From IMG/VR virus record IMGVR_UViG_3300007538_000110, positions 1 through 31,052 of that record: a stretch of DNA of 31,052 nt; one strand, written 5' to 3'. The notes beneath the pieces are model-generated. The model was not told the DNA's origin. It was given only the letters and a program-made list of their open reading frames with translations, and made no database searches. How positions within the stretch are numbered: position 1 is the stretch's first letter; every line of letters begins with the position of its first letter. This document shows positions 1 to 31,052 of this stretch, one piece after another. This DNA comes from a virus. The translations under genes and the position numbers were made by a program.

Positions 1-1
1 A

Positions 2-157
2 TATTTTACGAAGTGGGAAAGAATGCATATTTATTATTTATGGAACGGAAAATTGATAATAAACTTATGGGATAATATTGAAGATGCTAAATCGTGGCTT
101 GTGGAATTTGAAATATGGAAAAACAGAGCTAATAAAGAGGAAATTTTCAACACATAA
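2..157 (+). CDS. C-terminal end of an unidentified gene (cut by the left edge)
   Basis: An open frame enters from the left edge and stops with TAA at 155-157, giving 51 residues rich in Trp, Ile and Lys (for example YYLWNGKLIINLW and SWLVEFEIWKN). An ATG at 23 could be a start, but the frame is open upstream of it, so it may be internal. I do not recognise the family. Its stop is followed 20 nt later by the first attC-like site, so it would be the gene of the leftmost cassette of the array. An opposite-strand reading of the same stretch has no support and was discarded. Confidence 0.4.
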   Translation, partial: YFTKWERMHIYYLWNGKLIINLWDNIEDAKSWLVEFEIWKNRANKEEIFNT

Positions 158-177
158 AATGCCACTCCAACGGTTGC

Positions 178-314
178 TGATAACGGTTCACTGCTATATT
201 TCAGTAGCGGAAAATAAATCCTAGTCATTCGGAAATACCGAATTTCTACAAGTACAAACAAATTATTGAATTAAACCCGATAACCGCTATTGAATATAGC
301 AGTTGTTATAAGTA
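178..314 (+). other. Integron attC-like recombination site A
   Basis: R''-type box TGATAAC (178-184) is followed by a 5-nt spacer and a left arm at 190-210. A right arm at 284-303 is its reverse complement except for one substitution and one extra T in the left arm, like the extrahelical bases of attC sites. One T then precedes the R'-type box GTTATAA (305-311, extended match to 314). The central part contains a small perfect hairpin (ATTCGG 227-232 with CCGAAT 238-243). The overall length of about 137 nt lies within the known attC range. The box sequences fit the classical GTTRRRY/RYYYAAC consensus only loosely, so the call rests on architecture and on the bracketing repeats of the next cassette. 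Confidence 0.5.
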
Positions 315-323
315 GCTTAAATT

Positions 324-611
324 ATGAACGCAACCGAATTTAAAAACAAATTACTACTTCTAAACTTAAACCAAGCGGAGGTGAATAGAGTTAAAAATTT
401 AACCACAAAACAACTGAAATTTAAACTTAGAGTTTATACCGAATTTAAAGAAATAACAGATGAAAATTACAAACAAGTTTGGTTTAAGTTAAACACGCAA
501 TTAGCTAAAGAAGATAAATTTCACAGAATACAAACGCACTCAATGAGAAATTCTAAAGGATTTACAGATTATAGTCATTTGGCTTATAATGGTGTCGCGG
601 AAGACTTCTGA
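324..611 (+). CDS. Hypothetical protein, cassette 1
   Basis: A 95-residue, basic, mostly helical-looking protein with no family I can name. It has no signal peptide or membrane segment. The N-terminal part (FKNKLLLLNLNQAEVNRVKN) reads like a small helical bundle. The gene fills a cassette whose ends are a perfect 10-bp inverted repeat: GTTATAAGTA at 305-314, 10 nt before the ATG, and TACTTATAAC at 617-626, just after the stop. This is the arrangement expected for an integron cassette. No promoter is visible directly upstream. The start ATG follows TTAAATT, the usual A/T-rich start context of this genome. Confidence 0.6.
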   Translation: MNATEFKNKLLLLNLNQAEVNRVKNLTTKQLKFKLRVYTEFKEITDENYKQVWFKLNTQLAKEDKFHRIQTHSMRNSKGFTDYSHLAYNGVAEDF

Positions 612-616
612 TAAGT

Positions 617-759
617 TACTTATAACGTTTTGCGGCTTGCAGAAGTGGCGGATTTAAAGACTGATTATTCAAACACAAACTAAACTTTAATTAAGAAACA
701 ATGCTTACAAGTACAAAATATTACCCGCCATTTTTGCAAACCGCTGTTAACTGCAGTAC
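617..759 (+). other. Integron attC-like recombination site B
   Basis: R''-type box TACTTATAAC (617-626), spacer GTTTT, then a 20-nt left arm at 632-651. The right arm at 725-744 is its reverse complement at 17 of 20 positions, and two of the three differences can still form G-T pairs. One T (745) precedes the R' box GTTAACT (746-752), the same one-T spacing as in site A. The right arm and R' box lie inside the 5' part of the methyltransferase reading frame. Confidence 0.55.
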
Positions 760-1474
760 GGTTTTTCAAGAAGATTGTATGCAAACTATGGCACGTTATT
801 CTGATGGTTATTTTGATTTAGCTGTTTGTGATATTCCTTATGGAATTAATTTAGGAAATATGGCTTTTTTAAAAGAAACCAAAACAACAGTTAAGCAAAA
901 AAACGGAGTACGACTAAACCCAAATAAAAACAAAAAAGTTTATACTTCAAAAGATTGGGATTTAGAAACGCCAAGCCAAGAATATTTTAATGAATTGAAA
1001 CGTATTTCTAAAAATCAAATAATTTTTGGAGTTGAATATGTGAATTGGGAAGGTTTAGGAACTGGCAGAATAAAATGGAATAAAGGAGTAGCCGAAGGAA
1101 TGAGTTTTAAACCTTATGAAATGGCTTACTGCAGTATAATAGATTATGAAATGGAAATTAATCTATTATGGGCTGGAATGCAACAAGCAAAAAGCATTAG
1201 CGAGCCAATGACCTCGCAAGGAAATAAAAAGCTAAATGAAAAGCGAATACATCCTTGCCACAAACCAATAATGTTATATGATATAATTTATCAAACATTT
1301 GGATTTGATGGAATGAAAATAATTGATACTCATTTGGGCGGTGGAAGCAATAGAATTTCTGCTGATAAATTTGGATTTGAATTTGTAGCTTCTGAAATAG
1401 ACAATGAATATTTTGAGAAACAAGAAAAGAGATTTTCTGATTACAAAAAAACGCCATTTTTACCGTTCACGTAG
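701..1474 (+). CDS. DNA methyltransferase, beta-class amino-MTase (N6-adenine or N4-cytosine), cassette 2
   Basis: A 257-residue S-adenosylmethionine-dependent DNA methyltransferase. The catalytic motif IV is DIPY (residues 44-47, preceded by SDGYFDLAVC), a DPPY variant. A motif X-like stretch, RIHPCHKPIMLYD, lies at about 182-194, and the AdoMet-binding motif I, DTHLGGGS, at 209-216 is followed by FVASEID. Catalytic motif before AdoMet motif is beta-class order. Such enzymes in phages usually protect DNA from host restriction; the target sequence cannot be read from the protein. The ATG at 701 lies inside the preceding attC-like site, so about 15 N-terminal residues are encoded by the recombination site and the cassette proper starts near residue 16. 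A later start at ATG 779 (Met27) is possible but would cut into the conserved EDCM...YSDGYFD lead-in. Confidence 0.88.
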   Translation: MLTSTKYYPPFLQTAVNCSTVFQEDCMQTMARYSDGYFDLAVCDIPYGINLGNMAFLKETKTTVKQKNGVRLNPNKNKKVYTSKDWDLETPSQEYFNELKRISKNQIIFGVEYVNWEGLGTGRIKWNKGVAEGMSFKPYEMAYCSIIDYEMEINLLWAGMQQAKSISEPMTSQGNKKLNEKRIHPCHKPIMLYDIIYQTFGFDGMKIIDTHLGGGSNRISADKFGFEFVASEIDNEYFEKQEKRFSDYKKTPFLPFT

Positions 1475-1477
1475 TAT

Positions 1478-1615
1478 TGCAGTTAACGTTCATTATTGTA
1501 CTTGTAGCGAGTAGAAATGAACGTTTTCCTGCCGTCAGGAAAACGATAAAAACAAGAATTACTAATCATTAAATTAAGCCTGATATAGCTATAAGTACAA
1601 TATATTGTTATATTC
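1478..1615 (+). other. Integron attC-like recombination site C
   Basis: R''-type box TGCAGTTAAC (1478-1487) follows the methyltransferase stop. The left arm TATTGTACTTGTAGC (1494-1508) is matched by GCTATAAGTACAATA (1588-1602), complementary at 14 of 15 positions with one G-T. The R' box is GTTATATTC (1607-1615). Between the arms sit a second inverted repeat (AACGTTCATT 1485-1494 with AATGAACGTT 1516-1525) and a perfect 10-bp hairpin with a 4-nt loop (1522-1531 with 1536-1545). The hairpin has no T-run after it on either strand, so it is probably part of the site's variable structure and not a terminator. Confidence 0.5.
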
Positions 1616-1652
1616 TCGGCTTTTTTTCCACTAACAAAATAAATATAAAATT

Positions 1653-1868
1653 ATGACTTATAATAAATATTGTGAAAGATATGATATGTGCAGAGAGGAT
1701 AATCCTTGTATTACACAATGTGATTTATGCTATAAAATGGAATTGACAAATAAATCTACAAAAAATAAAATTGAAATTTTAATAAAGGAAATCGAAAAAA
1801 TAGAAAATATGTACTTAGATAAAAAAGAAGTTTTAATGGAATTAAGAAGAATTCTAAAAAATAAATAA
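1653..1868 (+). CDS. Small cysteine-rich protein, cassette 3
   Basis: A 71-residue protein in two parts. The N-terminal 26 residues carry five cysteines (C7, C13, C19, C23, C26, ending in a CxxC), suggesting a metal-binding knuckle. The rest is a charged helix likely to form a coiled coil (KNKIEILIKEIEKIENMYL). I do not recognise a family. The gene lies in the third cassette, bracketed by GTTATATTC (1607-1615) and GAATATAAC (2018-2026), and is followed one base later by a tiny membrane-protein gene, so the two probably work as a pair. Confidence 0.55.
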   Translation: MTYNKYCERYDMCREDNPCITQCDLCYKMELTNKSTKNKIEILIKEIEKIENMYLDKKEVLMELRRILKNK

Positions 1869-1869
1869 A

Positions 1870-1977
1870 ATGGAATTATTTGAAGGGATTATTGCAATAT
1901 TTGTAATTTATATTATTTATAAAACTGCATCATATTATGACGATAAAAATGAAAGAGAAAGAAAACACGACAAATAG
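1870..1977 (+). CDS. Mini membrane protein, cassette 3
   Basis: A 35-residue reading frame starting one base after the previous stop. It has a short acidic N-terminus, one hydrophobic segment (residues about 6-17, GIIAIFVIYIIY) and a strongly charged tail (DDKNERERKHDK), the layout of a single-span bitopic mini-protein. The tight spacing with the Cys-rich gene and the shared cassette support it being real. Its function is unknown. Confidence 0.4.
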   Translation: MELFEGIIAIFVIYIIYKTASYYDDKNERERKHDK

Positions 1978-2017
1978 ACAGCCAGAGTAGCTTTCGCCAG
2001 AAAGTTGCTCGAAGCTG

Positions 2018-2047
2018 GAATATAACTACTTGCTAACCGCTATAAAA
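2018..2047 (+). other. R''-type box closing cassette 3 (right part of the site missing)
   Basis: GAATATAAC (2018-2026) is the perfect 9-nt reverse complement of the R' box GTTATATTC that opens cassette 3. Unlike the other three sites there is no matching right arm before the next gene, so this looks like the degraded or recombined end of the array. Just upstream, 1981-2017 holds a bulged inverted repeat (CCAG...CTGG, with CTTTC/GAAAG inside). Confidence 0.4.
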
Positions 2048-2071
2048 GTATTACTTTAATCTCGTAACACC

Positions 2072-2254
2072 ATGAAACAGTACACTAAAGTCAAAGTTTT
2101 AAAAATCACTCATACACAACACGACACGTTAAAGAAGATCGATAGTTACGGGGTTAATGTAGCACAGTTTATTAGAGATGCAATAGCTGAGAAGATACAG
2201 CGAGAACATAAGGATCTAATACCGAAGCCGAAAAAAATATATTGTCCTTTTTAA
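2072..2254 (+). CDS. Ribbon-helix-helix (Arc/CopG-like) DNA-binding protein
   Basis: A 60-residue protein with a short basic beta-strand (KVKVLKITHTQ, residues 6-16), a helix (HDTLKKIDSYG), a turn, and a second helix (VAQFIRDAIAEKIQRE), the order of a ribbon-helix-helix domain that binds DNA as a dimer. It sits between the cassette array and the first late promoter (2261-2292), immediately upstream of the terminase genes. It could be a regulator of the phage promoters, but nothing in the sequence shows its target. The A-rich upstream sequence has no Shine-Dalgarno, as elsewhere here. Confidence 0.65.
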   Translation: MKQYTKVKVLKITHTQHDTLKKIDSYGVNVAQFIRDAIAEKIQREHKDLIPKPKKIYCPF

Positions 2255-2260
2255 ATAAGT

Positions 2261-2292
2261 AGTATATTGTATTACTTTTTTTTGTATCTTTG
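2261..2292 (+). promoter_or_regulatory. Phage-family promoter P1 (terminase/head operon)
   Basis: AGTATATTGTATTAC (2261-2275), then 9 nt, then TATCTTTG (2285-2292), the Bacteroidetes -7 type box. The distance from TTG to the -7 box is 15 nt. The ATG of the small terminase gene is at 2298, only 5 nt after the box, so the transcript should start at or next to the ATG (leaderless). Confidence 0.75.
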
Positions 2293-2297
2293 GGGCT

Positions 2298-2678
2298 ATG
2301 GCATACAGCAAAGAGGAAATATTAAAAGAAGCTATATCAGCTATTAAAAGTCACTCACTCTATTTTATAGATGATGTTGTGGCTTTTGTCGCTTGTAGTA
2401 GGTCAACTTTTTATGAGTACTTTCCTGCTGACTCGGATGAATCGGACAACTTAAAAGAATTACTAAATAGAAATAAAGTATCTATGAAAGTAAAACTAAG
2501 AACAAGACTAAGCGAAGGAGACAAAGCAGCGGAGATATTATCATTATACAAGTTGATTGCTACAGATGATGAAAGAAGGGCTTTATCAATGCAGCATGTA
2601 GATCATACAACTAAAGGAGAGAAGATTAACATCATCTCATTAGGATCAGGAACAAAGCCAGATGAAGCTAATAGGTAA
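2298..2678 (+). CDS. Terminase small subunit
   Basis: A 126-residue protein directly before the large terminase and overlapping it by 17 nt. It would recognise the phage DNA and recruit the large subunit for packaging. The N-terminal half (KEEILKEAISAIKSHSLYFIDDVVAFVACSRSTFYEY, about residues 4-41) looks like a helix-turn-helix. The middle is helical and basic, for oligomerisation. The C-terminal part (residues about 103-112, VDHTTKGEKI) is typical of terminase small subunits of this type. It is the first gene after promoter P1 and is predicted to be translated from a leaderless mRNA. The identification rests on position, size and C-terminal pattern. Confidence 0.8.
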   Translation: MAYSKEEILKEAISAIKSHSLYFIDDVVAFVACSRSTFYEYFPADSDESDNLKELLNRNKVSMKVKLRTRLSEGDKAAEILSLYKLIATDDERRALSMQHVDHTTKGEKINIISLGSGTKPDEANR

Positions 2679-3960
2679 ACAAGAAAATGCTGTTTATTAT
2701 CTAAAGGATAACGAAACAAAGGAGTTAATTTATGGAGGAGCAGCAGGTGGCGGTAAATCAGCTTTAGGGGTTCTTTGGCTTATTGAACAATGCCAGACTT
2801 ATGAGGGGTCACGCTGGCTTATGGGTAGGTCTAAATTAAAAGCATTAAAGGAAACAACTTTAAATACGTTCTTTGAACAATCTACAGCCTTAAAAATAAC
2901 AGACCAGTTTACATACAACGGTCAAGCTGGTGTTATTTATTGGAATAATGGAAGTGAAATATTATTGAAGGATTTATACGCATATCCAAGCGATCCAAAC
3001 TTTGATAGTTTAGGGTCATTAGAGATAACAGGGGCGTTTATAGATGAATGTAATCAGATAACGTACAAAGCATGGCAAATTGTTAAATCACGTATTAGAT
3101 ACAAGATAAAGCAGTTTAATATAGAGCCTAAGATGTTAGGAACTTGTAACCCTGCGAAGAATTGGGTTTACGCTCAGTTTTATCTAAAGGATAAAAACAA
3201 GAGTTTAGATAGTGATAAGAAGTTTATACAGGCGTTACCAACTGACAACCCGCATTTACCACAATCTTATTTGGACTCTCTTTTGTCATTAGATGACAAT
3301 AGTAAACAAAGGCTGTATTACGGGAATTGGGAGTATGATAACGACCCCGCAAAGCTAATAGATTACGAAAAGATACAAAATATCTTTACTAACGAATTTA
3401 TCGAAGGCGGTCAAAAGTATATTAGTGCTGATATAGCCCGTTTTGGTAGCGATAAAATGGTTATAATGGTTTGGTCAGGGTTTAGAGTGATTGATATGTT
3501 TACGCTCGGTAAATCGAGTGTTACAGAGACAGCACAAGCGATTAGAGATTTAGCTAATAAACATAGCGTACCATTGTCGAATATTATTGCAGATGAAGAC
3601 GGTGTAGGGGGTGGTGTTGTCGATATACTAAAATGTAAAGGGTTTGTGAATAATTCAAAACCGTTACCAGTAGAAGGTCAAATAGTGCAGTATCAAAACC
3701 TTAAAACACAATGTTATTTTAAGTTAGCCGAAATGATACAAACCGATAGAGTATTTGTTTTATGTAAAGAAAGTACTATTGTCGATGACATTACAAAGGA
3801 ATTAGAGCAGGTTAAAAGAGATAAGATAGATAGTGATGGTAAATTACAATTGCTATCTAAAGAAAAGGTTAAATCATTTATAGGAAGGTCACCCGATTAC
3901 TCAGATGCGTTAATGATGCGTATGTATTTTGAGTTTCAGCAGTCTTTCTTTACATTTTAA
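2662..3960 (+). CDS. Terminase large subunit (packaging ATPase and nuclease)
   Basis: A 432-residue packaging motor protein. The N-terminal ATPase has Walker A GGAAGGGKS (residues 25-33) and Walker B AFIDEC (125-130, with catalytic E129), followed by the coupling motif LGTCNP (159-164). The C-terminal RNase H-like nuclease supplies acidic residues at D257 (SADIARFG), D311/D313 (IIADEDGVGGG) and D415 (PDYSDALMM). The length is normal for the family. It translocates DNA into the prohead through the portal encoded next, and cuts it. Its start overlaps the small-subunit gene, which suggests coupled translation. Confidence 0.96.
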   Translation: MKLIGKQENAVYYLKDNETKELIYGGAAGGGKSALGVLWLIEQCQTYEGSRWLMGRSKLKALKETTLNTFFEQSTALKITDQFTYNGQAGVIYWNNGSEILLKDLYAYPSDPNFDSLGSLEITGAFIDECNQITYKAWQIVKSRIRYKIKQFNIEPKMLGTCNPAKNWVYAQFYLKDKNKSLDSDKKFIQALPTDNPHLPQSYLDSLLSLDDNSKQRLYYGNWEYDNDPAKLIDYEKIQNIFTNEFIEGGQKYISADIARFGSDKMVIMVWSGFRVIDMFTLGKSSVTETAQAIRDLANKHSVPLSNIIADEDGVGGGVVDILKCKGFVNNSKPLPVEGQIVQYQNLKTQCYFKLAEMIQTDRVFVLCKESTIVDDITKELEQVKRDKIDSDGKLQLLSKEKVKSFIGRSPDYSDALMMRMYFEFQQSFFTF

Positions 3961-3977
3961 TATAAACAAACAGTTAA

Positions 3978-5363
3978 ATGGCAAACATTTTTACAAACTT
4001 CTTTTCTGGTGCAAAGGATAAATTAGCAGGGAAGAACGATTTTAATAAGGCATTTTTACAGTTTTTAGGTGGTGGCTATACGTCTTACGATAGCGACATG
4101 AAGACCTACATAGATAAAGGATACAATATAAATCCTGATGTGTACGCTTGTATCTCTCAAATGTCAGTTAAAACAGCTAGTGTACCATATTCTGTTAAAC
4201 GTATTAAAGACAAGAAGTCTCATATAAAGCGTATGCAGCTCAATACAGCCACGAAAGGTAATGCGAGTATCATACAGCAGATTAAAACATTATCGTTGTC
4301 TAATAAGGCTTATGAGTCAGACGATTTAGCCTTTCCAATGGATGAGCCAAACAGTACGCAAACTTGGGTAGAGATTATATCACTTTATAAAACATACATA
4401 AGACTAACTGGAAACTGTTATTTTTATATGTTATCTCCAAAGGATGGAATTAATAGCGGTACACCCGTACAAGTTTACGTTTTACCAGCTCACTTAATGC
4501 AGATAGTAGTTAAGCCAAATGCAGATATGCTAACGGTTGAAAGCCCTATAGATCATTATATGTTAATCGAGGGAAACCAATTTATTAAGTTTGATGCAGA
4601 AGACGTTATACACGTAAAACTATCAAACCCAAACTTTGACTTTCAAGGCTCACACTTATACGGTCAATCACCATTAAGAGCTGCTTTAAGAAACTTAAAC
4701 AGTCAAAACTCAGCTTTAGAACTAAACGTAAAAACACTTCAAAACGGGGGTGCATTTGGATTTATTCACGGTAAAGGAACGGCATTAACGCCAGACCAAG
4801 CGCAAAGCATAAAAGAACGTTTAGTTGAAATGGATAACAGTCCTGAGAAACTAAGTAGAATAGCGGGGGCAAGTGGGGAATTAGCTTTTACACGTATATC
4901 GCTAACTACAGACGAATTAAAACCGTTTGACTTCTTAAAGTACGATCAAAAAGCAATATGTAATGTATTGGGATGGTCTGACAGATTGCTAAACAATAGC
5001 GAAGGAACAGGACTATCTACGGTCGATTTAAACGACATACGTAAGGGCGTTGTAACTGATAATATACTGCCTGATTTGGTGTTGTTACAAGATGCATTTA
5101 ACAAAGAGTTTTTACCAAGATTTAAAGGTTACGAAAACACTTTTATCGAGTGGGATATTACGGAATTGCCAGAAATGCAGGCAGATATGAAGATGATGGT
5201 GGAACAATTGGAGAAAGCGAGAGTAACGCCAAATGAAGTAAGAACTGCATTAAAGTATGAGACTTTAGACGACGATGGTATGGACGTTGTTTGGATGCCT
5301 ACGAACTTGCAACGAATTGACGATGTTAGTGCGGTAATGTTTGATACAGTAAATAAGCAATAG
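3978..5363 (+). CDS. Portal protein (HK97-type)
   Basis: A 461-residue protein following the terminase by 17 nt. It forms the dodecameric ring at one vertex of the head through which DNA passes. Family-typical features include the N-terminal region with VYACISQMSVKTASVPYSV (about residues 55-73), the LTGNCYFYML strand, HVKLSNPNFDF (~206-216), GQSPLRAALRNLN (~224-236), and the C-terminal LGWSDRLLNN motif (~331-340). Length and gene order (terL-portal-head protein-protease-capsid) fit the HK97 plan. Confidence 0.92.
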   Translation: MANIFTNFFSGAKDKLAGKNDFNKAFLQFLGGGYTSYDSDMKTYIDKGYNINPDVYACISQMSVKTASVPYSVKRIKDKKSHIKRMQLNTATKGNASIIQQIKTLSLSNKAYESDDLAFPMDEPNSTQTWVEIISLYKTYIRLTGNCYFYMLSPKDGINSGTPVQVYVLPAHLMQIVVKPNADMLTVESPIDHYMLIEGNQFIKFDAEDVIHVKLSNPNFDFQGSHLYGQSPLRAALRNLNSQNSALELNVKTLQNGGAFGFIHGKGTALTPDQAQSIKERLVEMDNSPEKLSRIAGASGELAFTRISLTTDELKPFDFLKYDQKAICNVLGWSDRLLNNSEGTGLSTVDLNDIRKGVVTDNILPDLVLLQDAFNKEFLPRFKGYENTFIEWDITELPEMQADMKMMVEQLEKARVTPNEVRTALKYETLDDDGMDVVWMPTNLQRIDDVSAVMFDTVNKQ

Positions 5364-5364
5364 T

Positions 5365-5508
5365 ATGAAAAAAATAAATATGCTACTTAAAAATATCAAG
5401 TATTTAATGAATAATGATATTAGTAAAAATAACGCAGTATTTACTATATCTAGTAAAGATCTAGGTGAAATTTATACAAAATCAAGACGCTTTGATGAAC
5501 TGGGATAA
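5365..5508 (+). CDS. Small hypothetical protein between portal and minor head genes
   Basis: A 47-residue frame starting 2 nt after the portal stop and overlapping the start of the next gene. It reads as a short basic N-terminus (KKINMLLKNIKYLMNN) followed by NAVFTISSKDLGEIYTKSRR. The immediate spacing after the portal stop and the lack of another gene in 5364-5464 support it. I know no function. It may help couple translation to the head protein gene that follows. Confidence 0.45.
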   Translation: MKKINMLLKNIKYLMNNDISKNNAVFTISSKDLGEIYTKSRRFDELG

Positions 5509-6253
5509 ACAACAACGAATCTACGAGCGTAAAGCCTATAGGATAATTCAGTCTCACTTAAAAAAGATATTGAACGACTTACCTATTAACAACGTCTCAG
5601 AGACTACGCTTGAATACTTGCTTAACGGTAATATTACAGACGAAAAAGTAAAAGCGATGTTGTTAGAAGTCTATAAAACTATCGGTTTAGATTACGGTAA
5701 TAAAGTCAATTTGACTTTTGAAAGAGTCAAAAAAGATAATATTTTATTTAATGATGGGTTATTAAAAGAAATTTTACTATTTTTGAATAACAAAGGCGGT
5801 GTAAGAATTACATCGATAAGATCGACTTTAATTGACTCTTTAATGCAAGAAGTTCAAGCCGAATTGGCTCGACAAGGTTCATTGATAAGCATAAGGGATG
5901 TTATTTACAACATAGTACGTAAATCGCAATCCTTTTACAAGTGGCAAGCCCTAAGAATCGCACGAACGGAAACCACTTTCGCAAGTAATTTCGCAGCGGT
6001 TAAGGCTTCTGACAATGCAGGGTTTGAAATGGTTAAAACTTGGATAGCTGTAAATGATGATAGAACACGTTTGGACCATGTAATAGAGAATATGCAAACG
6101 GTAGACTCAGATAAACCATTTGTAATGGCAGACGGTACTGAAATGATGTACGCAGGAGATCCAGATGCACCAGCAAGACAAGTTATCAATTGCAGATGTA
6201 CGATAGGATTTGAAGCTAAAAGAGATAGCGAAGGAATGTTAATACTAAAATAA
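5495..6253 (+). CDS. Minor head / head morphogenesis protein (Mu gpF, SPP1 gp7 family)
   Basis: A 252-residue protein from ATG 5495; the same frame is open from a GTG at 5465 (262 residues). ATG is preferred because other starts in the window are almost all ATG. The C-terminal MuF domain is clear: IARTETTFASNFAA, then KTWIAVNDDRTRLDHVIENM, then YAGDPDAPARQVINCRC at the end. Proteins of this family bind the portal and are packaged into the head, where they assist DNA exit or head assembly. The position between portal and protease is the usual one. Confidence 0.85.
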   Translation: MNWDKQQRIYERKAYRIIQSHLKKILNDLPINNVSETTLEYLLNGNITDEKVKAMLLEVYKTIGLDYGNKVNLTFERVKKDNILFNDGLLKEILLFLNNKGGVRITSIRSTLIDSLMQEVQAELARQGSLISIRDVIYNIVRKSQSFYKWQALRIARTETTFASNFAAVKASDNAGFEMVKTWIAVNDDRTRLDHVIENMQTVDSDKPFVMADGTEMMYAGDPDAPARQVINCRCTIGFEAKRDSEGMLILK

Positions 6254-6258
6254 AAGAT

Positions 6259-7083
6259 ATGGATTTTAAGCAGTTGAGTTACGATTTAAAGGAGTTAGAC
6301 GACACTAAGGGTGTTGTTGTAGCTTATGCAAATGCGTACGATTTTAAAGACAGTGATGGCGATATTTCGGCTAAAGGGTCATTTGATAAAACAGTAAATG
6401 AGAACTTTAAACGTATTAGAGTATTGAAAGACCACAACCCAACTATGATGGTAGGCGTTCCTTTAGTTATTAATCCTAAAGACGATTACGGGCTTCTTAC
6501 AACTACTCAATTCAACATGAATAAGCCATTAGGCAAGGATATGTTTACCGATGTGAAATTAATGCATGATAACGGTTTAAATGCTGAGTTAAGTATCGGT
6601 TACCAAGTCATTCAAAGAGACGTAAAGAATAAAAGTATAATTAATGAGTATAAGTTAATGGAATATTCTTTTTTATCTAGTTGGGGAGCGAATGAATTAA
6701 GCACAGTACAAGGCATTAAAGGAATAAAAAGTACATACGGAATATTAGAATTAATTGAGAAGTCATACAATTTAGATTACTCAGACGAAAGATTGAGAGG
6801 TATTGAAACATTATTAAAAATGGCATCGATGGAAATGGATGGAGAAGATAACGACTCTAAATTTATTAACATGATGATACCGCACCATGAGGCAGCAATT
6901 AAAATGGCTAAAAAATATGAAAGTTTACTAAAGAATAACACATTAGTAAAAATGTCTAAAGATATTATAACATCTCAGTCGAAAGAGATTGAAATAATGA
7001 AAGCACTCAATAAAAAGTCGTTAGGAACTAACACTTTGGATGAGCCGCTTATATTTGATTTATTGAAGGGATTTAAAATTTAA
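6259..7083 (+). CDS. HK97-type prohead protease with C-terminal DUF305-like domain
   Basis: A 274-residue protein. Residues 1-165 form the S78-type prohead protease: VVAYANAYDFKDSDGD, the likely catalytic His58 in LKDHNP and Ser112 in LSIGY, then EYSFLS. It would cleave the capsid scaffold domain during head maturation. Residues about 198-250 do not belong to the protease. FINMMIPHHEAAIKMAKKY (202-220) followed by DIITSQSKEIEIMKAL (235-250) has the layout of DUF305, a four-helix domain with an HH motif and Met residues. A 30-residue linker separates the two, and a short tail (DEPLIFDLLKGFKI) follows. The domain could act in assembly or bind metal. The protease call is firm; the DUF305 call is by motif only. 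Confidence 0.88.
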   Translation: MDFKQLSYDLKELDDTKGVVVAYANAYDFKDSDGDISAKGSFDKTVNENFKRIRVLKDHNPTMMVGVPLVINPKDDYGLLTTTQFNMNKPLGKDMFTDVKLMHDNGLNAELSIGYQVIQRDVKNKSIINEYKLMEYSFLSSWGANELSTVQGIKGIKSTYGILELIEKSYNLDYSDERLRGIETLLKMASMEMDGEDNDSKFINMMIPHHEAAIKMAKKYESLLKNNTLVKMSKDIITSQSKEIEIMKALNKKSLGTNTLDEPLIFDLLKGFKI

Positions 7084-7110
7084 TTACAAACAACAACACA
7101 ACAACACACA

Positions 7111-8247
7111 ATGGAAGCATTAGAAATTAAAGCGGCTTTAGAAGGAATTAAAGCACAAGTTGAAACAAAAACAAGTGAAAACGCTGTAGAAGTGAAATCA
7201 CTAATCGAAGCCTTAGAAGGTAAAATGACAGCAGATAAAGACGCTGCTGTATTGGAATTGAAAAACGATCTTAAAGCAATTCAAGACCATGCAGACAAAT
7301 TGGATTTGAAATTACAATCTAAATCTACTCTAGAGAGTAAAGAAGACACTTTAGTAAAGTCTATCACTGAGAATTTCAAAGGAATTAGCGAAGTTCGTAA
7401 AGGAAATGCAGTACAAGTGAAAGCGGTTGGGGATATGGCTTTAACTACTAACTTAACAGGAGCACAACCAAAAGATTATAACTTTGATGTGGTTACAGTA
7501 CCGGGTCAAATGGTGAATGTATCTGATTTAGTAGGATCAGTTGCAATCAGTGGGGGTACTTACACATTTGTAAGAGAATCAGGTGCTGAGGGTTCAATTG
7601 GAGCGCAAACAGAAGGTGGTACTAAACTACAAACAGATTACGACTTTCAAATGGTAGATGTGAACACAGATTTTATTGCTGGTTTCACTCGTTACTCTAA
7701 GAAAATGGCTAACAACTTACCTTTCTTAACTTCATTCATTCCTAACGCTTTACGTAGAGACTACGCAATTGCGGAGAACGCTGCTTTTAACACTGTATTA
7801 GCTGCTGGGGCAACTGCTTCATCTGAGATCGTTACAGGGAAAAATAAAGTAGAAATGTTAATGAATGAGATTGCGAAACAAGAAAATCTTAACTACCCAG
7901 TTAACGGTATTGTTGTTCGTCCTTCTGATTATTGGGATATATTGAAAACTGAGAAGTCTACAGGTGCAGGATACGGCTTGCCTGGTGTAGTAACTCAGGA
8001 CAATGGAGTATTAAGAATCAATGGCATTCCTTTGTATAAAGCGACTTGGTTAGCTGCAAACAAATACTTTGTAGGGGATTGGTCAAGAGTGAACAAAGTA
8101 GTTACTGAGGGTCTTTCTTTAGAGTTCTCAGAAACAGAAGGAACAAACTTTGTTAAGAATAACATCACTGCTAGAATTGAAGCGCAAGTAGCTTTAGCTA
8201 TCGAGCAACCAGCAGCGTTAATCTACGGAGATTTTACAGCTGTCTAA
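7111..8247 (+). CDS. Major capsid protein (HK97 fold)
   Basis: A 378-residue protein. The N-terminal ~105 residues are a charged, helical, coiled-coil delta/scaffold region (MEALEIKAALEGIKAQVETK onwards). The HK97-fold shell domain follows, with recognisable segments VPGQMVNVSDLVG, FTRYSKKMANNLPFLTSF, NAAFNTVLAAG, GIVVRPSDYWDILKTEK and GVLRINGIPLYKATW. The upstream protease would remove the scaffold region. An A/C-rich stretch with CAACAACACA repeats and no Shine-Dalgarno precedes the ATG. The gene is the last of the head operon, directly followed by a strong terminator. Confidence 0.95.
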   Translation: MEALEIKAALEGIKAQVETKTSENAVEVKSLIEALEGKMTADKDAAVLELKNDLKAIQDHADKLDLKLQSKSTLESKEDTLVKSITENFKGISEVRKGNAVQVKAVGDMALTTNLTGAQPKDYNFDVVTVPGQMVNVSDLVGSVAISGGTYTFVRESGAEGSIGAQTEGGTKLQTDYDFQMVDVNTDFIAGFTRYSKKMANNLPFLTSFIPNALRRDYAIAENAAFNTVLAAGATASSEIVTGKNKVEMLMNEIAKQENLNYPVNGIVVRPSDYWDILKTEKSTGAGYGLPGVVTQDNGVLRINGIPLYKATWLAANKYFVGDWSRVNKVVTEGLSLEFSETEGTNFVKNNITARIEAQVALAIEQPAALIYGDFTAV

Positions 8248-8275
8248 TTAGTGGTGAAATAGATTAATAAAGAAG

Positions 8276-8310
8276 CCCCGTTACTTAATTGTAGCGGGGT
8301 TCTTTTTTTT
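8276..8310 (+). terminator. Rho-independent terminator after the capsid gene
   Basis: Stem CCCCGTTAC (8276-8284) with GTAGCGGGG (8291-8299), one G-T pair, loop TTAATT, followed by TTC and eight T (8303-8310). Confidence 0.9.
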
Positions 8311-8322
8311 ATCTTATTTTGT

Positions 8323-8354
8323 AATCTATTATATTACTTTTTTTTGTATCTTTA
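8323..8354 (+). promoter_or_regulatory. Phage-family promoter P2 (neck/tail operon)
   Basis: AATCTATTATATTAC (8323-8337), 9 nt, then TATCTTTA (8347-8354). Same geometry as P1 but with the least conserved left half. It lies directly after the capsid terminator, 17 nt upstream of the next ATG. Confidence 0.65.
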
Positions 8355-8371
8355 CGTAAATTAATTAAGAT

Positions 8372-8536
8372 ATGGAAAAATATAAAGTAATACACCCTTT
8401 TTATAAACTATCTGAGGCAAAGGATTATAAAGTAGGAGACGAAATAGAATTAAGTAAAGAACAAGCTAAAGAAATGGCTGTTTATGTTGACGTTAGTATT
8501 GACGAAAAACCAATAGAGAAAAAAGCTAAAAAATAA
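8372..8536 (+). CDS. Small hypothetical protein (54 aa) of the neck operon
   Basis: A 54-residue frame, first gene after promoter P2, whose TAA overlaps the ATG of the next gene (TAATG). The sequence reads KVIHPFYKLSEAKDYKVGDE, then LSKEQAKEMAVY, and ends in a lysine-rich tail (EKKAKK). Short proteins with a YKVGDxIELS pattern are common next to capsid genes in phages; I can give no definite role. Overlap-coupled translation with the head-tail connector suggests a structural or assembly role. Confidence 0.6.
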   Translation: MEKYKVIHPFYKLSEAKDYKVGDEIELSKEQAKEMAVYVDVSIDEKPIEKKAKK

Positions 8537-8982
8537 TGAGTTATTTAAGCGTTATATCATTAGATAGAGTAAAGAATTACTTACGTATTGATTCCACTTT
8601 AACAGAGGACGATGCGGAGTTAATTTCTATGATTAACGGGGCTTGTCGATTTGTAGAGCGTAGGACTAATCATATATTTTTCACGCAGCCCAAAACATAT
8701 ACGGGGGCTTGTCAAGTAAAGGTTTATGATTATCCTATCGTCTCTATTATTACATCTCCTGCTCCATTTGTGGCTAATTATTCTTTATATGTGGTATATC
8801 CTGATGTTAAGACAGTTGATTTAAACGTTGGTTATGGTGCAGGAGAAGTGCCTGACGAGCTAATACAAGCTTGTTTACAGATGATTAAAGTATTTTACTA
8901 CGAAAGTGAGAAACAAGTTAATAGCACTTTAATACCTGAGTCAGTAAAGGAATCAATAGATATTTATAGAAGATTTTTATAA
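8536..8982 (+). CDS. Head-tail connector protein (gp6-like)
   Basis: A 148-residue protein with the start SLDRVKNYLRIDSTLTEDDAELISMINGACRFVERRTN typical of the HK97 gp6 / DNA packaging family, a middle with DYPIVSI, and VDLNVGYGAGEVPDELIQACLQMIKVFYYESE near residues 94-126. It forms the ring below the portal. Start and stop overlap both neighbours by one or a few bases (TAATG), indicating translational coupling in the neck gene cluster. Confidence 0.85.
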   Translation: MSYLSVISLDRVKNYLRIDSTLTEDDAELISMINGACRFVERRTNHIFFTQPKTYTGACQVKVYDYPIVSIITSPAPFVANYSLYVVYPDVKTVDLNVGYGAGEVPDELIQACLQMIKVFYYESEKQVNSTLIPESVKESIDIYRRFL

Positions 8983-9305
8983 TGTTAGCAAGACAATACA
9001 GCCGAAAGATAGACATATACAAGACTGCAACCGTTCCAGATGGTTACGGAGGGAATACGGTTAATGATGTCTTAATTGGTTCGTATTGGGCGGAGGTTAA
9101 GCAAAATTCAGCGTATAAAGATAACTCTATTGGAATGGCTAATTTTAAAAACAACTACTCTTTTAAAATACGGGCTTCCTTAAAATTAGATATGGATATA
9201 AACAACCTATCTATTATCTACAACGGGCTTAAATACGTAGTTAATGATATTCGATATGAGGATGAATTATTTAGGTTCTTAAATATTACGGCTCATGGAA
9301 ATTAA
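8982..9305 (+). CDS. Head-tail adaptor / joining protein
   Basis: A 107-residue protein with the pattern of phage head closure proteins (gp16 of SPP1, lambda gpFII type): basic RQYSRKIDIYK at the start, DGYGGNTVNDVLIGSYWAEVKQ, then FKIRASLKLDMDINNLSIIYNGLKYVVNDIRYEDELFRFLNITA. It would join the connector ring to the tail. It starts within the stop of the previous gene and overlaps the next one by 11 nt. Confidence 0.85.
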   Translation: MLARQYSRKIDIYKTATVPDGYGGNTVNDVLIGSYWAEVKQNSAYKDNSIGMANFKNNYSFKIRASLKLDMDINNLSIIYNGLKYVVNDIRYEDELFRFLNITAHGN

Positions 9306-9813
9306 AGGCATTGGAGAAGTTGTAAAAGAGTTACGTTCTATCGGTGGTCAGATTGAAAAGTTAATTGATGCAGAAACGAAAGCCGCTGCATTTAAAATCG
9401 AAAAGGATGCTAAAATATACGCTCCTAAAAACTTCGGTAAGTTAGCTCAGTCGATCAGTCATGTAAAGATAAAAGAGTCTAACTATAAAATAACCGTGAA
9501 TGAAATGTACGGGGGTTATATGGAGTTCGGAACGGGTGCAAAAGTTCAAGTTCCTGATGAGTTTAAAGATATTGCTAATAGTTTTAGAAATCAAAAAGGC
9601 GGTACGTTTGAACAAGGATTAGAAGCGATAAAAGTATGGTGTAGGGCTAAAGGAATAGACGAAAAAGCAGCTTATCCAATCTTTGCAAAGATATTAGGAG
9701 CAGGAGTTAATCCAAGACCGTTCTTATACCCCGCATGGATTAAAGGGAAAAAAGAATATTTAGAGAATTTAGAGAAAGTTTTAAAGAAATACGGTAACAC
9801 ATTTAGGTCATGA
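9295..9813 (+). CDS. HK97 gp10-like neck/tail component
   Basis: A 172-residue protein of the HK97 gp10 family. Visible are AETKAAAFKIEKDAKIYAPKNFGKLAQSI (about residues 26-54), the conserved YGGYMEFGTGAK (73-84), and PRPFLYPAW (~141-149) near the end. In HK97-like phages this protein lies between head closure and tail terminator and takes part in tail completion. It overlaps both neighbouring genes by a few bases. Confidence 0.85.
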   Translation: MEIKGIGEVVKELRSIGGQIEKLIDAETKAAAFKIEKDAKIYAPKNFGKLAQSISHVKIKESNYKITVNEMYGGYMEFGTGAKVQVPDEFKDIANSFRNQKGGTFEQGLEAIKVWCRAKGIDEKAAYPIFAKILGAGVNPRPFLYPAWIKGKKEYLENLEKVLKKYGNTFRS

Positions 9814-10232
9814 TAAACCCAGATAAGTACATAAGGAAAGCGGTTTACAACCTAACGAATAATATAGTAGTAGATAGTAAGATTATACCTTGTTACGATA
9901 GCCGTATTGCAGGTAATGCTGATGTATTAAACTATATCCTTATGACTGCTCAAACAAAGGATGTGGATAAGGCTACAAAATGCGGTAATAGGTGGGAAAC
10001 TTCTTTACTGATAGAAATATACACTAAAAGCAGTTCAGCAGGTAATAGCGGGTCAAGATTACTTTTAAACGACATAGAACAAGCGGTAACGGACTTATTA
10101 AATCCAAAGATAATAATAGAAGGATTTGAAACATTGATACAGAATATCACGTATGAAGCGAGCCTTGAAACGGTAACAGATACGGAGAACATATTTAGAA
10201 GTTTTTTAAGATTAAATTTAACACTAATATAA
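9810..10232 (+). CDS. Tail terminator / tail completion protein (DUF3168-like position)
   Basis: A 140-residue protein starting inside the preceding stop. Its position just before the tail tube gene, its size, and segments such as IRKAVYNLTNNIVVDSKIIPCYDSR, SLLIEIYTKSSSAGN and the closing VTDTENIFRSFLRLNLTLI fit the tail-terminator proteins that cap the tail tube and bind the head. Sequence similarity within this group is weak, so the call depends mainly on gene order. Confidence 0.65.
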   Translation: MINPDKYIRKAVYNLTNNIVVDSKIIPCYDSRIAGNADVLNYILMTAQTKDVDKATKCGNRWETSLLIEIYTKSSSAGNSGSRLLLNDIEQAVTDLLNPKIIIEGFETLIQNITYEASLETVTDTENIFRSFLRLNLTLI

Positions 10233-10239
10233 AAATAAA

Positions 10240-10680
10240 ATGGCAGGAGCAATTAAAGGAGAAGTAGGGATTTTATCTATACACGATGGTACGATATACA
10301 GACCTATAGCGTGTTTAACGTCTAACGGATTAGATACAAATGTGAGCGTAATTAGCTCAAATACTAAATGCGATCCAGGTTTAACGATTAAGCAAGGTGG
10401 TATTTTTGATTATACGCTAAATGCGGATGGGGAGTATATTGATACTACATCTGTAGGTGGTCAAACAACAAAAGCATCACATGATTACTTACTAACTAAG
10501 CAACAAGCTAAAGCGGCTGTTACTTGGAAATATGATACAGGTGTTACAGGTGCGGTGTACTACGGTACTGCAATTATTACCTCTTTATCATTGTCACAAG
10601 GTGCTGGAGATGAAATAAGCTCTTTTACGTTGAGCATGGAAGGAAGTGGAGCAATTAGTTCAGTTAATCCAATCGTATAA
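10240..10680 (+). CDS. Major tail tube protein
   Basis: A 146-residue protein of the TP901-1 major tail protein type. It would polymerise into the tube of the long non-contractile tail. Typical segments are RPIACLTSNGLDTNVSVISS (~18-37), a beta-rich middle, and the closing GTAIITSLSLSQGAGDEISSFTLSMEGSG. Expression should be high; the gene follows its neighbour by 7 nt within the neck/tail operon. A paralogue lies at 15434-15949 (shared IACLTSN / IGCLTEN element). Confidence 0.85.
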   Translation: MAGAIKGEVGILSIHDGTIYRPIACLTSNGLDTNVSVISSNTKCDPGLTIKQGGIFDYTLNADGEYIDTTSVGGQTTKASHDYLLTKQQAKAAVTWKYDTGVTGAVYYGTAIITSLSLSQGAGDEISSFTLSMEGSGAISSVNPIV

Positions 10681-10683
10681 CCT

Positions 10684-11016
10684 ATGAACAAAAAAACCAT
10701 ATTAGGAAGGGAATTTAGATTTGGAATAGGTTTCTTAAATGAACTATTGGATGGCACGGGTTTAACGTTAGATCAGTTAGGCAGTCAGGATGAAGTAGTG
10801 TTGATGCCTAAAATCATGTACTATTCTTTGTTGTACTCTTATTTGAGAGAAAATAAAGAGGTTGATTTTAGTATGTACGATATTAATGATTTGATTGATG
10901 ACAACGGTGGTGTTGGTGGTTCTTTTTGGAATGATTTTAAACTTGCTTTTAACGAGTCAATGACAAAGAATGTGCCAGTTGACGAAGGTAAAAAAAAAGT
11001 GACGAAAAAGACATAG
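10684..11016 (+). CDS. Tail assembly chaperone, short form (G-like)
   Basis: A 110-residue protein between the tail tube and tape measure genes, the standard place of tail assembly chaperones. It is acidic and helical (FGIGFLNELLDGTGLTLDQL near residues 14-33; SFWNDFKLAFNESM near 81-94) and ends in a basic run KKKVTKKT. Near its 3' end the message has nine consecutive A (10990-10998). A -1 slip there opens the frame of the next gene and yields a longer G-T-type product. The short form would bind the tape measure protein. Confidence 0.8.
   Translation: MNKKTILGREFRFGIGFLNELLDGTGLTLDQLGSQDEVVLMPKIMYYSLLYSYLRENKEVDFSMYDINDLIDDNGGVGGSFWNDFKLAFNESMTKNVPVDEGKKKVTKKT
10990..10998 (+). other. Probable programmed -1 ribosomal frameshift site (A9)
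   Basis: Frame 0 reads GGT AAA AAA AAA GTG and stops at TAG 11014-11016. The -1 frame (AGT GAC GAA AAA GAC ATA GAT) is open from the A-run through 11031 to the stop at 11345. The run A AAA AAA fits the X XXY YYZ rule, and the gene order tube-chaperone-chaperone-tape measure is where such frameshifts are known in siphophages. Confidence 0.8.
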
Positions 11017-11030
11017 ATTTTAAAAAAGAT

Positions 11031-11345
11031 GTGATCTCTTTTGCTTGTGGCGAACTTGGAATTATGCGATTAGATGACGTTTTAGATATGTCATTTGCAG
11101 AGTTCCAAATTCGCCTTTTTGCGTATAAGCGCATCCAATTAAAAGAGTGGGAAAAGGTTAGATTTATGGGATGGTGTTCTACGATTGGTAGCCACCAAGA
11201 CCCTAAGAAAATGCCTAAAAATATCAATGCTTTTATGCCGCTGGATTTAGATAATAAGAAAGTAACCAAAGTTTCTGATGCTATGAAAGAAAGATTTTTA
11301 GAAGAATATAAAACATACTTAACACAGGTAAACAACAATGGCTAA
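11031..11345 (+). CDS. Tail assembly chaperone, C-terminal part (T-like), made as a frameshift fusion
   Basis: The frame from a GTG at 11031 codes 104 residues (start ISFACGELGIMRLDDVLDMS). There is no good independent start, and the frame is continuous back to the A9 run in the previous gene. The natural product is therefore most likely the fused protein 10684-11345, about 220 residues, carrying the G-like part plus this T-like domain. The domain contains FAEFQIRLFAYKRIQ and EWEKVRFMGWCST, resembling the C-terminal chaperone domain that contacts the tail tube protein. It overlaps the tape measure gene by 8 nt. Confidence 0.75.
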   Translation: MISFACGELGIMRLDDVLDMSFAEFQIRLFAYKRIQLKEWEKVRFMGWCSTIGSHQDPKKMPKNINAFMPLDLDNKKVTKVSDAMKERFLEEYKTYLTQVNNNG

Positions 11346-13122
11346 ACTCGAAGTAATTATAGGTGCGGATAGTTCTGAATTAAATGCAGAAATTGTAGCA
11401 GCAGAAAAAAAGATTAAAGACCTCGCAAAAACTAAGATTTCCAATATAAAATTAGGAATAGACAACACTAGTTTAAACAGGGATATAGCAACGGCAAAAA
11501 AGGATTTAACAGGGTTAAGAACAGCGGTTAAAGATGTGGGTCAGTCTTTTGACGCAATGAAAAAGCCTATTGCAAATGGGGGTAATACCTTAATGCAGTT
11601 TAGTAGGATAGCACAAGACGCACCGTTTGGTATTATGGGTATTGGTAACAATATCACGGCAACTGCTGAGAGTTTCTCTTATTTATCGGCAAGCTCTGGA
11701 GGTGCTGGAAATGCATTAAAAGCGGTGGCAAGTTCTATGACTGGTGTAGGGGGTATTTTATTAGCGGTTTCATTAGTTACGTCTGGTTTAACTTATATGA
11801 GCCAAAACGGCATAACTGTAGGGGATGTGTTTAGTAAGTTAACGGGTGATTTTGATGCTTTTGGTAATGCAATGACAAAAGTATATGAAGAAGCCAAGAA
11901 GTCAGCAGCCGAGCAAATTGTAACAACAAAAGGATTAATTGCAATTGCACAAGACGAAACCAAGTCAAAAAGGGAGCGTTTGGATGTTGTGGATATGTTA
12001 CAAAAACAATGGCCTAAATTTTACGGTCAGTTAACAGCTGAAAAGATAATGTACGGTGATTTAACAGCCGTTACAAAAGAATTAACACAAGCGTTGGTTA
12101 ATAAGGCGATTGCTGAAAAAACAGCCGAGAAAACAGCTGATGCTACAGTTGCATTATGGAAAGCAAACGGTAAGTTAATTAAAGGTAAAGAAGAACTTGC
12201 AAAAGCTGAGAAAATTTACAATGATGCGGCTAAAGACCCCGAGAAAATACAGTCAATGCTATTTTATGCAAAGAATGTAGACAACGCAAGCGAAAGGGTT
12301 AAATCAGCACGTGAGGAGGTTTTAAAATTCAACAAAGAAGTACAAAGAGGTCAAGATATTATTGATTTAGCCTCAAGAAGAGGGTCAAAAGTAATAGCTC
12401 CGCCTGTTACGGTTAAAAGCACATCCGCACCAAAGGCGGTAACACAAGTTCCACGAGATCAGCAGCCGATTGATAATAGTATTTCATTAGTTGGATTAGC
12501 TGTTTTATCAAATACAGGTGCGCAAATTAAAACTACTATGGGCGAAATTAGACAAGCAGTGTCTAGTGAAACCGTAGCAATGACTGAGTTATTATACAAT
12601 TTTAATAACGAAGCGAGCATGATTATAAGCGAATCAATAGCAGGTACTTTTTCAAATCTAGGCTCGGCAATAGGGGAAGCATTGGCAACAGGTGGCAATG
12701 TTTTAAAATCGATAGGAAGTACAATATTGCAAGGTATTGGTAACTTCTTGTCTGATTTGGGTGGAATGCTTATTAAATACGGTACTTTGGCGGTTGTAAA
12801 AGGTAATTTAGATTTAGCCATATTAACAGGCGGACCAGTATCTATTGCGGCAGGTATTGCTGCTATTGGTGTGGGTATAGCATTAAAGGCAGCTGGTACA
12901 ATGTTAGGAAAAGCAGCGTCTAAGGGTTCAAGTCAAGGTAGCGGCTCAGTTAGTACAGGCGGTAGTTATTCAAGCCCTAGCGGTGGTAGTTATGCATCCT
13001 CAAACAATAGCGGTGGCGGTTCAGTAGTCTTTGAAATAAGCGGTCAGTCATTAATAGGGGTGCTTTCTAATACCTTAGATAAAAACACTCGTTTAGGGGG
13101 AAGTTTAAGCCTTAGTAATTGA
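11338..13122 (+). CDS. Tape measure protein
   Basis: A 594-residue protein setting tail length. The N-terminus (VIIGADSSELNAEIVAAEKKIKDLAK) is the usual tape measure opening, followed by long helical, Lys/Ala-rich stretches. Hydrophobic segments occur near residues 130-160 (GIGNNI, GGILLAVSLVTSGLTYM) and 470-530 (LGGMLIKYGTLAVVKGNL, PVSIAAGIAAIGVGIALKAAG), which could help DNA entry through the cell envelope. The C-terminal part is a Gly/Ser-rich low-complexity linker (YSSPSGGSYASSNNSGGGS). The length implies a rather short tail. A terminator follows. Confidence 0.9.
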   Translation: MAKLEVIIGADSSELNAEIVAAEKKIKDLAKTKISNIKLGIDNTSLNRDIATAKKDLTGLRTAVKDVGQSFDAMKKPIANGGNTLMQFSRIAQDAPFGIMGIGNNITATAESFSYLSASSGGAGNALKAVASSMTGVGGILLAVSLVTSGLTYMSQNGITVGDVFSKLTGDFDAFGNAMTKVYEEAKKSAAEQIVTTKGLIAIAQDETKSKRERLDVVDMLQKQWPKFYGQLTAEKIMYGDLTAVTKELTQALVNKAIAEKTAEKTADATVALWKANGKLIKGKEELAKAEKIYNDAAKDPEKIQSMLFYAKNVDNASERVKSAREEVLKFNKEVQRGQDIIDLASRRGSKVIAPPVTVKSTSAPKAVTQVPRDQQPIDNSISLVGLAVLSNTGAQIKTTMGEIRQAVSSETVAMTELLYNFNNEASMIISESIAGTFSNLGSAIGEALATGGNVLKSIGSTILQGIGNFLSDLGGMLIKYGTLAVVKGNLDLAILTGGPVSIAAGIAAIGVGIALKAAGTMLGKAASKGSSQGSGSVSTGGSYSSPSGGSYASSNNSGGGSVVFEISGQSLIGVLSNTLDKNTRLGGSLSLSN

Positions 13123-13129
13123 TAAATCA

Positions 13130-13155
13130 AGCCCCTTTAATTAGGGGTTTTTTTT
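13130..13155 (+). terminator. Rho-independent terminator after the tape measure gene
   Basis: Stem CCCCT (13132-13136) with AGGGG (13143-13147), extendable with flanking A-T pairs, loop TTAATT, followed by eight T (13148-13155). Confidence 0.85.
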
Positions 13156-13176
13156 ATGTCTAAATATCAAATATCT

Positions 13177-13208
13177 AGTACATTGTATTACTATTTTTCG
13201 TATCTTTG
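13177..13208 (+). promoter_or_regulatory. Phage-family promoter P3 (tail tip, fibre and lysis operon)
   Basis: AGTACATTGTATTAC (13177-13191), 9 nt, TATCTTTG (13201-13208). The ATG of the tail tip gene is at 13213, 4 nt after the box, so a leaderless transcript is predicted, as for P1. Confidence 0.75.
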
Positions 13209-13212
13209 AAAC

Positions 13213-15432
13213 ATGGCTAAAAAAATAATTATATCTTTTAACAGTTTACCTACTTTAGGGAACGCTTTTAATTATAATATATCCATAAACGGATCTAAAA
13301 TAGTTTATAACAGTGGTGTTAATGAGGTAAATACTGTTTTTAAATCAGTCGCTTCTACAAGTAATCCTCCACAGTCTATTAATATTGGCACAACGATTGA
13401 GGAATGTATTAATCAATCTATTTTAGTATTAACTACTTACTTTCAATACCCTAGTATATCTTATGTTATTGTTGATAATACTATTGAGGTTTTAATTTCA
13501 GATAATAACATCGCAATTGAATTGTTATCAAACGGAAGTAGTATAACGACATCATCTAGTAATATAGCTGTTACATCGGCTTTAAAGTACTTTTTAGAGT
13601 ACGAAAACATTGTAAATGATGTTTATAAATGTAACATTTTACAAAAAAATTTCACAGGAGAGCCAGTACAGATTTACGGTAACGTAGCTATTGAAAAAGC
13701 AAGTGCGAAAGATCATTTAGAGCCTATAAGAGGCACAGGGTTGACTTTGAATTTAGAAGCCACGAAAGACTTGACTTTAGAGGATTTATATACAGAGGAT
13801 GAGCAAGAGTTTACCATACAGCTATATAAAAATAATAATCTTATTTTTTCTGGGTATTTAAAACCTGATGGCGTTTTTCAAGATTACGTACGTGACGAAT
13901 GGATTATAACATTGGATTGCATTGATGGCTTAGGGGCATTGAAAAACCTATCATTTGTAAAAGAAAATGGGTATCACTTTACTGGTAAATTAAGCGCATT
14001 AGACATTATTTATAATTGCCTAAAGCGTAGTGGAATACTATTAAAAATCAATACGTCTGTTAATATCCTTTATGATGGTTTAGAACCTAGTAATAACTTA
14101 GATATACTAGCTAAAACGTACATAAATGTAGATAGATTTGTTAAAACAGATAACGAAACTATCATGTCTTGCTATGAGGTTTTAAAATCAATTTTAGATG
14201 TGTTTTGTGCTGTTATTACTCAGATAGATGGCGAATGGTACATATACAAGCCAAACGAATTATATAAAAGTGCTTACCCTTTATTTCGTATTTACGATAT
14301 AGATAATACTTTTTTAGGTACTAAGGTAATCAATGTAAATAAAACGTTAGGATCACAAATTGACAACTTTTATCCACATCATAGCGGAGCGAATCAAAAG
14401 ATTGAAATAAAGGGGGGTGTTAGTGCTTTTAGGATTGGATATAAATACGGGTTTGTAAAAGGATTAATAGAGAATAATACGTTTGTTCATATTCTCAACG
14501 ATTACAGCCCTTGGATTTATCAAAACCCAGCAGTAGGAACGGTTTTAAATGATGGCTCAGGTACAGGAATTAAGATAAAAGCAAAAACTTCATCAGCAAC
14601 AAAAGTTAAGATATTGTTATCTGAAAATATACCTTTAAATACGGGTGATTCTTTTAATTTCACTACAAATTTAACCGCTATTTCAGATAAGATTACTTTT
14701 TATTTCAAGGTAAAAATAGGAGGTTATTATTTGAATAAATTAGGGGAATGGGTGGCTTATGATAATTTTATTTCTTTTAATCTAGGTTCTAGGGCTTCGC
14801 TAGAATTAAACAATACCGTAACGGAAACATTTAATTTTAATTGCAAAGAATTGCCAGTAAGTGGTGATTTAACCATTGAGGTATGGAGCGTACACCGTAC
14901 TTTTTCGCCTTATGCTAGCGAAATACCTTACGGGGTTGTGAACAAACTAGATATTATAAATACGTTTGATGGGAATAATAAAGTTGGGGAATTTCACACC
15001 GTACAACGTGCCGTTAAGATAAGTTCAATCATAAAAGATAATAAAGAAGTCTTTAACGGTGATAACGCAGGGATTGTTTACTACGGTGCTTTGTTTAAAG
15101 AGGATAAAACAACACTTACTCAGAATTGGCATAGGAGTTTATTTTTAGGAAATTACCCACTTTTAAGAATAGCAGCAGAGGAGGAATTGAGAATAAGCCA
15201 GAAGCCTTTAAAGGTGTTTACAGGGGATATTTATGGAAACATTGATTATTTAAACGTGGTAAATATTAATAATGTAGGAGAGAAGTTTATGGCTATTGAG
15301 TGGAGTTTTGATACTAAAAGTAATACCAACAGGGTTAAATATTTAGAACTTTTTGCAAAAGAAATATCTGACATTAATTATAATTTCACTTATGATTATG
15401 GAGAAACGGTTAAACCAACAATAATAGGGTAA
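13213..15432 (+). CDS. Tail tip / baseplate-like protein
   Basis: A 739-residue protein directly after the tape measure unit, where distal tail and tail-associated proteins are encoded. It is rich in beta structure, Asn and Ile. Segments such as FTGEPVQIYGNVAIEKASAKDHLEPIRG (~150-177), FTIQLYKNNNLIFSGYLKPDG (~202-222), WIITLDCIDGLGALKN (~230-245) and QIDGEWYIYKPNELYK (~344-359) resemble the tail proteins of other Bacteroidetes siphophages. The first ~145 residues, with VNTVFKSVASTSNPP and IEECINQSILVLTTYF, look like a separate domain. It probably forms the hub to which the fibres attach. No enzymatic motif is visible. Confidence 0.7.
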   Translation: MAKKIIISFNSLPTLGNAFNYNISINGSKIVYNSGVNEVNTVFKSVASTSNPPQSINIGTTIEECINQSILVLTTYFQYPSISYVIVDNTIEVLISDNNIAIELLSNGSSITTSSSNIAVTSALKYFLEYENIVNDVYKCNILQKNFTGEPVQIYGNVAIEKASAKDHLEPIRGTGLTLNLEATKDLTLEDLYTEDEQEFTIQLYKNNNLIFSGYLKPDGVFQDYVRDEWIITLDCIDGLGALKNLSFVKENGYHFTGKLSALDIIYNCLKRSGILLKINTSVNILYDGLEPSNNLDILAKTYINVDRFVKTDNETIMSCYEVLKSILDVFCAVITQIDGEWYIYKPNELYKSAYPLFRIYDIDNTFLGTKVINVNKTLGSQIDNFYPHHSGANQKIEIKGGVSAFRIGYKYGFVKGLIENNTFVHILNDYSPWIYQNPAVGTVLNDGSGTGIKIKAKTSSATKVKILLSENIPLNTGDSFNFTTNLTAISDKITFYFKVKIGGYYLNKLGEWVAYDNFISFNLGSRASLELNNTVTETFNFNCKELPVSGDLTIEVWSVHRTFSPYASEIPYGVVNKLDIINTFDGNNKVGEFHTVQRAVKISSIIKDNKEVFNGDNAGIVYYGALFKEDKTTLTQNWHRSLFLGNYPLLRIAAEEELRISQKPLKVFTGDIYGNIDYLNVVNINNVGEKFMAIEWSFDTKSNTNRVKYLELFAKEISDINYNFTYDYGETVKPTIIG

Positions 15433-15433
15433 T

Positions 15434-15949
15434 ATGGAGTTTATAAACGGGGAGGATAGAATACTGTATTTAAAAATCAATGGCGCCTATATGCCTATTG
15501 GCTGTTTGACTGAAAACTCATTTGATGAAAGTGCCGAAATGTTAGAAACAACCACAAGGGATAACGGGGGATGGAGTACATCGAGACCTATAATTCAACA
15601 ATATAGTATTTCATTTAGTGGTATTCAGCTAAATAGTACTGTTGTAGGGGGTAATTTTACAGTAGCGTCTTATGATAAATTAAAGAAGCTAAAAAGGGAT
15701 AAAATACAGTTAGAATGGAAATTACAAGGTACTTTATATCCTGTAGTGGATTATGGATTTTGCTACATAAACAACTTATCAGAGGGTAATGTAGTTAATG
15801 AGTTTATGACTTTTACGGGGTCATTAACGGGGTACGGTAAGCCGTTAATCACATCACTAGGCACTACATTGTTAAACAATGGAGACCCTAACACAATTAT
15901 AGCGACAGACACAAGTGGAACGGAATTATTAAGAACGAGTAAATTTTAA
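15434..15949 (+). CDS. Second tail-tube-like protein
   Basis: A 171-residue protein with the fold signature of the tail tube protein at 10240: YMPIGCLTENSFDESAEMLET matches RPIACLTSNGLDTNVSVISS in kind and position. It continues with RPIIQQYSISFSGIQL and closes with EFMTFTGSLTGYGKP. Its place between the tail tip gene and the fibre genes suggests that it forms a ring at the end of the tube or an adaptor for fibres, not the main tube. The start follows the previous stop by one base. Confidence 0.7.
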   Translation: MEFINGEDRILYLKINGAYMPIGCLTENSFDESAEMLETTTRDNGGWSTSRPIIQQYSISFSGIQLNSTVVGGNFTVASYDKLKKLKRDKIQLEWKLQGTLYPVVDYGFCYINNLSEGNVVNEFMTFTGSLTGYGKPLITSLGTTLLNNGDPNTIIATDTSGTELLRTSKF

Positions 15950-15952
15950 AAA

Positions 15953-16540
15953 ATGGCAATAAATCCATTGTTAACAAATACGGTAAGTGTTGGAGAATTA
16001 CCACCAGCACAAATAATGCCATCTAGCTTAATAGCGCATGAAATAGCGGGCGAACTTAAACAAGATACGATACAAAGTTTAATAAATATACTACAAGCGA
16101 GTTCGGTTAGTTATCAATACGAAATCAAAACACTAAGACCACCAAACGCACAGTATATAACTGATAATTTTGATATGGCTATAGGTTCAAATCAAGGTTT
16201 GGGATTAGCTGGCGGGCTTTGGAATGGATGGGCTATTTGTAACGGCAACAATGGCACTGACAATTTAGATGGCTTGACTAGTATAGGTTACGGAGCTGTT
16301 TATAGTACTATAGGAGCGCAAGGAGGGGCGAAAACGCATACTTTAACACTTAACGAAATACCATCTCATAGCCATACGATTAATGAGGTGTACAATGAGA
16401 ATAATGTAGGTACTAAAGTAGGAAGCGGAGGGGGTGCGCTTGAAGCGGTAGGAACTCAAAATGTATCAAGTGTTGGGGGTGGTTTAGCCCACAATAACAT
16501 GCAACCTTACATTGTAGAATTGAAAATTATGAAATTATAA
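15953..16540 (+). CDS. Short tail fibre / tail collar-type protein
   Basis: A 195-residue protein. Residues 1-48 (TNTVSVGELP, IAHEIAGELKQDTIQSLINI) form an anchor domain shared with the next protein. The rest has tail collar features: GLWNGWAICNGNNGTDNLDG (~89-108), GAQGGAKTHTLTLNEIPSHSHT (~122-143) and the closing HNNMQPYIVELKIM. HSH and GWxxCNG patterns are typical of collar-type receptor-binding tips, in which His residues can coordinate metal in a trimer. It probably contacts the host surface together with, or as an alternative to, the large fibre. Confidence 0.8.
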   Translation: MAINPLLTNTVSVGELPPAQIMPSSLIAHEIAGELKQDTIQSLINILQASSVSYQYEIKTLRPPNAQYITDNFDMAIGSNQGLGLAGGLWNGWAICNGNNGTDNLDGLTSIGYGAVYSTIGAQGGAKTHTLTLNEIPSHSHTINEVYNENNVGTKVGSGGGALEAVGTQNVSSVGGGLAHNNMQPYIVELKIMKL

Positions 16541-16544
16541 ATAT

Positions 16545-19500
16545 ATGTCAATAGATCCAAATTTAATTAACACGGCTAGAGTAGGTGAGTTACCGATTGG
16601 TTCGGTTTCTTTAACCAATAAAATAGCGCACGAAATAAGCAACGAACTTAAACAAGCTACAGTACAAGAGCTTGCAGATGTTATAGGGGCTTATTTAGGT
16701 ACTACAAGCGGTTTAGCTTTTAATCCTATAACCGTAAGCGATGGGCAAACACTACCAAACACAACGTCTAACGAATGGGTTTTAGTGGGTAAGGGTACTT
16801 TTCCAAATGTAGGGGGTGGAGCAACAATCACCACTACAGAGGAATTGAACGCTTTAGTTAGTAATGGTTCAACTTGGAGCGTAGGGGTTGAGATACCTGT
16901 TAATGTAGAGTTAGCTGGTATTGTTCAAACAATTAGAGAAGGGTACACGCAAACCACACCAAGTGAGGATAAAGTTTTTAAGGCTTTACAGTTAAAAGCC
17001 GACTCGTTGACTTATGATAATATTACAGCTGCCTTAGGTTTTACTGCTGAGAATGCTGCTAACAAACAAAACAGTTTATCAACTGATGGAACAGGAGCAA
17101 AGTTCCCTACGGTGGATGCTGTTAAAAACAGATTTGATAATTATACTACTCAGAGGTCTACTATTTCAGAGATTAGAGTAATGGCTGGCGATTTAAGAAA
17201 CAACCTTTTTTACACAACAGATTTAGGACAAGAAGGAAATTGGTATTATGACGCAACAGATACAATGAGTGCTGATAATACGGGGACTGTTTTAGTTACT
17301 GCTGATGGGAAAAGGATTAAAAGGATTTTTGATGTTTTAACACCAGAAATGTTTGGATGTAAAGGTGATGGAATAACTGACGATGCCACTAATTTACAAA
17401 AAGCATTGAATTTAGGTTTACCTATTAATTTTAAACACGGCTCTAACTATTTGGTTTCTGCTGGTTTTACCATTACAGATAAAGACGTGATAATTAAAGG
17501 GAATAACTCAAAAATAACTACAACAAATGTATCTGATAACTATATAATAAATCACTTAGTAACTAATAATACTAAGTACAATGTTAATTCAATCACGCAG
17601 GGAGTTGTAGGAATAAATACTTACACAACTATTGTGTTTACAGGCATTATTTCAGGTATAAAAAAAGGGGATATAATGAAACTTTTTTCTTCTGACCTAG
17701 CGATAACAACCGTTGCGAATGTATATAAAGGGGAGTTTGTTTCGGTAAATAATGTTTCAAATGATGGAACAAATACAACTATTACTGTTTATGAAAAATT
17801 AGATTACACATATTTAACTGATATTAAAATAGCTAAAATAAAAAAATATACAGTTGATATAAAAGACCTTACTGTGTATTCTGGTTCAGAAACTCACGCT
17901 TTAGGATTTGCGTATTTAAAAGGCACGTATAATGCTAAGATAGACAACGCAGTGGTAAATAGGACAGACTGGCCGTTCATAACCGCAACAGGATGCTACA
18001 GACCTACAATCATTAACCCCGTTGTCAATTACGTTGGCGACTCTATTGATGGCAATAGTTCAGTAGTTAACGCAATTGGGTATGGTATTAACGACAATAA
18101 CTGTTATGGCTTACAAATAATTGGCGGGAATCTATCAAATTTAAGGCACTCTTATACTACTGGCGGCAGCGTGTCAGATTTGAGCGACTACGACCAATAC
18201 GGAGAGAGTAACGGGTCGATAATTAGCGGGGTTGTTGCTAAAAATTGCCAAACGGCTTTTGACACTCATGAGCCGGGATATAATATAACGTTTAATAATT
18301 GTCACGCTGACGCATCAAGAATTGGATTTCAAACAAGGTCGAGAAATGTAAAGATAAATAATTGCACAACTAACAATGTAACTACGGGTGTTAATATTAG
18401 AAATTTAAACGGGGTTTCCGCTTCTGAAAATAACGGTATTTACATTAATAATTTAGTTATGAGTGGAGCGTCCGACGTATCTATTCAAGCTACTAATATA
18501 GTAAGTAATGATATATCTTATATTAGGATTAATGGAGGGCATTTAATAGGTAATCTGAAATTGTACGATTCAAATACTATTATTAAAAATAGTGATATTT
18601 TTGTAAGTCAAAAAAATTCTGGTTGGGCAACTGTAAATAATTCTAGGTTAGAAGCTTACAGATTAAATATCACAGGAACAGTTGATGCTTTTGCAGGGGT
18701 TACTGCTGAAAGTACAGACCCTTGCTATATTAAAACTAAAGATTTAACGATAGATATAAGTACAAGTTCGGTAGTGTATATTACACGAGCTACAAGCGGT
18801 AGTGTTAATAAAACGGGTATTTTTGAAAACACGACTTATTTAAATGCAAGTCCTTCAATGTCAGAAGCTACAGCAACAAGACCGTATACTGGAGACGATG
18901 CGTTTTTAAAATTTAAGTTTTCGTTTAAAAAAGAGTATGCGGACGGAACGGCATATGAGGAGAAGTATAGTAATAGACTAGTAGTTAGACCAGATATTTC
19001 AAACAAGATATTGTTTGGAAATAAATATATAATGGATGATATTATTACGGTTAGGTTTAGTTTGCTAACTGCAAATTCAAGTATTGACACTATTGACATA
19101 GGTACTCATCCAGGTCAATTAATGATTCTTACAAACCCGAATAACTTTACAGTAACATTCAATAATATTACTAACATTGCTGGAGACAACAATGCGATAA
19201 TGAAGGCTCAATCTACTATGATACTTGTTTACGATGGTACAGGTAATACTTGGACTTCTTTGAACAATTCATTCGATAGATTAAGAGACAAGCCCACAAC
19301 AATAACAGGCTATGGTATTACTGACGCATTTATTAATAAAGGAGCTATCTCAGATAACACTAACTTAAATACTGTAACTTCTTTAGGTAATTATTTTAGG
19401 GGTTCTAATACAGGAAACACGACATCATTAAATTACCCCTCTACTTTAAAAGGACACTTATTAGTGTATCCATTTACAAGTAGTGAATTGATACAGATAT

Positions 19501-19736
19501 ACGTTGATTCAAACGGCACGATGTTTAATCGAATAAATAATTCTTCAACTTGGGGTGTTTGGTATCAAAATAGCGGGTTAAAAGCTTATACTATAAGTGG
19601 CTTGCCTACTGGGAAAGCTGGAGATACAGCGTACGTTGTGGACGCATTATCTCCAACTTATTTAGGCACATTAACACCTGGAGGGGCTGTAAAATGCCCT
19701 GTATTTTTTAACGGGACAGCTTGGGTATCACATTAA
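16545..19736 (+). CDS. Large tail fibre / tailspike with beta-helix domain
   Basis: A 1063-residue protein, the largest of the window. Residues 1-48 repeat the anchor domain of the preceding gene (INTARVGELP, IAHEISNELKQATVQEL). A linker with TPSEDKVFKALQLKADS and NKQNSLSTDGTGAKFPTVDA follows. From about residue 265 (TPEMFGCKGDGITDDATNLQKAL) begins a right-handed beta-helix of the pectate-lyase type, the hallmark of tailspikes and capsule depolymerases, with Asn-rich rungs to about 700. The C-terminus (from ~930, YGITDAFINKG, SSTWGVWYQNS, GDTAYVVDAL) is a fibre tip. It probably binds, and perhaps cleaves, host surface polysaccharide. Catalytic residues cannot be assigned. Confidence 0.85.
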   Translation: MSIDPNLINTARVGELPIGSVSLTNKIAHEISNELKQATVQELADVIGAYLGTTSGLAFNPITVSDGQTLPNTTSNEWVLVGKGTFPNVGGGATITTTEELNALVSNGSTWSVGVEIPVNVELAGIVQTIREGYTQTTPSEDKVFKALQLKADSLTYDNITAALGFTAENAANKQNSLSTDGTGAKFPTVDAVKNRFDNYTTQRSTISEIRVMAGDLRNNLFYTTDLGQEGNWYYDATDTMSADNTGTVLVTADGKRIKRIFDVLTPEMFGCKGDGITDDATNLQKALNLGLPINFKHGSNYLVSAGFTITDKDVIIKGNNSKITTTNVSDNYIINHLVTNNTKYNVNSITQGVVGINTYTTIVFTGIISGIKKGDIMKLFSSDLAITTVANVYKGEFVSVNNVSNDGTNTTITVYEKLDYTYLTDIKIAKIKKYTVDIKDLTVYSGSETHALGFAYLKGTYNAKIDNAVVNRTDWPFITATGCYRPTIINPVVNYVGDSIDGNSSVVNAIGYGINDNNCYGLQIIGGNLSNLRHSYTTGGSVSDLSDYDQYGESNGSIISGVVAKNCQTAFDTHEPGYNITFNNCHADASRIGFQTRSRNVKINNCTTNNVTTGVNIRNLNGVSASENNGIYINNLVMSGASDVSIQATNIVSNDISYIRINGGHLIGNLKLYDSNTIIKNSDIFVSQKNSGWATVNNSRLEAYRLNITGTVDAFAGVTAESTDPCYIKTKDLTIDISTSSVVYITRATSGSVNKTGIFENTTYLNASPSMSEATATRPYTGDDAFLKFKFSFKKEYADGTAYEEKYSNRLVVRPDISNKILFGNKYIMDDIITVRFSLLTANSSIDTIDIGTHPGQLMILTNPNNFTVTFNNITNIAGDNNAIMKAQSTMILVYDGTGNTWTSLNNSFDRLRDKPTTITGYGITDAFINKGAISDNTNLNTVTSLGNYFRGSNTGNTTSLNYPSTLKGHLLVYPFTSSELIQIYVDSNGTMFNRINNSSTWGVWYQNSGLKAYTISGLPTGKAGDTAYVVDALSPTYLGTLTPGGAVKCPVFFNGTAWVSH

Positions 19737-19746
19737 TTAAAATAGA

Positions 19747-19812
19747 ATGAACATAATATTAGAAAATATAGCTTTATTCACCTCCTTATTAGGGGGTGGT
19801 GGGGTTAATTAA
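19747..19812 (+). CDS. Possible 21-aa hydrophobic peptide upstream of the holin gene
   Basis: A short frame (MNIILENIALFTSLLGGGGV and one Asn) in the gap between the fibre and holin genes. It resembles the N-terminal membrane segment of the small TM plus coiled-coil proteins that accompany phage lysis genes (compare 20016-20360), so it may be a cut remnant of such a gene. Within it, CACCTCC (19779-19785) can pair with GGGGGTG (19792-19798). Weak evidence. Confidence 0.25.
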   Translation: MNIILENIALFTSLLGGGGVN

Positions 19813-19821
19813 AATTTGCAA

Positions 19822-20016
19822 ATGAAAAACATCTATAAATCTTGGAAAACCACCCTATTAGGCATTGTCTTAATAGGTTGTGGTTTAGGTTATGTGTTTG
19901 TAAATGCATCGCCTGACTATATATTAATGAGTATTTTAATAGGGGTTGGAATTGGGTTAGTTTTTTCTCCTGATAGTGTAATTGATTTGTTGAATAAAAA
20001 GAGTAAGGAAGTGTAA
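19822..20016 (+). CDS. Holin-like small membrane protein
   Basis: A 64-residue protein with two hydrophobic segments (about residues 9-28, TTLLGIVLIGCGLGYVFVNA, and 33-49, YILMSILIGVGIGLVFS) separated by a short loop, and a charged C-terminus (LNKKSKEV). Two membrane spans, small size and a place two genes before the endolysin are holin features: it would open the inner membrane so that the lysozyme reaches the cell wall. I chose ATG 19822 over a TTG six bases upstream. The stop overlaps the next ATG (TAATG). Confidence 0.65.
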   Translation: MKNIYKSWKTTLLGIVLIGCGLGYVFVNASPDYILMSILIGVGIGLVFSPDSVIDLLNKKSKEV

Positions 20017-20360
20017 TGGTTGAATATTGGAAAGATGGTCTGTATCTAGTAGGTATCTTAGTAGCTTACTCAACAGGGAATAAATCAAAAAAAATAGCAA
20101 ATAAAGGGGGTGAACTTGACAATCTATTAAAGTTTCAAACCATGTACGACAAGTTCACGCAAGATGCCGAGAAAAAATACGACGAATTAAACAACCGTAT
20201 CGAGTGTCTAAGTGTCGACGTGTCGAATTTAGAGTTAAGAAATGCTATTATAGTTGAGGAATCCCAAAACTGGAAAGAGAAATTTAGCCAATTACAGAAA
20301 TTATACGATAAATTAAAAGCAGAATTTGAAGCCTACAAAAAAAAACATATAGTAAAATGA
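20016..20360 (+). CDS. Membrane-anchored coiled-coil protein of the lysis cluster
   Basis: A 114-residue protein with one N-terminal hydrophobic segment (LYLVGILVAYS, residues 9-19) and a long charged coiled coil from about residue 35 to the end (ELDNLLKFQTMYDKFTQDAE; WKEKFSQLQKLYDKLKAEFE). The topology suggests a periplasmic or cytoplasmic coiled coil anchored to the inner membrane. Similar proteins accompany holin and endolysin genes in phages; it may be a holin partner or an inner-membrane spanin. It overlaps the genes on both sides by 1-4 nt. Confidence 0.6.
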   Translation: MVEYWKDGLYLVGILVAYSTGNKSKKIANKGGELDNLLKFQTMYDKFTQDAEKKYDELNNRIECLSVDVSNLELRNAIIVEESQNWKEKFSQLQKLYDKLKAEFEAYKKKHIVK

Positions 20361-20806
20361 GACTAGACGAAAACGGATATAAATTAATTACTCAATTCGA
20401 AGGATTAAGTTTAAAGCCTTACTTAGATAGTATTAAAGTACCCACTATAGGTTATGGTAATACCTTTTATTTGAACGGTAAAAAGGTAACCATGTTAGAT
20501 AAGCCAATTACTAAAGAAGAAGCCTTAGAGATGTTTAAAGTTATTGCGGACGGTTTCGCTAGGCAGGTAGAAAAGAAACTAACCAAGCCTGTAAAACAAA
20601 ATCAATTCAATGCGTTGGTTTCGTTGGCTTATAATATTGGAGTAGGTAATTTTTACAAGTCCACATTGTTGAGGTACGTTAATCTTAACCCAAACGATGG
20701 TAATATTGCGAAAGAGTTTTTAAGATGGAATAAGGCTGGCGGTCAAGTATTAAACGGTCTTACAAATAGAAGAATCAAAGAATCAGCACTTTATTTTAAA
20801 AAATAA
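20357..20806 (+). CDS. Endolysin, T4-type lysozyme (GH24)
   Basis: A 149-residue muramidase that cleaves peptidoglycan during lysis. The catalytic triad of the family is in place: Glu15 in QFEGLSLKPY, Asp24 in YLDSIKVP, and Thr30 in PTIGYGNTF. The later conserved segment QNQFNALVSLAYNIGVGNF (about residues 76-94) and the end (RWNKAGGQVLNGLTNRRIKE) also match. There is no signal peptide, so it depends on a holin. Full family length. Confidence 0.95.
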   Translation: MRLDENGYKLITQFEGLSLKPYLDSIKVPTIGYGNTFYLNGKKVTMLDKPITKEEALEMFKVIADGFARQVEKKLTKPVKQNQFNALVSLAYNIGVGNFYKSTLLRYVNLNPNDGNIAKEFLRWNKAGGQVLNGLTNRRIKESALYFKK

Positions 20807-20815
20807 TTAAAATGT

Positions 20816-20847
20816 AGTATATTATATTACATTTTTTGTTATATTTG
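20816..20847 (+). promoter_or_regulatory. Phage-family promoter P4 (spanin/phosphoesterase operon)
   Basis: AGTATATTATATTAC (20816-20830), 9 nt, TATATTTG (20840-20847), 10 nt after the endolysin stop. The next ATG is 24 nt downstream of the box. Confidence 0.7.
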
Positions 20848-20871
20848 GAAAACTTTAAAACCTAAAACACT

Positions 20872-21114
20872 ATGTATGACAATCTAAATTTCGCAAAAAA
20901 GTATCTTGAAATGGAAAGCCCTGAGAATATCAGGAGGGAATTAACAACAGATTTTGAATTTAAGAAGTGGTTAAACACTTTCGGGAAAGATGATTTAGTC
21001 ATGCAGTTGACAAAGTTTGAAGATGCAGAAATGTATGAAGATTGCACTATAATTAATAAGATACTACAAAATAAAATCAACACAATTACGGTCAATCACT
21101 TCGACGAACTATGA
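20872..21114 (+). CDS. Hypothetical protein
   Basis: An 80-residue acidic, helical protein (YDNLNFAKKYLEMESPENIR; ELTTDFEFKKWLNTFGKDDL). No signal peptide, membrane span or recognised motif. It is the first gene after promoter P4 and its end overlaps the lipoprotein gene that follows by 4 nt, so the two are likely co-translated. Confidence 0.6.
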   Translation: MYDNLNFAKKYLEMESPENIRRELTTDFEFKKWLNTFGKDDLVMQLTKFEDAEMYEDCTIINKILQNKINTITVNHFDEL

Positions 21115-21575
21115 AAAAAGCCTTTATAATCGCATTAATAATATCTCTTTTAATGCTAACATTCTTAAATGGATGTAGTCGTAAAGTCGTTAACAATAAA
21201 TCAGTTGAAAAAGTAGAGACCGAAACGACACAAAAGGCGGTTATTACCGAAACTATCCAAGATAAAAGCAATACTAATATAGTAGTTGATTCGGAAGGTT
21301 TTTCAGCAGAACCTATAATTGATTCTATACCTATGATTGTTAACGGCAAAAGCTATTTTAACGCCCGTATTAAGACAGTTAAAAGCAAAGCGAACACTAA
21401 TACTTTAAAAGATATTACAACGGCTAAAAACGCAGTAATTGAAGCGAAGGTAAAAGAGAATATTACTAAAGAAACCAAATTAAAAGAAACCAAGAAAGAG
21501 GACTATTCGATACTATACTTAATGGGTATCGCATTAGTCTTAATCGCTGGGTATTTATATTTCGAATTCAAGTAA
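21111..21575 (+). CDS. Candidate unimolecular spanin (lipoprotein with C-terminal membrane segment)
   Basis: A 154-residue protein with a lipoprotein signal at the start (hydrophobic residues 4-18, lipobox LNGC with Cys22), a polar Lys/Thr-rich middle (VETETTQKAVITETIQDKSN and further) and a hydrophobic segment near the C-terminus (ILYLMGIALVLIAGYLYFEF, about 134-153). Outer-membrane lipid anchor plus inner-membrane C-terminal span is the defining layout of a u-spanin such as T1 gp11, which disrupts the outer membrane in the last step of lysis. The location soon after the endolysin fits. No sequence family is recognised; the call rests on topology. Confidence 0.7.
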   Translation: MKKAFIIALIISLLMLTFLNGCSRKVVNNKSVEKVETETTQKAVITETIQDKSNTNIVVDSEGFSAEPIIDSIPMIVNGKSYFNARIKTVKSKANTNTLKDITTAKNAVIEAKVKENITKETKLKETKKEDYSILYLMGIALVLIAGYLYFEFK

Positions 21576-21592
21576 ACCAAACTAAACCAACT

Positions 21593-22462
21593 ATGAGTAA
21601 ATGGAAAGATTATGAAGACGAAATTATCAATCTATTAGAAGAACTGAACAATACACAAATAGCTACCGAGATACTGGTTAACGGAACGTATAAAGAAATA
21701 GAATCGTTTAGAAGGCATATTGCAAAGGTTAGAGACGTGAAACCCGCAGATAGGAATATAATTAAAAGAAAGCTAAAGAAAACGCATATTGAGCCATACA
21801 AAAATGGAAACCCCGATAATATTTTAGTTATTGGAGATTTACACGCCCCTTTTACTTTACCTAAATATTTAGCCTTTTGCCGTGAACAACAAGAAATATA
21901 TAATTGCGGTACGGTAGTTTTTATTGGAGACATAATTGATAATCATTATTCAAGTTATCACGAGACAGACCCAGACGGTTACTCAGCAGGGCAGGAGTTA
22001 GACAGAGCAATAGAAATGGTTTCTGATTGGTATTACACGTTCCCTAAAGCAACTGTTATAATAGGGAATCACGATAGACTTGTTTATAGGAAAGCGTTCA
22101 GTTCTGGAGTTTCTAAGCGTTGGATAAGAGAATATAAGGACGTTTTAAACACTAAAGGCTGGGACTTTGTGGAAAACATAGAGTTGTTTGATATCAACTT
22201 TAATCATGGAGAAGGAGGTACTGCTAAAAACAGAATGAAAACAGAACTACAATCACAAGTACAAGGACATTTACATTCTCAGCTTTATGTAGAGTATGCA
22301 GTAGGTGCTAATTTTATAGTATTTGGAATGCAAGTTTCTTGCGGAGTAGATATTAAGAGTTATGCAATGGCGTACGGTAAGAACTATAGAAAAAGCGCAA
22401 TAGGATGCGGTGTAGTGCTTAACAAAGGAACGCTACCAATAGCGATTCCTATGAAAATGTAA
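21593..22462 (+). CDS. Calcineurin-like metallophosphoesterase
   Basis: A 289-residue enzyme. The N-terminal ~60 residues (DYEDEIINLLEELNNTQIAT, GTYKEIESFRRHIAKVRD) look like a helix-turn-helix. The phosphoesterase domain has all metal-binding blocks: GDLHAP (~82-87), FIGDIIDNHYSSYH (~111-124), IGNHDR (~157-162), FNHGEGG (~204-210) and QGHLHSQ (~226-232). It should hydrolyse a phosphate ester with two metal ions; the substrate (protein, nucleotide or DNA end) is unknown. Proteins of this form occur in many phages. It is the last gene before a terminator. Confidence 0.85.
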   Translation: MSKWKDYEDEIINLLEELNNTQIATEILVNGTYKEIESFRRHIAKVRDVKPADRNIIKRKLKKTHIEPYKNGNPDNILVIGDLHAPFTLPKYLAFCREQQEIYNCGTVVFIGDIIDNHYSSYHETDPDGYSAGQELDRAIEMVSDWYYTFPKATVIIGNHDRLVYRKAFSSGVSKRWIREYKDVLNTKGWDFVENIELFDINFNHGEGGTAKNRMKTELQSQVQGHLHSQLYVEYAVGANFIVFGMQVSCGVDIKSYAMAYGKNYRKSAIGCGVVLNKGTLPIAIPMKM

Positions 22463-22519
22463 AAGATTAGTTTTTCATAATTTTGGTTTTTTAAAACGGG
22501 ATCTGGTTAATCCCTATCT

Positions 22520-22547
22520 AAACCCTCATTAACTTGGGGGTTTTTTT
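22520..22547 (+). terminator. Rho-independent terminator closing the late region
   Basis: AAACCCTC (22520-22527) pairs with GGGGGTTT (22536-22543), one mismatch or G-T, loop ATTAACTT, followed by T to 22547. The rest of the gap 22463-22706 contains no gene and one promoter. Confidence 0.85.
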
Positions 22548-22620
22548 ATGCTCTAATGTCAACAAAACCGCTTCAAATGTTAAAATTTACCAAAAAAGAC
22601 AACATTTTCTTTGAAAAAGA

Positions 22621-22650
22621 TTGCGTAATCAAAAGTAAGTCTTATATTTG
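22621..22650 (+). promoter_or_regulatory. Bacteroidetes housekeeping-type promoter for the early operon
   Basis: TTG (22621-22623), 19 nt, TATATTTG (22643-22650). This fits the ordinary Bacteroidetes sigma consensus spacing, and the 15-nt phage element seen at the seven other promoters is absent. It is therefore likely to be read by the host polymerase alone immediately after infection. Confidence 0.65.
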
Positions 22651-22706
22651 TACTCAGATAACAACTAAAAAATATAAATTATGTACAAACGTAAAAATGA
22701 CTTATA

Positions 22707-22865
22707 ATGAAAAAAGAAAATAGGGGAGGGTATAGATTGAAATCTGGTGCGAAATTAAAATATAACGAGCCTACGAAAACAATCTCTACAAGAGTACCAG
22801 AGAGCAAAGCACAAGAAGTAAAAGTAATGATAAAAGAGTATTTACAAAAATTTAAACGAAAATAA
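22707..22865 (+). CDS. Small ribbon-helix-helix-like protein
   Basis: A 52-residue basic protein, first gene of the early operon. After a basic N-terminus (KKENRGGYRLKSGAK) it has TKTISTRVPESKAQEVKVMI, a beta-strand followed by helices as in short RHH proteins with a TxRVPxxxxxEVK pattern. It may bind DNA as a dimer and act as an early regulator. A competing ATG at 22681 leads only to eight codons. The stop is followed by the recurrent TAATTATG junction. Confidence 0.55.
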   Translation: MKKENRGGYRLKSGAKLKYNEPTKTISTRVPESKAQEVKVMIKEYLQKFKRK

Positions 22866-22867
22866 TT

Positions 22868-23068
22868 ATGGAAGCAACACACAGCATTAAATACGGAGGT
22901 TTAGAATTAGAAGTGTCAGGAGAGTTTGAAAAAGCAGAACCAGAAGTAGGATATAAAGGTGGATGGTCTTATTGGACTATTCAATCAAACGGAGTTGATA
23001 TCTCTTGGATGTTGAAAGACGACGTTATAAACCAAATCAATCAAATAGTAATCGAAGAAAATTATTAA
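22868..23068 (+). CDS. Hypothetical early protein (66 aa)
   Basis: A 66-residue acidic, probably beta-rich protein: SIKYGGLELEVSGEFEKAEP, then GYKGGWSYWTIQSNGVDISW and a helical end. Short proteins of this kind are common in early regions of phages, without known function. It begins 2 nt after the preceding stop (TAATTATG) and ends with the same junction. Confidence 0.6.
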   Translation: MEATHSIKYGGLELEVSGEFEKAEPEVGYKGGWSYWTIQSNGVDISWMLKDDVINQINQIVIEENY

Positions 23069-23070
23069 TT

Positions 23071-23193
23071 ATGAACAAAAGAAAAAACAACCCTGAGAGC
23101 ATTTTCGAGATGGAAGCTAGATTAAAAATTGAAGCTAAAAAACTATCCAAAGAGCATATAGATATTAAACCAATTAAATACTTATTAAAATGA
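23071..23193 (+). CDS. Hypothetical early protein (40 aa)
   Basis: A 40-residue basic helical protein (NPESIFEMEARLKIEAKKLS). I prefer ATG 23071 to an upstream in-frame ATG at 23005, because 23071 sits in the TAATTATG junction used by its neighbours and the upstream extension would be read from inside the previous gene. No family recognised. The stop overlaps the next ATG (AAAATGA). Confidence 0.45.
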   Translation: MNKRKNNPESIFEMEARLKIEAKKLSKEHIDIKPIKYLLK

Positions 23194-23366
23194 AATCAGG
23201 ATATACAGTAAGCAGCGGAATATTAAAAGGAGATAATTTTATAGAGGTTGTCAATTACCAAGATTCAAATGCAGTCTATAATCTAGGATGGATTTACGGA
23301 GATAATATCACAAGATTTAGAGACAAAAATACTATTGGAATGTGGAAAGTTAAACAACAAAAATAA
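23190..23366 (+). CDS. Hypothetical early protein (58 aa)
   Basis: A 58-residue frame overlapping the preceding stop by 4 nt and followed by the TAATTATG junction. The pattern (YTVSSGILKGDNFIEVVNYQ, YNLGWIYGDNITRFRDKN, then IGMWKV) suggests a small all-beta protein. Unrecognised. Confidence 0.5.
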   Translation: MKSGYTVSSGILKGDNFIEVVNYQDSNAVYNLGWIYGDNITRFRDKNTIGMWKVKQQK

Positions 23367-23368
23367 TT

Positions 23369-23560
23369 ATGAAATCAACACTTAATAAATTCATGCAAGA
23401 TGTCACGTTCAATTGCTTAATACACAATCTAGGAATTGAACCCGCACCAAAGGAAACCCAAGCAGATAAATTCAATGAATGGATGCGAAAGATGGGAAAT
23501 ATACATTACCACGATCACGATGCAATGATTAGAGCGTACGAAAAAGTAAATAATCAATAA
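23369..23560 (+). CDS. Hypothetical early protein (63 aa)
   Basis: A 63-residue helical protein with a His-rich stretch (GNIHYHDHDAMI, about residues 43-54) that could bind metal. It starts with STLNKFMQDVTFNCLIHNLG. No known family. The gene begins in the TAATTATG context. Confidence 0.5.
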   Translation: MKSTLNKFMQDVTFNCLIHNLGIEPAPKETQADKFNEWMRKMGNIHYHDHDAMIRAYEKVNNQ

Positions 23561-23561
23561 G

Positions 23562-23660
23562 ATGACAAAAGACGAAAAACTAAAAGTAGGGATGTTAATA
23601 TTTATTATCTTTATTTCCTCAATCCTTATAGGGCTTTTAACCCTAGTATTTAACCATTAA
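23562..23660 (+). CDS. Mini membrane protein (32 aa)
   Basis: A charged N-terminus (TKDEKLKVG) followed by one hydrophobic span (MLIFIIFISSILIGLLTLVF, residues 11-30). It starts one base after the preceding stop. It is a single-span membrane peptide of unknown role. Membrane mini-proteins among early genes often affect the host envelope or superinfection, which is only a possibility here. Confidence 0.45.
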   Translation: MTKDEKLKVGMLIFIIFISSILIGLLTLVFNH

Positions 23661-23671
23661 AAACAGAAATT

Positions 23672-24205
23672 ATGAAAAATTTAGCAACAGCATTGGTAAA
23701 GGCTCAAAGCGAAATGAGCAACCCGACAAAGGGAAATACAAATCCTTTTTTTAAGTCAAAATACGCTGATTTAAACGCAGTAAGAGAGGCAGTCATTCCT
23801 GTACTAAACGCAAACGGAATAAGTGTATTACAGCCGTTAGTTAACGTTAACGGCAAAAACTTTGTAAACACTATTCTACTGCATGAAAGCGGTGAACTAA
23901 TGGAAAGTTTTACCGAGATAGTTTACAACAAGCAAAACGATGCGCAAGCACAAGGAAGCGGAATTACATACGCAAGGCGTTACGGACTTCAAAGCTTTGT
24001 ATGCGTAGGAGCTGACGACGACGATGGAAATAAAGCCAGCCAACCCGCAAAAATTGATATTTTAAGACTTGAAACGAAATTAAAAGCAGTTTCTACTATT
24101 GGCGAATTGGGAACGGTTTATAAATCCTTCACGATAGACGAGCAAAAAGCCACAAAGGATTTAGCTACTGAACTAAAAGAAAAATTAACCTTAAAAACAG
24201 CGTAA
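23672..24205 (+). CDS. erf: ERF-family single-strand annealing protein
   Basis: A 177-residue recombinase of the ERF family (P22 Erf type), which anneals complementary single strands during phage recombination and genome circularisation. Diagnostic segments are NPFFKSKYADLNAVREAV (about residues 24-41), the strand region SVLQPLV...NTILLHESGELMES, and AQGSGITYARRYGLQSF (91-107), followed by DDDDGNKA. The C-terminal 50 residues are variable. Together with the SSB-like, NinB-like and NinG-like genes downstream it forms a recombination module. Confidence 0.9.
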   Translation: MKNLATALVKAQSEMSNPTKGNTNPFFKSKYADLNAVREAVIPVLNANGISVLQPLVNVNGKNFVNTILLHESGELMESFTEIVYNKQNDAQAQGSGITYARRYGLQSFVCVGADDDDGNKASQPAKIDILRLETKLKAVSTIGELGTVYKSFTIDEQKATKDLATELKEKLTLKTA

Positions 24206-24207
24206 TT

Positions 24208-24426
24208 ATGGGAACAAGTAAAGAAATATTTTGCATAATGCGTGAGGAACAATTTAACGCTATGCAACAACACGAAAGAGAAGCTTTAATATACGTTGAA
24301 TTTAGAGAACAAAACGAGTACGAAAACAACAAAGACGATAAAAATTATTTAACGCTTAAAAAAGCAGAAAAGAAGTCTAAAAACGATTTACAAACATACT
24401 TATTCAATAAAAGAAATAACAATTAA
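24208..24426 (+). CDS. Hypothetical early protein (72 aa)
   Basis: A 72-residue, highly charged helical protein (QFNAMQQHEREALIYVEFRE; KKAEKKSKNDLQTYLF). No recognised domain. It lies between the annealing protein and the SSB-like gene and starts in the TAATTATG context, so it belongs to the same operon. Confidence 0.5.
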   Translation: MGTSKEIFCIMREEQFNAMQQHEREALIYVEFREQNEYENNKDDKNYLTLKKAEKKSKNDLQTYLFNKRNNN

Positions 24427-24439
24427 ATAAATAATCAAA

Positions 24440-24799
24440 ATGGAATTAAAAGGCAAGATTAAAAAAGTTTTAGAAGTACAAAAGGGAACGACTAAAGACG
24501 GTAAAGAATGGCAAAAGTTAAACTTTATAGTTGAAAATAATGATGGGTATGAAGGTAAAGAATCTATCTATTGTTTTGAGATATTCGGAGAAGAAAAAGT
24601 GCAGAATTTCAATAAGTTTAATAAAGTAGGAGACTTGGTAGATGTTAGTTTTAACATATCGACAAATGAATGGAACGATAAGTATTTCACGAGTCTACAA
24701 TCTTGGAAGGTTTTTAAAGCAGAAGGACAAACACCACAGCAAGAAGCACCAGAACCCGCTACAATATCAGAAAACGAAAGTGATGGACTACCATTTTAA
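24440..24799 (+). CDS. Single-stranded DNA-binding protein (DUF3127-like OB fold)
   Basis: A 119-residue OB-fold protein. The first strand reads LKGKIKKVLEVQKGTTKDGKEW, followed by IYCFEIFGEEKV and VGDLVDVSFNISTNEWNDKYFTSLQSW (to about residue 90), a pattern of DUF3127 proteins in Bacteroidetes and their phages. The last residues SENESDGLPF form an acidic tail ending in Pro-Phe, the form of SSB tails that recruit partner proteins. It would coat single strands during replication and Erf-mediated annealing. Confidence 0.8.
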   Translation: MELKGKIKKVLEVQKGTTKDGKEWQKLNFIVENNDGYEGKESIYCFEIFGEEKVQNFNKFNKVGDLVDVSFNISTNEWNDKYFTSLQSWKVFKAEGQTPQQEAPEPATISENESDGLPF

Positions 24800-24809
24800 A
24801 TTTTAAACA

Positions 24810-25247
24810 ATGAAAAAAGTCAAAATAATAACATCAGTAGTTAACGGAAAGTTTACACGCAATAGAACAATAGTATTACAAGCCATTAATTCATTTAATA
24901 ATGCTGATGTTATTTTGACTTTTGATAAACCAAAAAGGAAAAGAAGTAATAGTCAAAACTCTTATTATTGGGGTGTACTTATCCCTTTAATGCAATCAGG
25001 AGCGAAATATCTTTGGGGCGAAGTTTGGAGCATCGACAAGGCGCATAAACACCTATCTAATAAATTTGTATTCCATGAAAGTATAAACGAAAAGACGGGC
25101 GAAATAACGCAAACACCAAAGAGTACAACAGAAAATACAACAACAGAATGGGAGATATACATGACCGAAATTAGAATTTATTTATTAGAAGATTTTGATA
25201 TTAATGCTCCTGAGCCTAACGAAATAACAACAATTAATTTTGAATAA
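24810..25247 (+). CDS. ninB: NinB/Orf-like recombination protein
   Basis: A 145-residue protein with the core of the NinB (lambda Orf) family: KPKRKRSNSQNSYYWGVLIP (about residues 41-60), comparable to the family's RSxxQNxxYW motif, then WSIDKAHKHLSNKFVF and a C-terminal TTEWEIYMTEIRIYLLEDF. In lambda this protein helps annealing proteins load on SSB-coated DNA, which fits its position next to the SSB and Erf genes. The stop overlaps a small frame that looks like a NinG remnant. Confidence 0.75.
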   Translation: MKKVKIITSVVNGKFTRNRTIVLQAINSFNNADVILTFDKPKRKRSNSQNSYYWGVLIPLMQSGAKYLWGEVWSIDKAHKHLSNKFVFHESINEKTGEITQTPKSTTENTTTEWEIYMTEIRIYLLEDFDINAPEPNEITTINFE

Positions 25248-25323
25248 AGCACCCAATCCAAGACGCTGCAAAGTTTGCGAAACCGTATTTATTCCTGCAA
25301 AATTCATGCAACAAATTCTTTAA
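25240..25323 (+). pseudogene. Possible remnant of a NinG-type zinc-knuckle N-terminus
   Basis: A 27-codon frame from TTG 25240 reads NKAPNPRRCKVCETVFIPAK and then stops at 25321-25323. RxCKVCxxxFxP is the usual opening of another branch of NinG proteins (which continues with further cysteines), here cut off. A complete NinG gene lies 750 nt downstream, after a promoter, a structured RNA and an HNH gene. The fragment may be what remained after insertion of that block or replacement of an older ninG. Confidence 0.35.
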
Positions 25324-25340
25324 AATAAAATTAATAACGT

Positions 25341-25372
25341 AGTATATTATATTACAAAATGTCGTATATTTA
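25341..25372 (+). promoter_or_regulatory. Phage-family promoter P5
   Basis: AGTATATTATATTAC (25341-25355), 9 nt, TATATTTA (25365-25372). It reads into the structured RNA 25379-25464 and the HNH/NinG operon. Confidence 0.65.
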
Positions 25373-25378
25373 CTTAGT

Positions 25379-25464
25379 TATTAATTGCGCTAATAACATC
25401 AAAGAAATTAATTTAATCTAAATGTTAGTAGGTGCGCAATACCGAAAGCATTTAGATTTTTTTT
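25379..25464 (+). ncRNA. Structured leader or small RNA 1: pseudoknot on a terminator hairpin
   Basis: Downstream of P5, AATCTAAATG (25415-25424) pairs over 10 bp with CATTTAGATT (25449-25458), followed by six T: an intrinsic terminator ending 3 nt before the HNH start codon. Inside its loop, GGT (25431-25433) and ACC (25441-25443) form a short inner stem, whose apical loop GCGCAAT (25434-25440) is perfectly complementary to ATTGCGC (25384-25390) near the predicted 5' end. The result is an H-type pseudoknot. The same design with other sequences occurs at 27786-27886. It could be a conditional attenuator of the HNH/ninG operon or a free small RNA. The exact 5' end is assumed from the promoter. 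Confidence 0.6.
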
Positions 25465-25467
25465 GTT

Positions 25468-26073
25468 ATGAAAAGTTTAGAAGAAAAAAAGGAATATCAA
25501 CGAAAATGGAGATTAGAAAATAAACAGAAGATATCTGATTATCAAAAAAAATGGAGGTTAGAAAACAATACATATTGTAAAAATTATACCATTGAAAATA
25601 AGATAAAAATAAATGATCGCTCAAAAAAATGGGCTTTAAGTAATAAAGATAAAGTTGCTGAATATTATATTGAAAACAAAGAAAAACTTAGTTTAATGAA
25701 TAAAATATACGCATCAAATAATAAGGAAAAAAGAAATAAACAATCAATAGTAAGAAGAAATAGTGAGCCACTTTATAAATTAACTTGTTACTATAGGAAT
25801 AGAGTTAGTGCGGCAATTACGGCTAAAAGTTGGAAAAAAAATAATAGGCATAAAGAAATACTTTGTTGTGATTATCAAACAATTAAGGAACATTTTGAAA
25901 GTAGATTTACAATAGGAATGAACTGGGGTAATCACGGAGAATGGCATATAGATCACATAATACCTTGCTCAAGCGCAAAAAATGAGTTTGATTTAATTAA
26001 GCTGTTTCATTATGAGAACTTACAGCCTTTATGGGCTAAGGATAATTATATAAAAGGTAAAAGTATTTTGTAA
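25468..26073 (+). CDS. HNH endonuclease, probably a free-standing homing endonuclease
   Basis: A 201-residue protein. The N-terminal ~85 residues consist of short repeated modules around KKWRLEN / KKWALSN (residues 12-18, 27-33, 53-59), likely DNA-contacting. The C-terminal nuclease has EWHIDHIIPCS (158-168; H160, D162, H163), then HYENLQPLWAKDN (181-193) with the Asn residues of the HNH fold. Such genes are selfish insertions in phage genomes. It lies between the NinB and NinG genes, and ends directly before the NinG start (TAA then ATG). It is preceded by its own promoter and terminator-like RNA. Confidence 0.85.
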   Translation: MKSLEEKKEYQRKWRLENKQKISDYQKKWRLENNTYCKNYTIENKIKINDRSKKWALSNKDKVAEYYIENKEKLSLMNKIYASNNKEKRNKQSIVRRNSEPLYKLTCYYRNRVSAAITAKSWKKNNRHKEILCCDYQTIKEHFESRFTIGMNWGNHGEWHIDHIIPCSSAKNEFDLIKLFHYENLQPLWAKDNYIKGKSIL

Positions 26074-26670
26074 ATGATTCAAATAAAAGAAAAGCCATGC
26101 AAAGGAATAGGAAAGGCTTACGGATTTATAGGATGCGGAAATAAAACAATGTATCGTACTTACGGACTTTGTATGAAATGTTACCCTAAATTTTTACAAG
26201 AAGATGAAAGGGGAAAAGTAATAATATACAATGCAATAAATAAAGTACAAAAAACACGTAAAGACTTTGAAAAATTAGGACTTGAAGATAAGGAAAGAAC
26301 AGCATTAAAGAAAGCACATAACACCACCAAAACAGTCGTTCACGCATACGTAAGAGCAAGAGATGAGGGTAAACCTTGTATTAGTTGCAATAACGAATGG
26401 AAGCCAAATTTTCAAGCGGGACACTTTTACGCAGCAGGAAGTTATGAAACTTTAAAATACCATTTACATAATATTTCAGGACAATGTGAGCAATGTAATT
26501 TAAGGAAAGAAGGAAATTTTGCAGGGTACTCTTTGAACTTGCCTAGTAGAATAGGATTAGAAAACTATAATGAATTAGTAAGACTCGCAGGAATTGATAA
26601 ACAGAGGTCTAAAGTTTGGAATTTAGACAATTTAAAAGAAGTTAGAAATAAAATTAAAGAAATAAAATGA
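26074..26670 (+). CDS. ninG: NinG/Rap-like recombination endonuclease
   Basis: A 198-residue protein with two zinc-binding regions. The N-terminal one has C9, C21, C33 and C36 (KPCKGIGKAYG, GLCMKCYPKFL). The second is the NinG core: VVHAYVRARDEGKPCISCNN (88-107), FQAGHFYAAGS (113-123, H117) and GQCEQCNLRKEGN (136-148). In lambda, NinG (Rap) nicks branched DNA and stimulates Red recombination, which matches the Erf, SSB and NinB genes upstream. Family-normal length, apparently intact. Confidence 0.88.
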   Translation: MIQIKEKPCKGIGKAYGFIGCGNKTMYRTYGLCMKCYPKFLQEDERGKVIIYNAINKVQKTRKDFEKLGLEDKERTALKKAHNTTKTVVHAYVRARDEGKPCISCNNEWKPNFQAGHFYAAGSYETLKYHLHNISGQCEQCNLRKEGNFAGYSLNLPSRIGLENYNELVRLAGIDKQRSKVWNLDNLKEVRNKIKEIK

Positions 26671-27008
26671 TACCAAACAACGCAAAAGAAACACACATTA
26701 AACTACTGGCTCAGGTCTTGTTTAATTACATAAATGATTTAAAAGCAGACAACTATTTCACTGGTAAATTTAAAATGTTTGTCAATTCATTTATTAATCA
26801 ATTAGCGGAAGTAGAGAAAAAGAATTTTGATAAAGCATTAGAATTAGAAGAAGAAGCTGCAACGATTACCTATGATGTAATAGATAATTTTTACAAACAA
26901 ATGGCATCCGTTCCTGTTTGGGATATGCAGAACATTGGTCAAATAGTAGAAGCATACTATACGGATCAAAAGAGTATCGAGGGAATCACTAAAAAAATAT
27001 TAAGATAA
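26667..27008 (+). CDS. Hypothetical protein (113 aa)
   Basis: A 113-residue helical protein overlapping NinG by 4 nt (ATGA). It contains HIKLLAQVLFNYINDLKADN, FVNSFINQLAEVEKKNFDKA and the end QIVEAYYTDQKSIEGITKKI. No recognised motif. Translational coupling with NinG and with the HTH gene that follows marks it as part of the middle operon. Confidence 0.55.
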   Translation: MIPNNAKETHIKLLAQVLFNYINDLKADNYFTGKFKMFVNSFINQLAEVEKKNFDKALELEEEAATITYDVIDNFYKQMASVPVWDMQNIGQIVEAYYTDQKSIEGITKKILR

Positions 27009-27217
27009 TGAAATCAACAGTACAAATAGCTCGTGAATGTGGTGCATTACGTGACGAAGTGGATAGAATAGCAGTAAGAGATAATCTAGTCCCTGCTAAA
27101 ATAATAAAGAGAAATAAATTTTACGACAAACACCAAGAGGATTACCTACACAATATTTTATACCTATCGGGAAAAATAACAGAAATAACTTATCAATCAA
27201 AAATTAATATAGCATGA
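27008..27217 (+). CDS. Small helix-turn-helix protein (MerR/excisionase-like)
   Basis: A 69-residue basic protein: STVQIARECGALRDEVDRIA (residues 3-22) reads as the helix-turn-helix of a MerR or excisionase-type domain, followed by VRDNLVPAKIIKRNKFYDKH, the wing, and a helical end. It could bind DNA as a regulator or recombination directionality factor; no integrase is in the window to support the second. It starts in the stop of the previous gene. Confidence 0.5.
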   Translation: MKSTVQIARECGALRDEVDRIAVRDNLVPAKIIKRNKFYDKHQEDYLHNILYLSGKITEITYQSKINIA

Positions 27218-27489
27218 TAAAATACACATTTATAAAGGGTAAACAAGAACCATTAATTTACTCCTTTACGCATGAAATTAGAGAGGAATACAAAAATCTA
27301 AATGCACCTAAAACCGATCCAATAGTTAACAGTGTGATAGAATCATTTAAACAACGTTCTAAGGTAGGTATTGAGAAATACGGAACAACTTTATATGACA
27401 ACAATAATGACGACTATTTACAGCATTTACAAGAGGAATTGATGGATGCAGTTTTATACATAGAAAAATTAAAATCTTTAAGAATATGA
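27214..27489 (+). CDS. MazG-like nucleotide pyrophosphohydrolase-type protein
   Basis: A 91-residue protein whose second half carries a MazG-like pattern: KQRSKVGIEKYGTTLYDNNN (about 47-66) followed by DYLQHLQEELMDAVLYIEKL (67-86) with the ExxxD metal-binding helix (E75, D79). Small phage proteins of this type may hydrolyse (d)NTPs or alarmones. The domain is shorter than full MazG enzymes, so activity is uncertain. Confidence 0.6.
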   Translation: MIKYTFIKGKQEPLIYSFTHEIREEYKNLNAPKTDPIVNSVIESFKQRSKVGIEKYGTTLYDNNNDDYLQHLQEELMDAVLYIEKLKSLRI

Positions 27490-27614
27490 GCGAATAAGAA
27501 AAAGACATCGAGAAAATTAAAGCGTTTGTAAATGGTAAATTTAAAAATCCAGATGCTGAACAATTAATTATAAACTTCATAACAATAATGAATAATGGCG
27601 AAAAGAAACAATAA
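27486..27614 (+). pseudogene. Small gene with an in-frame TAA at codon 4
   Basis: An ATG overlapping the previous stop (ATGA) begins MSE, then TAA (27495-27497). The same frame continues EKDIEKIKAFVNGKFKNPDA, then a hydrophobic helix, to TAA at 27612-27614. The reading-through product would have about 42 residues and looks protein-like. A single C-to-T change (CAA to TAA) would explain the stop. No ATG allows a restart before the last codons. Either a recent loss or not a gene. Confidence 0.35.
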
Positions 27615-27729
27615 TACACAGTTGAAAATTCTTTTAAAGTGGCGTGATAGATTAAGAGGGAGGGGATTGAATAACGAAAATGTAAACGATAGAATCAGGT
27701 ATTTACAAAATCTAATTTTTAACTATTGA
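27595..27729 (+). CDS. Small basic protein (44 aa)
   Basis: A 44-residue Arg/Lys/Asn-rich protein (AKRNNNTQLKILLKWRDRLR, then NENVNDRIRYLQNLIFNY) overlapping the end of the previous broken frame by 20 nt. Basic and helical, possibly nucleic-acid binding. It is the last gene before promoter P6. Confidence 0.45.
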   Translation: MAKRNNNTQLKILLKWRDRLRGRGLNNENVNDRIRYLQNLIFNY

Positions 27730-27748
27730 AAAAATAATTTAGTTTTTT

Positions 27749-27780
27749 AGTACATTGTATTAAAAAAAGTATTATATTTG
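27749..27780 (+). promoter_or_regulatory. Phage-family promoter P6 (replication operon)
   Basis: AGTACATTGTATTAA (27749-27763), 9 nt, TATATTTG (27773-27780). It reads into the structured RNA at 27786-27886 and the replication genes. Confidence 0.7.
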
Positions 27781-27785
27781 TACTT

Positions 27786-27886
27786 GTAATTTAGTGAGAT
27801 TTATTACAGCAAATGAAAACATTATAAGAATCCGATAAGGAAAGCGAAATCTCACACAACGCTGACTTTATCGGATTTCATTTTTT
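27786..27886 (+). ncRNA. Structured leader or small RNA 2: pseudoknot on a terminator hairpin
   Basis: AATCCGATAA (27829-27838) pairs over 10 bp with TTATCGGATT (27868-27877), followed by TCA and six T (27881-27886). Within the loop AGCG (27843-27846) pairs with CGCT (27860-27863), and the apical loop holds AAATCTCAC (27847-27855), the perfect 9-nt complement of GTGAGATTT (27794-27802) near the predicted 5' end. This gives an H-type pseudoknot with the same layout as 25379-25464. A four-codon frame (ATG AAA ACA TTA TAA, 27813-27827) ends one base before the terminator stem. The first gene of the replication operon starts 38 nt after the T-run. No gene lies in 27730-27924. Confidence 0.65.
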
Positions 27887-27924
27887 AACTAATTTTTGTT
27901 TGTTTAAAAAAACATTCACAATTT

Positions 27925-28146
27925 ATGGCAAATGTCAAATTAGTATTTTCAGGATCAGAAACAAGCAGAACAGAAGAACATACACTTGTTTGTTATCACA
28001 ACACGCAAAATAATATTTTCATAGAAATTGAAACTTCTTATCAGGAATCGTCTTATATCTGTTTAGATCGTGCAACAGCAATTAAACTTCATAGAGAATT
28101 AAAAAAACAAATCTCTTTTATAGAAAGTGAGGTAACAAATGGCTAA
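27925..28146 (+). CDS. Hypothetical protein (73 aa), first of the replication operon
   Basis: A 73-residue protein, probably beta-strands followed by one helix: NVKLVFSGSETSRTEEHTLV, NNIFIEIETSYQESSYICLD and ATAIKLHRELKKQISFIESE. It overlaps the initiator gene by 8 nt, so both are likely translated together. Unrecognised. Confidence 0.6.
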   Translation: MANVKLVFSGSETSRTEEHTLVCYHNTQNNIFIEIETSYQESSYICLDRATAIKLHRELKKQISFIESEVTNG

Positions 28147-28867
28147 GGAGTTACCATATTTCAAATTCGAACCTAATCAATGGGAAAACGGAAACGTGCA
28201 AATGTGTTCCAGAGAAGATAAAGGCTTATTTATAGACTTGTGTTCTATGTATTGGTCAAGGCTTGGAGATCTGCCTTTAAAATTAGCTATACAAAAGTTA
28301 TGCGCTGGCAATGCGACCGCATTAAATTCGCTTTGTGAGGATAAAATTATCGTACTAGAAAATGGATTTATACGCATTGATTTCCTTGAAGAGCAGTTAT
28401 CTGAATTTGATAATACTAGCAAACAGAACAGTAAAAACGCTAAAGAGAGATGGGAAAAGTACCGTAAACAAAAGGATGAATGCGAGCGCAATGCGACCGC
28501 ATTAAATTCGCAATGCGAAAACGATGCCATAAGAGAAGATAAGATAAGAGAAGATAAGATAATAACTAATACTATAGAAGCTCGAAAATTAAAATTTTCT
28601 CAATCCCTAATCCCTTTTTTAGATTTATACGATAAGGAAATGATAAGGGACTTTTGCAACTACTGGACTGAACCTAATAAATCAAATACAAAGTTTAAAC
28701 AGGAAACAGAAAAAACTTGGTCTTTAGCAAATAGGCTCGAAAGATGGAGTAGAAACAATTTTGGAACTACTAAAAAAACGAAAGATGAAAATTTTGATAA
28801 ACTACTTGAATTAACAAAAGCGGTTAGGGATAAACAATACTTAGAAAGCTTAAATACAAATCAATAA
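28139..28867 (+). CDS. Phage replication initiator / replisome organizer-like protein
   Basis: A 242-residue protein. The N-terminal ~90 residues (LPYFKFEPNQWENGNVQMCS, REDKGLFIDLCSMYWSRLGD, FIRIDFLEEQLSEF) match the winged-helix domain of phage replication proteins of the DUF1376/DnaD-like group. A charged linker follows (KERWEKYRKQKDE, then REDKIREDKI), and a C-terminal part with FCNYWTEPNKSNTKFKQE and LANRLERWSRNNF typical of these proteins. The gene contains an exact 24-nt repeat encoding NATALNS twice and a 15-bp tandem repeat encoding REDKI twice. Helicase-related genes downstream fit a role in origin recognition. Confidence 0.8.
   Translation: MAKELPYFKFEPNQWENGNVQMCSREDKGLFIDLCSMYWSRLGDLPLKLAIQKLCAGNATALNSLCEDKIIVLENGFIRIDFLEEQLSEFDNTSKQNSKNAKERWEKYRKQKDECERNATALNSQCENDAIREDKIREDKIITNTIEARKLKFSQSLIPFLDLYDKEMIRDFCNYWTEPNKSNTKFKQETEKTWSLANRLERWSRNNFGTTKKTKDENFDKLLELTKAVRDKQYLESLNTNQ
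28299..28331 (+). repeat. Iteron-like repeat, first copy, inside the initiator gene
   Basis: TATGCG (28299-28304) and AATGCG (28310-28315) start 11 bp apart. The latter is part of the palindrome AATGCG-AC-CGCATT (28310-28323), embedded in a 24-nt unit (28308-28331) repeated exactly at 28488-28511, 180 bp downstream and in the same reading frame. Confidence 0.6.
28479..28517 (+). repeat. Iteron-like repeat cluster, second copy, possible replication origin
   Basis: AATGCG occurs at 28479, 28490 and 28512, spaced by 11 and 22 bp (one and two helical turns), with the inverted CGCATT at 28498. It includes the exact 24-nt copy 28488-28511. Repeats on one face of the helix inside an initiator gene recall the lambda origin within gene O. 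Confidence 0.6.
28531..28560 (+). repeat. Purine-rich 15-bp tandem repeat next to the iteron cluster
   Basis: AAGAGAAGATAAGAT occurs twice without a gap (28531-28545, 28546-28560), followed by AATAACTAATACTATAG. It is AT-rich with strong strand asymmetry, as in regions that melt at phage origins. It encodes REDKIREDKI. Confidence 0.6.
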
Positions 28868-28878
28868 AAAACAAAAAA

Positions 28879-29157
28879 ATGGAATTACAAAACACAAACC
28901 CAAATGAGAATAAGATGAATAATCTGAAACTATCAATGTCATTCGCTTTTGAGCGCACAAGATCAGAAAAATTTGATATTACAGAAATGGTTAAAGATAT
29001 TTTAACAGAATTTCCAAGAGTGTCAAGCGACAAGATAACGGAAGCAATTAGAAACGGCAGTTTAGGAAAATATGGAAGGACTTACAAGCTATCTACTCAA
29101 GAAGTTTGCTACTGGATTAGAGAGCACATCAAACCAATTAAACAAGATCGTTTATGA
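28879..29157 (+). CDS. Hypothetical replication-operon protein (92 aa)
   Basis: A 92-residue protein: FERTRSEKFDITEMVKDILT, EFPRVSSDKITEAIRNGSLG and YKLSTQEVCYWIREHIK. The second and third parts read like a helical DNA- or protein-binding domain. No named family. It overlaps the next gene by 4 nt, and lies between the initiator and the ATPase, so an accessory role in replication is plausible. Confidence 0.6.
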   Translation: MELQNTNPNENKMNNLKLSMSFAFERTRSEKFDITEMVKDILTEFPRVSSDKITEAIRNGSLGKYGRTYKLSTQEVCYWIREHIKPIKQDRL

Positions 29158-29642
29158 GTTGGATAGAAGAAAATGCACTAAAAAGAGTCTTTAACGTTTA
29201 TAAGCGTTTTAAGGAACAAAAAGGCAAGCTATGGGATAATGACATAGAAGCTATTAAAACGTTAAGCACAGCCCTTGAAAATAACTCTAAACACTATGTT
29301 AACGATAATTTACTCTTTGCAAAACTATTATGTTACTGTTTAGATAAAAATCTACACTTAAACGGAGATATGAAAGCAGCTATTAAAAACGTGGCTGATG
29401 TGTTAAAAGAGCCTTTAAACGAAAGAATTGCAATGTTAACAATGAACCTAAATAATCAAGAATTAAACAACTATTTTAAAAGTTTAGGGTTAAATATAGA
29501 ACATGAAAAGAAAAGCGATTTAAAGAAAGTTACACCCGAAATGGTAACTAAGATAAAAAGCAATTGGACGAGTGAAACTGTTACAAAATCATTCTACAAC
29601 ACAGCAAACGACTTATTAAAAGACATTAATAACTATAACTAA
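29154..29642 (+). CDS. Hypothetical replication-operon protein (162 aa)
   Basis: A 162-residue helical protein (NALKRVFNVYKRFKEQKGKL, IEAIKTLSTALENNSKHYVN, LLFAKLLCYCLDKNLHLNGD). No catalytic motif is visible. It starts in the stop of the preceding gene and its own stop overlaps the ATG of the RepA-like ATPase (TAATG). This coupling suggests that it is a helicase loader or partner, but only by context. Confidence 0.6.
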   Translation: MSWIEENALKRVFNVYKRFKEQKGKLWDNDIEAIKTLSTALENNSKHYVNDNLLFAKLLCYCLDKNLHLNGDMKAAIKNVADVLKEPLNERIAMLTMNLNNQELNNYFKSLGLNIEHEKKSDLKKVTPEMVTKIKSNWTSETVTKSFYNTANDLLKDINNYN

Positions 29643-30520
29643 TGAACTTCGACGAATTAAAACAAGAATTAGATACAAGTATAGTTACGGTTGACTATAG
29701 TAAAATGTTTATTGAATCGTACATTGATCCAAGCGAGGAGGTAATACATCAGCCTGTAGCTTTATCAATAGGTTATTCAAATTATAAAGGTACTAATTAC
29801 CCTATCCCTTTTGGCTCATACGGTGACTTTTCATGTATCGTTGGAGCTTCTAAATCACGCAAGACTTTTTTTAAATCAATGATTGAAGCGTCTTATCTAG
29901 GAGGTAATGCAAATCAATTTTGCCCGAGTTTTAAGGGGCACGATAAGCGTGATAAGTTAGTAATATCATTTGATACCGAGCAAAGTAGATTTCATACGCA
30001 AAGGGTACAGCGTCGAGTAATGGAGATGGTAGGTGGTGATACCTATGACACTTATAAGACATTTAGACTTAGAGCCTACGAACCAAAAGAGCGTTTACAA
30101 TTCATTGACTATATCATAAATGAAAGCGATTATAAAGGGCGTATAGGCTTACTTTCAATCGATGGATTTGTAGACTTGGTAACAGACTTTAATAGCTTAG
30201 AACAATCTACAAATTTAACCGAAAAGCTATTGCAGTGGACCGCAACAGGTAACATGCATATAACGGGAATCCTGCATAAAAACTTTGGAACTTCTAAACC
30301 TGTAGGTCACGTTGGATCTAGTGTGCTTAAAAAAGCTGAGACAGTTGTTTTTATAGAAAAAGAGGACAACACCAGTATTGCAAAATGCGAGTATAGCCGT
30401 AACATGCCATTTGACGACATTCATTTTGATGTAAATAGTGACTGGCTGCCTTACGAAATCGATACCAGCGTAGGGGATAGGCTGCCAAGAAATCAAACGG
30501 TTTCAAATCCTAAATTTTAA
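29642..30520 (+). CDS. RepA-type RecA-fold ATPase / replicative helicase
   Basis: A 292-residue ATPase of the RepA/AAA_25 group. Walker A is VGASKSRKTFFKS (residues 67-79), with Arg73 where most P-loops have Gly. Later blocks are LVISFDTEQSRFHTQRVQRR (106-125), Walker B IGLLSIDGFVDLV (168-180), and MHITGILHKNF (205-215) with a His like the sensor of hexameric RepA helicases. The protein would unwind DNA at the phage origin as a hexamer. It lacks a DnaB N-terminal domain. It closes the replication operon. Confidence 0.85.
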   Translation: MNFDELKQELDTSIVTVDYSKMFIESYIDPSEEVIHQPVALSIGYSNYKGTNYPIPFGSYGDFSCIVGASKSRKTFFKSMIEASYLGGNANQFCPSFKGHDKRDKLVISFDTEQSRFHTQRVQRRVMEMVGGDTYDTYKTFRLRAYEPKERLQFIDYIINESDYKGRIGLLSIDGFVDLVTDFNSLEQSTNLTEKLLQWTATGNMHITGILHKNFGTSKPVGHVGSSVLKKAETVVFIEKEDNTSIAKCEYSRNMPFDDIHFDVNSDWLPYEIDTSVGDRLPRNQTVSNPKF

Positions 30521-30525
30521 ATATT

Positions 30526-30556
30526 TAATTTTGTAGTATTTTGTATTACAAAATTA
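30526..30556 (+). repeat. 10-bp perfect inverted repeat overlapping promoter P7, possible operator
   Basis: TAATTTTGTA (30526-30535) is the exact reverse complement of TACAAAATTA (30547-30556), with an 11-nt spacer. It covers the upstream element of P7 and stops at its -7 box, so a dimeric regulator bound here would control P7. Confidence 0.5.
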
Positions 30557-30565
30557 GTATCTTTG
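30535..30565 (+). promoter_or_regulatory. Phage-family promoter P7
   Basis: AGTATTTTGTATTAC (30535-30549), 8 nt, TATCTTTG (30558-30565). One base shorter than the other six. It lies after the helicase gene and 34 nt before the next ATG. Confidence 0.7.
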
Positions 30566-30599
30566 AATATTCGATTAAAGATAAATAAATTAATCACAA

Positions 30600-30851
30600 A
30601 TGAAAACAGAAATTATGACTGAAAAAATCTTAAAAATATTAGACAATGTTAGATATTGGGAAACTTGTTCTGATGATTATAAAGATACAATTGAACAATT
30701 CTTAGCTAACAATTCACAACCTATTAAATTGATGCAAACCGCTGTTGTAGGACAAAGCGAACAGTTAGTTTTATTTGCGGAATGGCTCCAATATAACGGT
30801 AAGTACCAATTGCCAGAAGAACAGGTAAAAACATTCCTAAAACAACAGTAA
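30600..30851 (+). CDS. Hypothetical protein (83 aa)
   Basis: An 83-residue acidic protein: TEKILKILDNVRYWETCSDD, YKDTIEQFLANN, and GQSEQLVLFAEWLQYNGKYQ. No recognised domain. An alternative start at ATG 30615 sits in the GAAATTATG context seen at other early genes and would shorten it by five residues. It is the first gene of the unit read from P7. Confidence 0.6.
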   Translation: MKTEIMTEKILKILDNVRYWETCSDDYKDTIEQFLANNSQPIKLMQTAVVGQSEQLVLFAEWLQYNGKYQLPEEQVKTFLKQQ

Positions 30852-30861
30852 AACTAATTGC

Positions 30862-30890
30862 ATACAACGTATACTTATTGTATAAGGAGG
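30862..30890 (+). other. Nested inverted repeat followed by an isolated AAGGAGG
   Basis: ATACAA (30862-30867) pairs with TTGTAT (30878-30883) around the palindrome GTATAC (30869-30874). Directly behind it is AAGGAGG (30884-30890), the only strong Shine-Dalgarno-like run noticed. The next ATG is 42 nt further, and no start codon lies at normal distance. It could be an operator or a structured leader. Confidence 0.3.
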
Positions 30891-30932
30891 ACTTTTACTC
30901 ACAAAAAAATTAACTAATTAAATACAAACATT

Positions 30933-31052
30933 ATGAAAGTATCATTAAAAAAAGCATTCAGTTTATTGGATGGAAGATTATCAACTGAAATAGGAGATGT
31001 TTACGAAATGTTGAATTATATATTTGACGAAAATTTTATGACGCACCAATTA
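30933..31052 (+). CDS. N-terminus of a small phage protein (DUF7736-like), cut by the right edge
   Basis: Forty codons are present: VSLKKAFSLLDGRLSTEIGD, then VYEMLNYIFDENFMTHQL. The pattern with a central GRLST.xGDVYEMLN and a closing FTHQL-like MTHQL is, as far as I recall, that of a widespread short phage protein family annotated DUF7736, of unknown role. It starts in the ATTATG context of the early genes. Confidence 0.55.
   Translation, partial: MKVSLKKAFSLLDGRLSTEIGDVYEMLNYIFDENFMTHQL

Follow-up and report, generated by a model that had tools for sequence, protein, structure and literature searches.

We found that a phage head-maturation protease carries an inserted DUF305 domain, and that DUF305 domains are joined to several other kinds of phage head protein, or encoded beside them, in other viral contigs. 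The protease gene lies in a 31,052-nucleotide stretch of viral DNA (IMG/VR record IMGVR_UViG_3300007538_000110, positions 1 to 31,052; hereafter the window). DUF305 is a familiar domain of exported bacterial proteins, many of them linked to copper. We give an even chance to the reading that in these phages it is an accessory cargo, that is, a capsid-internal, probably metal-binding and horizontally exchanged domain that its fusion partner brings into the head.

The gene order in the window (portal, Mu gpF-like protein, protease, capsid; Table 1) is that of a standard head module. The open reading frame at 6259-7083 appears to be an HK97-type head-maturation protease, as judged by a profile match to PHROG_80 (1e-30) and by its fold. 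A Pfam search did not list PF04586 for this frame at E values up to 10, and the score against TIGR01543 was 51.5, below the cut-off of 59. For the protease core, Foldseek found T4 gp21 first (E 8.4e-4) and herpesvirus proteases next. Among 43 aligned rows, H59 and S112 of the core are conserved in 90% or more. Right after the capsid gene, inside the head operon, there is a terminator-like sequence (8270-8315), a GC-rich stem and then a T run.

Table 1. Features of the fused protease gene and its neighbours in the window.
Feature	Position	Strand	Basis or remark
Portal protein (context)	3978..5363	+	PF04860 1.2e-33
Mu gpF-like head protein (context)	5465..6253	+	PF04233 1.5e-8
Head-maturation protease with inserted DUF305 domain	6259..7083	+	274 aa; PHROG_80, Pfam, AlphaFold/Foldseek
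Protease core, residues 1-165	6259..6753	+	PHROG_80, fold
Insert M188-K248, 61 codons, carrying the DUF305 unit (helices 198-223 and 227-253)	6820..7002	+	Alignment with relatives, model
MMIPHH motif, residues 205-210	6871..6888	+	Includes MxxHH, the Cu(II)-binding site of CopM
C-terminal linker and conserved peptide	7003..7080	+	Unfused relatives have both too
Major capsid protein (context)	7111..8247	+	PF05065 4e-16

The original prediction, made from the sequence, was that this protease is fused to a DUF305 domain, and this proved correct. Residues 175-250 match the Pfam family DUF305 (PF03713) with 57.8 bits against a cut-off of 27 (E 1.8e-15), in the same frame as the protease. The profile search could have found no DUF305 match and left a generic protease tail; it found the match. 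We also rejected a chance motif match, because the window has one occurrence of a degenerate form of the pattern and 100 shuffles have none, and because of the E value from Pfam. The match spans positions 74-150 of the 151-position model, that is, one repeat, where the full model covers two. PDB chains of 96-105 aa that are named DUF305 match the window domain across ~56 residues, so a single unit occurs within the family. The HH motif can be read directly in the unit (M206-I-P-H209-H210), and the best match by phmmer among PDB sequences was CopM (5fej, E 3.8e-16). The predicted link to copper is supported too. The NCBIfam model for CopM (NF049983) scored 49.6-52.4 bits on the frame, below its cut-off of 90. 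Pfam found DUF305, a putative metal binder, alone in the insert, with no predicted effector enzyme or toxin. The domain does lie where it had been placed (6844-7029, residues 196-257), but the insert that carries it begins further 5' and ends before the conserved tail, and the conserved C-terminal peptide behind it is not DUF305.

The best of five AlphaFold models of the frame (mean pLDDT 74.4; the five ranged from 50.2 to 74.4) has the protease core and two long helices that form a helical hairpin (pLDDT of this block ~77-81). With Foldseek, CopM entries aligned to the model at E 0.03-0.11 and probability 0.99-1.00, the best at 2.7 A.

We compared the fused protease to its unfused relatives, taken as the best 80 of 229 matches to the whole protein in a scan of viral contigs. 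Among these 80, DUF305 is present in 5 (L001-L005; the protein of L001 is identical to that of the window) and absent from 75, and we therefore rejected a generic protease tail. Unfused relatives read ...ETLLK|ALSNEPSETDTLNEQPLILESLKSFKL, whereas the window reads ...ETLLK, 61 residues, and then ALNKKSLGTNTLDEPLIFDLLKGFKI. That is, the insert is a clean in-frame addition of 61 codons ahead of a retained C-terminal peptide, which is a candidate procapsid-targeting peptide. The proteins annotated as prohead proteases in Flavobacterium phage 11b and Cellulophaga phage phi10:1 are 76-77% identical to the window protein over about residues 1-190; the match stops before the DUF305 unit, and a query with the domain found no match in either record. 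A sixth fused member of the window family was found by its motif (L106, a partial frame for which Pfam listed no protease family; full frame in L275). The survey of protease homologues suggested with the original prediction did turn up the fusion elsewhere, in 5 of the best 80 relatives and, by motif scans, in other contigs. We rejected a single assembly chimera because there are six window-family contigs and the fusion is also found in the genome of an isolate (see below).

The insert differs in history from the gene that carries it. In DNA comparisons, L004 and L005 are 65-81% identical over most of the protease gene, 95-98% identical from ~6822 to 7043, and mostly 43-70% identical in the capsid gene beyond ~7280. 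Similarly, L003 and L005 are 67-83% identical and then 96-98% identical in the insert. By NG86, with all 10 pairs among five sequences taken together, pS was 0.727 in the protease part and 0.193 in the insert, and pN/pS was 0.176 and 0.276, respectively. On a tree made by a quick method from 44 proteases (the window, 42 of the other loci and L106; bases 1-540 of each), the six fused rows require six changes, at least four of them forced by starred branches, which is no fewer than with shuffled labels. The window is sister to the unfused L006 on this tree (98). The island of DNA identity, the low pS and the scattered fused rows show that the insert has recently changed backbones, for which recombination is the simplest explanation.

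Nearly identical heads occur with and without the domain. The capsid proteins of L002 (fused) and L030 (unfused) are 99% identical. The window and the unfused L006 are 95.9% identical in the portal protein, 90.5% in the Mu gpF-like protein and 80% in the capsid protein (93% in its first 100 residues). The third pair that are neighbours on the tree, L005 and L077, departs from this near-isogenic pattern, their capsid proteins being only 30% identical. The existence of nearly identical heads without the domain indicates that the head does not need DUF305, and it disfavours the idea, raised in the original prediction, of an obligate internal scaffold. The other two ideas raised there, binding of metal and carriage in the head, are still plausible. 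Judged from these sequence comparisons, the insert is a mobile accessory module and not an obligate part of assembly.

DUF305 was also found fused to other head proteins. Viral contigs were scanned with back-translated motif patterns. MMIPHH gave 76 loci, the main pattern (F, three residues, M[IV]x[PAST]HHxxA) gave 77, and a pattern without the F and with a later M gave 67, 6 of which were new; a longer motif pattern recovered just 2 of 284 loci and was set aside. The 77 loci of the main scan were sorted by eye from their translations, and export was judged in this way too. Six were not DUF305, 25 were seemingly exported or membrane-bound, 30 were fusions to head proteins, 14 were standalone, and 2 had other or unresolved partners; the last three classes make up 46 DUF305 frames with no evident export signal. 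One of the last two (L199) has a weak tape-measure match (4.4e-5) and lies downstream of a head-tail adaptor gene. A Mu-type portal gene is found in the stretch that carries the other (L225). The 6 new loci of the third scan were 1 chance match, 2 S78 fusions (L287, L290) and 3 standalone genes.

Because many of the 30 fusions are near-copies, we counted groups rather than loci. The lineage groups number ~11, and six arrangements occur among them. Peptidase_S78 with a C-terminal DUF305 is found in the window family, L086/L087 (in the scan, L163 and L093), L201/L237, an Acetobacter set (L090, L108, L115, L117, L127, L150), L198, L207 and L241/L204. The other arrangements are S78 with an N-terminal DUF305 (L218), a ClpP-like head protease with a C-terminal DUF305 (L215, L221/L245, L236), an XkdF-type protease with an N-terminal DUF305 (L110; L123/L132), and Phage_Mu_F (L192) and Phage_portal (L226), each with a C-terminal DUF305. 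Pfam listed both halves in L086, L090, L110, L123, L192, L198, L201, L207, L215, L218, L226, L241, L287, L221, L236 and L204. The remaining fusions were assigned by likeness to these, and L132 ends before the protease part. On reading, the domain is missing from 23 of 25 loci of the L086 family. In three lineages the insert lies ahead of a retained C-terminal peptide, and it is always outside the catalytic domain.

None of 50,697 INPHARED records contained a fusion of DUF305 to a head protein with the queries used. The domain did match MT837989 and MT835687 (L088, L089), two records of 'Bacteriophage sp.' from faeces in which DUF305 lies beside transport, metabolic or heavy-metal efflux genes. 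We rejected these as fusions, since they are secreted DUF305 proteins in bacterial-looking contigs. Further matches to the domain were MT835605 and MT837812. In the gene table available for Thermobifida phage P318, a DUF305 frame lies at the far end, away from the head genes. Our searches of open-licence papers turned up no description of an association between DUF305 and phage heads.

Standalone DUF305 genes without an evident signal sit mostly among head genes. In L197, genes for portal, DUF305 and a ClpP-like protease overlap end to start. In L210, and on the opposite strand in L189 (1436-1798, minus strand), the DUF305 gene is flanked by portal and S78 protease; it is found between the capsid gene and a head-tail adaptor in L289; directly before genes for head scaffolding and a major head protein in L286; and directly after a head-tail adaptor gene in L223. 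In L209 a terminase (Terminase_6C, 6.8e-8) comes two genes after it, and a P22-type portal follows the terminase. By reading, L208 and L244 resemble L209; in L244 an endolysin gene intervenes. L235 has the same 124-aa frame as this group. In L222 the gene overlaps a frame with a weak terminase match (E 0.0077, under the cut-off). In L231 it is downstream of the portal and directly behind an HNH endonuclease gene (5201-5953; HNH_3, 1.1e-9) that overlaps its start, and the frame that follows it has no PHROG match. In L210 a frame with a weak NinG match, under the cut-off (9964-10755), lies just before the DUF305 gene. Both the HNH and the NinG-like frames are downstream of the portal and could help to move the cassette. 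Elsewhere, DUF305 is 27 kb from the portal (L214), in records with no match to PF04860 or PF04586 (L212, L230), or with no recognised neighbour (L288).

The fusion is also present in a named bacterium. In one scan of genome contigs, with 5 relatives, two contigs of the isolate Acetobacter okinawensis DsW_060 had the fusion (L247, L248), and the relatives in A. orleanensis, A. malorum and Gluconacetobacter dulcium (L249-L251) did not have the domain. The two DsW_060 contigs are ~5.9 kb and their fused proteases are 91% identical, which suggests two related prophages in one strain. The two unfused Acetobacter relatives are shorter and have a similar C-terminal peptide at their end, so in Acetobacter, too, the domain is ahead of the C-terminal peptide. 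The fused protein had matches in 66 of 150 genomes of Acetobacter's family, at full length only in A. okinawensis (2 places); the other places cover either DUF305 or the protease. We rejected the long open frames that surround DUF305 in some Acetobacteraceae genomes, which on reading were exported proteins or spurious frames. The Acetobacter insert may have come from its own host group, given an identity of at most ~51% and a common GDPDHDF with Acetobacteraceae proteins. The model of the A. okinawensis fusion supports the DUF305 helices weakly, with pLDDT of only ~64-73.

We compared the phage DUF305 units to one another. Among 38 aligned units, the positions conserved outside the search pattern were Q240 (38 of 38), M216 (37), I244 (37), E243 (33) and M247 (31). 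F202, M206, H209, H210 and A213 were imposed by the search pattern, and their conservation in the wider set proves nothing. A tree of 68 units was made from 62 columns, which are few for so many rows. On it, the Bacteroidota-phage-like units of three S78 lineages group with the XkdF-type L110 (99/91), the Acetobacter set groups together (100/99), and a wider set contains portal, ClpP-like, XkdF and S78 fusions and standalone genes (93/92). The groups mix partners, which indicates that related units were attached to several of them. A single clade of phage DUF305 units was compatible with the AU tests (p 0.353; for two subsets, 0.223 and 0.322).

CopM of Synechocystis (PDB 5fej, 5ffa-5ffe) resembles the window domain in its Pfam family, its MxxHH motif and its helical-hairpin fold, with 36% identity over 61-63 columns. 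As published, CopM is exported and acts in copper resistance both in the periplasm and outside the cell; it has two DUF305 repeats and is encoded as a free protein in a copper-resistance operon (PMC4335983). Its motif M53xxHH57 has been linked to the binding of Cu(II) (PMC11836926). In contrast, the window domain has one repeat and, on reading, no evident export signal, and it is internal to a head protease. Two homologues on Bacteroidota plasmids lie in a run of genes for a copper or heavy-metal P-type ATPase, a small frame, DUF305 and a multicopper oxidase.

The arrangement itself is of a known kind. Domains fused to MuF and portal proteins ('polyvalent proteins') are described, in PMC5512222, as likely packaged and injected. 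As in those effectors, the window has a foreign domain joined to a head protein within a head gene context, and MuF and portal proteins are among the classes with foreign domains in both cases. The fused domains shown there are mostly predicted enzymes, whereas here the passenger, a putative metal binder, is new, and the vehicles are mostly other, namely maturation proteases.

Partners of the kinds found here act at or inside the procapsid. In the reading that we favour, phages would bring DUF305 into the procapsid by making it part of the maturation protease, the portal or the Mu gpF-like protein, or by encoding it next to them. In the window it sits in the stretch that links the protease core to the C-terminal tail, and with that location it would enter the procapsid with the protease. 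Since the MxxHH site of the copper-binding CopM is kept, the domain most likely binds copper or a similar metal. It could then benefit the phage, either by protecting packaged DNA or by acting after release or ejection. This reading is based on the identity of the domain, its insertion, its recurrence, the choice of partners, its mobility and its dispensability for closely related heads. The pN/pS of the insert, the copper operons around the two plasmid homologues and the likely packaging of MuF- and portal-fused domains also speak for it. A domain that is accessory and mobile fits carried cargo better than it fits an obligate scaffold. Against cargo, we know of no enzymatic activity of DUF305, unlike most fused effectors; four standalone genes (L214, L212, L230, L288) have no recognised head gene nearby; the gene in L189 is on the opposite strand; and INPHARED had no fusion with the queries used.

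It is also conceivable, and in our view rather unlikely, that the domain helps assembly: the hairpin would dimerise or pack into a four-helix bundle and so raise the local concentration of the protease, portal or Mu gpF-like protein in the procapsid, aiding incorporation or activation. A single repeat would need a partner repeat to complete the two-repeat bundle of CopM, and only one repeat is present. The location of the partners and standalone genes within the head module, and of the insert outside the catalytic domain (in three lineages ahead of the kept peptide), also agree with such a role. However, close heads do without the domain (L002 and L030; the window and L006), its distribution is patchy and the insert mobile, and serving S78, ClpP-like, portal and Mu gpF-like proteins alike would demand a very general assembly function.

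Small DUF305 genes could instead settle in the head cluster as selfish or near-neutral cassettes and at times fuse in frame with no benefit, being kept by tolerant linkers. Their high mobility and patchiness, the opposite-strand copy in L189 and the HNH endonuclease gene adjoining the copy in L231 are what such cassettes might show. We consider this improbable, because pN/pS is 0.276 across the insert, because residues off the search pattern are kept in the 38 units (M216, Q240 and E243 among them), and because the domain recurs in six head-protein arrangements. A metal switch, in which metal on the hairpin turns the protease on or off or the hairpin keeps inhibitory metal from the active site, is the most doubtful of these ideas: most fusions found do join proteases, of three fold types, and the MxxHH site is present, but the portal (L226) and Mu gpF-like (L192) fusions and the standalone genes are left unexplained and close relatives work without the domain.

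If the domain is accessory cargo of the capsid, it may be an example of something more general. Tentatively, and with clearly less confidence than we have in the cargo reading itself, we propose that DUF305 is a general mobile 'virion metallochaperone', that is, a copper-binding hairpin repeatedly attached, in phages of several bacterial groups, to head proteins that reach the capsid interior, so that the particle would bring along a metal-binding protein that shields the phage DNA or acts in the next host. DUF305 occurs on head proteins in six arrangements and, in head clusters, as standalone genes. This suggests a function within capsids, one that is undescribed in the literature we found. 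The near-isogenic natural pairs, with the same head with and without the domain, allow a direct test of phage-carried metal-binding proteins, and A. okinawensis DsW_060 is an isolate that carries two fused copies.

Follow-up and report, generated by a model that had tools for sequence, protein, structure and literature searches.

Kissing-loop terminator RNAs in front of replication and endonuclease genes of Flavobacteriia phages: a candidate family of leader attenuators

Leader and attenuator RNAs are a known kind of phage regulator, and several described systems come close to the RNAs reported here. The put RNA of phage HK022 is a cis-acting antiterminator that contacts RNA polymerase and has no terminator of its own. 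By description it resembles our RNAs in lying just 3' of a promoter, in its two hairpins and in acting on its own transcript, but here the second hairpin is a terminator, whose loop kisses the first hairpin. Purine, cobalamin and guanidine-II riboswitches likewise combine loop-loop contacts with terminators in 5' leaders; unlike them, the present RNAs have no conserved ligand-pocket sequence and no exclusive antiterminator, and their kissing sequence is fully variable. Attenuators of the pT181 type and the antisense control of pMV158 share the replication-initiator leader, the terminator and a loop-loop contact, whereas the contact here is internal and a promoter for an antisense RNA was not detected. 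Phages are also listed as carrying c4 antisense RNA (PMC2864571). The c4 leader and immunity RNAs of phages P4 and P1 are similar in being short and in combining leader termination with the pairing of loops; they act in trans on another transcript, while the pairing here is within one RNA that has no Rfam match.

No covariance model of Rfam 15 matched our window at its gathering score, and permissive E-values gave only unrelated weak matches. The open-access literature searched, outside which most subscription papers lie, does not describe the family, and we found no named counterpart for a 5' hairpin that kisses the loop of its own terminator. An earlier note on this DNA, made from the sequence alone, had known of no class with this layout, and Rfam 15 and the literature searched agree. 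As far as these tools tell, the family appears undescribed, although its general kind is known.

The window, the whole 31,052-nt stretch of viral DNA analysed, is from a tailed phage, with terminase, portal and major head protein genes (2662–8247) and an ERF-NinB-NinG recombination block (23672–26670). RNA1, RNA2 and the genes directly behind them lie on its plus strand. RNA1 lies behind a −7-like promoter box of the TAnnTTTG family (TATATTTA, 25365–25372). Its 5' hairpin P1 (25377–25397), read from the sequence and recovered by an independent script, pairs GTTATTA (25377–25383) with TAATAAC (25391–25397), and the loop between them is the kissing strand K, ATTGCGC (25384–25390). A linker (atcaaagaaattaattt, 25398–25414) bearing a conserved AARAHATTW motif leads to the terminator hairpin (25415–25458), followed by a T-run onward to 25464. 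The terminator stem had been put at 10 bp; that pairing is in place, but as the outer part of a 12-bp stem (25415–25426/25447–25458). Within it come an AGTA/GAA internal loop (25427–25430/25444–25446), a GGT/ACC inner stem (25431–25433/25441–25443) and the apical kissing loop K', GCGCAAT (25434–25440), the complement of K. The start codon of an HNH / endonuclease VII-like gene (25468–26073; phrog_1035) is about 10 nt 3' of the terminator stem, and ninG (26074–26670; NinG, Pfam PF05766) is next.

RNA2 follows a −7 box at 27773–27780 (TATATTTG). Its P1 (27784–27809) pairs TGTAAT (27785–27790) with ATTACA (27803–27808), and the loop consists of tta plus the kissing strand K (GTGAGATTT, 27794–27802). 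The linker (caaatgaaaacattataa, 27810–27827) again bears the AARAHATTW motif. In the terminator hairpin (27828–27878, T-run to 27886), the stem described earlier at 27829–27838/27868–27877 is present and extends to 13 pairs (27828–27840/27866–27878); it encloses an AGCG/CGCT inner stem (27843–27846/27860–27863) and the apical loop K' (AAATCTCAC, 27847–27855), which pairs with GTGAGATTT. Behind RNA2 (27925–28867) are genes for a small 73-aa protein and a primosomal-protein-like replication protein (28139–28867; phrog_9327 primosomal protein, E 1.9e-8), an order kept in many relatives.

Every pairing that the earlier note claimed for the two RNAs was found at its position, in the raw sequence and by the independent script. 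The note had called the fold a terminator pseudoknot. Pairing of the apical loop with a 5' strand holds, but a simple strand-loop pseudoknot does not: the 5' strand of each RNA forms the loop of its own hairpin, so the contact is a hairpin-hairpin kissing loop. The full layout begins with a TAnnTTTG-type box, about 5 nt, P1 with K in its loop and a linker of 13–20 nt; it continues with the terminator 5' arm, a purine-rich internal loop, the inner stem around K', the 3' arm, the T-run and a start codon. A script for this layout, run on both strands, returned RNA1 and RNA2 as the two top-scoring matches in the window, and when the promoter box was required they alone scored at least 26. Chance is excluded as the source of their shared fold.

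We searched 245 loci, 1.89 Mb of related phage DNA, assembled from loci with genes related to the replication gene or to an HNH gene behind such RNAs, plus whole genomes of isolated phages. A full-layout descriptor (score at least 28, promoter box required, coding strand) found 124 distinct RNAs, against 1 on the opposite strand, 3 in reversed and 1 in complemented sequence of the same 1.89 Mb. A DNA pattern scan gave mostly chance matches, yet added true copies, such as two in locus L338. Because the descriptor itself uses the kissing pairing, we also ran an unbiased test, in which candidates were selected on box, 5' hairpin and terminator alone. Perfect loop-loop complementarity of at least 6 bp was present in 108 of 110 distinct candidates (98%), compared with 9.2% when loops were taken from different RNAs and 10.9% when one loop was reversed. 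The 108 kissing RNAs have 65 different kissing sequences, and several phages hold 2–5 copies, each with a distinct one.

Compensatory change was measured over the whole structure in 18 aligned orthologues upstream of the replication gene. These had been chosen by the full-layout descriptor, so the unbiased 108/110 result remains the main evidence. Standard pairs filled 99.0% of cells (86.9% in shuffled alignments), changes on both sides occurred at 15 pairs (6.7), doubly changed cells numbered 57 (15), and the covariation score was 0.401 (0.166); the signal was lost when the partner was shifted by 1–3 columns. In the kissing helix, 143 of 144 cells were standard pairs with no G-U, and double compensatory changes were seen at 6 of 8 pairs and one-side-only changes at none, which implies that G-U intermediates are not tolerated there. 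Multi-base compensation is seen between loci such as L034 and L038, with CATGCAC against CTTCGAC at 87% identity overall. Homologues without compensatory changes in the loop-5' strand pairing would, according to the earlier note, have told against a selected structure; the doubly changed pairs in these orthologues, together with the unbiased test, instead bear out a common structure maintained by selection.

The kissing strands change at a rate of 0.096, compared with 0.13 in the stems. Diversifying selection on them was ruled out, since the rate is not above that of the stems; constrained drift is the better description. Orthogonality of kissing sequences within a genome was only a trend: none of 104 cross pairs between copies reached 7 bp where about 3% was expected, which is not significant.

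Although the search did not require a T-run, six or more T in 8 nt were present in 84 of 101 RNAs (background 7%); the T-tracts of the remainder are interrupted. The T-run therefore belongs to the family and was not introduced by the search, and the terminators proposed earlier can be taken as genuine intrinsic terminators, with hairpin and U-tract. Median energies are −17.7 kcal/mol for the terminator hairpin and −10.1 kcal/mol for the K:K' duplex. The single-stranded linker motif, AARAHAUUW, ends 1–3 nt 5' of the terminator in most RNAs. As a regular expression it matched 84 of 121 RNAs (69%) but 5 of 186 other terminator-like hairpins (2.7%), and 5.4% of windows behind other TAnnTTTG boxes. 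In six loci the linker is longer (∼24–35 nt), with an apparent extra small hairpin 3' of the motif (L081 37493, L126 3669, L073 3874, L010 4174, L019 4658 and L137 2512).

Where the terminator stem meets the inner stem, many RNAs have an internal loop from a small set of purine-rich types: AGUA/GAA (that of RNA1), UGAN/UGA, UGAA/GGA, GGAA/UGA and GGA/AAA; in 35 of 121 RNAs the loop belongs to none of these classes. AGUA/GAA may be a bulged-G motif, and the GA types may form sheared pairs. That so few classes recur suggests a conserved non-Watson-Crick module, one class of which can replace another. A rod geometry, in which a longer linker would go with a taller hairpin, was unsupported; the correlation was negative, and biased by boundary assignment.

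The earlier note had considered that transcription may be switched. For a classical attenuator or riboswitch of mutually exclusive pairing we looked for alternative partners of either terminator arm, and the longest matches equalled those in shuffled sequence (4.07 versus 4.05 and 4.23 versus 4.21). Neither arm has a conserved antiterminator partner, so that type of switch is not supported.

The survey bore out the earlier proposal that the RNAs share one promoter family: the TAnnTTTG box, the −7 box of Bacteroidetes promoters, most often lies 5 nt before the 5' hairpin, and 3–7 nt before it in 105 of 130 RNAs, which places the expected transcript start at the base of P1. Downstream, 128 of 130 distinct RNAs are followed by an ORF of at least 40 aa, whose start lies 5–69 nt (median 18.5) 3' of the stem. 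Promoter, terminator and start codon thus stand in the order of a leader attenuator, and since the gap is too short for a second promoter, the genes are presumably transcribed through the terminator. Reverse-oriented CAAAnnTA boxes were not enriched (17 in 130 RNAs, 24 in controls), and a plasmid-type leader under antisense control was rejected for want of such enrichment.

The replication and HNH genes noted behind the two RNAs hold up as phrog_9327 (RNA2) and phrog_1035 (RNA1), with similar genes in relatives. Unrelated phages have the RNA in the same place before differing replication initiators: beside phrog_9327 of the window these are phrog_428 in F. columnare phage FCL-2 and a DnaD-like loader (phrog_2514) in L073. 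Tenacibaculum phage Gundel_1 has a primosomal/O-like protein (phrog_6451) in this position, and phages 11b and Harreka_1 have DUF6291 proteins. Other genes behind the RNAs encode NUMOD4-HNH and GIY-YIG endonucleases, a DNA methyltransferase, a pentapeptide protein and DUF6378. Gene counts are biased towards the bait genes; the cases of FCL-2, 11b, Harreka_1, Gundel_1, L277 and L338 are independent of bait. At the strict threshold, a copy was present within the 480 nt upstream of the replication gene in 55 of 97 distinct regions, and within the 300 nt upstream of the HNH gene in 22 of 75 distinct regions. The ∼40% of replication-gene regions that gave no match within 480 nt at this threshold reflect partly a detection limit and partly true absence, and they imply that the RNA is not indispensable.

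Copies occur in Lillamyvirus (morran, hemulen), Muminvirus, Olleya phage Harreka_1, Cellulophaga phage phi10:1, Flavobacterium phage 11b, FCL-2 and Tenacibaculum phage Gundel_1, so the hosts of isolated phages with copies are Flavobacterium, Olleya, Cellulophaga and Tenacibaculum. No convincing copy was found in Cellulophaga phage phi38:1, in the first 50 kb of crAss001 or in Bacteroides phage B124-14, and ∼0.3 Mb of Bacteroidia host chromosome gave no match save on one phage-like contig (L248). The replication protein is rare among host genomes (3 of 395).

The reading we favour, and consider somewhat probable, is that these are 5'-terminal phage leader RNAs of ∼90–100 nt acting in cis as attenuators. 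It builds on what can be read directly from the DNA: the covarying fold, the terminator, the spacing from the promoter and the constant place before start codons. Transcription would start at the base of the 5' hairpin, whose loop would kiss the apical loop of the second hairpin while the 3' arm of the terminator is still to be made. That arm would then close an intrinsic terminator directly 5' of the start codon; kissing would aid closure, probably by speeding the folding of the hairpin, and may help in its recognition. By default, transcription would yield a short terminated RNA whose two ends are sealed, and the replication initiator, endonuclease or other DNA-metabolism gene would be expressed only on read-through. 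Read-through would be most likely when a putative phage or host factor recognises the AARAHAUUW linker and the folded kissing complex; alternatively, RNA polymerase itself may use linker and fold for timely read-through. Kissing would influence read-through.

Any small-RNA gene in a dense phage genome would also closely precede a gene, so position in cis is by itself compatible with the strongest rival. In this view the terminated RNA is made for its own sake, as a stable small RNA of the phage that acts in trans, hairpin-sealed and kissing-closed; its linker and internal loop would bind a protein of host or phage, and the downstream genes would be expressed by leaky read-through. A promoter-defined start, a strong terminator end, the conserved single-stranded linker, purine-rich internal loops such as AGUA/GAA, multiple copies per phage and the lack of alternative pairing would all fit. 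We nevertheless think this unlikely, because in 128 of 130 cases a start codon follows the RNA directly, the genes concerned are repeatedly of a single functional type, and no copy was seen placed independently. Still less probable is a passive insulator and 5' leader, whose hairpin would halt transcription from the upstream operon and whose folded 5' end would shield a leaky read-through mRNA, without switching. The RNAs do lie between consecutive same-strand genes, and the 5' hairpin begins almost at the transcript start; an insulator, however, is expected upstream of the promoter and not downstream, and a plain terminator and hairpin would suffice for it, leaving the wobble-free kissing helix and the linker motif superfluous.

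Least credible, and in our estimate very improbable, is self-sensing or incompatibility, in which terminated RNAs would act in trans on nascent K or K' of the same sequence and so gauge phage copy number, as in plasmid antisense control. Replication genes are a main target, and copies within a genome never share a kissing sequence (0 of 104 cross pairs at 7 bp). That deficit is not significant against ∼3% expected, however; the kissing strands (0.096, stems 0.13) give no sign of diversifying selection, and antisense promoters are not enriched.

Returning to attenuation in cis, the leaders may represent a new transcription control of Flavobacteriia phages, a proposal that we hold tentatively: kissing loop and AARAHAUUW linker, read by RNA polymerase or a factor, would set read-through into replication and homing-endonuclease genes, the module being reused with a different kissing sequence for each operon. 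Since phages from at least four host genera have the RNA ahead of their replication initiator, it may control the timing of DNA replication. With more than 120 distinct examples, the family offers a test case for how tertiary contacts alter intrinsic termination, in a large and poorly understood group of phages whose host phylum has been little studied for transcription attenuation.

Free-standing HNH and GIY-YIG genes often have their own promoter and kissing-terminator cassette, as at 25468–26073 in the window, L016:3348–3833, L006:410–1183 and L338:3605 (minus-strand coordinates), as if mobile endonuclease genes took the leader along or acquired it anew. In the replication operon of the window, a 292-aa protein (29642–30520) that has no Pfam or PHROG match at 0.001 contains a Walker A-like stretch, GASKSRKTFF, and is possibly a divergent RepA/RecA-like ATPase.
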